Below are positions 1 through 48,322 of a stretch of 48,322 nucleotides of DNA, piece by piece. Position 1 is the stretch's first letter; every line of letters starts with the position of its first letter. The position numbers and the translations under genes were made by a program. The DNA lies in IMG/VR virus record IMGVR_UViG_3300036760_000253, positions 1-48,322 of that record, one strand, 5' to 3'. This stretch comes from a virus. The notes below the pieces were generated by a model, which saw only the letters and a program-made list of their open reading frames with translations, was not told the DNA's origin and did no database searches.

Positions 1-1073
1 ACCTTGATCGACGTGTCTTCGCTGCCGTCCTTGTAGACCACGTGACCGAGGAGACGCGATGCGCCTACGTCGATGGTCTTCCCGGCCTGCGCTGCCTTCG
101 CGGCTGCCTCCTGCGACTTGAACTTGAGCGACGCCCACTTGTACTTGAACTCCTGCGCCGTGGTCGCAGCGGTCGCAGCCGTCTTGATCCCTGCGAGCTT
201 CTCGTTGGCGATCTCGGCCTTGCGCTGCGTCTGCGCGTTGTACACAGAGGTGCGGTAGTTGCCCTTGTCGATCTCGTACTGGTTGAGCTGCTGCAACGCC
301 TGCGCCTTGAGGCCGGGGAACGTGGCCGCGAGCGTGATGAGCTGCTGCGCGTACCCGTCGTTGTCCTTGTGCGCCTGCGCGAGTCGTGCGTCCAACTGCT
401 CGCGTCCAGCGTTCAGGTCGATGGCGGGCTGTGCGTCGGCCCACGTGCGCGCGTTGAGCGCCTCGCTCGCGAGCTGGTCTCCAGGGATCGCACCCTGCAA
501 CCCGTAGATCGAGTCGTGCAACGCGGTGGCGCTCGTGGTCGGGGTGCCGCCGTCTTGACCCTGAGACGCCTCGAACGCTGCCGCTGCCGTCTCCGCGTCG
601 GAGACCGGAGCACTCGCCTGATTCGCGAAGCCCTGACCGAGCTGCCCCTGCTCGTGCGCCGCTGCGGTGATACCCGCGCCGATGTCCGGGCCGATGCCCG
701 CGAGGAGCTTCCCTGCGGCCGTATGGAAGCCGGTGATGGCCCCCTCGTCGGCGGTGGCCTGATCCCTCGCGAGCTGAGCCTGTCGCTGGATCTCGGCCTG
801 CTGCGGCGTGAGCGCGGCCGTGGCCTGCGCGGTCGCAGCCGTGTCGATCTCGGCGGGCGTCGAAGGAGCGAACGGAGACTTCGGCGGGGGAGGCGTCGGC
901 ACTGACGGCGTGAAGCCGCCGGTCGGAGCTGCCGGGCCCGCGTAGTAGCCCTTGCCCTCCTGGAAGTGAAGAGCCTGCCCCGGCTCGAGCTTGACCTGCT
1001 GCGCTGTCTTCCCAGCCGGAGCTTTCCCAGGCGCGTAGGTGAAGAACTGAGGCTGGGCGACCGTCGCGGCCAT
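1..1073 (-). CDS. Probable internal or tail-associated virion protein (3' end off the window)
   Basis: The frame is open from an ATG at 1073 to the left edge, so at least 357 residues are present and the C-terminus is missing. The start overlaps the upstream stop as TAATG. The N-terminal ~85 residues are rich in Pro, Gly and Ala (a PTPPPPKSP segment near residue 60) and look disordered. The rest is Ala/Gln-rich and predicted helical, with many AQ and AE pairs. I recognise no catalytic motif. Position at the end of the tail genes, and on a circular map just upstream of the giant ejection-type protein, suggests an internal virion component. Family assignment is inference from position and composition. 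Confidence 0.75.
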   Translation of the reverse strand, partial: MAATVAQPQFFTYAPGKAPAGKTAQQVKLEPGQALHFQEGKGYYAGPAAPTGGFTPSVPTPPPPKSPFAPSTPAEIDTAATAQATAALTPQQAEIQRQAQLARDQATADEGAITGFHTAAGKLLAGIGPDIGAGITAAAHEQGQLGQGFANQASAPVSDAETAAAAFEASQGQDGGTPTTSATALHDSIYGLQGAIPGDQLASEALNARTWADAQPAIDLNAGREQLDARLAQAHKDNDGYAQQLITLAATFPGLKAQALQQLNQYEIDKGNYRTSVYNAQTQRKAEIANEKLAGIKTAATAATTAQEFKYKWASLKFKSQEAAAKAAQAGKTIDVGASRLLGHVVYKDGSEDTSIK

Positions 1074-2017
1074 TACGACATCCACATGCCGGACGCGGGA
1101 CGACCGACCTGAGACGCGGGCTGCCCCGTCGTCGGGTTGTACTGGTAGTACGTGTCGGGGCCTGTCGGAGTCGCCGGGCCTGCGGGAGAGCCCGAGGTGT
1201 CAGCCGGAGGTGCAGGCGGCGCACCACCCGGCGTGAAGATCCCGCCGTTGCCGTCGTACAGCACGCCGCTCGCGTCCTTGTAGACCGCCTGCCCGTGCTG
1301 AGACGAAGAGGCCGCGTCGTAGTCCGCGTAGCTCGGCTGCGTCGGCTTGTACGCCGGGTTCTGGAACACATTGCTCTCGGCGCTGCCGATTGCACCGACC
1401 ATGTTGTTCGCGTTCTGGCCGAGCACCTGCGCGTACTGATTGGTGTACCCCGTCGCCATGTCGCCGACCGAGTTGGCAGCGTCGTACTGCTGCTGTCCGT
1501 AGCCGCGCTGGAGCTGATCCTCGCCGTAGTTCAGATCGCCCGACTGCAACGCTCCGCGCGCTGCGAGCCCGCGCTTGAACTGCTCCTCGGACTGTGCGTA
1601 GTTCGTCGCGAGGTTCGCCAACGTGCTCTGCTGGTTTCCCTTGGCCGCGTCGAGCGTGCCCTGGTCGAGATCGCCGTACTGATCGGTAAAGCCCGCAGGC
1701 ATTCCGCCGTAGCGGATGACGGCCTGACGCAGAGCTGCGCGACGTGCCGCGCTCGCGTCTGCACCTGCCTTCGACGCTGCCGCCTGTGCGGCGAGGTACT
1801 GAGGATCGGACGTGATGAGACCGCCGTAGTCCGGCGTGTATCCCGCTGCGGTCTGCACGTGTCCCGGAGGTGCGACAGGAGTTGCAGGAGGTGGCGTAGC
1901 TCCGGCCGTGCCGGGGCCGGTGTAAGCCGGTGCGCCTAACGTGCCCGACGCGGCGGCCGACGGGACGGGCTTCTGCCCCCATTCGTCGATGTACGGGCCT
2001 CCGAGTAGGTTTGCCAT
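1073..2017 (-). CDS. Structural protein, function unknown (314 aa)
   Basis: The ATG at 2017 has a strong Shine-Dalgarno (GGAGGTG) upstream. The N-terminal ~60 residues and the last ~70 are Pro/Gly/Thr-rich and probably flexible. The central part (~75-230) is helical and Gln/Ala/Tyr-rich, with a run of QYGDLD, NQQSTL and NYAQSEEQ-type segments. Proteins of this composition occur near the tail and internal-protein genes of GC-rich podoviruses, but no domain can be named. It is followed by a TAATG-coupled gene of similar composition. Divergent to it is a LAGLIDADG gene on the plus strand, so this is the first late gene after an endonuclease insertion. Confidence 0.8.
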   Translation of the reverse strand: MANLLGGPYIDEWGQKPVPSAAASGTLGAPAYTGPGTAGATPPPATPVAPPGHVQTAAGYTPDYGGLITSDPQYLAAQAAASKAGADASAARRAALRQAVIRYGGMPAGFTDQYGDLDQGTLDAAKGNQQSTLANLATNYAQSEEQFKRGLAARGALQSGDLNYGEDQLQRGYGQQQYDAANSVGDMATGYTNQYAQVLGQNANNMVGAIGSAESNVFQNPAYKPTQPSYADYDAASSSQHGQAVYKDASGVLYDGNGGIFTPGGAPPAPPADTSGSPAGPATPTGPDTYYQYNPTTGQPASQVGRPASGMWMS

Positions 2018-2042
2018 TTTCTCACCTCCTAGGCGGGAGTGC

Positions 2043-2048
2043 TAAGAT
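2043..2048 (+). promoter_or_regulatory. Possible -10 box for a near-leaderless endonuclease mRNA
   Basis: TAAGAT lies 7 nt before the ATG at 2056, the spacing expected if transcription starts at or next to the start codon. The only purine-rich stretch upstream (GGGAG, 2035-2040) is rather far from the ATG for a ribosome site. No clear -35 is visible. Weak call. Confidence 0.3.
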
Positions 2049-2055
2049 CAGATCC

Positions 2056-2385
2056 ATGAACAAAATCGAAACAGCGTGGGCGGCCGGGCTCTTCGAGGGC
2101 GAAGGGTGCATCACGAAGGTCAACGGCAGTCGCACCGTACAGATTCAGCTCTGCTCTACGGATCAAGATGTCGTCGAGCGATTCGGACGTTGGGCCGAAT
2201 GTGGTCGCGTGCGTCTCGTCAAGTACAAGCAGAAGCCCCACCATAAGGACGTGTGGCGCTTTGAGATCGCACGCAGAGAACACGTAATACGTCTGCTCGA
2301 AGCGATGCTTCCGCACCTGGGTGAACGCCGTGTCGCCAAGGCGCACGAGGCGCTCGACTACATCACGCGAACTGCCGGAAGCTGA
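2056..2385 (+). CDS. LAGLIDADG-type homing endonuclease (109 aa)
   Basis: Residues 7-17 read AWAAGLFEGEG, a typical LAGLIDADG helix (hydrophobic stretch, then G-x-x-E/D-G). The remainder, ending in LLEAMLPHLGERR..A.EALDYI, matches the alpha-beta layout of single-motif enzymes that act as homodimers. The frame extends upstream to 1930, but ATG 2056 fits the motif's usual distance from the N-terminus. The gene is plus-strand inside a minus-strand late operon and its 3' end overlaps the convergent fibre gene by 23 bp, as expected for an inserted selfish gene. Composition looks slightly less GC-rich than its neighbours. DNA target unknown, probably the flanking tail-gene junction. Confidence 0.85.
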   Translation: MNKIETAWAAGLFEGEGCITKVNGSRTVQIQLCSTDQDVVERFGRWAECGRVRLVKYKQKPHHKDVWRFEIARREHVIRLLEAMLPHLGERRVAKAHEALDYITRTAGS

Positions 2386-2875
2386 TGCCCGACAATGTGA
2401 AGTAGACGTTACTCCCTGCGCTCGCAACGACCGTGCCGTCAGGGTTGACGGTCGCGATCCCGAACGCCCCGTTCGAGGCGACGGCGAAAAGCTCTGCTTC
2501 GGCCGGGCGATACCCGGACGGCAACGTGAAGATCGTGTTGCCGATGGTGCCGGTCTTGACGGTTCCCTTGAGCCACACGCGCCCGAAGGCGTCCTTGTAG
2601 TAGGAACACGTCGCGTTCGAGCCACCGAAGTTGACCCATGCGTTCTGGAACGCAACTTCACCAGTCGCGCCGACCACGTGAGGGTTCTCGATGCGCGGAA
2701 GCTGCTGGCTCGTGATCGTGAAGTTCACGTTGTTGTACAGCCAGCGCGGGAGCCACGCCTTGAACTCGTCCGGGAAGAGCGACGGATCCTTGAGCAAGTC
2801 TTTCACTTGCTGCTCTTGCGAGCGCGCGCGCTGCGGTGCCTGGTTGACGCCTGTGACCTTGCCGCCCTTTGCCAT
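2363..2875 (-). CDS. Tail fibre or receptor-binding protein (170 aa)
   Basis: The N-terminal ~30 residues are basic and Gln-rich and may anchor the protein. A mid segment contains WLPRWLYNNVNF. The C-terminal ~75 residues carry the GRVWLKGTVKTG ... LPSGYRP ... VASNGAFG ... VNPDGTVV pattern that closes many phage tail fibres and forms a beta-rich receptor-binding tip. Its stop is antisense-overlapped by the LAGLIDADG gene. Upstream and nearly abutting is the 524-aa tail protein. Surface exposure and host recognition are inferred from family resemblance. Confidence 0.8.
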   Translation of the reverse strand: MAKGGKVTGVNQAPQRARSQEQQVKDLLKDPSLFPDEFKAWLPRWLYNNVNFTITSQQLPRIENPHVVGATGEVAFQNAWVNFGGSNATCSYYKDAFGRVWLKGTVKTGTIGNTIFTLPSGYRPAEAELFAVASNGAFGIATVNPDGTVVASAGSNVYFTLSGISFRQFA

Positions 2876-2877
2876 GA

Positions 2878-4452
2878 CTACCGCCCGATGTGAGTGATGC
2901 CCTGCGGGAAGCCCTCGACTTCGAGCCCGTAGAGGCGCGTGTCCGCGCTCGCTACCACTTGGTCGATCTTGAAGCCGATCCCTTGCGACGACTTCGCAAC
3001 GCGCGTATGTTTGCGCTGCTGCTTCGTGGTCGTCGGGAAATCAGGAGCGAGCTGCGTGTACGCAGCGCCGGGCTCAGAGGTAAAGACAGCCGATGCACGC
3101 AGGAGAGGACTGCCGCCTGCGGTGCGGATGTCGTAGGTCAGATACATGCTGCGCACACGCTTGGTCTGCGATGCGTTCAACACGTAGAAGCCGGTCTCTA
3201 TAGACGGCAAGACGGCAGTGCCATCGCCGTCGTTCGCGAAGGTCGCACTCGGAGTCCAGAGCGAACTGATCTTGCCGACGCGGGGTGAGCCCTTGTGCGC
3301 GAAGAACAGCTCCTCGTCGCCACCGAAGAGCGAAGTGCCCGGCCCTGCGGGGCGCGTGGCGAAGAGCGCGGCCGGGACGTTCGTCCACTCCGTCGGCACG
3401 TTGCGCGTCAGGTCGATGACCACGGTCGAGAGGATGGCCCCTGCGGCGTTGCGAATCGTCAGCACGTAATGGTCACGATAGATGCCTGCGCTCGCGCTCC
3501 ACCCGGAGGTGAACGCGAAGCCGGTGACGAGCTGCCGGTAGTACACAGAGATCCCCGCTGCTGCTGTCAGATCAGTCAGCGTCGCGCCGTCCGACCTGAA
3601 GACCCCCGATGCGTTGGCCCATACCGCGTAGTCGCGCCACGGCACGCACGAGCGTCCGTCGAAGGTTCCCTGTCCGGCGAAGAGGATCTTACGCACGAGG
3701 TTTCCGCCCGGCGGCGGCGTGTCACCCGTGAGGATGTGGCAGTTGTTGTACCCCCACACGAGGATCGCGTTGCGCACCGGGACTCCCGCGACGATCTCCT
3801 CGGGGAAGTCGAAGGTGCTCGCGCTCACTCCGGTCAGAGTCCATGAGTCCGGGTTGCCGACGGCGCTGAACGCCATGCGGTTGTTGATGAGCGTGGCGGG
3901 CGCTGCGGGGTCGTAGTAGTTGAGCAGCACGAGGTAGTCGCCCCAGGAGAACCCTGAGCGTGCGAGCGGCGGGGTGCCGCCGAGCGCCTGCGACTGATAC
4001 GCGAGCGCGCCGGTCGTGTCGTAGTACCTCTTCGGCACCTTGCCGCTTTGGCCGAGCCCGGCGAGGATGATGCCGTACGACTTCGTGCCCGTCTTGTGCC
4101 AGAAGACCGGCCACGTCGGCACGATGGTCGCGTCGCCCGTGTCCGTTACGAGCGCACCGCCGAGACCGTCGAATCGCTTGACCTGATAGATCGAGCCAGC
4201 GTTCGAGACTGCGACGAGGTGACCGTCGCTCGCGAACGGGATGAACCCGAGCGATGCGACACTGGCAGCGGTACCACCGAGCGATCCCAGGTCGGGGGAT
4301 CCGTAGCTCCAGCCGCCGCGCTTGCGCACAGGCGCTTCGAGCTGCGGGATGTAGTCGCGCATTCGGAAGGCAGCGTTCTGCGCTAGCTCGTCACGCGAGA
4401 CATCCGACTGGAAGCCGAGATCGAAGTTACGTGCGACCGGGATGAAGTCCAC
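2878..4452 (-). CDS. Tail protein, P22 gp10-like position (524 aa)
   Basis: It begins at GTG 4452, overlapping the previous stop as TAGTG; no in-frame ATG near the start fits better. The sequence opens FIPVARNFDLGFQ and continues as a beta-rich protein with repeated short strands and many aromatic/glycine turns, as in podoviral tail hub or needle-collar proteins that seal the connector. Segments such as LVAVSNAGSIYQVKRFDG and DYAVWANASGVFRSDG look like beta-propeller blades. There is no transmembrane segment or enzymatic motif. Its place directly after the connector protein supports a tail role. Confidence 0.75.
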   Translation of the reverse strand: MDFIPVARNFDLGFQSDVSRDELAQNAAFRMRDYIPQLEAPVRKRGGWSYGSPDLGSLGGTAASVASLGFIPFASDGHLVAVSNAGSIYQVKRFDGLGGALVTDTGDATIVPTWPVFWHKTGTKSYGIILAGLGQSGKVPKRYYDTTGALAYQSQALGGTPPLARSGFSWGDYLVLLNYYDPAAPATLINNRMAFSAVGNPDSWTLTGVSASTFDFPEEIVAGVPVRNAILVWGYNNCHILTGDTPPPGGNLVRKILFAGQGTFDGRSCVPWRDYAVWANASGVFRSDGATLTDLTAAAGISVYYRQLVTGFAFTSGWSASAGIYRDHYVLTIRNAAGAILSTVVIDLTRNVPTEWTNVPAALFATRPAGPGTSLFGGDEELFFAHKGSPRVGKISSLWTPSATFANDGDGTAVLPSIETGFYVLNASQTKRVRSMYLTYDIRTAGGSPLLRASAVFTSEPGAAYTQLAPDFPTTTKQQRKHTRVAKSSQGIGFKIDQVVASADTRLYGLEVEGFPQGITHIGR

Positions 4453-5192
4453 TAGCGGCGCTCCGGGTACACGTCGTTACGCGTCGGCGCGCTCTGCCGG
4501 TCGGGATAGCCGACGCGCCCGGCGTGCAAGCCGCGCCCGGCCTTCTTGCGATACGCCTTCTTGATCGACGCGATGCGGTCGTCGTAGATTCCCTTGAACG
4601 CAGAACCCGGCGCGAACGCATGGCCGCGATAGAAGCCGCCGCCCTGCTGGTTGTACTCGGCCGCGCGCCATGTCATGTACATCATGATCGCGTCGTGGTA
4701 CTCGGGCGGGATGCCGCCGTACGTCGCCGTGGACGGGTCGGTGGCGTCTTGTGCGGTCGTGCCGTCGGCGGTGATCGGCGACGGACGCGGCACGTAGAAG
4801 TAGGTGAGCGTGATCGCGCTCGACGGCGCGGGCGCGACGCGCAGCAGCGTGCCCTCGATGGCCGCCTTCCAGGGAGCGTCGGTGCCGACGACCGCTCCCC
4901 CGAGGTACTGGAGCAGGTCGGTCATGTCGATGACATCCAGCTCGCGCGGGTTGTTGAGCAGGTCGGGCACGGTGATGTTGTCCACCGCGAGGATGTTCGT
5001 GTCGATGCGGTAGTCGGTGACGCCCGACTGGAGCTGCATCGTCCCGATGTCCACGTAGCACTTCGTCTTCTCCAGCACATCCACGATGCCGCGATTGCAC
5101 CACCGCTGCATGAGGATCAGCTCGTCGCTCGCTACCGTGTCGTCGAGCCCGAGAGAGCGCGAGACCTCGAAGATCATTTCGCCACGTGTCAT
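4452..5192 (-). CDS. Head-tail connector (adaptor) protein (246 aa)
   Basis: It starts at ATG 5192, coupled as TAATG to the fibre gene. The N-terminus (MTRGEMIFEVSRSLGLDD, then LILMQRWCNRGIVDVLEKT) is the helical layout common to phage adaptor/head-completion proteins that bind below the portal. A middle beta-strand region gives way to a helix (EYHDAIMMYMTWRAAEYNQ) and a basic C-terminal tail (SIKKAYRKKAGRG). Length suits the P22 gp4 / podoviral gatekeeper class. It is followed by the 524-aa tail protein, the usual connector-to-tail order. Confidence 0.75.
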   Translation of the reverse strand: MTRGEMIFEVSRSLGLDDTVASDELILMQRWCNRGIVDVLEKTKCYVDIGTMQLQSGVTDYRIDTNILAVDNITVPDLLNNPRELDVIDMTDLLQYLGGAVVGTDAPWKAAIEGTLLRVAPAPSSAITLTYFYVPRPSPITADGTTAQDATDPSTATYGGIPPEYHDAIMMYMTWRAAEYNQQGGGFYRGHAFAPGSAFKGIYDDRIASIKKAYRKKAGRGLHAGRVGYPDRQSAPTRNDVYPERR

Positions 5193-6142
5193 TACAACAC
5201 CCCATAAATCGAAAGACGGGAACCGGCGACAAAGTTTCCGGAGCTTGGGAAGATGGTGATTCGGTTAATCGCTGCCGTGCTTCGCCAGAAGCAACCAACA
5301 TCATCTATCTCCATGTTGGAGGCCGCTGTGCCCCACTTGGCGATGGTGTGAGCATGAAAGACTTTGTGGAAAGTGGTGCTCTTGTAATCGGGAATGAATA
5401 AACGATTAAACCCCGAGTACCCTGCCGGAGCTGTTGATCCAGGAAACAACAAAGCACTCATAGAAGTCGCGCCGAACGACTCGGCCGCCAGCGCCAAGCC
5501 TCCCGAAGCAGCATCACGCTCGAAGTCGTAGTTTGCTCCGCTGTCGTTGTTGAGACGGACGCTACCGCCCAAAAGAACGGAGGCGGTATCCGAACGCCCC
5601 GTACACTCGACGACAAGATGATTGTACGCCTGAGAGATACCCGACACATCGAAGTTCGCAGCCGAACCCCCCAACACAGAGTCATAGAGCTGGGCCATCG
5701 CGCCAAGAGGCCCTGCGAGCTTCGAGTTGGCAATCGCTGCGCCTGCCGCGATGTCAGCGTCAACGAGGCCCGCGCCGAAGTTGAGCTTCGAGCGCGAGAT
5801 CGCTGCACCACCGGCAACATCTGCGTCGGTAATGTTCAACGCCGCGAGCTTGGACTTGGCGATGGCTGCACCACCGGCAACGTCGGCGTCGGTGATGTTC
5901 AACGCCGCGAGCTTGGACTTCGCGATGGCGGCTGCCGGGTCGATGCTCGCGTTCGTGAGGAGCTGCGGCACGTAGTGCGTCCCTGCGGGCGTCCACACCG
6001 GCACCATGCCCGCGCTCGCCGGGTTCGCATCGAACAGTGCGAGCAGCGCAGCCTCGACGGCGTTGAGGAACGCCGAGTCGATAGGAGTGGTGAGCGTCGG
6101 CTTGTCTACGAAGCCACCCGCGTAACGCTTTGCGTATGCCAT
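5192..6142 (-). CDS. Tail fibre with tandem 21-residue repeats (316 aa)
   Basis: ATG 6142 follows the HNH stop. Residues ~1-60 form an N-terminal virion-attachment region (AYAKRYAGGFVDKPTLTTPID). Residues ~70-140 are a repeat shaft: AAIAKSKLAALNITDADVAG appears twice almost unchanged, followed by degenerate copies with ISRSKL and IANSKL. The C-terminal ~150 residues are a beta-rich tip ending RLSIYGVL, like the last strand of many phage fibre heads. The DNA for the tip (about 5190-5700) is clearly less GC-rich than the shaft, suggesting a swapped host-range module. Likely receptor-binding fibre. Confidence 0.85.
   Translation of the reverse strand: MAYAKRYAGGFVDKPTLTTPIDSAFLNAVEAALLALFDANPASAGMVPVWTPAGTHYVPQLLTNASIDPAAAIAKSKLAALNITDADVAGGAAIAKSKLAALNITDADVAGGAAISRSKLNFGAGLVDADIAAGAAIANSKLAGPLGAMAQLYDSVLGGSAANFDVSGISQAYNHLVVECTGRSDTASVLLGGSVRLNNDSGANYDFERDAASGGLALAAESFGATSMSALLFPGSTAPAGYSGFNRLFIPDYKSTTFHKVFHAHTIAKWGTAASNMEIDDVGCFWRSTAAINRITIFPSSGNFVAGSRLSIYGVL
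5802..5927 (-). repeat. 63-bp tandem direct repeat in fibre shaft
   Basis: Two head-to-tail 63-bp units (5802-5864 and 5865-5927) differ at only a few positions, and a third partial copy follows. Each encodes 21 residues containing AKSKLAALNITDADVAG. Slippage here would lengthen or shorten the fibre shaft in frame. Confidence 0.85.
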
Positions 6143-6409
6143 TTAGCCGTGCTCCTTGCGGTGGCAGTTTGCGCAGAGCACGATGCACTTCTCGAACTCG
6201 GCGTACAGATCCACGTACGACAACTTCCACCACGCGCCCCCGGTCTTCTTGAGGATGGGGTGCTTGTCGGCTGGGTCGAGGTGGCGCAGATCGAGACATC
6301 GCGCATCACCCTCGGGGCATCGCGCACATCCCTTTGACCGCTTGTATTCAGCGGTGATCGCCTTCTTGCGGTTTTCCAGATCACGAGTCCAACGTCCACC
6401 AGGAGTCAT
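6143..6409 (-). CDS. Small free-standing HNH-type endonuclease (88 aa)
   Basis: A zinc-knuckle pair brackets the active site: CARCPEGDARC near residue 28, and CIVLCANCHRKEHG at the C-terminus. Between them is LRHLDPADKHP, where the usual HH of the family reads RH, so the catalytic His is H43 or its neighbour. N-terminal ~20 residues are basic. The start ATG 6409 overlaps the stop of the 61-aa gene (ATGA) and the stop abuts the fibre start, a tight insertion between two structural genes. The C-terminus closely resembles that of the HNH protein at 8319-8858. Confidence 0.8.
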   Translation of the reverse strand: MTPGGRWTRDLENRKKAITAEYKRSKGCARCPEGDARCLDLRHLDPADKHPILKKTGGAWWKLSYVDLYAEFEKCIVLCANCHRKEHG

Positions 6410-6591
6410 GCCGGAGCCTCCGTCAGTACGTTGGTCGTCGCTGTGAGCGAGACGAGATCATTGCCACGTCCGGGGTACACATCCGCGCCGGGGTAAGTCG
6501 TCGCGCCGGGATACGTTCCGGCGAAGATCGCGACCGCACTCTCAGCGAGAACGGAGGCGACGGCTAGCGTCGCGGTTAGCACGTGTGGCAT
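6406..6591 (-). CDS. Small probable virion protein (61 aa)
   Basis: ATG 6591. Residues 1-24 are hydrophobic/alanine-rich, followed by a short TYPGATTYPGADVYPG repeat (a YPG every 5-6 residues) and a Thr-rich end. Such YPG-repeat peptides occur next to tail fibre genes in some phages, so a minor virion component is plausible. It overlaps the downstream HNH gene by 4 nt (ATGA). Function not recognised. Confidence 0.6.
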   Translation of the reverse strand: MPHVLTATLAVASVLAESAVAIFAGTYPGATTYPGADVYPGRGNDLVSLTATTNVLTEAPA

Positions 6592-6667
6592 TGCGAGACT
6601 CCAGTGCCCGGCCCGCGCGCTTGCGCTGGCTCTTCGTCGGGCGTTCGAGGTTCGTCTTACGCGGCAT
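6542..6667 (-). CDS. Possible very basic 41-aa peptide
   Basis: ATG 6667 opens a 41-codon frame ending at TGA 6542. It overlaps the 221-aa gene by 11 nt and the 61-aa gene by 50 nt. The product is about one-third Arg/Lys (MPRKTNLERPTKSQRKRAG at the start). It would fill an otherwise untranslated 65-nt gap in a compact operon. The large overlap and GC-rich context make a chance ORF possible. Confidence 0.35.
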   Translation of the reverse strand: MPRKTNLERPTKSQRKRAGRALESRNATRANRDASRRLRSR

Positions 6668-7322
6668 CGGGCTTCTCCGGCTTCGTGGCCTTCTCGATCA
6701 GGGCGTCATCCACCTTAACCGAGCCTGTGAGTCCGCGCAGGCGCTTCACGCCCGGCGAGAGGATGCGCCGCGAGACTGCCGTCTGCGGACTATCGCCCTC
6801 CTGCTTGCGAATCTCGTGCTCGACGCGCTCCATGCGCTCGTCCTGCTCGGCGAGATAGTCGGCGATGGGTACGCCGGGGCCGACGTGATCCATGCCCCTG
6901 AACTCCATCGCGACATCGAGTATCTGACGCTCGCGCATCGGGTAGCCGCACAGGTCGCACTGCTCGGGGAACGCTTCGGGATGGGGCTCGTAACAGCGCA
7001 GGCAGATGTGCCCAGCCTGCAACGCGCGGAAGGTCTCGACATCCACCGACGCGACGACGTTGCGCTGCAAGCGCCCCGTCTCGTCCGTCCAGACCGAGTG
7101 CGTGTCATCGCGCAGCACGGCACGGAAGACCGGGATGCGGTCTATGTACTGCTGGTCTCCGGCCATGTGCTCGACGAGAGTTGCGCCGTCCACCTTGCCG
7201 ACCACCGCGTGCTCGTCGAGCGCCTCCTTGGCGGACGCGCCCTGCGTGAGCCCTTCGGCGATCTTCGGCCCGAGGTTGTCGAGGTTGACGTACTTCGAGC
7301 GACGCCTACCCAGCCTTGGCAT
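6657..7322 (-). CDS. Zinc-ribbon virion-region protein (221 aa)
   Basis: The centre holds a four-cysteine site, CLRC (about residue 107) followed 12 residues later by CDLCG, a treble-clef or zinc-ribbon arrangement. The N-terminus (MPRLGRRRSKYV) is basic, and the C-terminal third is a charged helix (EQDERMERVEHEIRKQEGD) that may be a coiled coil. It lies between capsid-associated and tail genes, so it may be a completion or packaging-associated factor; the sequence does not decide. Start ATG 7322 overlaps the 36-aa gene by 17 nt. Confidence 0.7.
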   Translation of the reverse strand: MPRLGRRRSKYVNLDNLGPKIAEGLTQGASAKEALDEHAVVGKVDGATLVEHMAGDQQYIDRIPVFRAVLRDDTHSVWTDETGRLQRNVVASVDVETFRALQAGHICLRCYEPHPEAFPEQCDLCGYPMRERQILDVAMEFRGMDHVGPGVPIADYLAEQDERMERVEHEIRKQEGDSPQTAVSRRILSPGVKRLRGLTGSVKVDDALIEKATKPEKPDAA

Positions 7323-7416
7323 AGATACCCGACCCCCCCAGCTTCTTGATCGCCGCGAGCACGGCCGCCTTGACGGCGGGCTTGGCGCTCTTCTCGGTCT
7401 TCTTCTTGTCGCTCAT
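7306..7416 (-). CDS. Small lysine/alanine-rich protein (36 aa)
   Basis: ATG 7416 overlaps the TGA of the zinc-finger gene (ATGA). The frame is open further upstream, but that part is antisense-like and overlaps a better gene. The first 14 residues (MSDKKKTEKSAKPA) are strongly basic, followed by a short amphipathic helix (VKAAVLAAIKKLGG). No family recognised; a nucleic-acid-binding peptide is possible. Confidence 0.55.
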   Translation of the reverse strand: MSDKKKTEKSAKPAVKAAVLAAIKKLGGSGIYAKAG

Positions 7417-7724
7417 CGCTTGCCCCTCCTGCGCCGGGCGGCGCGATTCGGGAGAACCTCCCGCAGGTCGAAGTCCTTTTCTTCCGGCGGCCGGTGCATG
7501 AGACGCTGCTTGAGCGACTGCTCGACCAACTCCGTGCTCTTCGGACGGAAGCACACCGAGCAGACCCACACCTTCGCCTTACCGTGCCAGAGACGCACGA
7601 CGTGCTCGTTCGTCTCGCACTTCGGACAGACCGGCTTCGGCCCGCCCTGCTTGACGCGCACAGGCCCCCTCACCCCGTCAACGACGGAGCGAGAGGGCGC
7701 GATGCTCGCGGGCTTAGAGGACAA
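7413..7724 (-). CDS. Zinc-ribbon protein (103 aa)
   Basis: CPKC at about residue 33 and CSVC at about residue 55 form a C2-C2 zinc ribbon, separated by HVVRLWHGKAKVWV. The C-terminus (NRAARRRRGKR) is very basic. The start is uncertain: TTG 7724, with GAGG about 9 nt upstream and an 11-nt overlap with the previous gene, is the best candidate; no ATG exists before the ribbon. Second zinc-ribbon protein in three genes, suggesting the cluster touches DNA or protein assembly. Function unknown. Confidence 0.65.
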   Translation of the reverse strand: MSSKPASIAPSRSVVDGVRGPVRVKQGGPKPVCPKCETNEHVVRLWHGKAKVWVCSVCFRPKSTELVEQSLKQRLMHRPPEEKDFDLREVLPNRAARRRRGKR

Positions 7725-8322
7725 CCGAGATCGCCTCGTCGCGCTCGACGCCCGCTGCCTCGGCCTCGAGAGCCTCCAGGGCCTCGACCACCTCGGCGCG
7801 GTTCTGATGCTCCACCTCGTAGAGGCGGATGGTCTCGGGGTTAATGCCCGTCTTGGCCTGCATCGTGAGGATGCCGTCCACGATGAGCACTTCGCCCGCC
7901 TCGTTGCGGAACTCGCGATCCTCGACCTCGCAGTCGTCGTACGAAGGCCACGGCTTCGGGGCTGCGGGCTTCTCGACGATGCGGAACTCGCTCGGGAAGA
8001 TCGTCGAGAGCTGCAACAGCCTCGCGTCGATCTCGGCGAGGTGCGCTTCCTGCTCGGCGGCCGGATACCGCTGGACGTACGCCTCGGTGTCGAACACGGA
8101 GACGCGCGTCAGGGGATTGACGCCCTCGGGGAGGCCGGAGAAGTCGAACGACTCCAGCGCCACGAGCTGCTCCCAATCGGTGAGTCCGCTCGTCTGGAAC
8201 TCGGCGATCACGGGCTTCCGGTCGGCGTACTCGATGATCGTGCCGCTCGCGTCCATGCCTCGCTTCGGCACGGCCTCGACGAGCTGGATCGAGTACTTGG
8301 CAATCGGGCTGATGGCCCTCAT
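7714..8322 (-). CDS. Structural-region protein of unknown function (202 aa)
   Basis: Translation most likely starts at ATG 8322 (ATGA overlap with the HNH stop); the longer frame back to 8445 only runs antisense-like through the HNH gene. It is acidic, with AYVQRYPAAEQEAHLAEID in the middle and a Glu/Ala-rich helical C-terminus. It would be the first gene after the major capsid gene if the HNH insertion were removed, the usual place for a head decoration or completion protein. That role is inference. Confidence 0.7.
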   Translation of the reverse strand: MRAISPIAKYSIQLVEAVPKRGMDASGTIIEYADRKPVIAEFQTSGLTDWEQLVALESFDFSGLPEGVNPLTRVSVFDTEAYVQRYPAAEQEAHLAEIDARLLQLSTIFPSEFRIVEKPAAPKPWPSYDDCEVEDREFRNEAGEVLIVDGILTMQAKTGINPETIRLYEVEHQNRAEVVEALEALEAEAAGVERDEAISVVL

Positions 8323-8858
8323 TGTGTACCTGCTTCCTGGGCGGCGAGTCGCCGCTCCCACTCGATGATCCTGTGGCAGTTTGCGCAGAGCACCGTGCAT
8401 TTCGCAAGTTCGTCCGCGATGTCCGCGAACGACATATAAACCCACCCTCTGCCGCTACTCGCTTTGCGGTAGCCCTCTCGCTGTTGTTGCTTGCGGAGCG
8501 AGCGGTGCTTCGTCGAGGGATCTCTATGGTGAAGATCGAGAGTCGCGGGATGCTTCTCGCCGCACTTGCTGCACCCTCGGTCGTTCCTCCACTTGCGCAC
8601 GATGTCGGCCTTGCGACGACGGAGCTTCCAGTTTGCCGTCACTTGGCCTTGTGCCTTGCTCGGCCCCCACTCGCGCTCTGAGTTTGCGAGGACGACCGCT
8701 TCGTGCCTTGCGCGTACTTCGTGTCCTGCGCGGCGAAGATGCTTCGCCACCGTCGGAGCAGTAGTGCCGTAGGCACGGGCGAGAGAGTTGAGAGACTCCC
8801 CCGCCGCGTGCCGTTCGGCTGCTTCTTGCACCGTAATGGACGTCCGTAGTGTTCCCAT
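8319..8858 (-). CDS. HNH homing endonuclease with N-terminal HTH (179 aa)
   Basis: Residues ~1-45 form a helix-turn-helix (ITVQEAAERHAAGESLNSLA ... TAPTVAKHLRRAGHEV), as in intron- and phage-encoded endonucleases that use it for DNA recognition. The HNH core is CSKCGEKHPATLDLHHRDP at ~100-118, closed by CTVLCANCHRIIEWE. The gene sits directly behind the major capsid gene. Its start codon lies in the 5' arm of a predicted hairpin (8852-8884), which may limit its translation on capsid transcripts. Start ATG 8858; stop overlaps the next gene as ATGA. Confidence 0.88.
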   Translation of the reverse strand: MGTLRTSITVQEAAERHAAGESLNSLARAYGTTAPTVAKHLRRAGHEVRARHEAVVLANSEREWGPSKAQGQVTANWKLRRRKADIVRKWRNDRGCSKCGEKHPATLDLHHRDPSTKHRSLRKQQQREGYRKASSGRGWVYMSFADIADELAKCTVLCANCHRIIEWERRLAAQEAGTQ

Positions 8859-8884
8859 GCGCCTTACTATAGCACGTATGGGAA
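8852..8884 (-). promoter_or_regulatory. Hairpin burying the HNH start codon
   Basis: In the minus-strand transcript TTCCCAT (8878-8884) can pair with ATGGGAA (8852-8858), and that second arm contains the ATG of the HNH gene. The 19-nt loop carries the weak AAGG ribosome site. Start sequestration is known for phage T4 homing endonucleases; here it is predicted only. Confidence 0.4.
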
Positions 8885-8895
8885 TATACTCACGG

Positions 8896-10056
8896 CTACC
8901 CAGTCACGCCAGTGATGATGCCGTGCGTGCGCTCCTGCTGCACCTTGAGCGTGAACTCGGTGAGGTACTCCTCGTCGTAGGAGTCGGCGTCGTTCGCCTG
9001 CCGATCCTTGAGGAGTTCCGTGTTGCGCAGGGTGTTGAGCTGGATGTTGTCCATGTTGACGTAGAACGCCCATCCGCCGTACTGGCCCGAGGCCGTGGAA
9101 AAGTCGTTCCAGTCACGCTTGACGATGACCGGCACCTGGAAGCCGTACGCTCCCGAGACGAAGCCATCGACCTTCGCGCCCCACAGCCGCGTCTCGACAG
9201 TCATCGGGTTCCATGCGTCACGCAGGAAACCGGAGACCGCCTGAGCGAAGACCGGGGAGACGAAGAGGACGCCGTTCTGCTCGCCGTGCTGGAGGAACCC
9301 GCGCATGTACGTGTCGAGCAACGTCTTCGTCAGCGAACCCGCTGCGTTCTGGACGTTGGTCGTGACGTACTCGAAGATTCCACCCGAAGAGCCGGACGGC
9401 TGGGCACCCGTGAGATCCAGCGAGCGGACGCCCCAAAAGAGCGTGTACTCGATGGCGCGCTTGTGCTCGACGCCCTTCTTCTTGCGCTCCTTCATCGGCT
9501 CGGGCCCGCCGTACAGCCGCGACGCCATGAGCGAGCGCGTGAAGCCGTACGGGTTCCGCTGGATGCCGGTGTAGTTGAACTGCGCGACGCGCTTCGTGAT
9601 GAGACGCGTGCCCAGCGTGGCACCCTGTGCGGACGTGTTGCCCGTTATGAGGAGCTGATCCGCAGCCGTGTGTGCGGCGAACGCCACGCGGCCGAGGTGG
9701 TTGCCGATGGTGAGCACGTCGCCCGCCACCGAGAGAACCTTGAGCGCGACGCCCGTGCGCGCGTTGCGCACGATGTCGTTGGCGCGGAAGTACGGGCCTT
9801 CACCTGTGTTGACGGTGACGGTTGCGCCGTCCGTGGCCCCGCCGGATGCGACCGAGGAGAGACGCGGGAACAGCTCGTCTTCGAGCCATTCCACCTTCGT
9901 CGCCTCTGCGGCGCGGCGGGCGACCCGCATGAGCATCGTCGTGAACTGCGACGTGTCCGGGTCGAGGTAGGCGATCACGTCGTCCATGTCGATCACGCGC
10001 TCGTTCGCGAGGATCGTGTTGTCCGACTCGACGCCTGTGACTGTTGCGACTGCCAT
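8896..10056 (-). CDS. Major capsid protein, SU10-like / DUF5309 type (386 aa)
   Basis: The N-terminus (IDMDDVIAYLDPDTSQFTTM, then KVEWLEDELFPR) is the signature opening of the SU10-like HK97-fold capsid family. The rest fits: a strand-rich region (VTVNTGEGPYFRANDIV), a helical spine (EYVTTNVQNAAGSLTKTLLD), and a C-terminal strand pair (VPVIVKRDW, then GGWAFYVNMDNIQL). About 390 residues matches the family. It is preceded by the scaffold gene and a 113-nt leader and has a good AGGAG site 7 nt before ATG 10056. It forms the icosahedral shell. Confidence 0.92.
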   Translation of the reverse strand: MAVATVTGVESDNTILANERVIDMDDVIAYLDPDTSQFTTMLMRVARRAAEATKVEWLEDELFPRLSSVASGGATDGATVTVNTGEGPYFRANDIVRNARTGVALKVLSVAGDVLTIGNHLGRVAFAAHTAADQLLITGNTSAQGATLGTRLITKRVAQFNYTGIQRNPYGFTRSLMASRLYGGPEPMKERKKKGVEHKRAIEYTLFWGVRSLDLTGAQPSGSSGGIFEYVTTNVQNAAGSLTKTLLDTYMRGFLQHGEQNGVLFVSPVFAQAVSGFLRDAWNPMTVETRLWGAKVDGFVSGAYGFQVPVIVKRDWNDFSTASGQYGGWAFYVNMDNIQLNTLRNTELLKDRQANDADSYDEEYLTEFTLKVQQERTHGIITGVTG

Positions 10057-10106
10057 GATGAGACTCCTGTTGCTTGATGTTGCCGGGGTCTCACCTGGGA
10101 AAATCT

Positions 10107-10129
10107 AGCGGGCCTTTCGGGTATCCGCT
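10107..10129 (-). terminator. Hairpin between scaffold and capsid genes
   Basis: On the minus strand AGCGG (10125-10129) pairs with CCGCT (10107-10111), followed by AGATTTTCCC. The 113-nt gap (10057-10169) also contains GAGACTC and TGAGTCTCA palindromes. It could be a leaky terminator, a processing hairpin or the 5' leader of a capsid-specific transcript. A promoter is not obvious. Confidence 0.3.
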
Positions 10130-10169
10130 CCCTGGTGCTGTGAGTCTCAGAGAGACGCTACGGGGTATC

Positions 10170-11345
10170 TCACTTCGCGTACGTGAGGCCCGATGCGACG
10201 CTCGTCGTCTCGGTCTCCATCAGCTCCTTCTTGAATGCCTTGACGGCATCCTCCTTGGTCTGAGGAGTATCCGTGCGCCGAGCCGGGGGCTTCAACGCTC
10301 CGGTTGCCACCGCCGAGCCGGACAGCTTGCGCTGCACTTCCGGCGGGAGCTGGTTTCCTTCTGAACCTGCGGCGGGTGCCTGTTCGACACTTGCGCCCGC
10401 AAGCAACGTAGCACGGTCGGCCACGATGCGCAAACCCGAGAGTCGTGCCTCGGGGTCGTTGGACGCGATCATGGCCGCGACGTTCTCCGGCATCTGATCG
10501 AGTGCTGCGTCCATGAACGGGGCGATGGGGCCGAAGCCCTCCTTGCCGCCGCGCTCTTCGGCGAGCGTCTTGAACGACTGCTCGATGGTGTTGTTGAGGG
10601 CCCGCTGCTTGGCGTCGGCAACCCACGGCTCTTCGGCTGCCGCCTCCGGTGCTGCCGCCGCTGCGCGCTGCTCGCGCTGCCAGTTGCGGAAGTCGGAGTG
10701 GAAGTCCACGGCCGTGAACGGATCTTCGAGCTGCCATGCCTCGAACACGTCGCGGTACAGACGCTCGTCGCCGGTCGTGTGCGCGAGGTTCGCTGCCTCC
10801 GTTGCGGCTGCGGCGTACCCCTTGTTCTCGACGAGAGACGATGCGCGCTCTTCGACCTGATCGTCGGAGAGGCCCGCGAGCGGGGAGACGTTGGCCTCCT
10901 GCGCGCGCGTTGCAGTGAGGGCCGTGACCATGCCGCGAAGCTCGGCGATCTCTTCGCGCGTCTTGCCCAACTCCTGCCCCTGGCGGCCGAGAACGGCTGC
11001 CTGGTTTGCTGCGGCCTTGATCGCTGCGTCCACGTCGCCGCCGTACTTGGCGAGGAACGCATCCACCTCGGGGTCGCCCGTTGAAGCGGCTGCTCCAGCG
11101 GTCGAGGTGTCCGGTGCAGACGTGCGCGAGGTGTCCTCGGTGCTCGCCGGAGCGAACTTGCCGTCGGGCTCGCGAGCCTGATCGGGCTCGACTGTGGTGA
11201 GGCCAGAAGCGATGGAGGTGTCGGCCGAGGACACGTCGCCCTCTTCCTTCTCCACGCCCTTGCCCTCAAGGAGCTTCTCGAATCCGGCCTGCGAGTTCAC
11301 GTCGAACTCCGGCTCGGTCGAGAGCCCTTCTGCGATGGATCCCAT
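10170..11345 (-). CDS. Scaffolding protein (391 aa)
   Basis: It lies immediately before the capsid gene and after the portal, the standard place for scaffold. The protein is acidic, Ala/Glu-rich and largely helical, with a disordered N-terminal ~110 residues, a coiled-coil-like segment (LGRQGQELGKTREEIAELRG, ~143-162) and a basic helical C-terminus (QTKEDAVKAFKKELME) of the kind that binds the inner capsid surface. No protease motif is visible. Start ATG 11345 overlaps the 132-aa gene as TAATG. It should direct procapsid assembly and then leave the shell. Confidence 0.8.
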   Translation of the reverse strand: MGSIAEGLSTEPEFDVNSQAGFEKLLEGKGVEKEEGDVSSADTSIASGLTTVEPDQAREPDGKFAPASTEDTSRTSAPDTSTAGAAASTGDPEVDAFLAKYGGDVDAAIKAAANQAAVLGRQGQELGKTREEIAELRGMVTALTATRAQEANVSPLAGLSDDQVEERASSLVENKGYAAAATEAANLAHTTGDERLYRDVFEAWQLEDPFTAVDFHSDFRNWQREQRAAAAAPEAAAEEPWVADAKQRALNNTIEQSFKTLAEERGGKEGFGPIAPFMDAALDQMPENVAAMIASNDPEARLSGLRIVADRATLLAGASVEQAPAAGSEGNQLPPEVQRKLSGSAVATGALKPPARRTDTPQTKEDAVKAFKKELMETETTSVASGLTYAK

Positions 11346-11743
11346 TACTGATCGACCTCCTGGTCGTCGTGTTGGTCGAACGTGTCGTCATCGTCTTCGT
11401 CGCCGAACGACATCGCCCACGCGACCTTCGCCGCGTTTTCGAGGTTGTGCTCGGCGTACTCGGGATGAGCGAGCACGAACACGGCTCCTTGATAGAAGCC
11501 CTGGTGGTACGCGATCTCTTCCGGCTTCGGCCACTGCTTCTGTGCGCCCATGAGCCGCTTCGACACCGAATCCATCCACTTGCCCTTCTTGGCCTGCACC
11601 ATCGAGAAAAGGCGCTGCCAGCCGGGCTCTGCACGGAGCGAGTCGAACAGCCGCGCGTCGGCAACGATCTGCTGCACACGCGGGTCTCGTGCGAGGCGCT
11701 CGACGATCAAGTCGGCGCGCTGCACATCGGTGATGTCACTCAC
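11345..11743 (-). CDS. Small acidic protein between portal and scaffold (132 aa)
   Basis: GTG 11743 is the start that best fits the spacing after the portal stop; the first in-frame ATG is about 47 codons in. The N-terminal half is helical (DVQRADLIVERLARDPRVQQ), and the middle contains WPKPEEIAYHQGFYQGAVFV. The C-terminus is very acidic and His/Asp-rich (GDEDDDDTFDQHDDQ). Many podoviral operons carry a small protein here; function unknown. Confidence 0.7.
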   Translation of the reverse strand: MSDITDVQRADLIVERLARDPRVQQIVADARLFDSLRAEPGWQRLFSMVQAKKGKWMDSVSKRLMGAQKQWPKPEEIAYHQGFYQGAVFVLAHPEYAEHNLENAAKVAWAMSFGDEDDDDTFDQHDDQEVDQ

Positions 11744-11746
11744 CTA

Positions 11747-13654
11747 CTACCCACCCCCTTGTGCCCCGCCAGAGAGCGCCTGAGCGCGCTGGAGGAACAT
11801 CTGCGGTGACATGCTCAGTCCGCCGGTCGCGGACGGCTTGCTGGCGTCCACGGCGGTTGCGCTCGTGGTGCCAAGGTTCGGCCCGCCGCCGGGAGGTGCT
11901 GCGGGCCCAGGTGCTCCGGGTTGCCCCTGACCTGATCCTGGAAGTGCCTGCGCTGCGCCGAGTGCGGCGGCCTGCGCGGCGAAGAACTGCTCGGGGTAGT
12001 CGATGTCCCACTTCTTCGCGAACCACTTGACGACGGCCTTCACGTCGATGGGCTCGCCCGCTGCTGCGGCGAGCGGCGCGAAGCCGATCATGAGCTGTGC
12101 GAAGTTCGACGCCTCTGCGCGCTTCTCCTGGCGCATCTGCGACTCGTTCATCGCGGTCAGCTCGACGAGGTACTCGTCCTGGATGGCGATGATCGGGATG
12201 CTCTTGAAGACGGTGGCCCCGCCCGGCCCGAGCACCTGCACGAGTCGGTCTCCGGTGAGGAACTGCTGGCAGTTCTTGAGCCGCATGTTCGCTTCACGCT
12301 GGAGCCCGAGCTGCGCCGTCCACTTCTTCATCGCGAGCTGCTGCTGCGCGGCGTTCATCACGATGCTCGCGCCGGTCGCGGTGTTGTTCTCGACGCTCGA
12401 GGAGTCGCCTCCGGCGAGCGGCGTCGCGCTCGTGACGTTCTGCAAGTCACCCTTGATGATGGCCTCGCGCTGTGCCGTCACCTCTGCGACCTGATACGGC
12501 GGGATGAGCGGCTCGACCTGATCCGTCGAGTCCACTTCCCAGCGCGCGCCCGGATAGTGCTCGAACGCATCGGGGTCGTCCACGTCGGAGCGAATCAGGT
12601 AGATCGCGTTGTTGATGAGTTCGATGTTGTCGAGCGTCTGATTGCTCAGCTCGTGCAGGATCGACTGGAGATCCTCGATCAGCTCGATGGTGCTCGTGCC
12701 GTGCAACGAAAACGGTTGCGGCATGGACGACGAGACGAAGAACGGGTACTGCCCGTGCCAGAACGGATTGCGCTCCTTGCCCTTGAGCAACGTCTTGCGG
12801 TTGCCGACCCAGGCGTAGAAGATGTCGCCGTCCTCGAAGCACCAGTACTCGATCACCTCGATGAGATCCTTCGTCCGGTTGATGTTGAAGACCTCGGTCT
12901 CGCGATCCTGGTACTCGTCGGAGAAGTCGCGCGTCTCTTTCAGCTCGTCCACGTTGTCGATGAAGCCCATCGACTCCAGCCACTTGAGCTGCTCGTACGA
13001 GTACCAACAGCGATGGAAGAGGTGCTGCGCGCCGCCGGGCTTGCGCGGGTCGAGGTTCGTCGCACTCTCGTGCCAGATGAAGTCGCGGGGGTCAACGATC
13101 TCGGTGGTCGAGTGATCGCGGAGGATGCCCTCCTTCTCGATCTCGACGATGGTCGGCACCGTGCCGAGCACCTCGCCGTTCGCCCCGTGAATGATCGTCT
13201 CCTGCGTGCCCTGCCGACGGATCATGCCGGGCACGTAGTTCCAGTACGTCTTGCCGACGCCCACGCCGCCAATGCCGTCGCAGAGGAAGAGCGGTCGCTG
13301 CTTCGAGTCCATTTCGTCGATGCGGTGCTCGTGACGCAGCAAGTCCTCGACATCCTCGACCATCAGCAGCATGTGCTGCGCCTCTTCGGGAGTCATCGCC
13401 GCGTGCGGGCTCGGCCGCGCCTCGAACCGCAGGCCCATTTCGACCTGCGATGCGACGACGGTTTCGAGCAGGTTGAAAGCGTACGGAGGACGCAAGTTAT
13501 GCCGCCACTTCTCCTTCTGCGCGCGCGACTTGACGCCGCGATACGCGCGCTCGCGTCGCTCGTACAAGCGCACGAAGTAGTCGTGGTGGTGCTTCGCCTC
13601 GTCGTACTTGCGGATGATCTCGCCGACGAGGTTCGCGTCCGGTGTGCCGGGCAT
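11747..13654 (-). CDS. Portal protein, P22-like (635 aa)
   Basis: Length and layout fit the podoviral portal family: an N-terminal helical region (VGEIIRKYDEAKHHHDYFVR), then NLRPPYAFNLLETVVASQVE and a clip/stem region containing GIGGVGVGKTYWNYVPGM. A helix-rich core (ELSNQTLDNIELINNAIYLI) precedes a Gly/Pro/Ala-rich disordered C-terminal tail (~560-635). GVGK is part of the fold and not a P-loop. It is the dodecameric DNA gate at one capsid vertex, docking terminase and connector. Neighbours are terminase upstream and scaffold downstream. Start ATG 13654. Confidence 0.88.
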   Translation of the reverse strand: MPGTPDANLVGEIIRKYDEAKHHHDYFVRLYERRERAYRGVKSRAQKEKWRHNLRPPYAFNLLETVVASQVEMGLRFEARPSPHAAMTPEEAQHMLLMVEDVEDLLRHEHRIDEMDSKQRPLFLCDGIGGVGVGKTYWNYVPGMIRRQGTQETIIHGANGEVLGTVPTIVEIEKEGILRDHSTTEIVDPRDFIWHESATNLDPRKPGGAQHLFHRCWYSYEQLKWLESMGFIDNVDELKETRDFSDEYQDRETEVFNINRTKDLIEVIEYWCFEDGDIFYAWVGNRKTLLKGKERNPFWHGQYPFFVSSSMPQPFSLHGTSTIELIEDLQSILHELSNQTLDNIELINNAIYLIRSDVDDPDAFEHYPGARWEVDSTDQVEPLIPPYQVAEVTAQREAIIKGDLQNVTSATPLAGGDSSSVENNTATGASIVMNAAQQQLAMKKWTAQLGLQREANMRLKNCQQFLTGDRLVQVLGPGGATVFKSIPIIAIQDEYLVELTAMNESQMRQEKRAEASNFAQLMIGFAPLAAAAGEPIDVKAVVKWFAKKWDIDYPEQFFAAQAAALGAAQALPGSGQGQPGAPGPAAPPGGGPNLGTTSATAVDASKPSATGGLSMSPQMFLQRAQALSGGAQGGG

Positions 13655-13659
13655 CGAGC

Positions 13660-14025
13660 CTAGTACCCCGCGCCCGCGCCGTTGCCGCCAGCCTTGCGCA
13701 CGAGCTTCACGCCGGGGCCTGCGCCCATCGCCTGATCGGCGAGCTGCTGATGGCCCGCGATGAGCGAATGCACCTTGGCGATGATCTGCGAGATCGTCGC
13801 CGCGTCGGCGTCGTCACCTTCGAGCTGGGCGGCCTGCGAGAGGTTGTCCATCGCTGCCTGGAGCGCCTTCTTGACGCCGGGCATGTCGGGGCCGCCCTGC
13901 GCACCTGCGCCGCCCTCTGCGCCGGGAGCGCCGCCGGGAACGCCGGGCATGGGGCCGGTCGGAGCGTCACCGCCCTGGCCGCCGATGGGGATGCGCTGTG
14001 GAGGCGCTGAGAGGATGCTGGACAT
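13660..14025 (-). CDS. Gly/Pro-rich small protein between terminase and portal (121 aa)
   Basis: The first ~50 residues are almost entirely Gly, Pro and Ala (GGQGGDAPTGPMPGVPGG). The second half is helical (KKALQAAMDNLSQAAQLEGD, then ISQIIAKVHSLIAGHQQLAD). It is 5 nt before the portal gene. The portal C-terminus has similar low-complexity composition, so the two may act together. No domain recognised. Confidence 0.65.
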   Translation of the reverse strand: MSSILSAPPQRIPIGGQGGDAPTGPMPGVPGGAPGAEGGAGAQGGPDMPGVKKALQAAMDNLSQAAQLEGDDADAATISQIIAKVHSLIAGHQQLADQAMGAGPGVKLVRKAGGNGAGAGY

Positions 14026-14028
14026 GGT

Positions 14029-15765
14029 TCACACGCTCCTGCTGGGATGTGGGACGTACTCGGACGAGCGGCGCGGCTTCCGCTTCGCGGGGGCCTTGCC
14101 GAACTGACGGAACAACTCGACGGCGATCCCGAGCATCATCACTCGGTCGTCGTTACAACCTTCGAGCGCGCGCGGGCTCGGGTTCGTCTCCGCGTACGCG
14201 AAGGTTCCCAGCTCGTCTACGCACCCCGCCGACAGCCACGGGAAGAGGCGCTCCCTGATCCACGCCGAGAGACCGTCGATGATCTGCGGTCGCATCTTCG
14301 GGCCCATCGGAATGCCGTACTCCTCGGAGATCGGCTTCTTTCCCTTGGTCATGTCGGTGTGACGGTAGAGGTTCGGGTACGGGGGCAACCCCTTCGAGCC
14401 GTCCTTGAGGAACGTGATGAGCGCCTCGCCGTAACCGCCCTGCCGTTCGACCGCGATGCGCGCGGTGTTGTACCACTTGCCGAGCGCGTGGAACTGAATC
14501 GCGCTACGGGGAGCGTCGATCTTCGCGTGCAGCTCGGCGACTATCGCGCCGGTCTCCAGGTCGATGACGCCACCGCTTGTGAAGTCGTTGCTTCGGCCAG
14601 TTGACGTATCGACCGCGATTGCGTACTTGCGACCGGGCACGGGCTTTTCCCATACGTCGATGATGCCATCGCGCAGGCCGATCCAGTCCAAGGTGCGCAC
14701 GCCATGCTGCACGAACTGACCGGTGAGAGACGGGCGTCGCGTGCGGTTGCGGTAGTGCTTGAGCGCGTCACGGTCGAAGTACAGCGCGCCCGACAGCATG
14801 AAGGCGTCGTTCTCGTTGAGCGGGTACTGCTGGTTGCGCTCGACTTCGCCGAGCTTCATCGCGTACCGCTCGTACCACGCTGCGTCGCGCGTCGGCTCTG
14901 CATTCCACGGCAAGAACGCGAACCCGAGGTTGCGCTCCTTCTTGGTCGCGTAGAGCACGTGGAAGAAGTTGCCCTCTTCGGTCTCCACGTTGCCGACGCC
15001 GTTCGCCGTACTCACGATTGCGAGTCGCGCGTCGCCGCGCGCCGTCGCCGGAAGAATGGCGGTGAAAATCTGCTTGGCGTAATCCTGACGTGCGGCCTCG
15101 TCCATCAGCGCGAACGTCACGGTGTCGCCGTGTCCTGCCTTCTTCGTCGCGGGGAGCGCCTGGATCGAGCTGATGAGCCCGCTCTCCTTGTGGCGCACCT
15201 TGATCCACTCGCTCGGCTCGTCAGAGCGCGACGGCGTGAGCACCTCGACGTGATCGCGCAACGACTCGGGCAGCGAGTTGTACATCAGCCACGCGCGGGC
15301 GATGAGCTTCTTCGCCTCGTCCTCGTTGTACGAGTACGCGACGCACTTCGAGCCCGGACGGAAGAGCAGGAACCACAGCTCCAACGCCATCGCGCACCAC
15401 GTGATCCCGAGCTGCCGCGCCTTGAGACAGAGGAAGATCCTCTGCGTCGGGTCGAAGAAGAAGTTGGGGCTCCACAACGCGAGCTGCTCGTGCATGGGAT
15501 TCGGCACGCCCATCCACCAGTCGATCACCGCCGACTGGAAGAGCCACCCTTCGTCGGCGCGCGGTGCGCCGGGGAACATCCACAGCGGGTCGTCACTCGC
15601 CGGGTACATCGTGAACCTGAACTTCTCCAGCGTGGTCGGATCGAAGGCGTCAATCTCGGCGATCAACGCCTTCGGATCCGACTCTGCTGCATTCTTCACG
15701 CGGATGAGTCGCAGCTCTTCCACGAGACGGCGGCGCGCTCGGCTGAGCGCCGTGGTGCGCGCCAT
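14029..15765 (-). CDS. terL: Terminase large subunit (578 aa)
   Basis: The ATPase domain shows the terminase-type P-loop KARQLGIT (115-122), Walker B with catalytic acid FALMDEAAR (218-226) and the coupling motif VSTANG (251-256). The RNase H-like nuclease follows: AVDTSTG with D386, a conserved E440 in AVERQGG, and NDD at 538-540. It packages DNA into the procapsid through the portal and cuts concatemers. Start ATG 15765. No classical small subunit with a clear HTH is adjacent; small proteins further upstream are candidates. Confidence 0.95.
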   Translation of the reverse strand: MARTTALSRARRRLVEELRLIRVKNAAESDPKALIAEIDAFDPTTLEKFRFTMYPASDDPLWMFPGAPRADEGWLFQSAVIDWWMGVPNPMHEQLALWSPNFFFDPTQRIFLCLKARQLGITWCAMALELWFLLFRPGSKCVAYSYNEDEAKKLIARAWLMYNSLPESLRDHVEVLTPSRSDEPSEWIKVRHKESGLISSIQALPATKKAGHGDTVTFALMDEAARQDYAKQIFTAILPATARGDARLAIVSTANGVGNVETEEGNFFHVLYATKKERNLGFAFLPWNAEPTRDAAWYERYAMKLGEVERNQQYPLNENDAFMLSGALYFDRDALKHYRNRTRRPSLTGQFVQHGVRTLDWIGLRDGIIDVWEKPVPGRKYAIAVDTSTGRSNDFTSGGVIDLETGAIVAELHAKIDAPRSAIQFHALGKWYNTARIAVERQGGYGEALITFLKDGSKGLPPYPNLYRHTDMTKGKKPISEEYGIPMGPKMRPQIIDGLSAWIRERLFPWLSAGCVDELGTFAYAETNPSPRALEGCNDDRVMMLGIAVELFRQFGKAPAKRKPRRSSEYVPHPSRSV

Positions 15766-15771
15766 CGCTTA

Positions 15772-16026
15772 CTACTGGCCGTCGGTCGTCGCCGGGGGAG
15801 CCTGAGGCTCCTCGGGAACGAGCGCCTGCGCGTCGCCGCCGGGCTCTGCGGCCACGGGGCCCTGCGCTGCGACCTCCGGGGGAGTGCCGGGCACGGTCGG
15901 CTCGACCGGCGTCTCGGTGACGGGTGTGGACTGGCCGTTCTGCGGATGCTGTCCGAGGATCTGGAGCGCCGTGTGCTTCGCGTCCGAGACAACCACGCCG
16001 CCGGGGTAGATCACGTCGTTTGCCAT
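15772..16026 (-). CDS. Small Pro/Glu-rich protein (84 aa)
   Basis: ATG 16026 follows a GGAGG site. The first ~25 residues are ordered (DVIYPGGVVVSDAKHTALQI); the rest is a Pro/Thr/Glu-rich tail ending at a TAG 6 nt before the terminase start. Proteins of this form occur as minor head components. Function not recognised. Confidence 0.6.
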   Translation of the reverse strand: MANDVIYPGGVVVSDAKHTALQILGQHPQNGQSTPVTETPVEPTVPGTPPEVAAQGPVAAEPGGDAQALVPEEPQAPPATTDGQ

Positions 16027-16035
16027 GCTGACCTC

Positions 16036-16356
16036 CTAGGTCACATCGACGGTCGGAACGGTCGAGAGACCGTCCGAGAAGTTCACGACGGTCGCGCCGG
16101 ACGCTGCGCCGGGCGAGCCCGCGTAGCGGTGCCGACGGTTCGCGTTGAGCGCCGTCAGGGCGTTCGTGCGTGCGGTCGTCGCGACTGAGGGGTCGTCTCC
16201 GTACCCCGCGAGGATGCCGCCGGACGTGCCGGTTGCACCTGCGACCTTCTTCTCCAGACGCGCGATCTTGCGCCCCTGGGAGTTCGTGTACTGCGTGAGC
16301 GTGTAACCCGCTGCCGTCGCCAGTGCTACGGAGCCGAGATCGGTCACTGTTGCCAT
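16036..16356 (-). CDS. Small structural protein, paralogue of the 124-aa protein at 19170 (106 aa)
   Basis: It shares with the 19170-19544 product an N-terminal Ala-rich segment ending in AxTAGY-like sequence (here ATAAGY) and a NALTALNANRRHRYAG motif matching VALANLNAWRANRYG there. Size and beta/Gly-rich composition suggest decoration or minor capsid proteins. Translation starts at ATG 16356 after a strong AAGGAGG site and just downstream of a nested hairpin (16380-16442), which may stabilise or isolate its message. Confidence 0.65.
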   Translation of the reverse strand: MATVTDLGSVALATAAGYTLTQYTNSQGRKIARLEKKVAGATGTSGGILAGYGDDPSVATTARTNALTALNANRRHRYAGSPGAASGATVVNFSDGLSTVPTVDVT

Positions 16357-16379
16357 GATGTCGCCTCCTTGGCGAGAAT

Positions 16380-16442
16380 GGGACGGGCCTATTCCGAGGG
16401 GTACCTATCCCCACTTACGCGAGCACTCGGAGAACCCGTCCC
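16380..16442 (-). promoter_or_regulatory. Long nested hairpin between two late genes
   Basis: Three stems nest: GGGACGGG pairs with CCCGTCCC on the outside, TCCGAG with CTCGGA inside that, and GGGG with CCCC at the core. The element starts at the stop codon of the 134-aa gene and ends 23 nt before the next start. There is no U-tract, so mRNA processing, stabilisation or attenuation is likelier than simple termination. Confidence 0.55.
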
Positions 16443-16846
16443 TACTTAGAGAAACGGCCAGAGTCGTCACGAGGTTGCGGCGCATCTGCGCCACGGCCCC
16501 CCGTGCCCTTCTCGATGGCCTCGTGCGCACGGTCAGGCTTGAGAAGCCCGATACGTGCATCCTTGATGATGCCTGGGTCGTGCTTGAAAGTCGCGAGCCC
16601 GTTGTCGGGATCGGTCTGCTCGATCACCGGGTACTTGAGGCGACGGAGCGTGTCGGCAGGGATGTGCTCGGCGAGCTGCTCAGCCGGAACGCTTAGCCTT
16701 GACGCCAGAGCTTGCACGTGGGCTGCCTGCGCGGTTCGCGAAGCGGTTGCTCCAGGATCCGTTGCCTTTGTCTCGTGCAGTTTTCCCGACTCGTCGCGGT
16801 ACAGCCAACGATTCGCGTCCGGGTTGATCGGATCCTTCGACGGCAT
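16442..16846 (-). CDS. Unknown late protein (134 aa)
   Basis: ATG 16846; the stop TAG is built into the base of the following hairpin. The protein begins MPSKDPINPDANRWLYRDES and has a helical middle (AQAAHVQALASRLSVPAEQL) and a basic, polar tail ending RDDSGRFSK. The central region resembles helix-turn-helix spacing, so a small-terminase-like DNA-binding role is conceivable given its position three genes upstream of terL. I cannot confirm it. Confidence 0.6.
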   Translation of the reverse strand: MPSKDPINPDANRWLYRDESGKLHETKATDPGATASRTAQAAHVQALASRLSVPAEQLAEHIPADTLRRLKYPVIEQTDPDNGLATFKHDPGIIKDARIGLLKPDRAHEAIEKGTGGRGADAPQPRDDSGRFSK

Positions 16847-16891
16847 AGGTGTACACCTTCCCGAGTCCTCGTGCGTGGCTTTCCTTGCACA

Positions 16892-17140
16892 TCAGCGCGT
16901 GCTCCTGTGGCAGATGAGACAGAGCCATTCGACCAGCAACGGCTTCGAGTAGTCCTCGTGGTGCGCTTCGATCTCGCCGCCTGATCCGCAGCGTTCGCAC
17001 ACGTCGGGTCGTACTAGCAGGCCCTTCTTGATCGCGCGCAACACGGCCATCTGAGCACGATGCTGCTCGTTCTGCTTCTCGCGGTTGTTCGCACGCCAAG
17101 TGCGCATGTACTCGCGCATGTATGGCGCGGGACTAGACAC
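16892..17140 (-). CDS. Small HNH endonuclease (82 aa)
   Basis: The core is CERCGSGGEIEAHHEDYSKP (~48-67) followed by WLCLICH, with both zinc-binding Cys pairs and the catalytic HH present. The N-terminal half is a basic helical arm (YMREYMRTWRANNREKQNEQ). The start is probably GTG 17140, overlapping the previous stop by 8 nt, though ATG codons at residues 8 and 12 are possible. Compact free-standing HNH enzymes of this type behave as homing nucleases or packaging nickases. It lies between the SLOG cassette and the terminase cluster. Confidence 0.82.
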   Translation of the reverse strand: MSSPAPYMREYMRTWRANNREKQNEQHRAQMAVLRAIKKGLLVRPDVCERCGSGGEIEAHHEDYSKPLLVEWLCLICHRSTR

Positions 17141-17585
17141 CCTTCGGCTTCCTTCCCTTGCGCTTCGCGACCTTCTTCTTGCCGCGCTCTATCTTGAAGA
17201 CTTTGCAGCCCGTGTGCGGGTGATCGACGAAGTAGTCGGTCACGTGTGAGCTGATGTCGTGGAAGACGATCAGGCGCTCGCAGGTCGTGAGCAGCTCCGC
17301 GTCTCTCCAGCCGCGCGCTGCCGTTCCCCAATACGCCGTGTTCGACACAGCGAGCAGCGGCTCGATGCCGTGCTCTTCGAGAACGTCCCACGCTACCGAG
17401 ATCGCGTCGCCGCGCTTGCGCGCGCCACGGACGACCCACACGGTGTCGGCGGGCACGCGAGCGATGCCCTCTTCGAGCTTCTCTCGGATCAGGTCGGGCT
17501 CGGGGAACTTCGCCGCGACCACGATTCCAATGACGCCGGTCGGCTGCTCATAGTGATCGTCGAGGTGCTGCGCCCAGCCGCTCAC
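17133..17585 (-). CDS. Second SLOG-like Rossmann protein (150 aa)
   Basis: The start is GTG 17585, overlapping the previous TGA as GTGA; the frame is open further back but unlike a real protein. GVIGIVVAAKFP gives a first strand. DTVWVVRGARKRGDAIS and RDAELLTTCERLIVFHD follow the SLOG/YspA layout of strand, glycine loop, then a residue pair near a ligand pocket. The C-terminus is very basic (KKKVAKRKGRKPKG). It is directly downstream of a clearer SLOG protein, so the pair may form a heteromer or bind related nucleotides. Fold assignment is moderate. Confidence 0.6.
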   Translation of the reverse strand: MSGWAQHLDDHYEQPTGVIGIVVAAKFPEPDLIREKLEEGIARVPADTVWVVRGARKRGDAISVAWDVLEEHGIEPLLAVSNTAYWGTAARGWRDAELLTTCERLIVFHDISSHVTDYFVDHPHTGCKVFKIERGKKKVAKRKGRKPKGV

Positions 17586-18037
17586 TCTACGCCCGCCTTG
17601 ATGACTTCGAGCGGGATCTTGCGTCCCTCGAACAACTCGATCTCGAACGCGGTGCCGCGAGAGAATCCGTCCCAAAAGGCGACGGCCTCCTGCGCACGGT
17701 CGGCGAGCAGCCACGAGCGGAAGTGCAACGCTGCGGCGTAGGTCGCCCAGGTCGGATCGTGATGATGCACGATCTGGCCCCGACCGCGATGCAGACGCCA
17801 CTCATCTACGCCGTACGTGTCCTCGGTCGTGATGTCGCCCGAGAGCTTCACCGGCCGGAAGCTGATGACCGGCATCCCGAACTCCTGCGCCGTCACCTCG
17901 GCCACGGTCGATGCGCCTTCTGCGCCGCCGCTCACGAGGATGAAGGGGCCGTGCTCGTTGAACTTCTCGTTCACCTTGAGCGCGACTGCCTGCGCGTCGT
18001 GCCACTTGCGAGATCCGATGAACGCGATCTTCCTCAC
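17582..18037 (-). CDS. SLOG/DprA-like nucleotide-binding Rossmann protein (151 aa)
   Basis: GTG 18037 is chosen because it overlaps the HAD stop (GTGA), the coupling used by its neighbours. Residues 1-12 (VRKIAFIGSRKW) carry the GSR strand-loop, and LVSGGAEGAS near 37-46 is the second SLOG signature (GGAxGxx). Domains of this family bind nucleotides or nucleotide-derived ligands (DprA, LOG, YspA, and sensor proteins in defence systems). It is in a three-gene set with a HAD phosphatase and a second SLOG-like protein. Substrate unknown. Confidence 0.75.
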   Translation of the reverse strand: MRKIAFIGSRKWHDAQAVALKVNEKFNEHGPFILVSGGAEGASTVAEVTAQEFGMPVISFRPVKLSGDITTEDTYGVDEWRLHRGRGQIVHHHDPTWATYAAALHFRSWLLADRAQEAVAFWDGFSRGTAFEIELFEGRKIPLEVIKAGVE

Positions 18038-18396
18038 GTACGCGGGCGCTCCGACTGATCGCTCTCCTCGGGCCGATTCTCGATCAGCCACTCCACCTCG
18101 CGCACGACCTTGCGCCAGTCACCTCGGTACTCGACTGCGCGGTCGTCGATGTACGCGGAGCACCCCGGCTTGCCCTCGCCCGTCCAGACCGCGATGTTGA
18201 TGCCCTTCATCGTGTGATGGCCGAGCAGCTCCTCGATCTCGGCCATCCCGCCGGGCACCTGCGTGCGGCAGGTGTGCAGGATGATGATGTGTCCGGCGGC
18301 GCTGAGCTTGCGTAGCGCCTGCAACGCGCCGGGCTCGAACTCGCGCGTGCTCCACGAGACGAGCGTGCCGTCGAGATCGACGCCGATGGTGCTCAT
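18034..18396 (-). CDS. HAD-family phosphatase (120 aa)
   Basis: ATG 18396 overlaps the previous stop as ATGA and places the motif at the N-terminus. GVDLDGTL (5-12) supplies the catalytic Asp pair D7/D9, IILHTCR is motif II, and YIDDRAVEY is motif IV with the metal-binding DD. There is no cap domain of any size, so it is a minimal HAD such as polynucleotide or nucleotide phosphatases. It is coupled to two SLOG-like proteins, which suggests processing of a small nucleotide. The substrate is not readable from sequence. Confidence 0.82.
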   Translation of the reverse strand: MSTIGVDLDGTLVSWSTREFEPGALQALRKLSAAGHIIILHTCRTQVPGGMAEIEELLGHHTMKGINIAVWTGEGKPGCSAYIDDRAVEYRGDWRKVVREVEWLIENRPEESDQSERPRT

Positions 18397-18833
18397 GACT
18401 TGCCCGCCACGATCATCACGATGTCTCCGTCTCGGAACATGCTGTTCGGGCCGGTGTCGAGCACCGTGCCCACGCGGGGGAAGAGCTTGTCTTCCATCCA
18501 CTCGATCTTCGCGCCGCCGTGCTCGGTGCGCACCTCGCTCTGATTCCAGGGCTTCTCGTAGTGGACTGTCCACTCCGTCGCCTCGGCGAACCAGTCGTTC
18601 GGATCGAGATTGTCGGTGACGCGCGTGACGCGACCGACGATCTTCCCGCCGTTCGTGAAGATGTACTGCCCGCGCTGGAGCTTCGGGTCGAACGGGAAGC
18701 GGCGCGAGTAACGGCCGTGAAACGAAATCCGTTGCAGCATGGTGCTGAACTGCGACGTGTAGCGCGCCCGAGGGAAGTCGATGCCCGCCCAATCGTCAGG
18801 ATCGACGAGTGAGCCTGCGGACTGGAGCGCCAT
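18393..18833 (-). CDS. Truncated capsid-like paralogue (146 aa)
   Basis: Two blocks match the major capsid protein. YTSQFSTMLQRI corresponds to DTSQFTTMLMRV, and KIEWMEDKLFPRVGTV ... FRDGDIV corresponds to KVEWLEDELFPRLSSV ... FRANDIV. In the capsid protein the first two blocks are almost adjacent, while here ~75 residues separate them, containing a strand-rich insert with FTNGGKIVGRVTRV. The shell-forming remainder is missing. Start ATG 18833 (TAATG coupling). It may be a minor capsid or decoration protein built on the capsid N-terminal arm. Homology is by eye. Confidence 0.65.
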   Translation of the reverse strand: MALQSAGSLVDPDDWAGIDFPRARYTSQFSTMLQRISFHGRYSRRFPFDPKLQRGQYIFTNGGKIVGRVTRVTDNLDPNDWFAEATEWTVHYEKPWNQSEVRTEHGGAKIEWMEDKLFPRVGTVLDTGPNSMFRDGDIVMIVAGKS

Positions 18834-19138
18834 TACTGCGCTGCACCGCCCATGCGCTCCGACGGAGTGAGTGCAACGCCGCAGAGCTGCTTCGCCCACG
18901 GCGGTGCGTTCTGCGCGTCCGGCGGCTTGTTCGTGGCGTTGTACGGGTACTCGCCGAACTGCGCCTTGAACGCCTCCCACGTCGCGCGATCCCAATACGG
19001 GGGCCCCGCCGGGTCGAGGTTGAAGCCCGAGTTGCGGAGCTTCGCGTTCAGCCCGTCCATGTGGTCGATTGCCTGACCACGGCGCGCGAGCGCGAGCTGC
19101 ACATTGATGCCGACGAGGGGAGGGATTCCGGGAGGCAT
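18833..19138 (-). CDS. Unknown late protein (101 aa)
   Basis: It begins MPPGIPPLVGINVQLALARR, then a short helical region, then an aromatic Pro-rich stretch (DPAGPPYWDRATWEAFKAQF) and a polar C-terminus. No motif recognised. It is TAATG-coupled to the capsid-like paralogue, so the two products may be used together. Confidence 0.6.
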   Translation of the reverse strand: MPPGIPPLVGINVQLALARRGQAIDHMDGLNAKLRNSGFNLDPAGPPYWDRATWEAFKAQFGEYPYNATNKPPDAQNAPPWAKQLCGVALTPSERMGGAAQ

Positions 19139-19169
19139 GTGCTCGGCAGAGAGTGTACCTCTCTGTGTC

Positions 19170-19544
19170 CTAGTGCTTGTCCTTGGTCAGCGACACGAGC
19201 GTCACAGGCTGTCCCTGCGTGCTCGGAGTCGCCGGAGCGACGCCCAGCGTGCCAGTGTTGACTCCGGCCGAATCGCTGCCGTAGCGGTTCGCCCGCCATG
19301 CGTTGAGGTTCGCCAGCGCGACCGTCTCGGACGCCGCCTGGGTCGCTCCCTCGCCGATGAACTCGACGCGCGAGCCCGATGCGCCCGGCTGTCCCACAAC
19401 CTGCCCTTCGAGCTTCACCTGGAAGCGCGGGAGCGGGGCCTGTTGACTGCCCGGTGCCTGGGTCAGAACGCCACGGTCGAGGACGATCTCGACGTAGCCT
19501 GCGGTCGTTGCCGCTGAGATATTCGCAAGCGCGTTGCTCGCCAT
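19170..19544 (-). CDS. Small structural protein, paralogue of the 16036 gene (124 aa)
   Basis: The N-terminus SAATTAGYVEIVL and the VALANLNAWRANRYG block match the 106-aa protein at 16036-16356. Between them is a beta-rich, Gly/Gln-rich segment. The C-terminus is PATPSTQGQPVTLVSLTKDK. Size suggests a capsid decoration or cement protein. It stands four nt before the metallopeptidase stop, with its own GAGGTGA site ahead of ATG 19544. Confidence 0.65.
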   Translation of the reverse strand: MASNALANISAATTAGYVEIVLDRGVLTQAPGSQQAPLPRFQVKLEGQVVGQPGASGSRVEFIGEGATQAASETVALANLNAWRANRYGSDSAGVNTGTLGVAPATPSTQGQPVTLVSLTKDKH

Positions 19545-19548
19545 GATG

Positions 19549-20004
19549 TCACCTCTTCCGTTGTCTGTGTGAGCGAGAGTTCCTACTCACCCTTGCGTAC
19601 AGCCGCTCGAACCGTTCCGAGCCAGCAAGATTCTCTGTGGTGCGGTAGACGTGCATGAAGCCCCGCGCGTGATGCGAGGCAAGACTGCGCGGAAGGATCG
19701 CGTTCACGATGGCCCATTCCCACGCCGCCGCTTCGCGCTCCAGAACCGTGCCCGCGCTCCAGCCGTCTCCGGCTTCGCAGTGCCCCAGTTCGTGCATCGC
19801 GACCATGTAGGTCATCGGGGTCGTCGGCTTGTGCGACAGCAGTACAACGCGCTCCGTCTTCAACTCGTAGCACGGGTGCTGGATCGCCTGCCCCCATACG
19901 TCGCGCGGTCGGCCGAGATCGCCGACGTACACGACGGTCACGTCCAGCTCCTTCGCGAGATCGCGCACGTGCTCGCGCATTCGCCGTGCCGACGGAAGTG
20001 CCAT
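19549..20004 (-). CDS. Zinc metallopeptidase-like protein (HELGH, 151 aa)
   Basis: MVAMHELGHCEAGDGWS (residues ~70-86) contains HExxH, and E-R-E about 13 residues later (VLEREAAAWEWAI) could supply the third zinc ligand, as in small ImmA/IrrE- or SprT-like proteases. No signal peptide is present, so it should act in the cytoplasm or virion. Start ATG 20004 is TAATG-coupled to a tiny membrane zinc protein. ImmA-like enzymes cleave regulators; a virion-maturation protease is the alternative. Substrate unknown. Confidence 0.7.
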   Translation of the reverse strand: MALPSARRMREHVRDLAKELDVTVVYVGDLGRPRDVWGQAIQHPCYELKTERVVLLSHKPTTPMTYMVAMHELGHCEAGDGWSAGTVLEREAAAWEWAIVNAILPRSLASHHARGFMHVYRTTENLAGSERFERLYARVSRNSRSHRQRKR

Positions 20005-20165
20005 TACTTCTTCCCCCCGGTCATGCCCGAGCCGACGAACGGGCAATGATCCTCGTGCGTGTTCACTCCCCCGCAGTAGAGACACCTGATCTGCCTCAAC
20101 GCGAACTGATAAACGAGCCACAGCACGGCCATGCCAAGCATCAGCATGGCCGTGTGTGCGCTCAT
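20004..20165 (-). CDS. Membrane-anchored mini zinc protein (53 aa)
   Basis: An N-terminal transmembrane segment (AMLMLGMAVLWLVYQFA, residues 5-21) is followed by CLYCGGVNTHEDHC, a CxxC...HxxHC zinc site. The stop overlaps the metallopeptidase start (TAATG). Membrane-anchored mini zinc proteins are unusual in a structural operon. No family is recognised, and coupling to a protease makes a regulatory partner possible. Confidence 0.65.
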   Translation of the reverse strand: MSAHTAMLMLGMAVLWLVYQFALRQIRCLYCGGVNTHEDHCPFVGSGMTGGKK

Positions 20166-20169
20166 CGGA

Positions 20170-20577
20170 CTAGACGGCTTCCGAAGTCGTCCGCCAGATT
20201 TCGCGGTACTGAGTCGTCAGACCCGGCACCTTGCGAAACGCGATGGACTTGACCTTCGCCGTCGAGAAGGTCGCGATTGCGCCCGTGAGCGCGTACGCCG
20301 TGTCCCACACGACGGTGCCGAACGTGGTGATCCCCTTGAGGTGGAAGACCAGCTCGGTCGAGTCGTCGTCGTTCGTGGGGTTGCCGATCTTGAAGACCGA
20401 CGAGGCGCGGAGCTGGATCAGGAAGTCCGATCCGAGCGATGCGTCGATTGCGGTCTTCGTGGGCGAGACGGCCACTGTGGGCGCGCCTCCGTAGCCGAAC
20501 GCACGACCGGCGAGTGCATCACGCACGTCTCCGAGGGTCGTTCCGCCGTTCTTGCCCCAGCCGAAGCGGGTTGCCAT
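20170..20577 (-). CDS. Unknown late protein, beta-rich (135 aa)
   Basis: ATG 20577 follows a strong AAGGAGGG site. The N-terminus is TRFGWGKNGGTTLGDVRDAL. The middle is strand-rich (DFLIQLRASSVFKIG ... LVFHLKGITTFGTVVWDTAY), giving the look of a small virion protein such as a head or decoration factor. No catalytic motif. It is the first gene after the glycosyltransferase and could be a glycosylation target, but nothing in the sequence shows it. Confidence 0.6.
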   Translation of the reverse strand: MATRFGWGKNGGTTLGDVRDALAGRAFGYGGAPTVAVSPTKTAIDASLGSDFLIQLRASSVFKIGNPTNDDDSTELVFHLKGITTFGTVVWDTAYALTGAIATFSTAKVKSIAFRKVPGLTTQYREIWRTTSEAV

Positions 20578-20601
20578 ATCGTCCCTCCTTGAGGGTGAGT
20601 G

Positions 20602-22119
20602 TTACAGGTCGCGGTCGCGGTAGAGATCGCGGTGAACGATCACGAGATCGTCCTCCGGGTACGGCGTTGCGTCCGCCATCGCCGTACAAAAGTGTGCCAG
20701 CGCGCGCAGGGATTCTATGCGCTGCGGCCGGTCGAGGTATGCCTGGAAGAGCTGGTCGCAACCCCCAGGGAAATCTGCGCTGTGCTCGATCATCAGCACG
20801 CCGAGTCGGAAGCGCGAGTAGTAGTGCTCTTCGCTTCCTGCGTCGTCGAAGGCCGTGACGCGCAGCTCGTAGTAGCGCAGCGCCTCGTCCTTGTCTCCGT
20901 AGCCCTCGTACGCCTTGGCGAGCAGGAATGTGTTGCGCGCTACGTCGTGCCCGAGTTCGATCTCCGCGTTGAGCAGCTCGATGTCGCGCTGCACCTTCGT
21001 GTCACCGTGTCGCGTCCAGCCGTGATGCACGATGAGCGGCGAGCGCAGGTTGCCCGCAATCGGATCCGGTGCGCCCTCGGGATGGTCGAGCGCCGCGTGA
21101 ACGGTTCCCGTGAAGAGCCACGGGTAGCGCGACGCGATGAGGCGCGGCTGTGCGTAGTCGAGCTTGCCGTCGTAGTGCAAGAGGTAGGCGTCGGCCGTCA
21201 GCTCGAGCCAGTGCCAGTCGTTCGTGATGTCGCGCGAGTACAGCGTCTCGTCGGCGTCCATCATCAGGATGTAGTCGCCGCGCGTGCGCGCGATGGCGAG
21301 CAACTCGTTCCGGTTGTGACCGAAGTCTACCCACGGACGCTCGATCACCTGACCGGGCACGTTGTTCTCGAGCAGCCAGTCGCGGATCGCGTAGATCGTG
21401 TTGTCGGTCGAGCCCGTGTCCACGATGGTCACGTTGTCGTACATGCCCTTCGCCGACGCGAGCGCGTTGACGGCGGTGTGCTCCTCGTCCTTGACGAGCA
21501 TCGCCAGCGTCACAGTGCGCAGCGAGCGCGCGCGCTTGATCGAACGCCACTTGCCTGCGAACTGATCCTCCTGCTGCCAAAGGCGCGTGGAGTCGCTCGC
21601 GATGTCGAGGATCTCGTGTCCGAAGTCCACGCGCACCCACGGCGCGAGCGTGCCGAAGATGAAGTCCGCGTCGAGATCGAAGCGGTCGTCGTCCGGGAAC
21701 GCCTTGAGGTATCGCTCGAAGTACGGACGCCAGAGCCCGTTCGGGACGATGCTGCCGAGCCCGACCATCGCCAGATCGTAGTACCCGCACGACTCGATCC
21801 ACTCGTCGTACATATTCGCGACGATGCGGTCGGGCGTCTCGTTCGCCGCCGCCACGAGCCCGGCGTGATCCTTGAAGATCACATCGTCGTCCTGGAAGTA
21901 GACGAAGGGGCGGATGGTCTGACTCGCACCCTGGTACCGGCCGAAGACCTTGCGGTCGCGCTTCGTGCAGTCCGGGTCGGGGCACTGACACGCGCGCGCT
22001 TCGGCGGCGTTGTCGTACACGATCACCTCGCCGTACGGCAGATCGCGCACGATGCTCTCGACGATGCCCGGCTGGTCTCCGCGCGTGACGATCACGGCGC
22101 AGATGTCGTCGTAGGTCAA
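20602..22119 (-). CDS. Two-domain glycosyltransferase (505 aa)
   Basis: The start is TTG 22119, overlapping the TGA of the previous gene, with AAGGAG 6 nt upstream. Domain 1 (~5-190) has a nucleotide-sugar-type acidic motif YFQDDDVIF (74-82). Domain 2 (~200-330) is a GT-A family 2 enzyme: LVKDEE (208-213), VDTGSTDNT (233-241) and a DxD-like MMDADE (286-291). A C-terminal helical region (~380-490) looks TPR-like. It probably adds sugars in two steps. Glycosylation of capsid or tail proteins by phage enzymes is known in actinophages; position in the structural operon fits that, but DNA or cell-surface targets are possible. Confidence 0.85.
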   Translation of the reverse strand: MTYDDICAVIVTRGDQPGIVESIVRDLPYGEVIVYDNAAEARACQCPDPDCTKRDRKVFGRYQGASQTIRPFVYFQDDDVIFKDHAGLVAAANETPDRIVANMYDEWIESCGYYDLAMVGLGSIVPNGLWRPYFERYLKAFPDDDRFDLDADFIFGTLAPWVRVDFGHEILDIASDSTRLWQQEDQFAGKWRSIKRARSLRTVTLAMLVKDEEHTAVNALASAKGMYDNVTIVDTGSTDNTIYAIRDWLLENNVPGQVIERPWVDFGHNRNELLAIARTRGDYILMMDADETLYSRDITNDWHWLELTADAYLLHYDGKLDYAQPRLIASRYPWLFTGTVHAALDHPEGAPDPIAGNLRSPLIVHHGWTRHGDTKVQRDIELLNAEIELGHDVARNTFLLAKAYEGYGDKDEALRYYELRVTAFDDAGSEEHYYSRFRLGVLMIEHSADFPGGCDQLFQAYLDRPQRIESLRALAHFCTAMADATPYPEDDLVIVHRDLYRDRDL

Positions 22120-22460
22120 TGCTTCTCCTTGAGCCAGGCCGCCACATGGTCGGCCGTTACCTCTCCCTCGCGCGGTTCGTGCGGCTTCGCCAGCTCGGCG
22201 AGTGCCTCGTGCGTCATCGGTGCGCGTACCGGACGATCCTCGTACACGACGAGACCCGGCTGTGCCCGGCTCGTCAGCTCGACCTCGATCTCGACCTGCT
22301 CGTCTCGTGCAACCGGCACGGAGCGCATCCCCAGCTCCAGGCAGCGCAGCGCGCGCTCTTCGAGCGGGAGCTTGAGCAGCTCGGCGATGGATGCCTTGTC
22401 GAACGTCGCTGCCTCGTCGATCACGACGTAATCGACCCGGCCCTTCTTCGGCCAGCGCAT
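22116..22460 (-). CDS. Protein with Walker B-like segment but no P-loop (114 aa)
   Basis: VDYVVIDEAATFDKASIAEL (8-27) looks like a Walker B strand with catalytic Glu, but no P-loop precedes it within 114 residues. The protein ends with a helix (TADHVAAWLKEK). It could be a remnant or a regulatory subunit of an ATPase, or chance resemblance. ATG 22460 is coupled as TGATG to the upstream gene and its stop to the glycosyltransferase start. Confidence 0.55.
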   Translation of the reverse strand: MRWPKKGRVDYVVIDEAATFDKASIAELLKLPLEERALRCLELGMRSVPVARDEQVEIEVELTSRAQPGLVVYEDRPVRAPMTHEALAELAKPHEPREGEVTADHVAAWLKEKH

Positions 22461-22897
22461 CAGTTCACACGCTTACAGGTACCGCAGTAAACGCCGCTGC
22501 GGTGATGCATCCAGCGAGGGCACTGACCGGCGCTCGACTCCTGTTCGACGACTGCGGCGAGGCCGGACTTCTCCAGGCCGCGCTCGTGCAGCTCTGCTTG
22601 AAGCGGCGACAGGGGGGTCGCCCCTTGCGGAGCTTCCCCCTCATCATCGGGGCTCGTCCCGGATACGACGGCACCGGGTGAACCCTGATCGGCAGGTACC
22701 GCGTCGCTCGGTGTGCCAATGTTCGGGGGAACCGATCCGTGTCCCAGCACGAGAGGGAGAGGCTCAGGACTCGATGCGTCGTTCGCGAGCTTCGTCAGCC
22801 AGGCGCTCACTTGCCGGGGCCCACCGGCCGCCTTCTGCCAGCGCGCCTTCGTCTCGCCGGAGACCCTGATGTTGACCGTCGTGTCCTTGGCGCTCAT
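22460..22897 (-). CDS. Ribbon-helix-helix-like DNA-binding protein with C-terminal zinc site (145 aa)
   Basis: ATG 22897 is preceded by GGAGG 8 nt upstream, which decides against the longer frame. Residues 1-40 read AKDTTVNIRVSGETKARWQ then QVSAWLTKLAND, the strand-helix-helix layout of RHH proteins. A Pro/Ser/Gly-rich linker follows. The C-terminus (CPRWMHHRSGVYCGTCKR) is a compact Cys/His zinc-binding segment. It may be a late-operon transcription factor or a packaging protein. Confidence 0.6.
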   Translation of the reverse strand: MSAKDTTVNIRVSGETKARWQKAAGGPRQVSAWLTKLANDASSPEPLPLVLGHGSVPPNIGTPSDAVPADQGSPGAVVSGTSPDDEGEAPQGATPLSPLQAELHERGLEKSGLAAVVEQESSAGQCPRWMHHRSGVYCGTCKRVN

Positions 22898-22954
22898 TCG
22901 CTGCCTCCGGGTGTGCGCACGATAGCAGGTCTGTGACCTTCGGATCGACAAGCC

Positions 22955-23698
22955 TCACGTGCGTACATCGAGAGGCTCATTCTGCGAGGGGGCCCCATTC
23001 GTCTCGCTTGCTGCGCTGGCTGCTGGCGTTTCAGCTCCGTCTAGGGCAATCAGGGCCCCACCCGTTGTTACACGGGACTCCGACGAATCTGCGGGGGTGG
23101 CCCCGCCGTCCGGGGCGGGCGGCTCGACCTCGACGACACTGCCTGCCTGCACGAGGTCGATGCCCTCCTCCTCGATCTCATCGAGCAACCGAGCGAGCAA
23201 CGCCTGCCTCGTACGCTCATCCAGGTCGGACACGTCAGTACGCGACTCGACCACTACGTCGGCCAGCCATGCACGCAGCTCTCGAGCGGCCTGGTGCGAG
23301 CCCTTCTGTGCGTCGGCGGACAGGCGCTTGATGATCGAGGCGACTGGCACGGTCGTGCGCACGATCACGTCGTTCACGCCTGCGATCTCTGCGGCTTCCT
23401 GCTCCGCGTTCCGCACGCGTTCCTTCTCCCACCGTAGCCGTGCAGCCTCGCTCGGTCCCAACCCACCGAAGGACTGGCTCACGTCCTGCACCTGCGTCCG
23501 TTCTCCCTCTGCTTCCTCTCCTGGACTCGTAGGCACGTCATGGGCTTCTGTAGTGGCCGTCGCTGAGCCTGTGCGCACGTCCGGCACGAGCACAAAGCCC
23601 TGCCCCTCACACACGTCGCAGCCTGAGCCGTCACAGTCCGGGCACGGCGAGCGCACGAGCGTTACGCCGTCCTGCGTTACGCGCTCTTGCGTAGTCAC
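22955..23698 (-). CDS. DnaJ-type zinc-finger and helical protein (247 aa)
   Basis: GTG 23698 overlaps the TGA of the 68-aa gene (GTGA). CPDCDGSGCDVCEGQG (~19-34) matches the CxxCxGxGCxxCxGxG repeat of DnaJ-like fingers, though only one unit is present. A Ser/Glu-rich linker precedes a helical region (~85-205) containing EAARLRWEKERVRNAEQEAA and TRQALLARLLDEIEEEGIDL. A terminase small-subunit role is possible because no other is identified, but there is no HTH signature. Tail is Pro/Ala-rich. Confidence 0.55.
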   Translation of the reverse strand: MTTQERVTQDGVTLVRSPCPDCDGSGCDVCEGQGFVLVPDVRTGSATATTEAHDVPTSPGEEAEGERTQVQDVSQSFGGLGPSEAARLRWEKERVRNAEQEAAEIAGVNDVIVRTTVPVASIIKRLSADAQKGSHQAARELRAWLADVVVESRTDVSDLDERTRQALLARLLDEIEEEGIDLVQAGSVVEVEPPAPDGGATPADSSESRVTTGGALIALDGAETPAASAASETNGAPSQNEPLDVRT

Positions 23699-23901
23699 CA
23701 CGGCCGCCCGAGCTGGGCACCGCGTCCGGCCCAATGCCTACGGGCACGACGGCGGCGCTTCTCTGGAGTGTCGGTGCGAGCGCGCAGCTCATCCGAGCGG
23801 GCCTGGTCAATGAGCGCCAGCGCCTCGGCCTCTTCCAACGATCCCGCCTCGAAGGCCGGGCGAGCTGAGCGCAAGAGACGCGCCTGGTCGGATGCGTGCA
23901 A
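23695..23901 (-). CDS. First gene of the late operon, small basic protein (68 aa)
   Basis: The start is TTG 23901 with a GAGGTG site 9 nt upstream; no ATG or GTG is near. The product has an acidic helix (GSLEEAEALALIDQARSDEL) then a strongly basic end (PEKRRRRARRHWAGRGAQ), suggesting a nucleic-acid-binding peptide. Its TGA overlaps the next GTG. It is the most upstream gene of the leftward operon, facing the divergent control region. Confidence 0.6.
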   Translation of the reverse strand: MHASDQARLLRSARPAFEAGSLEEAEALALIDQARSDELRARTDTPEKRRRRARRHWAGRGAQLGRPW

Positions 23902-24496
23902 AAGATTTCACCTCGGATGTTGTAGCTCGTGTGTACATGTGGTATGCTCTCTTCGCAGCTTGCATCCGCCGCCCAACACGAGAGGCGCAACGGAGGCAAG
24001 CGGATCGGGCGATTGAGGCCCTGCACTCTCGACAGAGCATCGTCGAGCGGATGGACTCTCGAAGCCGGTCTAAGGCGACTCACCTCAGTCGCTCAGCTCC
24101 GTCGGGTAGAGCGCGAAAGCGACTCTGTGCGGACAGCACACGGCGGGTATTCACCCTTCTTCCTTCGTGAGGAGCGCCCGGTTCGCCGGGCGTCTCCACG
24201 AGCTGTCGGCGCGAGCGTAAGTGCCTGCGCCGGACACCGCGAGAATCTGTAGCTGCTGGCCTGCTGGAGGCTACGGCGCTTGAGCTGCCTAGCAGCAACA
24301 CAGCGTCGGCAAACCCGGCGAAGCCGCACTCACCTTCTCCAACCTCCGAGCACTCTGCACGGCCTGCTCAGCGGGCCACCGCCTAGTGGTCGATTCGGAC
24401 GTAACGGGCCCTGCGCCATACTCCGCGTGACCCCGTGCTAGAGCGTCGGCAGCTCATGGAGGCGCATCCTGCGTCCTCACGACACGAGAGGAAGAC
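23902..24496. other. Non-coding divergent control region
   Basis: About 600 bp with no ORF that resembles a protein. It holds the plus-strand promoter at 23920, a very stable hairpin at 24171-24197 (GGAGCGCCCGG, TTCG loop, CCGGGCG, bulged T, CTCC), and a weaker promoter-like pair TTCGGA/CATACT with 17-bp spacing near 24393-24421. Leftward (late) and rightward (early) operons start on either side. Late promoter not identified. An origin of replication here is possible but I see no iterons. Confidence 0.5.
23920..23948 (+). promoter_or_regulatory. Predicted early promoter, plus strand
   Basis: TTGTAG (23920-23925), a 17-bp spacer and TATGCT (23943-23948) fit a sigma70-type promoter, and TGG before the -10 gives an extended -10. 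It faces the early genes. The spacer carries TGTGTAC, also found near 28.03 and 28.96 kb. An imperfect hairpin (GCTTGC 23958-23963 with GCAAGC 23996-24001) lies at the start of the transcript. Not tested. Confidence 0.45.
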
Positions 24497-24511
24497 ATGA
24501 CCGAGGCGTAG
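24497..24511 (+). CDS. Four-codon leader ORF (MTEA) before the first RNA element
   Basis: ATG ACC GAG GCG TAG follows a purine-rich ribosome site (GAGAGGAAG). A hairpin with CGCA/TGCG arms (about 24459-24478) lies just upstream. The TAG is the first conserved triplet of element E1. In three other copies the same TAG ends a real gene, so this mini-ORF seems to provide a terminating ribosome at E1. Translation is inference. Confidence 0.4.
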   Translation: MTEA

Positions 24512-24578
24512 CAGGTAGGGCGGCGCGAGCCGCCCCTCCTAGTGCGCACCCGCGTACTGCGACGAAGGAGAAGAGAAA
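24508..24578 (+). promoter_or_regulatory. Structured leader element E1
   Basis: Lower stem TAGCAG/CTCCTA has one C-C mismatch and a 3-nt GTA bulge. Upper stem GGGCGGC/GCCGCCC is capped by a GCGA (GNRA) loop. Second hairpin AGTGCGC/GCGTACT has an ACCC loop. The ribosome site GAAGGAG follows, then ATG 24579. It opens the first early cistron. Confidence 0.75.
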
Positions 24579-25001
24579 ATGAGAATCCACACCGATACGC
24601 TCACGGCACGCGACCTGCACGCCAGCCTGCCCGAAGGCGTCTACCTCGACGTCACCGCGCACGGCTCGCGTTCGCGGGCTCGTGCATTCGAGGTGACGCT
24701 CTACCTCTACGAGAAGGACGATCTGCACCGCCGCTTCGGCAACTCCGGCGGCTACCGCGCGTCAACGGACGTGGCCGCCACGTGGGACGAGTGGGGCATC
24801 TGGCTCAAAGCTCTGTACGAGCTGGACAGCGATCTGTTCTGCAACTACTATCCCACGTACCTCGACTTCGTTTCGAGCACGAGGCGGCGCCGCGACTGCG
24901 TTCGGAGCTGCAACAAGCCCGAGTCGCTCACGTGCCGCACGCACACCGCGCCCTGGCTCGCCGAGGCGCGCACGCCGAGAGAAACGCTCGGCGTCGGATG
25001 A
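24579..25001 (+). CDS. Early protein of unknown function (140 aa)
   Basis: First full early gene, starting at ATG 24579 behind element E1. The N-terminal ~100 residues are ordered, with MRIHTDTLTARDLHASLPEG, TLYLYEKDDLHRRFGNSGGY and WDEWGIWLKALYELD. Proteins with this WDEWGIWLxAL(Y/F)E(L/I)D segment are common among actinophage early genes of unknown role. The C-terminus is Cys/Arg-rich (DCVRSCNKPESLTCRTH) and may be disordered or metal-binding. Stop TGA is 1 nt before element E2. Confidence 0.75.
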   Translation: MRIHTDTLTARDLHASLPEGVYLDVTAHGSRSRARAFEVTLYLYEKDDLHRRFGNSGGYRASTDVAATWDEWGIWLKALYELDSDLFCNYYPTYLDFVSSTRRRRDCVRSCNKPESLTCRTHTAPWLAEARTPRETLGVG

Positions 25002-25002
25002 C

Positions 25003-25076
25003 GTAGCAGGTAGGCCAGCGCGAGCTGGCCCTCCTGGTGCCGCATCCCGCTGCACCACAACGAAGGAGGAGAAGTC
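25003..25076 (+). promoter_or_regulatory. Structured leader element E2
   Basis: Lower stem TAGCAG/CTCCTG (C-C mismatch, terminal U-G), GTA bulge, upper stem GGCCAGC/GCTGGCC with GCGA loop. Second hairpin GGTGC/GCACC is extended by GC/GC. ACAACGAAGGAGG ribosome site, then ATG 25077. Here the conserved TAG is 2 nt after the upstream TGA, so it is not the stop of that gene. Confidence 0.75.
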
Positions 25077-25220
25077 ATGCTCCGGTATTACCTGATCGGC
25101 ACGAGCGCAGACACAGTGGAGGAGTTCATCGGAAGCGACCTGCTTGGCGCGTTCAGTCACGCCCGAGTGCGCCGCTTCGGCTCGGCCACGCTCACCTGTT
25201 TCGGCAGCCGTCCCGCATGA
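25077..25220 (+). CDS. Small early protein (47 aa)
   Basis: ATG 25077 follows a GAAGGAGG site in element E2. The product begins MLRYYLIGTSADTVEEFIG and continues with a short Arg/Phe-rich stretch; one strand-helix unit is likely. The stop TGA overlaps the start of a 29-residue membrane peptide (ATGA), so the two are translationally coupled. No family recognised. Confidence 0.7.
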   Translation: MLRYYLIGTSADTVEEFIGSDLLGAFSHARVRRFGSATLTCFGSRPA

Positions 25221-25306
25221 ACGGCGTACTCGTCATCGGCGGCCTGGTGCTCTTCCTGTCCATCTGGACGGGCCTCATGGTCTTCATCGCGGATCACGCG
25301 AAGTAG
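25217..25306 (+). CDS. Single-span membrane micropeptide (29 aa)
   Basis: ATG 25217 overlaps the previous TGA. Almost all of it is one transmembrane helix (VLVIGGLVLFLSIWTGLMVF) with a short ADHAK tail. Its TAG is the conserved first triplet of element E3. Early phage micropeptides of this type often modify host membranes; that role is inference. Confidence 0.65.
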   Translation: MNGVLVIGGLVLFLSIWTGLMVFIADHAK

Positions 25307-25375
25307 CAGGTAGGGCCGCGCAAGCGGCTCCTCCTGGTGCTGCAATCAAGCCGCACCACAACGAAGGAGGATGAA
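25303..25375 (+). promoter_or_regulatory. Structured leader element E3
   Basis: Lower stem TAGCAG/CTCCTG, GTA bulge, upper stem GGGCCGC/GCGGCTC (one G-U pair) with GCAA loop. Second hairpin GGTGC/GCACC with inner GC/GC and AATCAA loop. The TAG ends the 29-aa gene. Ribosome site GAAGGAGG, then ATG 25376. Confidence 0.75.
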
Positions 25376-26401
25376 ATGCCTGCACTATTCGATCAGGGAT
25401 TCTTCGTGCGTGTGCCTGCTTGGCACGGCGAGGGCATCGTGCTCGCGGACTACCCCGGACGTGACGAGGCAATGCACCTCGCCGGTCACGATTGGGATGT
25501 CATCGAGCTGCCCTTCCGCGCGGAGATCGCGAACGAGGTGCTCGTCGGAGCTGGCCGCGCACCTGCGGCCGACGCAACCGGCGTGCTGCACAAGGTCGAG
25601 GGCTGGACGGTTCACGTCCGGTCGGACAACCTGCACATCCTCAACGTGGCGCGCGACTCGTTCGAGCGCATCCCGAACGGCACGGCGTACGACGTGGCCG
25701 AGCTGCTGCTCGACCAGGGCTTCAAGTACGAGGCCGGGATCACGCTGGACGGCGGGAAGCAGTGCGCACTGACGCTGCTGCTCGACGAGCCCATCACGAT
25801 CACGGGCGACGACTCGACGACCCTGCCGTACGTCGGACTGAGCTGGGCGCACGACGGCACCGCCGCCCTCAAGCTGCGGAGCACGAGCGTCCGGCAAGTC
25901 TGCGCGAACACCGTGGCGGCGTCGGAGGCCGAGGGCAAGAAACTCGGCACCGACTTCACGTTCCGCCACACGAAGAACGTACAGGAGAAGATCCAGGACG
26001 CCAAGAAGGCCATCCAGGGCGTGCGCGAGCAGTCGAACGTGTACGTGGCCGCGATGGAGGAGCTGGCCGCGATTCCGGTCTCACCGGATCAGCGGGACAT
26101 CTTCGTCAGCACGATCATCGGCGACCGGGACGGCGTTCTCTCGCAGAACGCTGCAACGACCGACCGCGTGAAGAACAACATCGAGGGCGAGCGTGCGAAG
26201 ATCAACGCGCTCTTCTTCGGGCCCACGATCCCGGAGGCTCACAAGCTCACGGGCTACGGGCTGCACCTCGCAGGAGTCGAGTACTTCGACCACCTGCGCG
26301 CGTACCGCTCGAAGGACTCGTACGTGCGGCGCACGCTGCTCGCCGACAACCCGGCGAAGGCGTCGCTCACGCGCACGATTCACGAGCTGGTCGCTGCGTA
26401 G
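25376..26401 (+). CDS. DUF932 phage/plasmid-like protein (341 aa)
   Basis: PAWHGEG near residue 15, then DEAMHLAGHDWDVIELP, are typical of the DUF932 (phage/plasmid TIGR03299) family. The core repeats strand-rich segments (LPYVGLSWAHDGTAALKLRS) and ends in a helical region (NVQEKIQDAKKAIQGVREQS). Start ATG 25376 is set by the GAAGGAGG site in element E3; an ATG in another frame at 25371 is not used. These proteins are widespread on phages and plasmids, and DNA-metabolism roles are suspected but unproven. The TAG stop belongs to E4. Confidence 0.88.
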   Translation: MPALFDQGFFVRVPAWHGEGIVLADYPGRDEAMHLAGHDWDVIELPFRAEIANEVLVGAGRAPAADATGVLHKVEGWTVHVRSDNLHILNVARDSFERIPNGTAYDVAELLLDQGFKYEAGITLDGGKQCALTLLLDEPITITGDDSTTLPYVGLSWAHDGTAALKLRSTSVRQVCANTVAASEAEGKKLGTDFTFRHTKNVQEKIQDAKKAIQGVREQSNVYVAAMEELAAIPVSPDQRDIFVSTIIGDRDGVLSQNAATTDRVKNNIEGERAKINALFFGPTIPEAHKLTGYGLHLAGVEYFDHLRAYRSKDSYVRRTLLADNPAKASLTRTIHELVAA

Positions 26402-26466
26402 CAGCTAGGGGCCCTCGGGCCCCCTGCTAGTGCGCAGTACCGCGTACTACAACGGAGGAGGAGAGA
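26398..26466 (+). promoter_or_regulatory. Structured leader element E4
   Basis: This copy has a perfect lower stem TAGCAG/CTGCTA, a CTA bulge and upper stem GGGGCC/GGCCCC with a CTCG loop in place of GNRA. Second hairpin AGTGCGC/GCGTACT. The G-for-C change in the 3' arm repairs the mismatch seen in the other copies. TAG ends the DUF932 gene; ATG 26467 follows GGAGGAGG. Confidence 0.75.
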
Positions 26467-26880
26467 ATGATTTACGGGACACATCCACAGGCTGCGAGCG
26501 GCACCGCGTTCGCCGACCTGGAGCTGCACGTGAAGGACTGCGTGCGCACGCTCCAGGAGAGCGAGGTGCGCTTCGACTGCATCATCGTGACCGGCGTGTC
26601 CGGTCTCGTGGTCGGCGCTCCGCTTGCACTGCGCCTACGCCTGCCGCTGCTCGTGCTGCGCAAGCAGAACGAGGCATCGCACGGGTACGACGGAGAGCTG
26701 CTCGGCAGTCGCATCCTCGACGCGACGAGCCGCGTGCTCTTCGTAGACGACTTCATCAGCGAGGGCGAGACGTATCGCCTCTGCCTCGAAGCGGTCGAGA
26801 AAACCGGGGCAGCAATCGTCGCGAGCTGCGAGTACGCGCGCTTCGTCCGCGAGGGCGTTGTGCGGGTGATCGAGCGATGA
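26467..26880 (+). CDS. Phosphoribosyltransferase-like protein (137 aa)
   Basis: VLFVDDFISEGET (90-102) is the PRPP-binding signature of type I phosphoribosyltransferases (two acidic residues, then a G/S-rich loop). CIIVTGVSGLVVGAPLALRL (38-57) provides the pyrophosphate-loop region. At 137 residues it is a minimal, hoodless version. It may salvage or modify a base, or bind PRPP as a regulator; no partner gene fixes the substrate. The stop overlaps the next ATG. Confidence 0.8.
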   Translation: MIYGTHPQAASGTAFADLELHVKDCVRTLQESEVRFDCIIVTGVSGLVVGAPLALRLRLPLLVLRKQNEASHGYDGELLGSRILDATSRVLFVDDFISEGETYRLCLEAVEKTGAAIVASCEYARFVREGVVRVIER

Positions 26881-27161
26881 TCCGCACGGACGGACGGCCC
26901 ACGATCTCGTCCTACGGGACGCCGATCACCCCTGTACCATCGGGGGCCGTGGCCCTCGTCGAAGACAGCCTCGCGCTCAAGGAGCGCCCTCTGCTCGAAC
27001 GTGAAGCAGCGGGGCTCGTGATCGAGGTTGTGCTCATCGGCGGCGGGCCCGTCGTGCGCATCACGGAGGCGAAAGGCACGGCGGACGAGCGCGAGCTTGT
27101 CGGCATCGTGCCGCCGGACAAAGTGCTCGACGCCTTCGAGCATCCCTACCTGTACGTGTAG
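26877..27161 (+). CDS. Small early protein (94 aa)
   Basis: ATG 26877 overlaps the TGA of the phosphoribosyltransferase gene (ATGA), so the two are co-translated. Residues ~45-60 (GLVIEVVLIGGGPVVRI) form a beta hairpin, and the C-terminus (PDKVLDAFEHPYLYV) a helix. No family recognised. Its TAG is the first triplet of element E5. Confidence 0.7.
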   Translation: MIRTDGRPTISSYGTPITPVPSGAVALVEDSLALKERPLLEREAAGLVIEVVLIGGGPVVRITEAKGTADERELVGIVPPDKVLDAFEHPYLYV

Positions 27162-27231
27162 CGGGTAGCGCAGCGCGAGCTGCGCCTCCCGGTGCGCATA
27201 CGCGCATCACACTCGACAAGGAGGAAGGGAC
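27158..27231 (+). promoter_or_regulatory. Structured leader element E5
   Basis: The lower stem TAGCGG/CTCCCG is the weakest of the five. GTA bulge, then upper stem GCGCAGC/GCTGCGC with GCGA loop. Second hairpin GGTGCGC/GCGCATC with ATAC loop. Ribosome site AAGGAGG, then ATG 27232. TAG ends the 94-aa gene. Confidence 0.72.
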
Positions 27232-27576
27232 ATGCAGGCATCGAAAATCAAGGTGGGCGATTGGGAAGACACCGAGCGACGGCGCAACGCACAGGCCGCA
27301 GCGCGGAGCACGAACGACCGGCGCATTCTCGGCGAGGCCGAGGCGTTCGAGTGGTCGGAGATCATCGCGACCACCTCGCTGCTCAAGGCCGCCGGACTCA
27401 AGAACGTGGCCGAGGGCCCTGGTGGTCTGAGCTGGGACGGCGGAAGCCTCTCGTTCAAGAGAGAGCGCACCTCCGACAACCACGTGCTCATCACGGGATG
27501 GTCGAAGGCGGCGCAGATCGAACGCGAGCACCTGTTCGAGCTGCTCAACGCAGTGGCCGACAGTCGTGTCGCATGA
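27232..27576 (+). CDS. Early protein of unknown function (114 aa)
   Basis: ATG 27232 behind element E5. A basic, helical N-terminus (DTERRRNAQAAARSTNDRRI) precedes a strand-rich part (GGLSWDGGSLSFKRERTSDN) and a C-terminal helix (AAQIEREHLFELLNAV). The stop is ATGA-coupled to a zinc-finger gene. No known domain. Confidence 0.7.
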   Translation: MQASKIKVGDWEDTERRRNAQAAARSTNDRRILGEAEAFEWSEIIATTSLLKAAGLKNVAEGPGGLSWDGGSLSFKRERTSDNHVLITGWSKAAQIEREHLFELLNAVADSRVA

Positions 27577-27845
27577 GCACCTACGACACACCGTGGGTCG
27601 AGGCGTTCGACTTCCTCTCGACGGAAGAGATCACGGTCGAGAAGACACAGGCAGTGTTCGGCGACGGACGCTGCTGGTGCCGTCTCTGTGAGGCGACACT
27701 GACGCACGGCGAACGCGCACGACATGCTCGTGAGCACAAGCGCGAAATGCGCGTGTACCGCGAGCGTCGGCGCAAGGCCGCAGTCAAGGCGGCCACGCAG
27801 AACCTCGTCAAGGCGAGGCGCTCACGCGCTACGGTGACGGCATGA
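27573..27845 (+). CDS. C2H2-like zinc-finger protein (90 aa)
   Basis: CWCRLCEATLTHGERARHAREH (split here as CWCRLC ... HARH...EH) gives a CxxC pair ~34-37 and two histidines ~12 residues on, as in C2H2 fingers. A long Arg/Lys-rich helix follows (EMRVYRERRRKAAVKAATQN). Likely DNA or RNA binding. ATG 27573 overlaps the previous stop, and its own TGA overlaps the start of a 51-aa gene. Confidence 0.7.
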   Translation: MSTYDTPWVEAFDFLSTEEITVEKTQAVFGDGRCWCRLCEATLTHGERARHAREHKREMRVYRERRRKAAVKAATQNLVKARRSRATVTA

Positions 27846-27997
27846 AAACCGAACGCAACACACCGACGCAAGACAAGAAGAAGGACGAGCCGTATCAGCT
27901 TCCCCGGCACTCCATGCCGCACGGTCGCTTCATCCCGCTCGGCGAGGGTTGCTACAGGGCCGCCGTGTTGAGCAACGGCGAGGGCGGGCGACAGTAG
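27842..27997 (+). CDS. Small early protein (51 aa)
   Basis: ATG 27842 overlaps the previous TGA (ATGA). The first 20 residues are highly charged (TERNTPTQDKKKDEPY), followed by HGRFIPLGEGCYRAAVLS, a short beta-hairpin-like segment. It is the last gene of the E5 cistron, before the convergent 28125 gene. Function unknown. Confidence 0.6.
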   Translation: MKTERNTPTQDKKKDEPYQLPRHSMPHGRFIPLGEGCYRAAVLSNGEGGRQ

Positions 27998-28053
27998 CTC
28001 GTCGGAAGGGTGGATGCCCGCCGCACTCGTGTGTACTCTGGCGCGTCCTAGCT

Positions 28054-28079
28054 GGCTGCCGCAGCGCGAGAGGGCAGCC
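28054..28079 (+). terminator. Candidate terminator after the first early cluster
   Basis: GGCTGCC (28054-28060) pairs with GGCAGCC (28073-28079) across a 12-nt loop, in the gap between the rightward early genes and a convergent gene. There is no U-tract. A TGTGTAC motif with a possible -10 (TACTCT, 28034-28039) lies just upstream, so it may instead start a short or antisense transcript. Confidence 0.35.
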
Positions 28080-28107
28080 CGGAGCCACGCCCTGATCGTA
28101 GCATTCT

Positions 28108-28124
28108 GCGCACTACTTGTGCGC
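28108..28124 (-). terminator. Hairpin at the end of the minus-strand gene
   Basis: GCGCAC/GTGCGC with a 5-nt loop abuts the stop codon of the 28125-28748 gene, a common place for a terminator hairpin. No run of U follows. Confidence 0.4.
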
Positions 28125-28748
28125 TCAAGTAACGGGGCCTCGGAGCTTCCCCGGCACGAGCTGGGCGAGCAGGTCGAGCGCCCGGTCATCACGGGCCAGA
28201 GCAAGCCGATACAGGCCCGAAGAGACGATCTGGAGACGACCGAGCGCCTGGGCCACCTTCCGGCCATCCCGCCCCAGGCCGCGCTCCAGGCGGTCGAGGA
28301 GACGGACGGCGGCCAGCTCACCCTCGTGGACTTCCTGCCCCTCTCGGATTCGCGCGTTTCGTTCGAGCACCTCGATGGCCGAGCTGAGCTGTTCCAGGTC
28401 GCGGGCTCGTAGTGCGGCCTCGGACTGGTCGCGCGTCACGGCGTACCCGGCGCGCGGCGGCGTGAGCAGGTAGGGGTCGAACGCCATCCCGTCCTCGCGC
28501 TCCTTCGACGTTGCCGGTCGCAGGCCGGTGTTGTCGCAAGCGAGGCAGAGACGGCCACGATGCCACTCGGTGCGGTGTTCGCACGGTCGCAGTCTCGGGT
28601 CAGGATCCGCCCCCGCCTCGCTCGCGGTTTCGCTCCTACGACTCAGTAGCTCCAGCTCCAGCTCGCGCGCGGTCTCTTCGAGTACGTCGATCCACTCGGC
28701 GACCTTCGTGCGTCGTTTCGACGCTGCCAGCTCAGGGTCGTGGGGCAC
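28125..28748 (-). CDS. Candidate regulator, minus strand within the early region (207 aa)
   Basis: Only minus-strand gene in the early block. The start is GTG 28748: TACAAT lies exactly 6 nt upstream, the layout of a leaderless mRNA, and there is no clear ribosome site. The protein starts VPHDPELAASKRRTKVAEWI. It has a CEHRTEWH...CLAC zinc site near 63-80 and a long charged helical C-terminal half (LEQLSSAIEVLERNARIREG). No HTH recognised. The 300-bp region in front has inverted and direct repeats (28777-28848), consistent with autoregulation. Regulator is an inference. Confidence 0.6.
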   Translation of the reverse strand: MPHDPELAASKRRTKVAEWIDVLEETARELELELLSRRSETASEAGADPDPRLRPCEHRTEWHRGRLCLACDNTGLRPATSKEREDGMAFDPYLLTPPRAGYAVTRDQSEAALRARDLEQLSSAIEVLERNARIREGQEVHEGELAAVRLLDRLERGLGRDGRKVAQALGRLQIVSSGLYRLALARDDRALDLLAQLVPGKLRGPVT

Positions 28749-28754
28749 GCTCGC

Positions 28755-28760
28755 ATTGTA
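28755..28760 (-). promoter_or_regulatory. -10 box for a leaderless transcript
   Basis: TACAAT (minus strand) is followed by six bases and then GTG 28748, so +1 would fall on the start codon. No good -35. Leaderless mRNAs of this layout are frequent in actinobacteria. Confidence 0.5.
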
Positions 28761-28776
28761 CGTTTCTGCGCACTGC

Positions 28777-28848
28777 ACGTACGTCACGACACTCGTAGAG
28801 ACGCAGGTCGAGTGTCGCGTAACTACAAGACCCCTAAGACGTACGTCA
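28777..28848. promoter_or_regulatory. Operator-like repeat array
   Basis: A 9-bp perfect inverted repeat, CGACACTCG (28787-28795) and CGAGTGTCG (28809-28817), is flanked by two copies of ACGTACGTCA (28777-28786 and 28839-28848). It lies upstream of the leaderless gene and upstream of the rightward promoter. Likely binding sites for a dimeric regulator. Confidence 0.5.
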
Positions 28849-28965
28849 GCTCCTCGCGTCGTCGCTCGTCGCTGAGCGTAAACGTCGCTTCGGACGAGTC
28901 TGTGCGAGTGCGCAGAAGTACTTGCGCGCTCAAGCGTATCTCTGTGACCCCTGTGAAGCGTTGTG

Positions 28966-28971
28966 TACACT
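28966..28971 (+). promoter_or_regulatory. Promoter -10 for the replication/recombination operon
   Basis: TACACT sits within TGTGTACACTGGC, nearly identical to TGTGTACTCTGGC near 28.03 kb. A GTGACC 16 bp upstream may be the -35. The strong leader hairpin at 28983-29024 follows directly. Confidence 0.45.
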
Positions 28972-28982
28972 GGCAGCCGACC

Positions 28983-29024
28983 GCGAGGGGTGCGGGCTCG
29001 TTGGTCGAAGCTCGCATCCCTCGC
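28983..29024 (+). promoter_or_regulatory. 16-bp 5' leader hairpin before the SSB-like gene
   Basis: GCGAGGGGTGCGGGCT pairs with AGCTCGCATCCCTCGC as RNA with only two G-U wobbles and a 10-nt loop. It would start a few nt after the predicted transcription start. The ribosome site (GGGAGG) is 12 nt after the hairpin. It probably protects the mRNA 5' end or pauses polymerase. Confidence 0.6.
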
Positions 29025-29050
29025 ACTATGGAATCGGGAGGTTCCCCAAC

Positions 29051-29800
29051 ATGGATTCAGTCGTGCAGATTCTCCAGGTCACGGTGCGCAACACGCGCTC
29101 CGGGCGTGCGGTCTACGACGTGGCGTGCGGTGATGGTGTCACCCGCCAGGTGTGGGACGCAGCGATGGCGAACGCGCTCAACGCGCTCGCAGGCCAGAAC
29201 GTGCCGATCCGCGAGAAGGTCGAGCAGAAGGGCCAGTACACAAACCGGACGATCCTCGCATTCGCGCAGCCCGGTCAGCAGCTTCCGCCCGACACGAACG
29301 CGCAGCTCGCGCCCGTCGGCGGCATGGCACAGCCCCTCACGGGCGGCCCCGTGCAGGCGATCCAGCCGAGCCCCCAGCAGAATCGCGGAAACGGCAGCAA
29401 GTGGACGCCGGAGACCACGACACGCATCTCGAAGCTCGCGTGCATCGAGTACGGCGCGTCGCTCGTGGGCGGCCTGCTCGCAGGCGCGGGCCCCGAGGCG
29501 TTCGACGAGGCCGTCGAGCTGGTGCTCAAGGCAAGCAAGTCGTTCTACAACGCCGCGCGCTCGCACGAGAAGCCCGAGGCGGCAGTCGGGGCACTCGACC
29601 CGCAGGCGGCAGCACTGGCAGCCGCGCAGGCGCTCATCGACCAGGCGGCGCAGTCCGGGCAGCTCACGACGCCCGCAGCAGTCGCACAGGTCGTGCCGGG
29701 CGTGCAGGTCGGCGCTCCGGTGGAGCAGCCCGCGGCCGAGGTGGCCGCACAGCAGGACGCGGCAGCCGAGGGCGTGGGCGACATCATCGAGTGGGACTGA
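29051..29800 (+). CDS. Single-stranded DNA-binding-like protein (249 aa)
   Basis: ATG 29051, with GGGAGG 9 nt upstream. The N-terminal ~75 residues read VQILQVTVRNTRSGRAVYDV ... VPIREKVEQKGQYTNRTILAF, a small beta-barrel layout like OB-fold SSBs. The middle is Gln/Pro-rich and the protein ends in an acidic-aromatic tip GDIIEWD, the kind of tail by which SSBs recruit partners. A helical region at ~125-175 is unusual for an SSB. It leads an operon with a ParB-like protein and a RecB-like nuclease, consistent with recombination. Assignment by eye. Confidence 0.6.
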   Translation: MDSVVQILQVTVRNTRSGRAVYDVACGDGVTRQVWDAAMANALNALAGQNVPIREKVEQKGQYTNRTILAFAQPGQQLPPDTNAQLAPVGGMAQPLTGGPVQAIQPSPQQNRGNGSKWTPETTTRISKLACIEYGASLVGGLLAGAGPEAFDEAVELVLKASKSFYNAARSHEKPEAAVGALDPQAAALAAAQALIDQAAQSGQLTTPAAVAQVVPGVQVGAPVEQPAAEVAAQQDAAAEGVGDIIEWD

Positions 29801-29812
29801 GGTGAAACACAG

Positions 29813-30637
29813 ATGATCGAAGCAAAAACACGTTGGATCACTCTTACCCCTGCATTGGCGCAACGGCTACTCGACAAGGGCGGCAACTTCCGCGCCCTCA
29901 ACGAGCGAAGGGCGAAGACGATGGCCAACGACATCAAGAACAACACGTTCTTTCGGTACGACCCGATCAAGGTGTCAAAGTCGGGCCGCCTTCAAGACGG
30001 TCAACACACCTGTCGAGCCGTGATCCTGGCGGCCAAGTCGGTAAGGACGCCTCTCATGGAGGGGCTGCCGGAAGAAGTTGATCTTGTTCTCGACCAGGGC
30101 AAACCGCGAACCCTGGTCGACTGCGTGAAGTCGCGCGGTATCGCATGCTCCACCGATGTCTCTGCCCTTGTAGAGGCCCTGGTTCGCTTGGAGGCCGGAT
30201 CCATCGCACGCGCGAACGCCACCCGGCACGACAAGCTCTCTTTCTTCGCGCGTAACGAAGAGAAGATCACCTTGTCGGTCAAAGCATCTCATAGTGTTTA
30301 CTCTCGGGTCAGGCGTCTCAATCGCACCGGAATAGCTGTGGCGTATTTCAAGATCCTCGAAGCGGGGCACGACTACTCGGTCGTTTCGCTCTTCTTTGAA
30401 GAGCTGCGCGAGGGACAGTCCTTGACCGTGGGCGATCCGGTGTTTTCTCTTCGGCGGCTCGCCGAAAAGCGAACCGGAAAGATCTACAACTACGGCAGAT
30501 TCGTGGACGCGGCCCTGATAGTGAAGACGTACAACGCCTGGTATCGCGGCCAGTCCTTGAAGCTGGTGCGCTGGGCACCGTTCGGCAGGTTATCCGAGCC
30601 GTTTCCCGCCGTAACCGACGTAGAAGCGTCGTCATGA
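29813..30637 (+). CDS. ParB/Srx-fold-like protein (274 aa)
   Basis: The N-terminus has the pattern of phage ParB-like proteins: WITLTPALAQRLLDKG, then RAKTMANDIKNNTFF, SKSGRLQDGQHTCRA. DGQH near 62-65 is the conserved core. The rest is helical (VSALVEALVRLEAGSIARAN). Composition is less GC-rich and codon use differs from the genes on both sides, suggesting recent acquisition. Its stop overlaps the next ATG. Such proteins are common in phage replication regions; DNA binding or nuclease activity is suspected, not shown. Confidence 0.75.
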   Translation: MIEAKTRWITLTPALAQRLLDKGGNFRALNERRAKTMANDIKNNTFFRYDPIKVSKSGRLQDGQHTCRAVILAAKSVRTPLMEGLPEEVDLVLDQGKPRTLVDCVKSRGIACSTDVSALVEALVRLEAGSIARANATRHDKLSFFARNEEKITLSVKASHSVYSRVRRLNRTGIAVAYFKILEAGHDYSVVSLFFEELREGQSLTVGDPVFSLRRLAEKRTGKIYNYGRFVDAALIVKTYNAWYRGQSLKLVRWAPFGRLSEPFPAVTDVEASS

Positions 30638-31650
30638 GCGCAGCCGAAGATCAGGGGGCGGCAGTCGCCGCCCCCGAGGAGAACGTACGGCTCGAGCCGT
30701 ACACGCACACCTCGACGCCTTCGGGCATCGAGATCGACTACTTCGTCGAGCCGAAGCGCAAGTACGAGGTTCGCGCGCTGCTCGGCGATCCGCAGGACGA
30801 CACGTTCACACCGTGGATCGAGGTGCCGAGCGTCACGACCGTGCTCGGATGCCTCGACAAGCCCGCCCTGCCGTGGTGGGGCATGAAGATCGGCGCGCAG
30901 GGAGTGATCGAGCTGAACGAGCGCGGTCTCCTCACGACGGCGCAGGACGGCAAGATCGCCGTCGCGATCAACGGCGCGTGGCTCTACGCGACGCCGGAGA
31001 ATGTCTGCGACCTGCTCAACCGCGAGAAGCTCACGGTCAACCACGTGCGCGACAAGGCCGGAGATCGCGGCCAGGCGACGCACGACGCCTTCGAGGCATG
31101 GGCGGCGCTCGGCACACTGCCGAACCCGGACGCTCAGGTCGAGGACGAGGAGCAGGGCACGCGCTTCCTGTACCCCGAGGAAGAGCGAGGCTACGTCGAG
31201 GGCCTGCGCAAGTTCTGCGTAGACATCGGCGACGCCTGGACGACCGGCGGCGTAGAGATCGCCGTCGCGTCGGTCGAGCACGAGTTCGCCGGGCGCTACG
31301 ACCTTCGAGGCGAAGTCACGCGCGACGTGAAGCTCGTGACCAAGGCGACCACGCAGCGCGGCGAGCCCCTCAAGCGCGGGCCGAAGTACACCGTCGTGCC
31401 CGGCGGGACGAAGGGCCTCGTCGATCTCAAGACGAGCAAGGGGATCTACGGCACGCACCTGATGCAGCTCGAAGCCTACGAGGGCGGTGGCATCGAGTGC
31501 GGCTACGACCCGACCGACTGGCGCGCAGTGCTGCACGTCACCGCCGACGGCCTCTACGAGTTCAAGCGAGCGAAGGCGACCTACGACGACTTCCTCGCGA
31601 TCCGTCACACCTACGCGGCCCTGGAGAGGGTCAAGGGGGCACTCAAGTAG
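30634..31650 (+). CDS. RecB/Cas4-like PD-(D/E)XK nuclease (338 aa)
   Basis: Motifs appear in family order: RGQATHDAFEAW (H150), EHEFAGRYDL (~215-224) with acidic metal ligands, and GLVDLKTSKG (261-270), the D-x-K of the PD-(D/E)XK fold, then QLEAY (278-282). These are phage homologues of the RecB nuclease used in recombination and end processing. It follows the SSB-like and ParB-like genes. Start ATG 30634 overlaps the previous stop; the end overlaps the next GTG (TAGTG). No Cys cluster for an Fe-S centre is apparent. Confidence 0.85.
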   Translation: MSAAEDQGAAVAAPEENVRLEPYTHTSTPSGIEIDYFVEPKRKYEVRALLGDPQDDTFTPWIEVPSVTTVLGCLDKPALPWWGMKIGAQGVIELNERGLLTTAQDGKIAVAINGAWLYATPENVCDLLNREKLTVNHVRDKAGDRGQATHDAFEAWAALGTLPNPDAQVEDEEQGTRFLYPEEERGYVEGLRKFCVDIGDAWTTGGVEIAVASVEHEFAGRYDLRGEVTRDVKLVTKATTQRGEPLKRGPKYTVVPGGTKGLVDLKTSKGIYGTHLMQLEAYEGGGIECGYDPTDWRAVLHVTADGLYEFKRAKATYDDFLAIRHTYAALERVKGALK

Positions 31651-31823
31651 TGGCCGCGACGCAGAACCTCAACACCTACCGGCTGGCGCGCGAGGCGATT
31701 CAGCGCGCGCAGGCAGACCAGTCGCTCAACAACCGTTCGTACGGGGGCCACAAGCACACGGGCCCGAATCACCCGCTCACCGGCAAGCCTGCCATGAGCG
31801 CAAGGAGGTATCCGAAGCGATGA
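31650..31823 (+). CDS. Small basic protein (57 aa)
   Basis: GTG 31650 overlaps the TAG of the nuclease gene. The product begins AATQNLNTYRLAREAIQRAQ and has a His/Gly-rich middle (GGHKHTGPNHPLTGKP) and a basic end. The stop overlaps the next start (ATGA). DNA binding plausible; no family recognised. Confidence 0.6.
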   Translation: MAATQNLNTYRLAREAIQRAQADQSLNNRSYGGHKHTGPNHPLTGKPAMSARRYPKR

Positions 31824-32044
31824 AGAGCATGAAGATCACCGAGTCCGACAGGCTGTACGTCGTCGAGCTGTCGTCGGGAGCGCGGGCCTCGGGGGCGTCG
31901 CTAGAGTCGGCGCTCTCGAAGCTCGTGCCTACGAACCAGGAGCGGCTCATCACCGAGTCGGACTACCTGGGCGTGCGCGTCATCTTCGACGCGATCCCGA
32001 ACGCGATGGGCGGACAGATCCGTCGCGGGGTGGCGTCGGCATGA
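31820..32044 (+). CDS. Small early protein (74 aa)
   Basis: ATG 31820, coupled to the previous TGA, with AAGGAGG 11 nt upstream. Two beta strands (RLYVVELSSG, LGVRVIFDAI) surround a Ser/Ala-rich helix (ASGASLESALSKL). Nothing diagnostic. Coupled by ATGA to the 56-aa gene. Confidence 0.6.
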   Translation: MKSMKITESDRLYVVELSSGARASGASLESALSKLVPTNQERLITESDYLGVRVIFDAIPNAMGGQIRRGVASA

Positions 32045-32211
32045 AGCGCGTCACCGTAGCGATCACAGCGTCCGACGACTACTCGACCTACAACCTGCGC
32101 GAGGTGCGGTCGGCGATGGTCAACGCGGCGGTGCTCAAGGCCGCCGAGTGCGACCTGGAAATCTCGAACATCGAGGCCAAGGTCGGCACGCCTCGGAAGA
32201 GCGCATCATGA
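32041..32211 (+). CDS. Small early protein (56 aa)
   Basis: ATG 32041 overlaps the previous stop, and its TGA overlaps the HNH start. The sequence opens MKRVTVAITASDDYSTYNLR; the rest is a helix (VRSAMVNAAVLKAAECDLE). No homologue recognised. In phages with this layout such filler proteins are usually host-takeover factors. Confidence 0.55.
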   Translation: MKRVTVAITASDDYSTYNLREVRSAMVNAAVLKAAECDLEISNIEAKVGTPRKSAS

Positions 32212-32825
32212 CCGCGCTCAAGCCCATCGAGAACCGGCGCGTGCGTGGCGTCGCGTCCGAGACGTACCCGGTCAACAAGACGTGCTCGCACCCCGAGTGC
32301 TCCGAGCCGGTCACGCTCAAGGCGAACGGCGACCCGACCGTGCATCACATCTTCCCGCGCTCGCTCACGAAGAGCGCGAGCTACTTCGTCGAGATCACCG
32401 AGGACGAAGGCAAGCCGAAGATCATCCCGCACGCGACGGGACTGTGCGGCTCGGGCACGTCCGGCCACCACGGCGAGGTGGAGCTTCACGATGCCTGGAT
32501 CAAGCTCGAAGACGGCGTGTACGTGTGGTACGACCGTGGCGAGGGCGACGAGTGGATCAAGGTCGGCCCGCTCAACCCGCAGCCGGGCTCGACCGACGGC
32601 AAGCCGAAGCGTAAGCGGCTCAAGGGCGAGAAGCGCAAGAAGCGCAAGACGATCTCGCTCCGCGTGCCGGACGACGCAGACGAGAACGGCGCAGAGCTGT
32701 TCGACGAGGCAGTCGAGCAGCTCGAAGAGAAGCTGAATCCGGGCAACCATCGCCCGCTCTACTTCACGCTCATGACCGCGCTCGACTATACGAACCTCAA
32801 CGCCGACGCGACGGACTTCGAGTGA
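32208..32825 (+). CDS. HNH endonuclease-like protein with basic linker (205 aa)
   Basis: CSHPECSE (~26-33) gives the first zinc pair, DPTVHHIFPRS (~42-52) the HH, and LCGSGTSGHHGEVE (~78-91) the third part, so all HNH elements are present. Then comes a Lys/Arg-rich hinge (KPKRKRLKGEKRKKRK) and an acidic helical C-terminal domain (VPDDADENGAELFDEAVEQL). Unlike the small HNH genes in the late region, this one is fused to an accessory domain and coupled on both sides. It may be a processing nuclease, not a parasite. Confidence 0.75.
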   Translation: MTALKPIENRRVRGVASETYPVNKTCSHPECSEPVTLKANGDPTVHHIFPRSLTKSASYFVEITEDEGKPKIIPHATGLCGSGTSGHHGEVELHDAWIKLEDGVYVWYDRGEGDEWIKVGPLNPQPGSTDGKPKRKRLKGEKRKKRKTISLRVPDDADENGAELFDEAVEQLEEKLNPGNHRPLYFTLMTALDYTNLNADATDFE

Positions 32826-33271
32826 CCCTGCTGCTCGCAGCAATGGCGTCGGCGCTCGCGCTCGCGCACGCACCTTCGGGCACGCCGGTCACGTGCTACC
32901 CGGACGTGCTTCCCGGCGACCGCTGGGGCTCGACCGATTGGGACAAGCGTCCCATCGACATCAGCCTGTTCGGCCCACAGGGCTGTGCGGCGGCGCTCTA
33001 CGCGAGCGAGACCCCCAAACAGCGCGTCCAGACGATCAGGCTGAACCTCGGCGTCAACTTCGCACAGGTGGTCGGGCAGGGTCTCCTGCTCGACCTCCAC
33101 GAGGCGTCGCACGTCGGGCTCATGACGAAGGACGAGTGCATCGTCGAGCAGCGGGCCTACGCGCTCCTGCCGACGCTCCTGCGCAAGTACTTCCTGCGGC
33201 CGTTCATCGCCCAGGCGATGACGTACGCAACCGCGTATCACACGTTCGTGCTCGGCTTCTACAACTGCTGA
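32822..33271 (+). CDS. Secreted metallopeptidase-like protein (HEASH, 149 aa)
   Basis: GTG 32822 overlaps the HNH stop (GTGA). Residues 1-17 (MTLLLAAMASALALAHA) are a signal peptide with a likely AHA-A cleavage site. LLLDLHEASHVGLMTKDECI contains HExxH (HEASH), with E-C-I-V-E shortly after as possible third ligand. Cysteines flanking the mature domain could form disulfides. A secreted zinc protease made early by a phage is unusual; extracellular or envelope targets are likely. Activity is not proven by the motif alone. Confidence 0.65.
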   Translation: MTLLLAAMASALALAHAPSGTPVTCYPDVLPGDRWGSTDWDKRPIDISLFGPQGCAAALYASETPKQRVQTIRLNLGVNFAQVVGQGLLLDLHEASHVGLMTKDECIVEQRAYALLPTLLRKYFLRPFIAQAMTYATAYHTFVLGFYNC

Positions 33272-33283
33272 GTGCTACACTCA
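33269..33283 (+). promoter_or_regulatory. Palindromic -10 region / operator
   Basis: TGAGTG CTA CACTCA is a perfect 6-bp inverted repeat containing TACACT (33276-33281) with TGC before it (extended -10). It lies just upstream of the 218-aa gene start at 33313. A TGTACAC follows at 33294. Confidence 0.4.
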
Positions 33284-33312
33284 GCGCAACGCATGTACAC
33301 CGGGAGGGTTAC

Positions 33313-33969
33313 ATGAGCGACAACGAAGGCAGCGAGGTCGAGCGCATCGACCTCGACGAGGAGCCGGACGACCGCTTCGCCGAGGACGACGAGGTGCTCA
33401 TCGGCGCACCGTCGGACGAGGCCGAGGAGACTCGCCCCGAGTTCCAGGACGAGCTGGCGACGGCGGCGGAAGCCTCCGACATCGCAGCCGAGAGCTTCGA
33501 GCAGCTCAAGGCGCGCAAGCGCGAAGAGCTGGGCGGCATGGTACTCGCGTGGTGGGAGGACAACTCCCTCTTCACGGGGCTCGGCGTGCTCGGCAAGGTG
33601 CTCGATTCGGCCGTGGACACGACCAAGAGCATCGAGCTGATGTTCAAGGTCGGTCTCCCGCAGGACATCTTGGTGACGCCGGTTCCGGTCAACCTCGTGT
33701 CCGGGCCGATCGTCCTCTCCGCGCTCCAGGTGCTCGGTCTCTTCGAGCCGCGCCTGCGCACGCAGGTCGAGGACGCGATGCGGCTGTTCGCGGATGCGGT
33801 GCCGACGCCGAACGAGGAGGAGCTGGCGCTCCTCAACGAATACGGCGCGAAGGCAGCCGAGATCGCCTTCGGCCAGTTCGTGAACGACATCGAGGCGTCA
33901 GGCGGCCAGGTGCTCAAGGCTGACGATCTCCTCAAGCAGCCCGAGGGCGGCGATGCCGGTCTCAACTGA
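33313..33969 (+). CDS. Acidic early protein (218 aa)
   Basis: ATG 33313 follows GGGAGGG, 30 nt after the palindromic promoter. The first ~55 residues are strongly acidic (DLDEEPDDRFAEDDEVL, ~14-30); the rest is helical (KARKREELGGMVLAWWEDNS ... VEDAMRLFADAVPTPNEEEL). It ends 17 nt into RusA. DNA mimic or structural regulator are possible for such an acidic head. No family recognised. Confidence 0.65.
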   Translation: MSDNEGSEVERIDLDEEPDDRFAEDDEVLIGAPSDEAEETRPEFQDELATAAEASDIAAESFEQLKARKREELGGMVLAWWEDNSLFTGLGVLGKVLDSAVDTTKSIELMFKVGLPQDILVTPVPVNLVSGPIVLSALQVLGLFEPRLRTQVEDAMRLFADAVPTPNEEELALLNEYGAKAAEIAFGQFVNDIEASGGQVLKADDLLKQPEGGDAGLN

Positions 33970-34453
33970 GGCCATCCGCGTGTTCGGTCTTCCTGCGCCC
34001 CAGGGGTCGAAAGATCCCTGGGGCGGGGAAGCGAACAAGCGCACGAAGCCGTGGCGCGAGCAGGTCGCTCAGGTGATCGGTGCCGCGCGTCGCGACATGC
34101 CGTTGCTGCGCGGGCCCGTCAAGGTCGAGGTGGTCTTCGCGTTCCCTCGTCCGAAGGCGCACTATCGCACCGGCAAGCACGCGGGCGAGCTGCGGCCGGA
34201 CGCGCCGTACTGGCACATCGCTCCGAACGACACGGACAAGCTCTGTCGCGCCATCGGTGACGCCCTGACCGGCGTCGCGTGGGCCGACGACAAGCAAGTC
34301 TCGTGGTGGGACGCCCGAAAGATTTACGCCGAGCAGGCGTATGCCGAAGTCACCATCGTCGATCTCTCAGGAGGATCAAATGACACAGGACGAGCTACTG
34401 CTGCTGGGCCGGGGTCGAGTACCGGCGCAACCGATCATCGCGGCTATCACTAG
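33953..34453 (+). CDS. RusA-like Holliday-junction resolvase (166 aa)
   Basis: The sequence has the RusA pattern: FGLPAPQGSKDPWGG, then KPWREQV, PVKVEVVFAFPRPKAHY, and a DxxN/D rich core PNDTDKLCRAIGDALTGVAW followed by ADDKQV, with the acidic residues for metal binding. It resolves branched DNA before packaging. It overlaps the next gene's first 74 nt, and the C-terminal ~25 residues are Gly/Thr-rich. Start ATG 33953 overlaps the previous gene. Confidence 0.85.
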   Translation: MPVSTEAIRVFGLPAPQGSKDPWGGEANKRTKPWREQVAQVIGAARRDMPLLRGPVKVEVVFAFPRPKAHYRTGKHAGELRPDAPYWHIAPNDTDKLCRAIGDALTGVAWADDKQVSWWDARKIYAEQAYAEVTIVDLSGGSNDTGRATAAGPGSSTGATDHRGYH

Positions 34454-35021
34454 GTACGCCGTCGAGAACGGCGAGCCGCGCAACGACAACCTCGACCTGC
34501 AACCGCTGATCGTCGTAGCCGAGCGGGCGGGCGTGCCGTACTCGACGCTCTGCACGTGGGTCGAAGGCCCTCGGCGCGCAGGGGCGATGCCCTTCAACGT
34601 CGCGGACGAGCTGCTCTGCGCGTGCGACCTCTACCACCTGTGGTGGGGCGAGCTGGGCGAGTACTACGAGCGCGTCGATCTCTCGTGGAAGCAGTGCGAG
34701 TGCGAGGGGTGCGAGACGTGGTTCCAGCTCAAGAAGGACACGCTCGGCCGCCACGCATCGCAGATGTATTGCTCACAGCAGTGCAGGCAGGCCGCGCACA
34801 AGCTCCGCACGGGGCGCAATCAGCACCGGCTCGCCAAGGCGAACCGCCGCAAGAAGGGCGGGCGGCCGGTCGGCGTGGAGGAGCGCAAGTGCCGCAACGG
34901 GCACGAGTTCACGCCCGAGAACACCATGATCCTCAAGAGCGGCAAGCGCCGCTGTCGGACGTGCAACAACGCCACCTCTTCGGCTGGGTATCACCGTCGC
35001 AGGCAGCCGGTGGCCGCGTGA
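34380..35021 (+). CDS. Double zinc-finger protein (213 aa)
   Basis: ATG 34380 has an AGGAGG site 6 nt upstream. N-terminal helices (LIVVAERAGVPYSTLCTWVE) look HTH-like. Then two zinc sites: CECEGCETW paired with MYCSQQCRQAA (~110-143), and a second finger KCRNGHEFTPENTMI ... CRTC (~172-199). A basic linker (KANRRKKGGRPVG) separates them. DNA-binding regulator or replication accessory is likely, just before the primase-helicase. Its stop overlaps the next GTG. Confidence 0.72.
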   Translation: MTQDELLLLGRGRVPAQPIIAAITRYAVENGEPRNDNLDLQPLIVVAERAGVPYSTLCTWVEGPRRAGAMPFNVADELLCACDLYHLWWGELGEYYERVDLSWKQCECEGCETWFQLKKDTLGRHASQMYCSQQCRQAAHKLRTGRNQHRLAKANRRKKGGRPVGVEERKCRNGHEFTPENTMILKSGKRRCRTCNNATSSAGYHRRRQPVAA

Positions 35022-36718
35022 CGCTCGACGAGTTTCTCGACCGCTGCGAAGGGGTACGACCCTCCGGGAACGGTTACGTCGCCGTGTGCCCGGCGCACGA
35101 GGATCGAGAGGCGTCGCTCGGCATCACCGAGGGCGACGACGGGCGCATCCTGCTCCAGTGCTACGCGGGGTGCGAGACGAAGGACATCGTGGAGGTGATG
35201 CAGATCCGCTTCGCGGATCTCTTCGCCAACACGATGCGGCACGACGTGCTGCCAGAGGCGGGGTACGACTACACGGACGAGTTCGGCAACGTGCTCTTCC
35301 AGGCCGTGCGCTTCCCCGGCAAGCGGTTCCGCCAGCGTCACCACGCGCCCGATGCCCCCGACGCGGACGAGCAGGGCTACGTGTGGAATCTCGACGGCGT
35401 GCGTCGCGTCCCGTTCCGTCTGCCCGAGCTGATCGCAGCCGTGGCCGCCGGTCAGGTCGTCTACCTCGTCGAGGGCGAGAAGGACGCGCTCCGCATCACC
35501 CAGGAGACCGGCCGGTTCGCCACGTGCAATCCGATGGGCGCAGGCAAGTGGCGCGACGAGTACGTCCCGTTCTTCACGAACGCTCGCGTCATCATCATCC
35601 AGGATCGGGACGAGCCCGGCCGTCGGCACGCGCAGAAGGTGAAGGACTCCATCGGCCCGGTCGTGCAGTCGCTCCACGTGCTCCAGGCGAAGCGCGGCAA
35701 GGACATCAGCGACCACTTCGACAACGGCTTCCCGATGGAAGACCTGCTCCAGCCTCGCCAGGCCCCGCGCCGTGGGATCGTCTCCGCTGCCGACATGGTG
35801 GAGTCCGGCATGGAGTACCTCAACTTCCGGCCGACCGACCTGCCCGGCTGGGCGCTGCTCCCCGGCGTCGAGGCGAGCATCGTGCGCCTCGGTCGTCTTT
35901 ACGCGGGAGGTGCGTACACGGGCGACGGCAAGACCACGCTCGCGTTGCAGGGCACGCGCACGCTGTGCGAGCAGAAGGTGCGGTGCGGGTACTTCTCGAT
36001 GGAAATGCCCGAGCGTGATCTGCGCAACCGCTTCATCGCGCACAAGGGCGTGCCGCTGTCGCTGCTCGAGGAGCCGTGGAAGCTCCGGCTGCCGGAGAAC
36101 CGCCCGTTCCTCGACCTGTACCACGCTGCGCTTGAGGAAATGCGGGACTGGCAGCTCGAAGTGATCTTCGACTCCGGGCTCACCGCAGAGAAGGTGGTCG
36201 AGTACACTCTCGACCGCGAGTACGAGTTCGTGGTCATCGACCACATCCACCGCTTCGGCTGGGGCGACCGCCGTCACCTGGAGACGCAGGTGCAGGCGCT
36301 CACGAACCTCACGCTCGAAGCGAACATCGCCATGCTGGTGCTCTGCCAGCTCCGGCGGTACCAGCGCGGCAAGGACATGGTGGCGTACCCGCCGCCCGTG
36401 CTCCAGGACTTCCGCGAGACCGAAATGATCGGCAACGAGGCGAGCATCGCGTTCGCACTCTGGCGCTCGCGCGATCAGGAAGGTCTGCGTTACGAAGGCG
36501 ACACGTCTCAGCTCCGCGTGCTCAAGAACCGGCACACGACGAGTCGCAAGGATCAGGCAGGACACATCGAGCTGCTCGGTTTCGACCGGACGACGCAGCT
36601 CTATTCAATGGGAGGAATGCACAGTGAGTACAGACCCACAGAGCCCGCAACAGACAGCGGCATCGAAGACCCCTGGGCCGATCTCCAGCAGCCCGACGGA
36701 GACACGACCTGGGAGTGA
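35018..36718 (+). CDS. Primase-helicase fusion (T7 gp4-like, 566 aa)
   Basis: GTG 35018 overlaps the previous TGA. The N-terminal zinc site is CPAH (24-27) with CYAGC (48-52). The TOPRIM primase follows: LVEGEKD (150-156) and QDRDEPG (195-201). The C-terminal RecA-fold helicase has Walker A GAYTGDGKTT (298-307), Walker B FVVIDH (404-409), and FSMEMPERDL (~326). It unwinds and primes the phage fork. No DNA polymerase is in the window, so host polymerase is probably used. The last ~30 codons overlap the 301-aa gene. Confidence 0.92.
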   Translation: MTLDEFLDRCEGVRPSGNGYVAVCPAHEDREASLGITEGDDGRILLQCYAGCETKDIVEVMQIRFADLFANTMRHDVLPEAGYDYTDEFGNVLFQAVRFPGKRFRQRHHAPDAPDADEQGYVWNLDGVRRVPFRLPELIAAVAAGQVVYLVEGEKDALRITQETGRFATCNPMGAGKWRDEYVPFFTNARVIIIQDRDEPGRRHAQKVKDSIGPVVQSLHVLQAKRGKDISDHFDNGFPMEDLLQPRQAPRRGIVSAADMVESGMEYLNFRPTDLPGWALLPGVEASIVRLGRLYAGGAYTGDGKTTLALQGTRTLCEQKVRCGYFSMEMPERDLRNRFIAHKGVPLSLLEEPWKLRLPENRPFLDLYHAALEEMRDWQLEVIFDSGLTAEKVVEYTLDREYEFVVIDHIHRFGWGDRRHLETQVQALTNLTLEANIAMLVLCQLRRYQRGKDMVAYPPPVLQDFRETEMIGNEASIAFALWRSRDQEGLRYEGDTSQLRVLKNRHTTSRKDQAGHIELLGFDRTTQLYSMGGMHSEYRPTEPATDSGIEDPWADLQQPDGDTTWE

Positions 36719-37529
36719 CATCCGCGAGTTCATCGACGCACTGCGGTCGAACGACAATCCGCTCGACGTGTGGCAGCGCGACCAAGTGCGCACGGCGTAC
36801 CTCGCAGGGCCGATGCGCGGCATCGAGGACTTCAACTACCCCCTCTTCAACGCCGTCGCGGCGTGGTTGACCAAGCGGGGGTACAAGATCGAGAACCCGG
36901 CGCAGACCGACGGCGCAGTCAGTGAGCGTGCGAGCCAGGCGAAGAACCCGCTCTCGGTCTACATGGAGCGCGATCTCGCCGACGTGGCGAAGACGGACGC
37001 CGTGTTCGTGCTCCCCGGCTGGGAAGACTCCGAGGGAGCGAACATCGAGGTAACGATCGCGTGGATGCTCCAGCACCCCGTGTACAGCTTGCCCGACTTC
37101 AAGCTCGTGGAGCCGTACGTGCTCAAGGCTCCGGTCGGACTCGACTTCGACTTCGGCCCGAGCTGGCGCGACGTGTTCGAGGACACGGGGCTCAACAAGG
37201 GGCGGCGCGAGGCGATCTTCACCACGATTCCCGTGTACGCGCTCGTGCAGGAAGCGCGCGTGCATGGCAACTCGGTCGTGCCGAAGGACGGCGTGCCCGC
37301 GAAGTACGGCGACGTGGAGCCCGGTGTGCCGAACTGGAGCCTGGGCGGCCCGTACTCGTGGATGCTCGACGCTCTCTGGCGTCACCTGCTCGCGTGGCAG
37401 GCCGGGATCGACTTCGACGGTGAGAGCGGCCTGCACAACCTCGCGCACGTGCGCTGGATGTGCGGCACGCTCATGGAGTGGCAGCGCCGGGGCGTGGGCC
37501 TCGACGACCGCTTCGGGGGCCAGTCGTGA
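36624..37529 (+). CDS. Deoxyribosyltransferase-like + dATP/dGTP diphosphohydrolase-type protein (301 aa)
   Basis: GTG 36624 has GGAGG 8 nt upstream. After a Ser/Pro-rich N-terminus (~35 residues), ~55-150 resembles nucleoside 2-deoxyribosyltransferase-like DUF4406 proteins: TAYLAGPMRGIEDFNYPLFN and VLPGWEDSEGA. The C-terminal half matches the phage dATP/dGTP diphosphohydrolase N-terminal family: AKYGDVEPGVPNWSLGGPYS, WRHLLAWQ, and D-G-E-S-G...HNLAH (264-275) with possible metal ligands. Together they suggest nucleotide-pool editing or base exchange. It is coupled to a MazG-like enzyme (GTGA). Confidence 0.72.
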   Translation: MSTDPQSPQQTAASKTPGPISSSPTETRPGSDIREFIDALRSNDNPLDVWQRDQVRTAYLAGPMRGIEDFNYPLFNAVAAWLTKRGYKIENPAQTDGAVSERASQAKNPLSVYMERDLADVAKTDAVFVLPGWEDSEGANIEVTIAWMLQHPVYSLPDFKLVEPYVLKAPVGLDFDFGPSWRDVFEDTGLNKGRREAIFTTIPVYALVQEARVHGNSVVPKDGVPAKYGDVEPGVPNWSLGGPYSWMLDALWRHLLAWQAGIDFDGESGLHNLAHVRWMCGTLMEWQRRGVGLDDRFGGQS

Positions 37530-37837
37530 ACTGGTCTCGCACGGTGGATGCGCTCGGTCGTGTTGCGGCCGAGCGCCTTCGGCAGGACATCAAGTGGGGT
37601 GAGCAGCACCACCCCGACGGCACGAACGAGGGCAACAAGTCCCTCGCCGACCAGGCTCGTGAAATCTGCGAGCAGGAGTTCGCTCGTGGTCGGGGCACGT
37701 GGCGACTGATCCTCGGGGAAGAGTTCTTCGAGGCGATGGTCGAGACCGACCCCGACAAGCTCCGCGAAGAGTTGGCTCACGTAGCGGCAGTCGCCGTGTC
37801 GTGGATCGAAGACATCGACTCACGGGAGAGGCCATGA
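37526..37837 (+). CDS. MazG-like nucleotide pyrophosphohydrolase (103 aa)
   Basis: GTG 37526, overlapping the previous TGA. The family pattern is visible: RLRQDIKWGEQHHPDG (~17-32), a helix with TWRLILGEEFFEAMVETD and KLREELAHVAAVAVSWIEDI, in which EExxEA and the following E-L-x-x-V supply Mg-binding acids. Small all-alpha NTP-PPases of this type hydrolyse NTPs or dNTPs to monophosphates. Adjacent to the deoxyribosyltransferase/diphosphohydrolase fusion, so both likely act on the same pool. Confidence 0.78.
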   Translation: MNWSRTVDALGRVAAERLRQDIKWGEQHHPDGTNEGNKSLADQAREICEQEFARGRGTWRLILGEEFFEAMVETDPDKLREELAHVAAVAVSWIEDIDSRERP

Positions 37838-38139
37838 CCCAGCAGGAACGCAACAACATCCTCGACGGCGCGCGTGTGCGTGTCGTCCACCTCCGCAACG
37901 CGGACATGGGCATCATCAACTGGCAGCCGCTACCGGGCCAGCTCACGGCGCATCAGCTCCGCGAGCGCGGTCTACGTCCGGCGGCCAAGGGCGGCACGAC
38001 GCTCGTCGAGATCGAGTTCGCCGACGGCAACTTCTCGCGCACGTTCGCTCGCTGCTCGCCACGCGACAACTACTGCAAGGCGACCGGCCGGATGATCGCG
38101 GTCGGCCGTGCGGTCAAGTTCTACGCGGAGTGTGTCTGA
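37834..38139 (+). CDS. Early protein of unknown function (101 aa)
   Basis: ATG 37834 overlaps the previous TGA. It has a beta-rich form (ARVRVVHLRNADMGIINWQP ... GGTTLVEIEFADGNFSRTFA) and Cys residues at ~75 and 82. No family recognised; possibly an accessory to the nucleotide enzymes upstream. Confidence 0.6.
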   Translation: MTQQERNNILDGARVRVVHLRNADMGIINWQPLPGQLTAHQLRERGLRPAAKGGTTLVEIEFADGNFSRTFARCSPRDNYCKATGRMIAVGRAVKFYAECV

Positions 38140-38552
38140 TGGAACGCAACCCCGCGTGGCGGCGCAAGTTCGTCTTCGCCGACCTGAAAGACCGCAAGGA
38201 CAGAGCGATGAAGAAGCGTCGCGAGGTGCCGGAGTCAGCGGCGAACCTGATCTCCTCCGAGCTGCGTGACTGGAGCGACTCGCGTGGCCCGCGTCACGCT
38301 CCGGTGCTCGACATCGACTTCGAGGCATCGCTCATCCCCAGCACGACGCCGGGGCACTACCACCTCTACCTCGACCGCGTGATGACGTGGGACGAGTACT
38401 CGTTCCTACTCAAGGCGCTCGTCACGGTCGGGATCATCAACCCGAGGTACTACGCCTGGGCGATGGAGCGGAAGGCCACCTTCGTGCGCAAGCCCGGCGT
38501 GAAGAAGGAGGCCGACGACAACAACTCGGACGGCCCTGGGCCATCGAGGTGA
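38139..38552 (+). CDS. Early protein of unknown function (137 aa)
   Basis: ATG 38139 (TGATG coupling). A basic N-terminus (NPAWRRKFVFADLKDRKDRA) precedes an acidic/aromatic core (GHYHLYLDRVMTWDEYSFLL) and a helical region (NPRYYAWAMERKATFV). The 3' end is charged and disordered. It ends 88 nt before the phosphoesterase; that gap carries two inverted repeats. Confidence 0.6.
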   Translation: MERNPAWRRKFVFADLKDRKDRAMKKRREVPESAANLISSELRDWSDSRGPRHAPVLDIDFEASLIPSTTPGHYHLYLDRVMTWDEYSFLLKALVTVGIINPRYYAWAMERKATFVRKPGVKKEADDNNSDGPGPSR

Positions 38553-38572
38553 GGTGTACATGCCGTAAGCAC

Positions 38573-38621
38573 GCCTGGAATCCAGGCTGCCCGGTTCACA
38601 GACCGTCTACACTGACGGTCT
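38573..38621 (+). promoter_or_regulatory. Two inverted repeats with promoter-like -10
   Basis: GCCTGGA-A-TCCAGGC (38573-38587) is a near-perfect hairpin. AGACCGT and ACGGTCT (38600-38606 and 38615-38621) flank an 8-bp core containing TACACT (38608-38613). The first may terminate the upstream operon and the second act as operator over a -10 for the phosphoesterase. No clear -35. A TGTACA is at 38556. Confidence 0.45.
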
Positions 38622-38640
38622 CAACGCAGGGAGGAAAGAC

Positions 38641-39852
38641 ATGAGGTACGCAGCAGGGTGGCACAACGAGAAGAACGCACTCATCGTCGAGTTGCGCAAG
38701 CACAACGGGGTGGTGGCCGACGTAGCGCGTGCATCCGGCACTCCGGTGACGACGCTCAAGGACGCCATCCGGCGACTCGGCATCGTGCTCGTCGAGCAGG
38801 TCAAGGAAGTCGAGGCCGATCCGAACCCGGCGCTCGTGCTGGAGAACAAGCGCCTCCGCGCCGCAGCCGACCGCGCCAACAAGGGCGACGTTGCGACCGA
38901 GCGCGTGCTCCAGCGCATCGAGGAGACGGCGCAGGCCCTCGCCCCGAGCTGGGAGTCGGTCAAGGTGCCGAAGCCCGACAAGCCCGGCGACCGCACTTCA
39001 CAGGAGCTTGTGCTCCTCTGGAGTGACCTGCACGCCGCCGAGGTTGTCTCGCTCGAAGAGACGCGCGGGATCAACGAGTACGACTGGTCGATCATGGAGA
39101 AGCGAATGTACGACGCGCAGGCGTCGGTCTTCTCGCACGCCGATCACTTCGGCTTCAACGTCTCGAGGCTCCACATCCCGATGCTCGGGGACATGCTCTC
39201 CGGCGACATCCACGAGGAGCTTGCGATCACGAACGACCGGCCGCTGGCCGAGGCCGTCGTGGATCTCGCGGCTGCACACGTGCCGTGGCTGCTCGGGTTC
39301 GCAGAGCGGTTCCCGCACATCCACATCACGGGCGTGCCGGGCAACCATCCGCGCTCGACGAAGAAGCCCGCGATGAAGCAGGCGCACAACAACGCGGACT
39401 GGCTCTTCTACCAGTTCCTCGCGTCCCTGCTCAAGGATCACCCGCAGTTCACGTTCGACATCGCGCGCGGCTCGTTCAACGTGCTCCAGATCGCGGAGCG
39501 GTGGCGCGCGCTGCTCATGCACGGCGACGGCATCCGCTCGACGATGCCGGGCGTGCCGTGGGGCGGCGTCATCCGGCGCATCACCGTGCTGGAGTCGCAG
39601 TTCACGCAGAACCGGCAGCCCCTCGACTACGTGTTCCTGGGGCACTTCCACTCGCGCAACTCGCTCGACGGCGTACAGGCCAAGACGTTCCTCAACGGAT
39701 CGCTCAAGGGTGCCGACGAGTACAGCCTCAAGCAGTTCGGCTCCGGCCGGGCCGCGTCGCAGACCCTCCTGAGCTTTCATCCGAAGCGGGGCTGGACGGG
39801 CTCGTACGCCATCGAGCTGCAAGGCGTGCTGCCCGGCAGCGAAGGCTGGTAG
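38641..39852 (+). CDS. HTH + calcineurin-like phosphoesterase (403 aa)
   Basis: ATG 38641 has GGGAGG 8 nt upstream. Residues 1-60 form a small HTH (VVADVARASGTPVTTLKDAI). A coiled segment (~65-100) leads to the metallophosphoesterase core: SDLHAAE (D129, H131), LGDMLSGDIH (182-191), VPGNHPR (GNH 234-236), LMHGDG (H294) and LGHFHSR (333-339). All metal-binding motifs of the Mre11/SbcD superfamily are present. It may be a DNA nuclease or nucleotidase. It is preceded by its own control region. Confidence 0.85.
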   Translation: MRYAAGWHNEKNALIVELRKHNGVVADVARASGTPVTTLKDAIRRLGIVLVEQVKEVEADPNPALVLENKRLRAAADRANKGDVATERVLQRIEETAQALAPSWESVKVPKPDKPGDRTSQELVLLWSDLHAAEVVSLEETRGINEYDWSIMEKRMYDAQASVFSHADHFGFNVSRLHIPMLGDMLSGDIHEELAITNDRPLAEAVVDLAAAHVPWLLGFAERFPHIHITGVPGNHPRSTKKPAMKQAHNNADWLFYQFLASLLKDHPQFTFDIARGSFNVLQIAERWRALLMHGDGIRSTMPGVPWGGVIRRITVLESQFTQNRQPLDYVFLGHFHSRNSLDGVQAKTFLNGSLKGADEYSLKQFGSGRAASQTLLSFHPKRGWTGSYAIELQGVLPGSEGW

Positions 39853-40095
39853 GTGGCCCGAGTCGATCACACGTGGGTCGGAGGCGGGGTCGAGGCGCAC
39901 GCGCACCTCGGCTTCCGTCCCGACCGCGTGCGGTGCTGGGCGGTCTTCGCCGAGCACGAGGATCAACTCGTCGTCACCGGCCGCCTGTGCGCCCTCTCAC
40001 TGCTCTTCTGGCCCGGCCAGAAGATCGTGCTCGGGCCGAAGTGGTGGGGGCGTGAGGTGGAGTTCCAGGACGAGCTACACGAAGACGACGACTGA
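39853..40095 (+). CDS. Early protein of unknown function (80 aa)
   Basis: GTG 39853 directly follows the TAG of the phosphoesterase gene. It contains VDHTWVGGGVEAHAHLGFRP, a beta hairpin, and a Trp-rich segment (LFWPGQKIVLGPKWWGREVE) with an acidic end (DELHEDDD). No family. The TGA overlaps the ATG of the HNH ORF. Confidence 0.6.
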   Translation: MARVDHTWVGGGVEAHAHLGFRPDRVRCWAVFAEHEDQLVVTGRLCALSLLFWPGQKIVLGPKWWGREVEFQDELHEDDD

Positions 40096-41219
40096 TGGGC
40101 CAACGGCCGACGCTGCACAGCAGGATCAAGAAGGGATACGTCGTCTTGTACTACAACAAGACGCGCATCGGCATGGAGCATCGCTTCGTGATGGAGCGCC
40201 ATCTTGGTAGGCCGCTCCGCGACGAAGAGACCGTGCATCACATCAACAAGATTCGTCACGACAATCGTCTTGAGAATCTCGTGCTCTACGACTCGATGAG
40301 CGAGCATATGACCACAGAACACGACAAGGGGCCCCGCTACTGCCCGCCATTGCGGCGGGAGCTTGTAGCGGGGCCTTCATCCACCTGTCACGGTGCGTTA
40401 GAAGCGGTAGCCGAGCTTGGCGTAGACGCGGGCCATCGCGATCACTTCGAGCAGCGGGTAGTAGCCGCCCAGGTGAACCGGCCAGCAGTCGGTGTGCCCC
40501 TCGCTCGCGGAGAAGTGCTGCGACACGTTCCAGTGCGAGGTGACACCCGGCCGAGTCCCGTCGCTGTAGACGAGCGGGTGCCGCTTCGGATCGGCGTTGT
40601 GCCACGCAGCGAGCGTCTTGGCCGTCGCACGGAGTTGCGGGTGTCGAGCGGCCCACACCTTGCGACGGACGACGTTGCTCGGCGAGCGGAGCATGATGTT
40701 CGACACCTGCTCGATGCCGACGCTGCGAACGTTCACCCCGCCTGCCTGCCAGAAGACTGCACGGCCGAGCCCGAGGGCCCACGCGATGTGTCCCTCGGCG
40801 TCGTTCACCGAGTGGATCCCGTAGTCCTTCGAGGCGAGGTACGTGTCGATGCCGTCCACGTCCGCCCACCCCTTCACGTCAGGGCTCACGGTCTCGTGTA
40901 CGACGGCGAGATCCTTGTCGTGCATCCCGTGTGCGTGCTTGGCGAGCACGGCCGCGCTGTTGTGGTAGGCGAGCTTCGGCATCAGACCTTCCCCCCGAGC
41001 GAGGCGAGGATGAACTGCACGAGCTTGACCGTACCTTCGGCCGCACCGGCAGAGATCAGGAGCCGCGTCACGATGAGCACGGCGAGCGACTTCTCCTGCT
41101 TCACCGCGTCGGTCGAGGCGACCGCTGCCCACACCGCCCGGCCCACGCGCTTGAGCGCGCCGCCGACGGCCGAGGGCTTCTTCGGCTTCTGTGCCGTCGC
41201 TGCTTCGAGCGCGGCCTGA
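40095..41219 (+). CDS. HNH endonuclease ORF, anomalously long (374 aa)
   Basis: The first ~75 residues are a clear HNH_3-type homing endonuclease: EHRFVMERHLGRPLRD (~28-43) then VHHINKIRHDNRLENLVLYD (~47-66). Family members normally stop soon after. Here the frame runs on for ~290 residues through the terminator and antisense to the endolysin. The tail has no protein-like features. Either the natural stop was lost, or there is a frameshift near 40320-40335 (another frame stops at 40366-40368), or the sequence has an error. ATG 40095 overlaps the previous TGA. Confidence 0.55.
   Translation: MGQRPTLHSRIKKGYVVLYYNKTRIGMEHRFVMERHLGRPLRDEETVHHINKIRHDNRLENLVLYDSMSEHMTTEHDKGPRYCPPLRRELVAGPSSTCHGALEAVAELGVDAGHRDHFEQRVVAAQVNRPAVGVPLARGEVLRHVPVRGDTRPSPVAVDERVPLRIGVVPRSERLGRRTELRVSSGPHLATDDVARRAEHDVRHLLDADAANVHPACLPEDCTAEPEGPRDVSLGVVHRVDPVVLRGEVRVDAVHVRPPLHVRAHGLVYDGEILVVHPVCVLGEHGRAVVVGELRHQTFPPSEARMNCTSLTVPSAAPAEIRSRVTMSTASDFSCFTASVEATAAHTARPTRLSAPPTAEGFFGFCAVAASSAA
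40330..40375. terminator. Strong bidirectional terminator between convergent operons
   Basis: GGCCCCGCTAC (40330-40340) pairs with GTAGCGGGGCC (40365-40375), and CCCGCC with GGCGGG inside. The structure is symmetric, lies between the rightward early operon and the leftward lysis operon, and is 23 nt from the amidase stop. Short T-runs only, so it may rely on hairpin strength. Confidence 0.7.
40398..40982 (-). CDS. N-acetylmuramoyl-L-alanine amidase endolysin (194 aa)
   Basis: ATG 40982 overlaps the previous TGA. The amidase_2 pattern runs VVHETVSPD (H29), GIHSVNDAEGHIAWALGL, AVFWQAGGVNVRSVGIEQV, then TSHWNVSQHF and EGHTDC (H/C zinc ligands, about 150-166). It cleaves the bond between muramic acid and the stem peptide. 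No signal peptide is present, so it needs the nearby membrane proteins to reach the wall. It is the last gene before the terminator. Confidence 0.88.
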   Translation of the reverse strand: MPKLAYHNSAAVLAKHAHGMHDKDLAVVHETVSPDVKGWADVDGIDTYLASKDYGIHSVNDAEGHIAWALGLGRAVFWQAGGVNVRSVGIEQVSNIMLRSPSNVVRRKVWAARHPQLRATAKTLAAWHNADPKRHPLVYSDGTRPGVTSHWNVSQHFSASEGHTDCWPVHLGGYYPLLEVIAMARVYAKLGYRF

Positions 41220-41299
41220 GCGGCAACGAGCTGCTCTTGGAGCCGCGTGTTCGAGGATGAGAGATCCTCGTACGTTGCGGCGGGTGCTTTTGCACTCAT
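40982..41299 (-). CDS. Small membrane-associated protein, lysis cassette (105 aa)
   Basis: ATG 41299 has GGAGG 6 nt upstream. An N-terminal coiled coil (SSSNTRLQEQLVAAQAALEA) leads to a basic Pro/Lys stretch (KPKKPSAVGG) and a C-terminal hydrophobic helix (SLAVLIVTRLLISAGAAEGT). Layout suits a holin-like or membrane-anchored lysis accessory. It directly precedes the amidase gene. Function inferred from position. Confidence 0.6.
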   Translation of the reverse strand: MSAKAPAATYEDLSSSNTRLQEQLVAAQAALEAATAQKPKKPSAVGGALKRVGRAVWAAVASTDAVKQEKSLAVLIVTRLLISAGAAEGTVKLVQFILASLGGKV

Positions 41300-41301
41300 G
41301 A

Positions 41302-41580
41302 TTACCTCCGTGGAACCTTGAGACCGCACGATGTCGTGCGGATGTCACGTACAAGCAGACCGTCGTAGAACCGTACGGCCCGCTGCTTCTCCGAGAGCGA
41401 GATCGTCTTGTCGGCGAGCACCTGCGCTTCGATGTCGCAGAACACGACATGCCACACGAGATCCTGCCGCTGCTTGAAGGCGTTGGTCTGATGGAAGCGC
41501 ACGATCAGCGCGAAGCCAGAGACGACCAACGCTCCGGCAGCGAGGAGAGACAAGCACGCCAGCGCGAGTCCGGTGCGCAT
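41302..41580 (-). CDS. Membrane-anchored lysis-cassette protein (92 aa)
   Basis: ATG 41580 overlaps the previous stop as TGATG; a GTG one codon upstream (41583) is an equal option. It has an N-terminal transmembrane segment (LALACLSLLAAGALVVSGFA), then a soluble ~60-residue domain with a charged helix (LADKTISLSEKQRAVRFYDG) and two Cys. Inner-membrane spanin-like or regulator in topology. No family. Confidence 0.6.
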   Translation of the reverse strand: MRTGLALACLSLLAAGALVVSGFALIVRFHQTNAFKQRQDLVWHVVFCDIEAQVLADKTISLSEKQRAVRFYDGLLVRDIRTTSCGLKVPRR

Positions 41581-41867
41581 CACTTGCCGCCGATCTTGCC
41601 GGTGGCGATCAGCACCGTCAGTGCGAAGGTGATCGCAGACACAGCGATAGTGAGCGCGAACCCGAGGATCGTTTTGCGCAGGGTGTCCAACGACTTCTTG
41701 AGGTCGGCCATTTCCTCCGCAAGGCTCTTGGCGTCCTGGGCGAGCAGTGCGCGCTCACGATCAACGTCACGCCGCCAATCGACAAGCTCCCTAACGGTAC
41801 GCGCAAGCTCGCGTACGCGGTACGTCAAGACGCCGCCGGGGGTCTCTTCGGCGGGGTAATCGCTCAT
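41580..41867 (-). CDS. XhlA/holin-like membrane protein (95 aa)
   Basis: An N-terminal coiled coil (TYRVRELARTVRELVDWRRD ... LAQDAKSLAEEMADLKKSLD) is followed by a single C-terminal membrane span (ILGFALTIAVSAITFALTVL) and a short basic end. This coiled-coil-then-TM order is typical of XhlA-type and actinophage holin-like proteins. ATG 41867. It likely controls timing of endolysin release. Confidence 0.7.
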   Translation of the reverse strand: MSDYPAEETPGGVLTYRVRELARTVRELVDWRRDVDRERALLAQDAKSLAEEMADLKKSLDTLRKTILGFALTIAVSAITFALTVLIATGKIGGK

Positions 41868-41870
41868 GAT

Positions 41871-41969
41871 TTACGCTCGCCGTCCGAACAGCCAGAAGAG
41901 GATGGCGATGATGACGAGCACGAGCACGATGCCGAGCAGCGTGTCGTTCGATGCTGCGAGTGCGAGCAT
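41871..41969 (-). CDS. Membrane micropeptide (32 aa)
   Basis: ATG 41969, with GGAGG 6 nt upstream. The protein is nearly all one membrane span (TLLGIVLVLVIIAILFWLFG) and ends GRRA (positive-inside C-terminus). The lysis cassette context suggests a holin partner. The longer frame upstream is not protein-like. Confidence 0.65.
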   Translation of the reverse strand: MLALAASNDTLLGIVLVLVIIAILFWLFGRRA

Positions 41970-42006
41970 GGTGTTGCCTCCTATGAGCTGGGTAGTTGGA
42001 GTGTAC

Positions 42007-43011
42007 CTAGGCGAAACGACGTGCGCCGACGAAATCCTTACGTCCGGCGAGATTCGAGACCCTGACGTGAAGGCCAGAGCCGGGGGCCTCGATAAAACGG
42101 CCATTGCCGATGTACATGCCCTCGTGTCCCGGCTTGCCGTTCTTCGGATCGGCCCCCGTGAAGAAAACGGCGTCGCCCGGCTTGAGGTTCTGCACGGGCA
42201 CCTGCTGGCCCGCGTCCCACTGTTCGTACGTCGTGCGCGGCACCTTCACGCCGAGCTGACTCCACACGGTCTGCACGAGCCCCGAGCAGTCGAAGCCGGT
42301 TTGCGCGTTCGTGCCGCCCCAGGCGTACTTGACGCCGAGGTATTTCTTCACGAGCTGCGCGGCCGAGGTGTCTAGAGGGCCCGCCTGCTGCACGGCCGGG
42401 GCCGTCATCGTAGGCACGGCACTCTTGAGCTTGGCGAAGAGGGGAGCGAGCTGCGCGAGCTGGTCGGTCGGCTGGGCCGAGCCCGAGCCGATGGCCGCGA
42501 GGCCGTCCTGGGCCTGCTGACGGATCGCCTCAGCGCCGCCGAGCGGAGATCCGGGGGTAGGGGTCGAACCTACGCCTGCGGCGTCAGGGGCCGCCATCCT
42601 GCCATTAGACGACCCCGGAGCGGTCGCGGTGGTGCCGAGCACCTTCGAGGCGTACGTGAGCCCGTGCGTGCTCGTGGGCTGGCCGGAGACCCAGGTCGAG
42701 AGTCCGGCCGCAGGATCGCCTTGCCCGGTCTTGAGGTACGAGACGAGCCCGGCGTAGTGCGGGCTCGAGAGGAGCGTCCGAGCGAACGCCTTAGCACCCT
42801 GCGCGAGCGTGCTGTACGACTGCACGCCGACGGAGTTGATCGGCTTCGAGCCCGGCATCTGCTCGGTCGTATTCAGGTAGTTGTAGCGCGCGTCGTTGTT
42901 CGTGTGCCCGCCTTCCCACGGCTGCCACTTGTCGAGCAACGCGACGGCCTGCGGTGTCGGCTTCGCGCCGAGCGCCCGGAGGTAGACCGTCTGCCACGAT
43001 GGTGCGCTCAT
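42007..43011 (-). CDS. Two-domain peptidoglycan hydrolase with NlpC/P60 C-terminus (334 aa)
   Basis: N-terminal ~120 residues (VYLRALGAKPTPQAVALLDK ... LNTTEQMPGS ... SYSTLAQGAKAFARTLLSSP) resemble the small helical wall-binding or lysozyme-like domain found on many phage lysins. The NlpC/P60 peptidase has FDCSGL (C242), H296 in KPGHEGMYIGNG and a third polar residue near FIEAP. The linker (~130-157) is Gly/Pro/Ser-rich, and the DNA coding for it contains a full tRNA (42549-42619) on the same strand. ATGA overlap with the giant gene. Virion-borne or lysis hydrolase. Confidence 0.88.
   Translation of the reverse strand: MSAPSWQTVYLRALGAKPTPQAVALLDKWQPWEGGHTNNDARYNYLNTTEQMPGSKPINSVGVQSYSTLAQGAKAFARTLLSSPHYAGLVSYLKTGQGDPAAGLSTWVSGQPTSTHGLTYASKVLGTTATAPGSSNGRMAAPDAAGVGSTPTPGSPLGGAEAIRQQAQDGLAAIGSGSAQPTDQLAQLAPLFAKLKSAVPTMTAPAVQQAGPLDTSAAQLVKKYLGVKYAWGGTNAQTGFDCSGLVQTVWSQLGVKVPRTTYEQWDAGQQVPVQNLKPGDAVFFTGADPKNGKPGHEGMYIGNGRFIEAPGSGLHVRVSNLAGRKDFVGARRFA
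42549..42619 (-). tRNA. Cloverleaf tRNA inside a coding gene, best read as tRNA-Gln(CUG)
   Basis: All arms fold: acceptor TCCGGGG/CCCCGGA, D arm GTCT/GGAT with AATGGCA loop, anticodon stem GCGGC/GCCGC with loop CCCTGAC, variable AGGC, T arm GTAGG/CCTAC with loop TTCGACC, and discriminator T. U8, A14, G18-G19, A21 and the T-loop consensus are present. U1-A72 is typical of tRNA-Gln. Position 33 is C, not the near-invariant U, and no CCA is encoded. It lies entirely within codons ~131-154 of the NlpC/P60 gene, same strand. Confidence 0.7.
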
Positions 43012-46000
43012 TTCCCTGCCGCCTTCGATGCGTCTCGGATTGCAGCCTCGTACTGTGCGAGGCTCGGGCCGACGAGAGCGTGACGGATCGCGTCAATGAT
43101 CTGCGAGGCGTCGGTGGTCGTGCCCTTGTTCGTGACGAGCGTCGCTACGCTCTCGAAGCTCTTGTCGCCGGTCGTCTTCTCGTAGTACTGCACGATGTCC
43201 TTCATCTGCGCCTTGCGATCACCGGGGTACGCGCGCACAAGGCTGTCGATATGCGCCTTGTGATCGAGGTTGAGTAGGATGTCGGGAGTCGGCGCGGGCA
43301 GTCCGAGATCCTTCGCCTGCTGCTCCAGCTTCTTCGTCGGCTTGGCCGCAAGGTCGGTCGCCTTGTACGTCTGGATCCCCATGCCGGTCGCCTCCAGGCC
43401 GAACCCGGCGGCTGCTGCCTCGATGCCGTTCATCCCGGCGGTGGGGTCGTTGTACAACTGCCATGCGTCCTGCGCGATGAGCGGCTGGAAGTGTGACGCT
43501 GCTTCGTCCTTCCAGTTGAACGGCTGCCCGAGGTGCTGCGGGTCGCGGTTCTTCATCCAGTCGTTGACCATCCCCGGAGTCGGCGCGAGCTTGCCGGAGA
43601 AGAAGTTGACGAAGGCGTCGGCGCGCGTCGCCTGGCCGAACTTGTTGGACGTGAGCGACTGTACCTGGCCCGTAGTCGAGGAGACCTTCTGGCCGGTGTA
43701 GATCATGCCCATGAGGTGAAAGAGCTGGCCGAACCCGCCGCCGAGGTCGATGCGCGTATCGCCCACCTTGATCTTCCCGAAGTCAGACGAGCGCCAGTCA
43801 GTGCCCACCTCTGCGCCGGGAACGAAGAGCTTGATCGCACCGAGGATCGTGGCGAGAGATCCGAACGTGCGGAGCCCCGCGCGGAGATACTGCCGCCGAA
43901 CGAACTTGTCTCCCGCGATGTAGTTGCGCGGGTTGAGCATCTGCACGCGCGACGCGAGCAGGCGCGGGGAGAAGAAGAGCGCGTTCAGCAACGGGGCCGA
44001 CTCCTGCAACACCTTGCCGGGGAGATCGCCACGGCCGGTGATGCCGTTGATGAAGTGACCGAGTTCCTGGAGGAACTGCTTGTCGTGGATGTCCTGTCCG
44101 CGCTGCGCGGCTTCAACGAGCAGCTTGTCGGCCAACTCGGTGCGCAGCATCACGGCCATGCCGGTGTACATTCGCCCGGAAGAGCGGATGATCGAGCCGG
44201 GGCCGTGCCCCTTAACCGTCAACTTCTCGGCGAGGTTCGACTGGTACTGCTCCTCGCGCAGTCCGATCTCGGTCTCCAGGTCGGTGATCGCGAGCCCCAT
44301 GTCCTCGTACAACGGGTAGTTGGCCTTCGCGTGGATTCCCTCCATCATCGCCTGGTACGGAGCCTCACCGCCGCCCGTGTACTTCGAGAGGAACTCGAAC
44401 TGCGCACGCCATGCCTTGAACCACGTCTTCGGGTCGTAGAACGCGGCGACGAGCGCCTGCCGAAGACCGAAGCTCACGTCCATCGACGACATGATCGAGC
44501 GCGGAATGTTGAGCGCGGAGAGCGCAAGGTTATACCCCTTGTCCCACTTCGATGCGATGTCCTGCAACGACATCACGGTGTCGCTGCCCCACACGTGGCG
44601 CATGAGGTTCAGCTCGCTCTTCGTCGGCGTGCGCCCCTCGCGGATGAGCGACACGAGCGCATCGGCGACGCGCGTCTTCTGGCCGGTCATGAGGTTCGGG
44701 TGCTGCAACACGGTGGAGAGCAGGTGGTCGAGCGAGTCTTGCGTCATGTCGCGTGCGCGCCCGTTGATGACCACCTTCGGCAGCTCGCCCGCCAGCTCGC
44801 TCTTGCCTGCGGCGAGGCGCTCCTCCGGCGGCAGTGCGTCGTTGAGGAAGTGCCCCTCGGCGTTGCGGAAGCGAGCGGTGCGCTCGATGCTGTACCCGGC
44901 CTCCTGCTCGCCGCGCGACACGCGGAGCCCCTGCATGAGCGAGCGGAGCTGCTCCTCCGGGCCCATCTGCTCGAAGACGTACTTCTCCACGTCCGGGATC
45001 GTCACGCGCCCGTTCACTCCGGTGCCGACGAGGTGCTCGGGGTTGACGCCGTGCTTCTCTGCGAGCGCGCGGGCCTCTCCGGTGATGTCGTCGGGCCAGC
45101 GCCAGTTGTGGTTCTGCGGCAGGTGCGCAGCAGCGAGCCGACGAGCGAACGCAGGGCGCTGCGCGATCTCGCGCTTGAAGAAGTCGTCGAACGCCGCCTT
45201 GATCTCGGGGCTGATCTTCGCCCCCGGAACGCTCTCAGCGTCCGCGTAGATCCGCGTCATCTGCTCAGCGATGTGCTCCATCGCCGGGCGCAGAGCCTCG
45301 TCGGGGATGCCGCCGCTCTTGAAGTACTGCTCGAAGGTGCGCGCGATGGTCTCGGGGTCGTTGCCGAGCGACGCTCGCAGCTCTTCGGGAAGGTACTGCT
45401 CGACGGCGTGGCCCAGCTCGTGAATCGCCGTGGACACGTCGCTGCCCTCGAAGAGCGCGAGGATGTGGTTGATGAGCGGTCGCTCCTGCGCATCGGCGAT
45501 GTGGCGCAACAGGGGATTGTCCCCCTGGAAGAAGGACTCGGGGTCGGGCGAGTTGCGAGCCTCGATGGCCTGGTCGAGTGCGTCCGCGACGGCGTGAATC
45601 TCCGGGTCGTCAGTGTTGCGCGCCTGGTGCGAGAGCCACCGGAGAACGTCGGCGCGATCCTGTCGGCTGCCGATGGTGCCGTTCTTCGGCACGAGCTTGC
45701 CCATCATGGCGGCGGCTTCTGCGAGCAGCTCCTCGTACCGCTGCCCCGCGCGCTCACGCGCGAAGTCAGCGAAGTCGGTACGGATCTTCTCGACCTTGCC
45801 CTGCGCCTCGTCGATGGCCTTCTGGAGTGCGGCCGACTCGGGGTGCTTGGAGATCGCGTCCTGATACATGACGCCCCACGCGCCTTCCTGAGCTGCGCGG
45901 GCATCCTCGACGTAGCCGCCCTCCCACGAGATCGGCTCCGTGCGCGGACTGACATCGTGAACGAGACCGCGCAGTCGATTGGCGAAGTTCTCGGAGCCGG

Positions 46001-48062
46001 AGAAGTCCACGAGGTAGTACGCGCCCTCGGGGCCGTGGATGACGCCGACCCAGCCTGCGCCGAACTCCGCGTCGACCTTCGCGCCGAGTGCTGCCATCGA
46101 CTCGGGCGTATTCTCCGTCGGCCGTACGAGGAAACCGGGGTAGATGTTGTCGCCGGTCTTCCCCGGCGCGAGCGGGCGGCCCCAGCTCACCGAGTCCTGC
46201 GACTGGATGATGCCCTTGGCCGACGCGACCGCATTGAGATCCGCGACCTCCTTCGCCGTCAGCTCGCGAACGATGACGTGGTTCGCGATGCCGACGCTGG
46301 CCTGGCCGCGCCACACGCCGATGCCCATGTGGTGCCCCTGGTTATCGAGCCCCACGATTTTCTCGAACGTGCCGAGGCGCGAGACCTCGAAGACCTCATT
46401 CGCGTAGCTCGCCTGTTCGCCGGGGGTGAGCGAGTTGTAGAAGCTGCGCTCGCTGTCGAAGATCGCAGCGTCGCCCGGCTTCGCCTCGTTCGCGATCTGC
46501 ACGCGCTGTGTCTCGCGCGCCATGTTGCCGCCGAAGTGGACATCGCCGCTCGTCGCATACGTGCCGAACGCCATGCGCTTGCCGAGCAAGTCCTGCGGGA
46601 GAAGCTCGCGCGGGATCCCGTACACGACGCCACCCTGCGTGGCTGCTCGTGACGGGTGCTCGGTGAGCCACACCGCCTCCTGCGACGGGTCGCGCTCGGT
46701 CGGCATCGCGTGGATCGCCTTCGACTGGTCGATACCCGCCGACGCCTCGGGGCTCGTGCCGTGATAGAGCATGTTCGGATCGGGCTCCATATTCCACGCT
46801 TCGTCGCGCGTGTACTTCTGTACCTGCGGGCGCTCCTCGAGGAAGTTGAGGCTCGGCGGTTCGGTCGCTGCGTCAGGCGTGTGCGCGAGATTCGTGATCT
46901 CGGGGCGCTGTCCCTCCTGCGCGAAGACGACACGGCCAGTCTTGACATCCTGCGTCGTCACGCTGATCGGGTGGTACTGCGAGTGCGCGTAGATCCGATC
47001 CCAGGCGTCAGACGGCCGGACACCCAGGTCGCGGGACATCGCGAGCGCCGAGGCGTCGTGTGCGGCGAGGATCGAGTTGCGTTCCTGGCGCGAGTACCCG
47101 GCGCTCTTGAGCGTGGCTGCGTAGTCCTTCCGGGCCTGGTTCGTCCCAAGGTCGAGCGCAAAGACTCTCTTAGCCTGCTTCGCTCCCTTGCGGGCATCGA
47201 GGGCGGCCTTGGCGGCACGCACCGAATCAACGGAGACGCCTGCCTCACGGTAGGCGCTCAGGCCCGCCTTGACGGCCCGTGCGGGCGCGAGCAGCTCGTC
47301 GGGGCCCAGGAGGGCCAGTCCGGCGCCGATGTCCGTGGCGACGCTCCCCAGGCTCGGGGCCTGTCCGTGCGCGAGACGCTCGGCTGTCGCCACCGGCATG
47401 AGCCCCTGAGCAACCTGTTCGAGGATGACGCCCACGAGTCCGATGTTCTTGCGCCGCATCTGATCGGCCTCGGCGAGCTGCTGCGCGTTCCACTGCGTCG
47501 AGGGATCCCAGACGGGGCCACGAGCGCCAGCGATGAAGTCGCGGGCCTTCGCCTCCTGATCTTGGAGCGGGAGCTGCGCGTACGTCGGATCCTGCCGCAT
47601 CGTCGCCATCTGCTTGAGGATCATGCGCGAGTATATGTCGTGCGTCGGGCCGGTCGGCGGTGCGATGAAGCCCGCCTTTCCTGCGGGGTGCGCAGTCGGC
47701 GCATAGATCGGCGCGTGCTGTCCGACAAGCTCGGAACCAGTCGGGCCGGGCCGCAGCGCCGTCAGCTCGGGCTGCTGCTTGACGTGTGCCTGCGCCGCAC
47801 GCTGCGACGCGAGGGCGAGCGCGTGCTGACGCGCCTGCTCCTCGATCTGCTGCGGCGTGAGGAAGACGACCGAGTGCTTGGCGCTCGGGCCCGGCGCGGA
47901 GCCGCCGGGGATGGGTTTCGGCTTCGAGCGCGAAGCAACCGACACCGACGGCACGAACGTCTCGCCGTGATTGTGCGCGACCCTCACGCTGACACCGGAC
48001 GACCCCTTGTCGGGGGCGGCAGTGCTGCGAGGAGTGAAGACCGGCGACGGATCGACGGGCAT
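43008..48062 (-). CDS. Giant multi-domain (polyvalent-type) virion protein (1,684 aa)
   Basis: ATG 48062 (TAATG overlap) is preferred over an in-frame ATG at 48080. N-terminal ~130 residues are low-complexity. At ~431-436 LYHGTS, then VWLTEHPSRA, resembles the NAD-binding core of ADP-ribosyltransferases. At ~881-885 HELGH is a zinc metallopeptidase motif. At ~990-1025 ARALAEKHGVNPEHL ... GTGVNGRVTIPDVEKYV resembles a peripheral-subunit-binding (E3-binding) domain. The last ~450 residues, with ALFFSPRLLASRV, resemble the C-terminal domain of large polyvalent phage proteins. Probably ejected with DNA into the cell. Domains by eye. Confidence 0.8.
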   Translation of the reverse strand: MPVDPSPVFTPRSTAAPDKGSSGVSVRVAHNHGETFVPSVSVASRSKPKPIPGGSAPGPSAKHSVVFLTPQQIEEQARQHALALASQRAAQAHVKQQPELTALRPGPTGSELVGQHAPIYAPTAHPAGKAGFIAPPTGPTHDIYSRMILKQMATMRQDPTYAQLPLQDQEAKARDFIAGARGPVWDPSTQWNAQQLAEADQMRRKNIGLVGVILEQVAQGLMPVATAERLAHGQAPSLGSVATDIGAGLALLGPDELLAPARAVKAGLSAYREAGVSVDSVRAAKAALDARKGAKQAKRVFALDLGTNQARKDYAATLKSAGYSRQERNSILAAHDASALAMSRDLGVRPSDAWDRIYAHSQYHPISVTTQDVKTGRVVFAQEGQRPEITNLAHTPDAATEPPSLNFLEERPQVQKYTRDEAWNMEPDPNMLYHGTSPEASAGIDQSKAIHAMPTERDPSQEAVWLTEHPSRAATQGGVVYGIPRELLPQDLLGKRMAFGTYATSGDVHFGGNMARETQRVQIANEAKPGDAAIFDSERSFYNSLTPGEQASYANEVFEVSRLGTFEKIVGLDNQGHHMGIGVWRGQASVGIANHVIVRELTAKEVADLNAVASAKGIIQSQDSVSWGRPLAPGKTGDNIYPGFLVRPTENTPESMAALGAKVDAEFGAGWVGVIHGPEGAYYLVDFSGSENFANRLRGLVHDVSPRTEPISWEGGYVEDARAAQEGAWGVMYQDAISKHPESAALQKAIDEAQGKVEKIRTDFADFARERAGQRYEELLAEAAAMMGKLVPKNGTIGSRQDRADVLRWLSHQARNTDDPEIHAVADALDQAIEARNSPDPESFFQGDNPLLRHIADAQERPLINHILALFEGSDVSTAIHELGHAVEQYLPEELRASLGNDPETIARTFEQYFKSGGIPDEALRPAMEHIAEQMTRIYADAESVPGAKISPEIKAAFDDFFKREIAQRPAFARRLAAAHLPQNHNWRWPDDITGEARALAEKHGVNPEHLVGTGVNGRVTIPDVEKYVFEQMGPEEQLRSLMQGLRVSRGEQEAGYSIERTARFRNAEGHFLNDALPPEERLAAGKSELAGELPKVVINGRARDMTQDSLDHLLSTVLQHPNLMTGQKTRVADALVSLIREGRTPTKSELNLMRHVWGSDTVMSLQDIASKWDKGYNLALSALNIPRSIMSSMDVSFGLRQALVAAFYDPKTWFKAWRAQFEFLSKYTGGGEAPYQAMMEGIHAKANYPLYEDMGLAITDLETEIGLREEQYQSNLAEKLTVKGHGPGSIIRSSGRMYTGMAVMLRTELADKLLVEAAQRGQDIHDKQFLQELGHFINGITGRGDLPGKVLQESAPLLNALFFSPRLLASRVQMLNPRNYIAGDKFVRRQYLRAGLRTFGSLATILGAIKLFVPGAEVGTDWRSSDFGKIKVGDTRIDLGGGFGQLFHLMGMIYTGQKVSSTTGQVQSLTSNKFGQATRADAFVNFFSGKLAPTPGMVNDWMKNRDPQHLGQPFNWKDEAASHFQPLIAQDAWQLYNDPTAGMNGIEAAAAGFGLEATGMGIQTYKATDLAAKPTKKLEQQAKDLGLPAPTPDILLNLDHKAHIDSLVRAYPGDRKAQMKDIVQYYEKTTGDKSFESVATLVTNKGTTTDASQIIDAIRHALVGPSLAQYEAAIRDASKAAGK

Positions 48063-48310
48063 TACTGACCGGGCCGCCATCCGGCAGCCCTGAGTGCCTT
48101 CTTCACGATGGTCATGACCTGCGCTTTCGAGAGTCCTTCCTGGATGAGCGCGTCTCCACCGATGGCCGCGTAGACCTTCGTCGCCGCGTCGGCGTAGTTC
48201 GCTGCTCCCGTTCCCGTGCGCGCCGCGAGCGCGAGGCTGTTCGTCGTGCGCGGGCCGTTCTTGTACGGGGGAGGGAAGACTCCCGCGCCCTTCGCCGACG
48301 GGTCGGCCAT
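48062..48310 (-). CDS. Small protein before the giant virion gene (82 aa)
   Basis: ATG 48310 is 12 nt from the window edge; its ribosome site would be at or beyond the edge. Basic/Gly N-terminus (ADPSAKGAGVFPPPYKNGPR), then helices (ANYADAATKVYAAIGG ... KAQVMTIVKKALRAAG). The stop is coupled as TAATG to the giant gene. Function unknown. Confidence 0.65.
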   Translation of the reverse strand: MADPSAKGAGVFPPPYKNGPRTTNSLALAARTGTGAANYADAATKVYAAIGGDALIQEGLSKAQVMTIVKKALRAAGWRPGQ

Positions 48311-48322
48311 GTACTTACCCTT

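Follow-up and report, generated by a model that had tools for sequence, protein, structure and literature searches.

What does a phage gain from placing the same RNA element at one gene junction after another? The question arises from the window, a 48,322-nucleotide stretch of viral DNA, in which an operon of seven ORFs carries such an element before every non-overlapping start (Table 1). An earlier note had described five copies, and all of them are present on the + strand, with upper stems, tetraloops, second hairpins, Shine-Dalgarno (SD) sequences and ATG codons as it stated. In shuffled windows, the expected number of motif occurrences is 0.00. Its positions lay 1 base too early, and the TAGC starts are at 24509, 25004, 25304, 26399, and 27159. 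The sequence also agrees that TAG ends the preceding ORF in E1 (a 4-codon ORF with GAGAGGAAG on its 5' side), E3, E4, and E5, while the used stop of E2 is a TGA at 24999-25001. The element is a gene-junction RNA of uncultured phages: its fold takes in the end of the upstream gene, has a second hairpin as an alternative form, and keeps the following ribosome site open.

Table 1. Coordinates of the five copies and of the operon that they serve
Copy	Feature	Position	Strand	Remark
E1	4-codon ORF ATG ACC GAG GCG TAG	24497..24511	+	5' of copy E1; from sequence
E1	Strand A (nt -5 to -1 plus U1 A2)	24504..24510	+	Partner is strand B
E1	Hairpin 1, UA/CU internal loop, GCGA loop	24512..24541	+	
E1	Hairpin 2 (strands B + C), AGTGCGC/GCGTACT	24541..24558	+	
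E1	SD AAGGAG	24565..24570	+	Then ATG 24579
E2	Hairpin 1	25007..25036	+	UAG 25004-25006 is not the used stop
E2	Hairpin 2, GGTGC/GCACC	25036..25056	+	
E2	SD AAGGAGGAG	25063..25071	+	Then ATG 25077
E3	UAG, stop of ORF 25217-25306	25304..25306	+	From sequence
E3	Hairpin 1, GCAA loop	25307..25336	+	
E3	Hairpin 2, GGTGC/GCACC	25336..25357	+	
E4	UAG, stop of DUF932 gene 25376-26401	26399..26401	+	
E4	Hairpin 1, lower stem CAGC/GCTA	26402..26429	+	
E4	Hairpin 2, AGTGCGC/GCGTACT	26429..26448	+	
E5	UAG, stop of ORF 26877-27161	27159..27161	+	From sequence
E5	Hairpin 1, lower stem CGGG/CCCG	27162..27191	+	
E5	Hairpin 2, GGTGCGC/GCGCATC	27191..27208	+	
	Operon served by the copies	24579..27576	+	Seven ORFs
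	Operon ORFs, part 1	24579-25001, 25077-25220, 25217-25306, 25376-26401 (DUF932)	+	
	Operon ORFs, part 2	26467-26880 (phosphoribosyltransferase-like), 26877-27161, 27232-27576	+	

Distribution of the element

About 50 copies came to light, distributed over about 20 contigs of uncultured viruses that belong to two or more unrelated lineages; ten related isolated phages had none. A model search of these ten nearest phages returned nothing significant, and blastn with the consensus against isolated phages gave chance matches only. Zero copies were found in 297 actinomycete genomes, in a weak search run without a positive control, and none in a search of 395. At the curated thresholds of the 4227 Rfam families, tRNA alone matched in the window, and the elements themselves drew a single sub-threshold chance match. 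A wide pattern run against genome and viral contigs gave mostly chance hits among the matches listed. A pattern with a UU/UU loop returned 10 stretches, mostly chance, that included two known copies; one other, L358, was the sole further stretch with paired stems. Within one contig (G004), the hairpin occupies nine junctions and is absent from six overlapping ones, and other junctions in these same phages hold different hairpins. No protein family common to all carriers was found.

Structure of the core hairpin

The lower stem of hairpin 1 had been drawn in the wrong register, as TAGCAG paired with CTCCT(A/G) around a 3-nt bulge. It consists of 4 bp, C4-R5-G6-S7 with S34-C35-Y36-R37, and is closed by a 2x2 internal loop, U8A9/C32U33, above which the upper stem begins at G10-C31. 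This upper stem is 6 to 7 bp long and often carries a stable tetraloop (GNRA, UUCG, or UCAC). The UA/CU internal loop is present in 45 of 50 copies and gave 39 matches, where other 2x2 loops averaged 6.6; its occasional replacements, UU/UU or UG/UG, preserve wobble-like pairs.

The suggestion that compensatory change reflects selection on RNA structure finds support in the many additional copies and in covariation that far exceeds both shuffles and register slides. Each of the 10 hairpin 1 pairs that were tested covaries, with 98.0% paired versus 68.2% after shuffling and a score of 0.715 versus 0.142 (0/500), while register slides reach at most 0.152. The same covariation is seen on the 17 seeds. 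Comparison of the copies thus demonstrates a core hairpin interrupted by an internal loop of the UA/CU type and strongly supports the RNA structure of the element.

Two exclusive helices around the stop codon

A second helix, missed by the earlier reader, is new here and takes in the TAG itself. The nucleotides before UAG (strand A) pair with the first strand of hairpin 2 (strand B) through compensatory changes, and UAG pairs with GUR, the U1-R40 pair being U-G, U-A, or C-G. A:B pairing stands at 80.6% compared with 60.4% after shuffling, with a score of 0.539 versus 0.219 (0/500) and slides of no more than 0.146. It holds under within-lineage permutation (74.4% versus 54.5%, p<2e-4) and in eight copies left out when the idea was formed (Fisher p=1.2e-5). 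Hairpin 2, in which B pairs with strand C, occurs in 31 of 32 UAG-type copies, and the A-T/G-C switch described at its outermost pair is seen and extended (G-C 21, A-U 7, C-G 3). Neither A:B nor B:C was ever among the search criteria.

Since strand B has both A and C as partners, the two helices are mutually exclusive, and each is supported by covariation, as a bistable switch requires. Judged by sequence covariation, strand A, which contains or adjoins the upstream stop, pairs with B, and B pairs alternatively with C. The A:B helix buries the upstream stop codon. Folding of the free RNA predicts populations of 0.44 for A:B and 0.30 for B:C, with B:C rising to 0.70 when strand A is masked. Hairpin 2 is not required everywhere, because the TGA-type copies of G004 and G016 have A:B and lack it. 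Target-site duplication as the origin of the resemblance between A and C was ruled out, because B changes along with both.

These pairings bear on the stop codon that had been described as built in. UAG does precede 26 of 50 copies; however, it serves as the stop in no more than about 17. Its use as a stop is not clearly enriched (20/46 versus 98/290 long ORFs), and TGA-type copies stand in place of the UAG type at orthologous junctions. Its place in strand A explains UAG better than a role as an obligatory stop would. A used stop of some kind lies 3 to 13 nt 5' of hairpin 1 in 46 of 50 copies. Copies G006_601 and G003_25246 have no upstream ORF and are both placed like 5' leaders, which contradicts a leader ORF as a requirement before leading copies.

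Access to the ribosome site

In free RNA, the predicted openness of the SD is 0.56, compared with 0.40 in shuffled controls (p about 1e-6), and 39 of 47 copies exceed their controls. The energies were computed at 37 C, leaving out proteins and co-transcriptional folding. It had been proposed that CTCC in the lower stem could pair with the SD and hide it. As a general mechanism this is rejected in its original form, as the SD is open in free RNA and several copies fail; E4 lacks CTCC because its lower stem is CAGC/GCTA, CTCC becomes CTGC in some copies though the SD is unchanged, and predicted closure fails in several C7 copies. The pairing appears in silico only with the 5' strand masked, and then mostly in copies whose position 7 is G. 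With 12 nt from the stop masked, predicted SD openness falls from 0.58 to 0.30 in UAG-type copies and from 0.61 to 0.28 in TGA-type copies. In theory, a CTCC-SD switch would require that a ribosome first melt hairpin 1.

Possible functions

The element probably coordinates translation of adjacent genes. The reading we tentatively prefer, from covariation and folding models, is a cis-acting intercistronic RNA family that would act as a bistable switch, set by translation of the upstream gene and reset when a ribosome terminates there. In ribosome-free RNA, the stabilities of A:B and B:C would be roughly equal. A ribosome terminating at the stop codon would cover strand A together with the 5' arm of hairpin 1; with A covered, B would therefore shift to C, and the SD is predicted by folding to be less accessible for as long as the ribosome stays on the stop. 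Upon its departure, hairpin 1 would re-form and the SD would be re-exposed to an independent 30S subunit. Each downstream start would then be insulated from, yet responsive to, the ribosome ending the preceding gene, and the effect on the downstream gene could be up or down. With a little less assurance still, the element may be seen as a standardised, repeatable module that senses termination at each non-overlapping cistron junction and coordinates operon neighbours, the stop codon being paired in a hairpin and termination handing the inner strand to the second hairpin.

A purely thermodynamic switch does not account for the conservation of the UA/CU loop, which points to a partner, probably of the host. 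A phage-encoded recogniser is made unlikely by the lack of a family common to all carriers, and any recogniser is probably host-encoded, since the phage lineages with this loop are unrelated and have no gene in common.

The main alternative, doubtful though possible, is a candidate RNase III processing signal, at which a host enzyme would cut the extended A:B hairpin in or close to its internal loop and separate the cistrons, the new 5' end then refolding into hairpin 2. The element is an intercistronic double-stranded hairpin with internal loops, reaching about 20 bp when A:B and the lower and upper stems are combined, and precedents exist in S. coelicolor and T7 R1.1 (PMC10126417, PMC6121014). 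A host enzyme would also account for sharing across unrelated phage lineages. However, the helix is only about 13 bp long when A:B is left out. To our knowledge, such sites are not usually conserved letter for letter in the internal loop, and a UA/CU loop retained in 45 of 50 copies would be atypical.

It is unlikely that the element is instead a static stabiliser or standby element, in which a stable post-stop hairpin, together with a linker rich in A and C, would leave the SD unpaired and protect the mRNA with no switching. The openness of the SD, the stable tetraloops, and the different hairpins at other junctions of the same phages would all fit, but such an element predicts neither the complementarity of B to both A and C nor the UA/CU loop. 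More improbable is a putative binding site where a specific RNA-binding protein reads the loop and regulates the operon. The excess of UA/CU over other loops and its wobble-like replacements are in keeping with this; against it, carriers without a shared protein family make a phage protein unlikely, and the actinomycete genomes searched held no copies. An intrinsic terminator, promoter, or DNA-origin repeat is very improbable: the hairpins are intergenic, but the copies lie within operons, neither a GC hairpin followed by a U-tract nor a promoter was found at them, and the stems diverge freely in sequence through compensated changes, as a DNA site would not.

The element represents a structured RNA family not in Rfam, found in at least two unrelated phage lineages before dozens of genes unrelated to one another. 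Were the switch real, it would be a modular junction part linking or insulating operon neighbours, one that bears on the long-standing question of compact phage genomes and could be useful in synthetic operons.

Comparison with other systems

The start-associated sequence (SAS) of cluster K mycobacteriophages is a 13-bp GGGATAGGAGCCC that lies over the SD, 3 to 7 bp before starts, and the ESAS consists of 17-bp inverted repeats judged not supportive of RNA pairing (PMC3203893). The parallel that had been drawn to these sequences holds in position, in that actinobacterial phages carry many copies in their larger gaps between genes, ahead of the starts of non-structural genes, but nothing beyond position is shared. 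The 13-mer matches the window once, with 2 mismatches (16399, - strand; 0.93 expected, chance level), and, whereas the ESAS repeats lack RNA covariation, the pairing described here covaries strongly.

Structure within a phage initiation region is known from the split initiation regions of T4 genes 25 and 38, where folding between SD and AUG affects translation (PMC3014915). In contrast, the present hairpins lie between the stop and the SD, which is 3' of both. T7 R1.1, which lies between genes 1.0 and 1.1 and has an asymmetric 4/5 internal loop, is likewise a hairpin that separates cistrons of a phage operon and contains such a loop, but a second hairpin or stop-codon pairing is not mentioned in that report, and cleavage here is hypothetical (PMC6121014). 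The Streptomyces rpsO-pnp hairpin contains a 4/4 internal loop, both sides of which are cut by S. coelicolor RNase III (PMC10126417); it, too, is intergenic and has a symmetric internal loop, and its host is an actinobacterium. It differs in its 4/4 loop, its single host locus, and its standing as a known RNase III target.

Attenuators and translational-coupling switches use mutually exclusive helices in which a middle strand has two partners, one of which is masked by a ribosome. The present element resembles them in its three strands, B pairing with either neighbour, and in that a ribosome would mask A. It differs in having neither leader-peptide logic nor a U-tract and in being repeated at each junction, and its input would be termination on the preceding gene.

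Structure of the element

The element is a structured intercistronic RNA; in the window copies two hairpins are followed by an SD and an ATG. Hairpin 1 is made up of a lower stem, a 2x2 internal loop (UA/CU), the pair G10-C31 and an upper stem. Across 45 copies both sides change at all 10 tested pairs, and the covariation score is 0.715 compared with 0.142 in shuffled sequences, a value reached by none of 500 shuffles, with 0.152 for the best slide; this bears out the earlier note's expectation of stem covariation above background. Paired cells amount to 98.0% versus 68.2% in shuffles, a percentage inflated because part of the set came from a scan requiring pairing; the window copies and those from the pattern that found seven viral stretches were collected without this requirement, and the 17 seed copies agree with the covariation result. 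The lower-stem register drawn in that note was wrong, the real pairing being C4-R5-G6-S7 with S34-C35-Y36-R37. UA/CU forms the internal loop in 45 of 50 copies (UU/UU in 2, UG/UG in 2, UG/UU in 1), and the replacements seem to retain wobble-like pairs (A.C, G.U, U.U). UA/CU gave 39 matches and other 2x2 loops 6.6 on average, the AG/TA matches being UA/CU sites on the opposite strand. Four-base loops, mainly GNRA, UCAC and UUCG, are present in 38 of the 50.

Hairpin 2 precedes the SD in 31 of 32 class I (UAG-type) copies. Its pair at position 37 is G-C, A-U or C-G and that at position 40 is G-C, A-U or G-U; position 37 tracks hairpin 2 and not C4, which remains C with A37 in nearly all copies. 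Strand A, the nucleotides before UAG, forms a third helix (A:B) with strand B (U39, R40 and 41-45), which also opens hairpin 2 by pairing with strand C (B:C). In 31 copies 80.6% of A:B cells are paired versus 60.4% in shuffles, with a covariation score of 0.539 versus 0.219 (0 of 500; slides at most 0.146). Permutation within lineages gave 74.4% versus 54.5% (p<2e-4), and eight copies outside the set on which the hypothesis was formed, one of them probably a chance match, gave a Fisher p of 1.2e-5. Neither A:B nor B:C was used as a search criterion. Pair -2/42 occurs as C-G (14), A-U (6), U-A (2) and G-C (2). U1 pairs with R40, as U-G, U-A or C-G, and this accounts for the retention of UAG also in copies that use another stop. 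Strand A resembles strand C since both are complementary to B, as in one G007 copy (b), where they read TGACGTAG and TGACGTACT.

Distribution and carriers

The motif TAGCRGSTAG-N10-20-CTSCYRGTG has five matches in the 48,322-base IMG/VR virus record (expected 0.00); downstream of each come hairpin 2, an SD of the GGAG type and ATG. The earlier note had the five copies right, with each coordinate one base low, and correctly took TAG as the used stop in copies E1, E3, E4 and E5; E2 differs, with TGA at 24999.

Features of the window and of carrier contigs (G, contig; L, stretch of such a contig)
Feature	Position	Strand	Observation
Element copies, TAGC start	window 24509, 25004, 25304, 26399, 27159	+	motif search
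Large terminase	window 14029-15765	-	only ~28% identical to nearest deposited phages
tRNA-Gln (CTG)	window 42548-42619	-	single gene; adjoins structural genes
G009 core hairpins	L274:3283, 3655, 5073		CCGGTAG..CTCCGG or CGGGTAG..CTCCCG, then further hairpins, no nearby SD
G002 junction	L302:5133-5195		SD GAGGAGG buried in long hairpin with CCTCCTC directly after TGA stop
G006 junction hairpins	L276:1640-5400		same shape, other internal loops (UG/UG, UG/UU, A/GU)
GC-rich non-coding stretch	L272 about 4530-5590 (G004:15027-16087)		~0.9-1 kb, hairpin-rich, CCTACG/CGTAGG repeats
GC-rich non-coding stretch	L296 about 4780-5660 (G016:50781-51662)		as in G004, a related contig

A pattern with covarying positions left free, requiring only a downstream GGAGG, found seven stretches among 2.9 million viral contigs, with paired stems in all copies. 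As the earlier note had proposed, a covariance model could be used to extend the set; together with a core pattern it raised the carriers to ~20 contigs, in which copies cluster as runs within one region. No match was found in Rfam, in the ten nearest isolated phages, in 395 actinomycete genomes searched by pattern, or in 297 genomes under a weak covariance-model search. Hosts are likely actinobacterial, as most of the isolates closest in protein sequence are actinobacteriophages (<40% identity). Judged by its large terminase, the window phage represents a lineage without close isolates.

All-against-all protein comparison of the carriers gave one lineage with common terminase, portal and other structural proteins (G000, G002, G005, G007, G008, G009), a second (G004, G006, G014, G016, G020, G022, G023), and G003 separate from both; no protein family was common to all. 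Since carriers fall in separate lineages without a universal family, the element must have moved, or been maintained, without linkage to the virion genes, and a protein partner, if there is one, would more likely come from the host than from the phage.

Placement at gene junctions

The used stop lies 3-13 nt upstream of hairpin 1 in 46 of 50 copies, and the downstream genes belong to ~38 unrelated clusters. All five non-overlapping junctions of the window carry the element. In the G004 operon the hairpin is at nine non-overlapping junctions (seven UA/CU, two UGC/CAU variants) and absent from six overlapping ones. Class II copies have a TGA stop, the strands TGATCCTGCGGG..CCCGCAAG and a longer lower stem that also reaches into the stop codon, and are without hairpin 2. 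The classes are interchangeable: the junction of the PVPDWAR gene, orthologous between G004 and G016, is of class I in one phage and of class II in the other.

Three G009 copies have no nearby SD. Some other junctions in G002, G006 and G009 hold hairpins of different design; the buried SD in G002 is the reverse of the element's design, and the G006 loop variants are possibly a bridge to more distant relatives. In G004 and G016 the GC-rich non-coding stretch lies immediately before the gene that opens the element operon; it has no Rfam match and could be a large structured RNA or a replication origin.

SD access and a possible switch

In predicted folds SD openness is 0.56 versus 0.40 with the upstream sequence shuffled (p=9e-7), which argues that the resting fold would leave the SD exposed. 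The predicted populations are near balance (A:B 0.44, B:C 0.30). Masking strand A raises predicted B:C to 0.70 and leaves the SD open. When 12 nt from the stop are masked, predicted SD access falls to 0.30, because the freed CUCC pairs with the SD; stop-side masking in class II lowers it from 0.61 to 0.28. The alternative CTCC-SD fold of the earlier note is thus not that of the resting RNA and is predicted only with the 5' strand masked, weakly in C7 copies (C at position 7 of the lower stem). The preferred reading, given somewhat less than an even chance, is a junction switch that would be reset by a ribosome terminating on the upstream gene and could act in either direction. The main rival is an RNase III processing signal, because the Streptomyces enzyme cleaves an intergenic hairpin next to its internal loop (PMC10126417).

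Comparison with known systems

A terminator and the T4 split initiation region (PMC3014915) were both rejected as the identity of the element. Stop-codon pairing and repeated use were not found described in the literature searched. The parallel drawn earlier with SAS/ESAS (PMC3203893) holds for position, the element occupying the equivalent place, but not for membership: the SAS sequence is absent here, and ESAS repeats are without RNA covariation, unlike the element.
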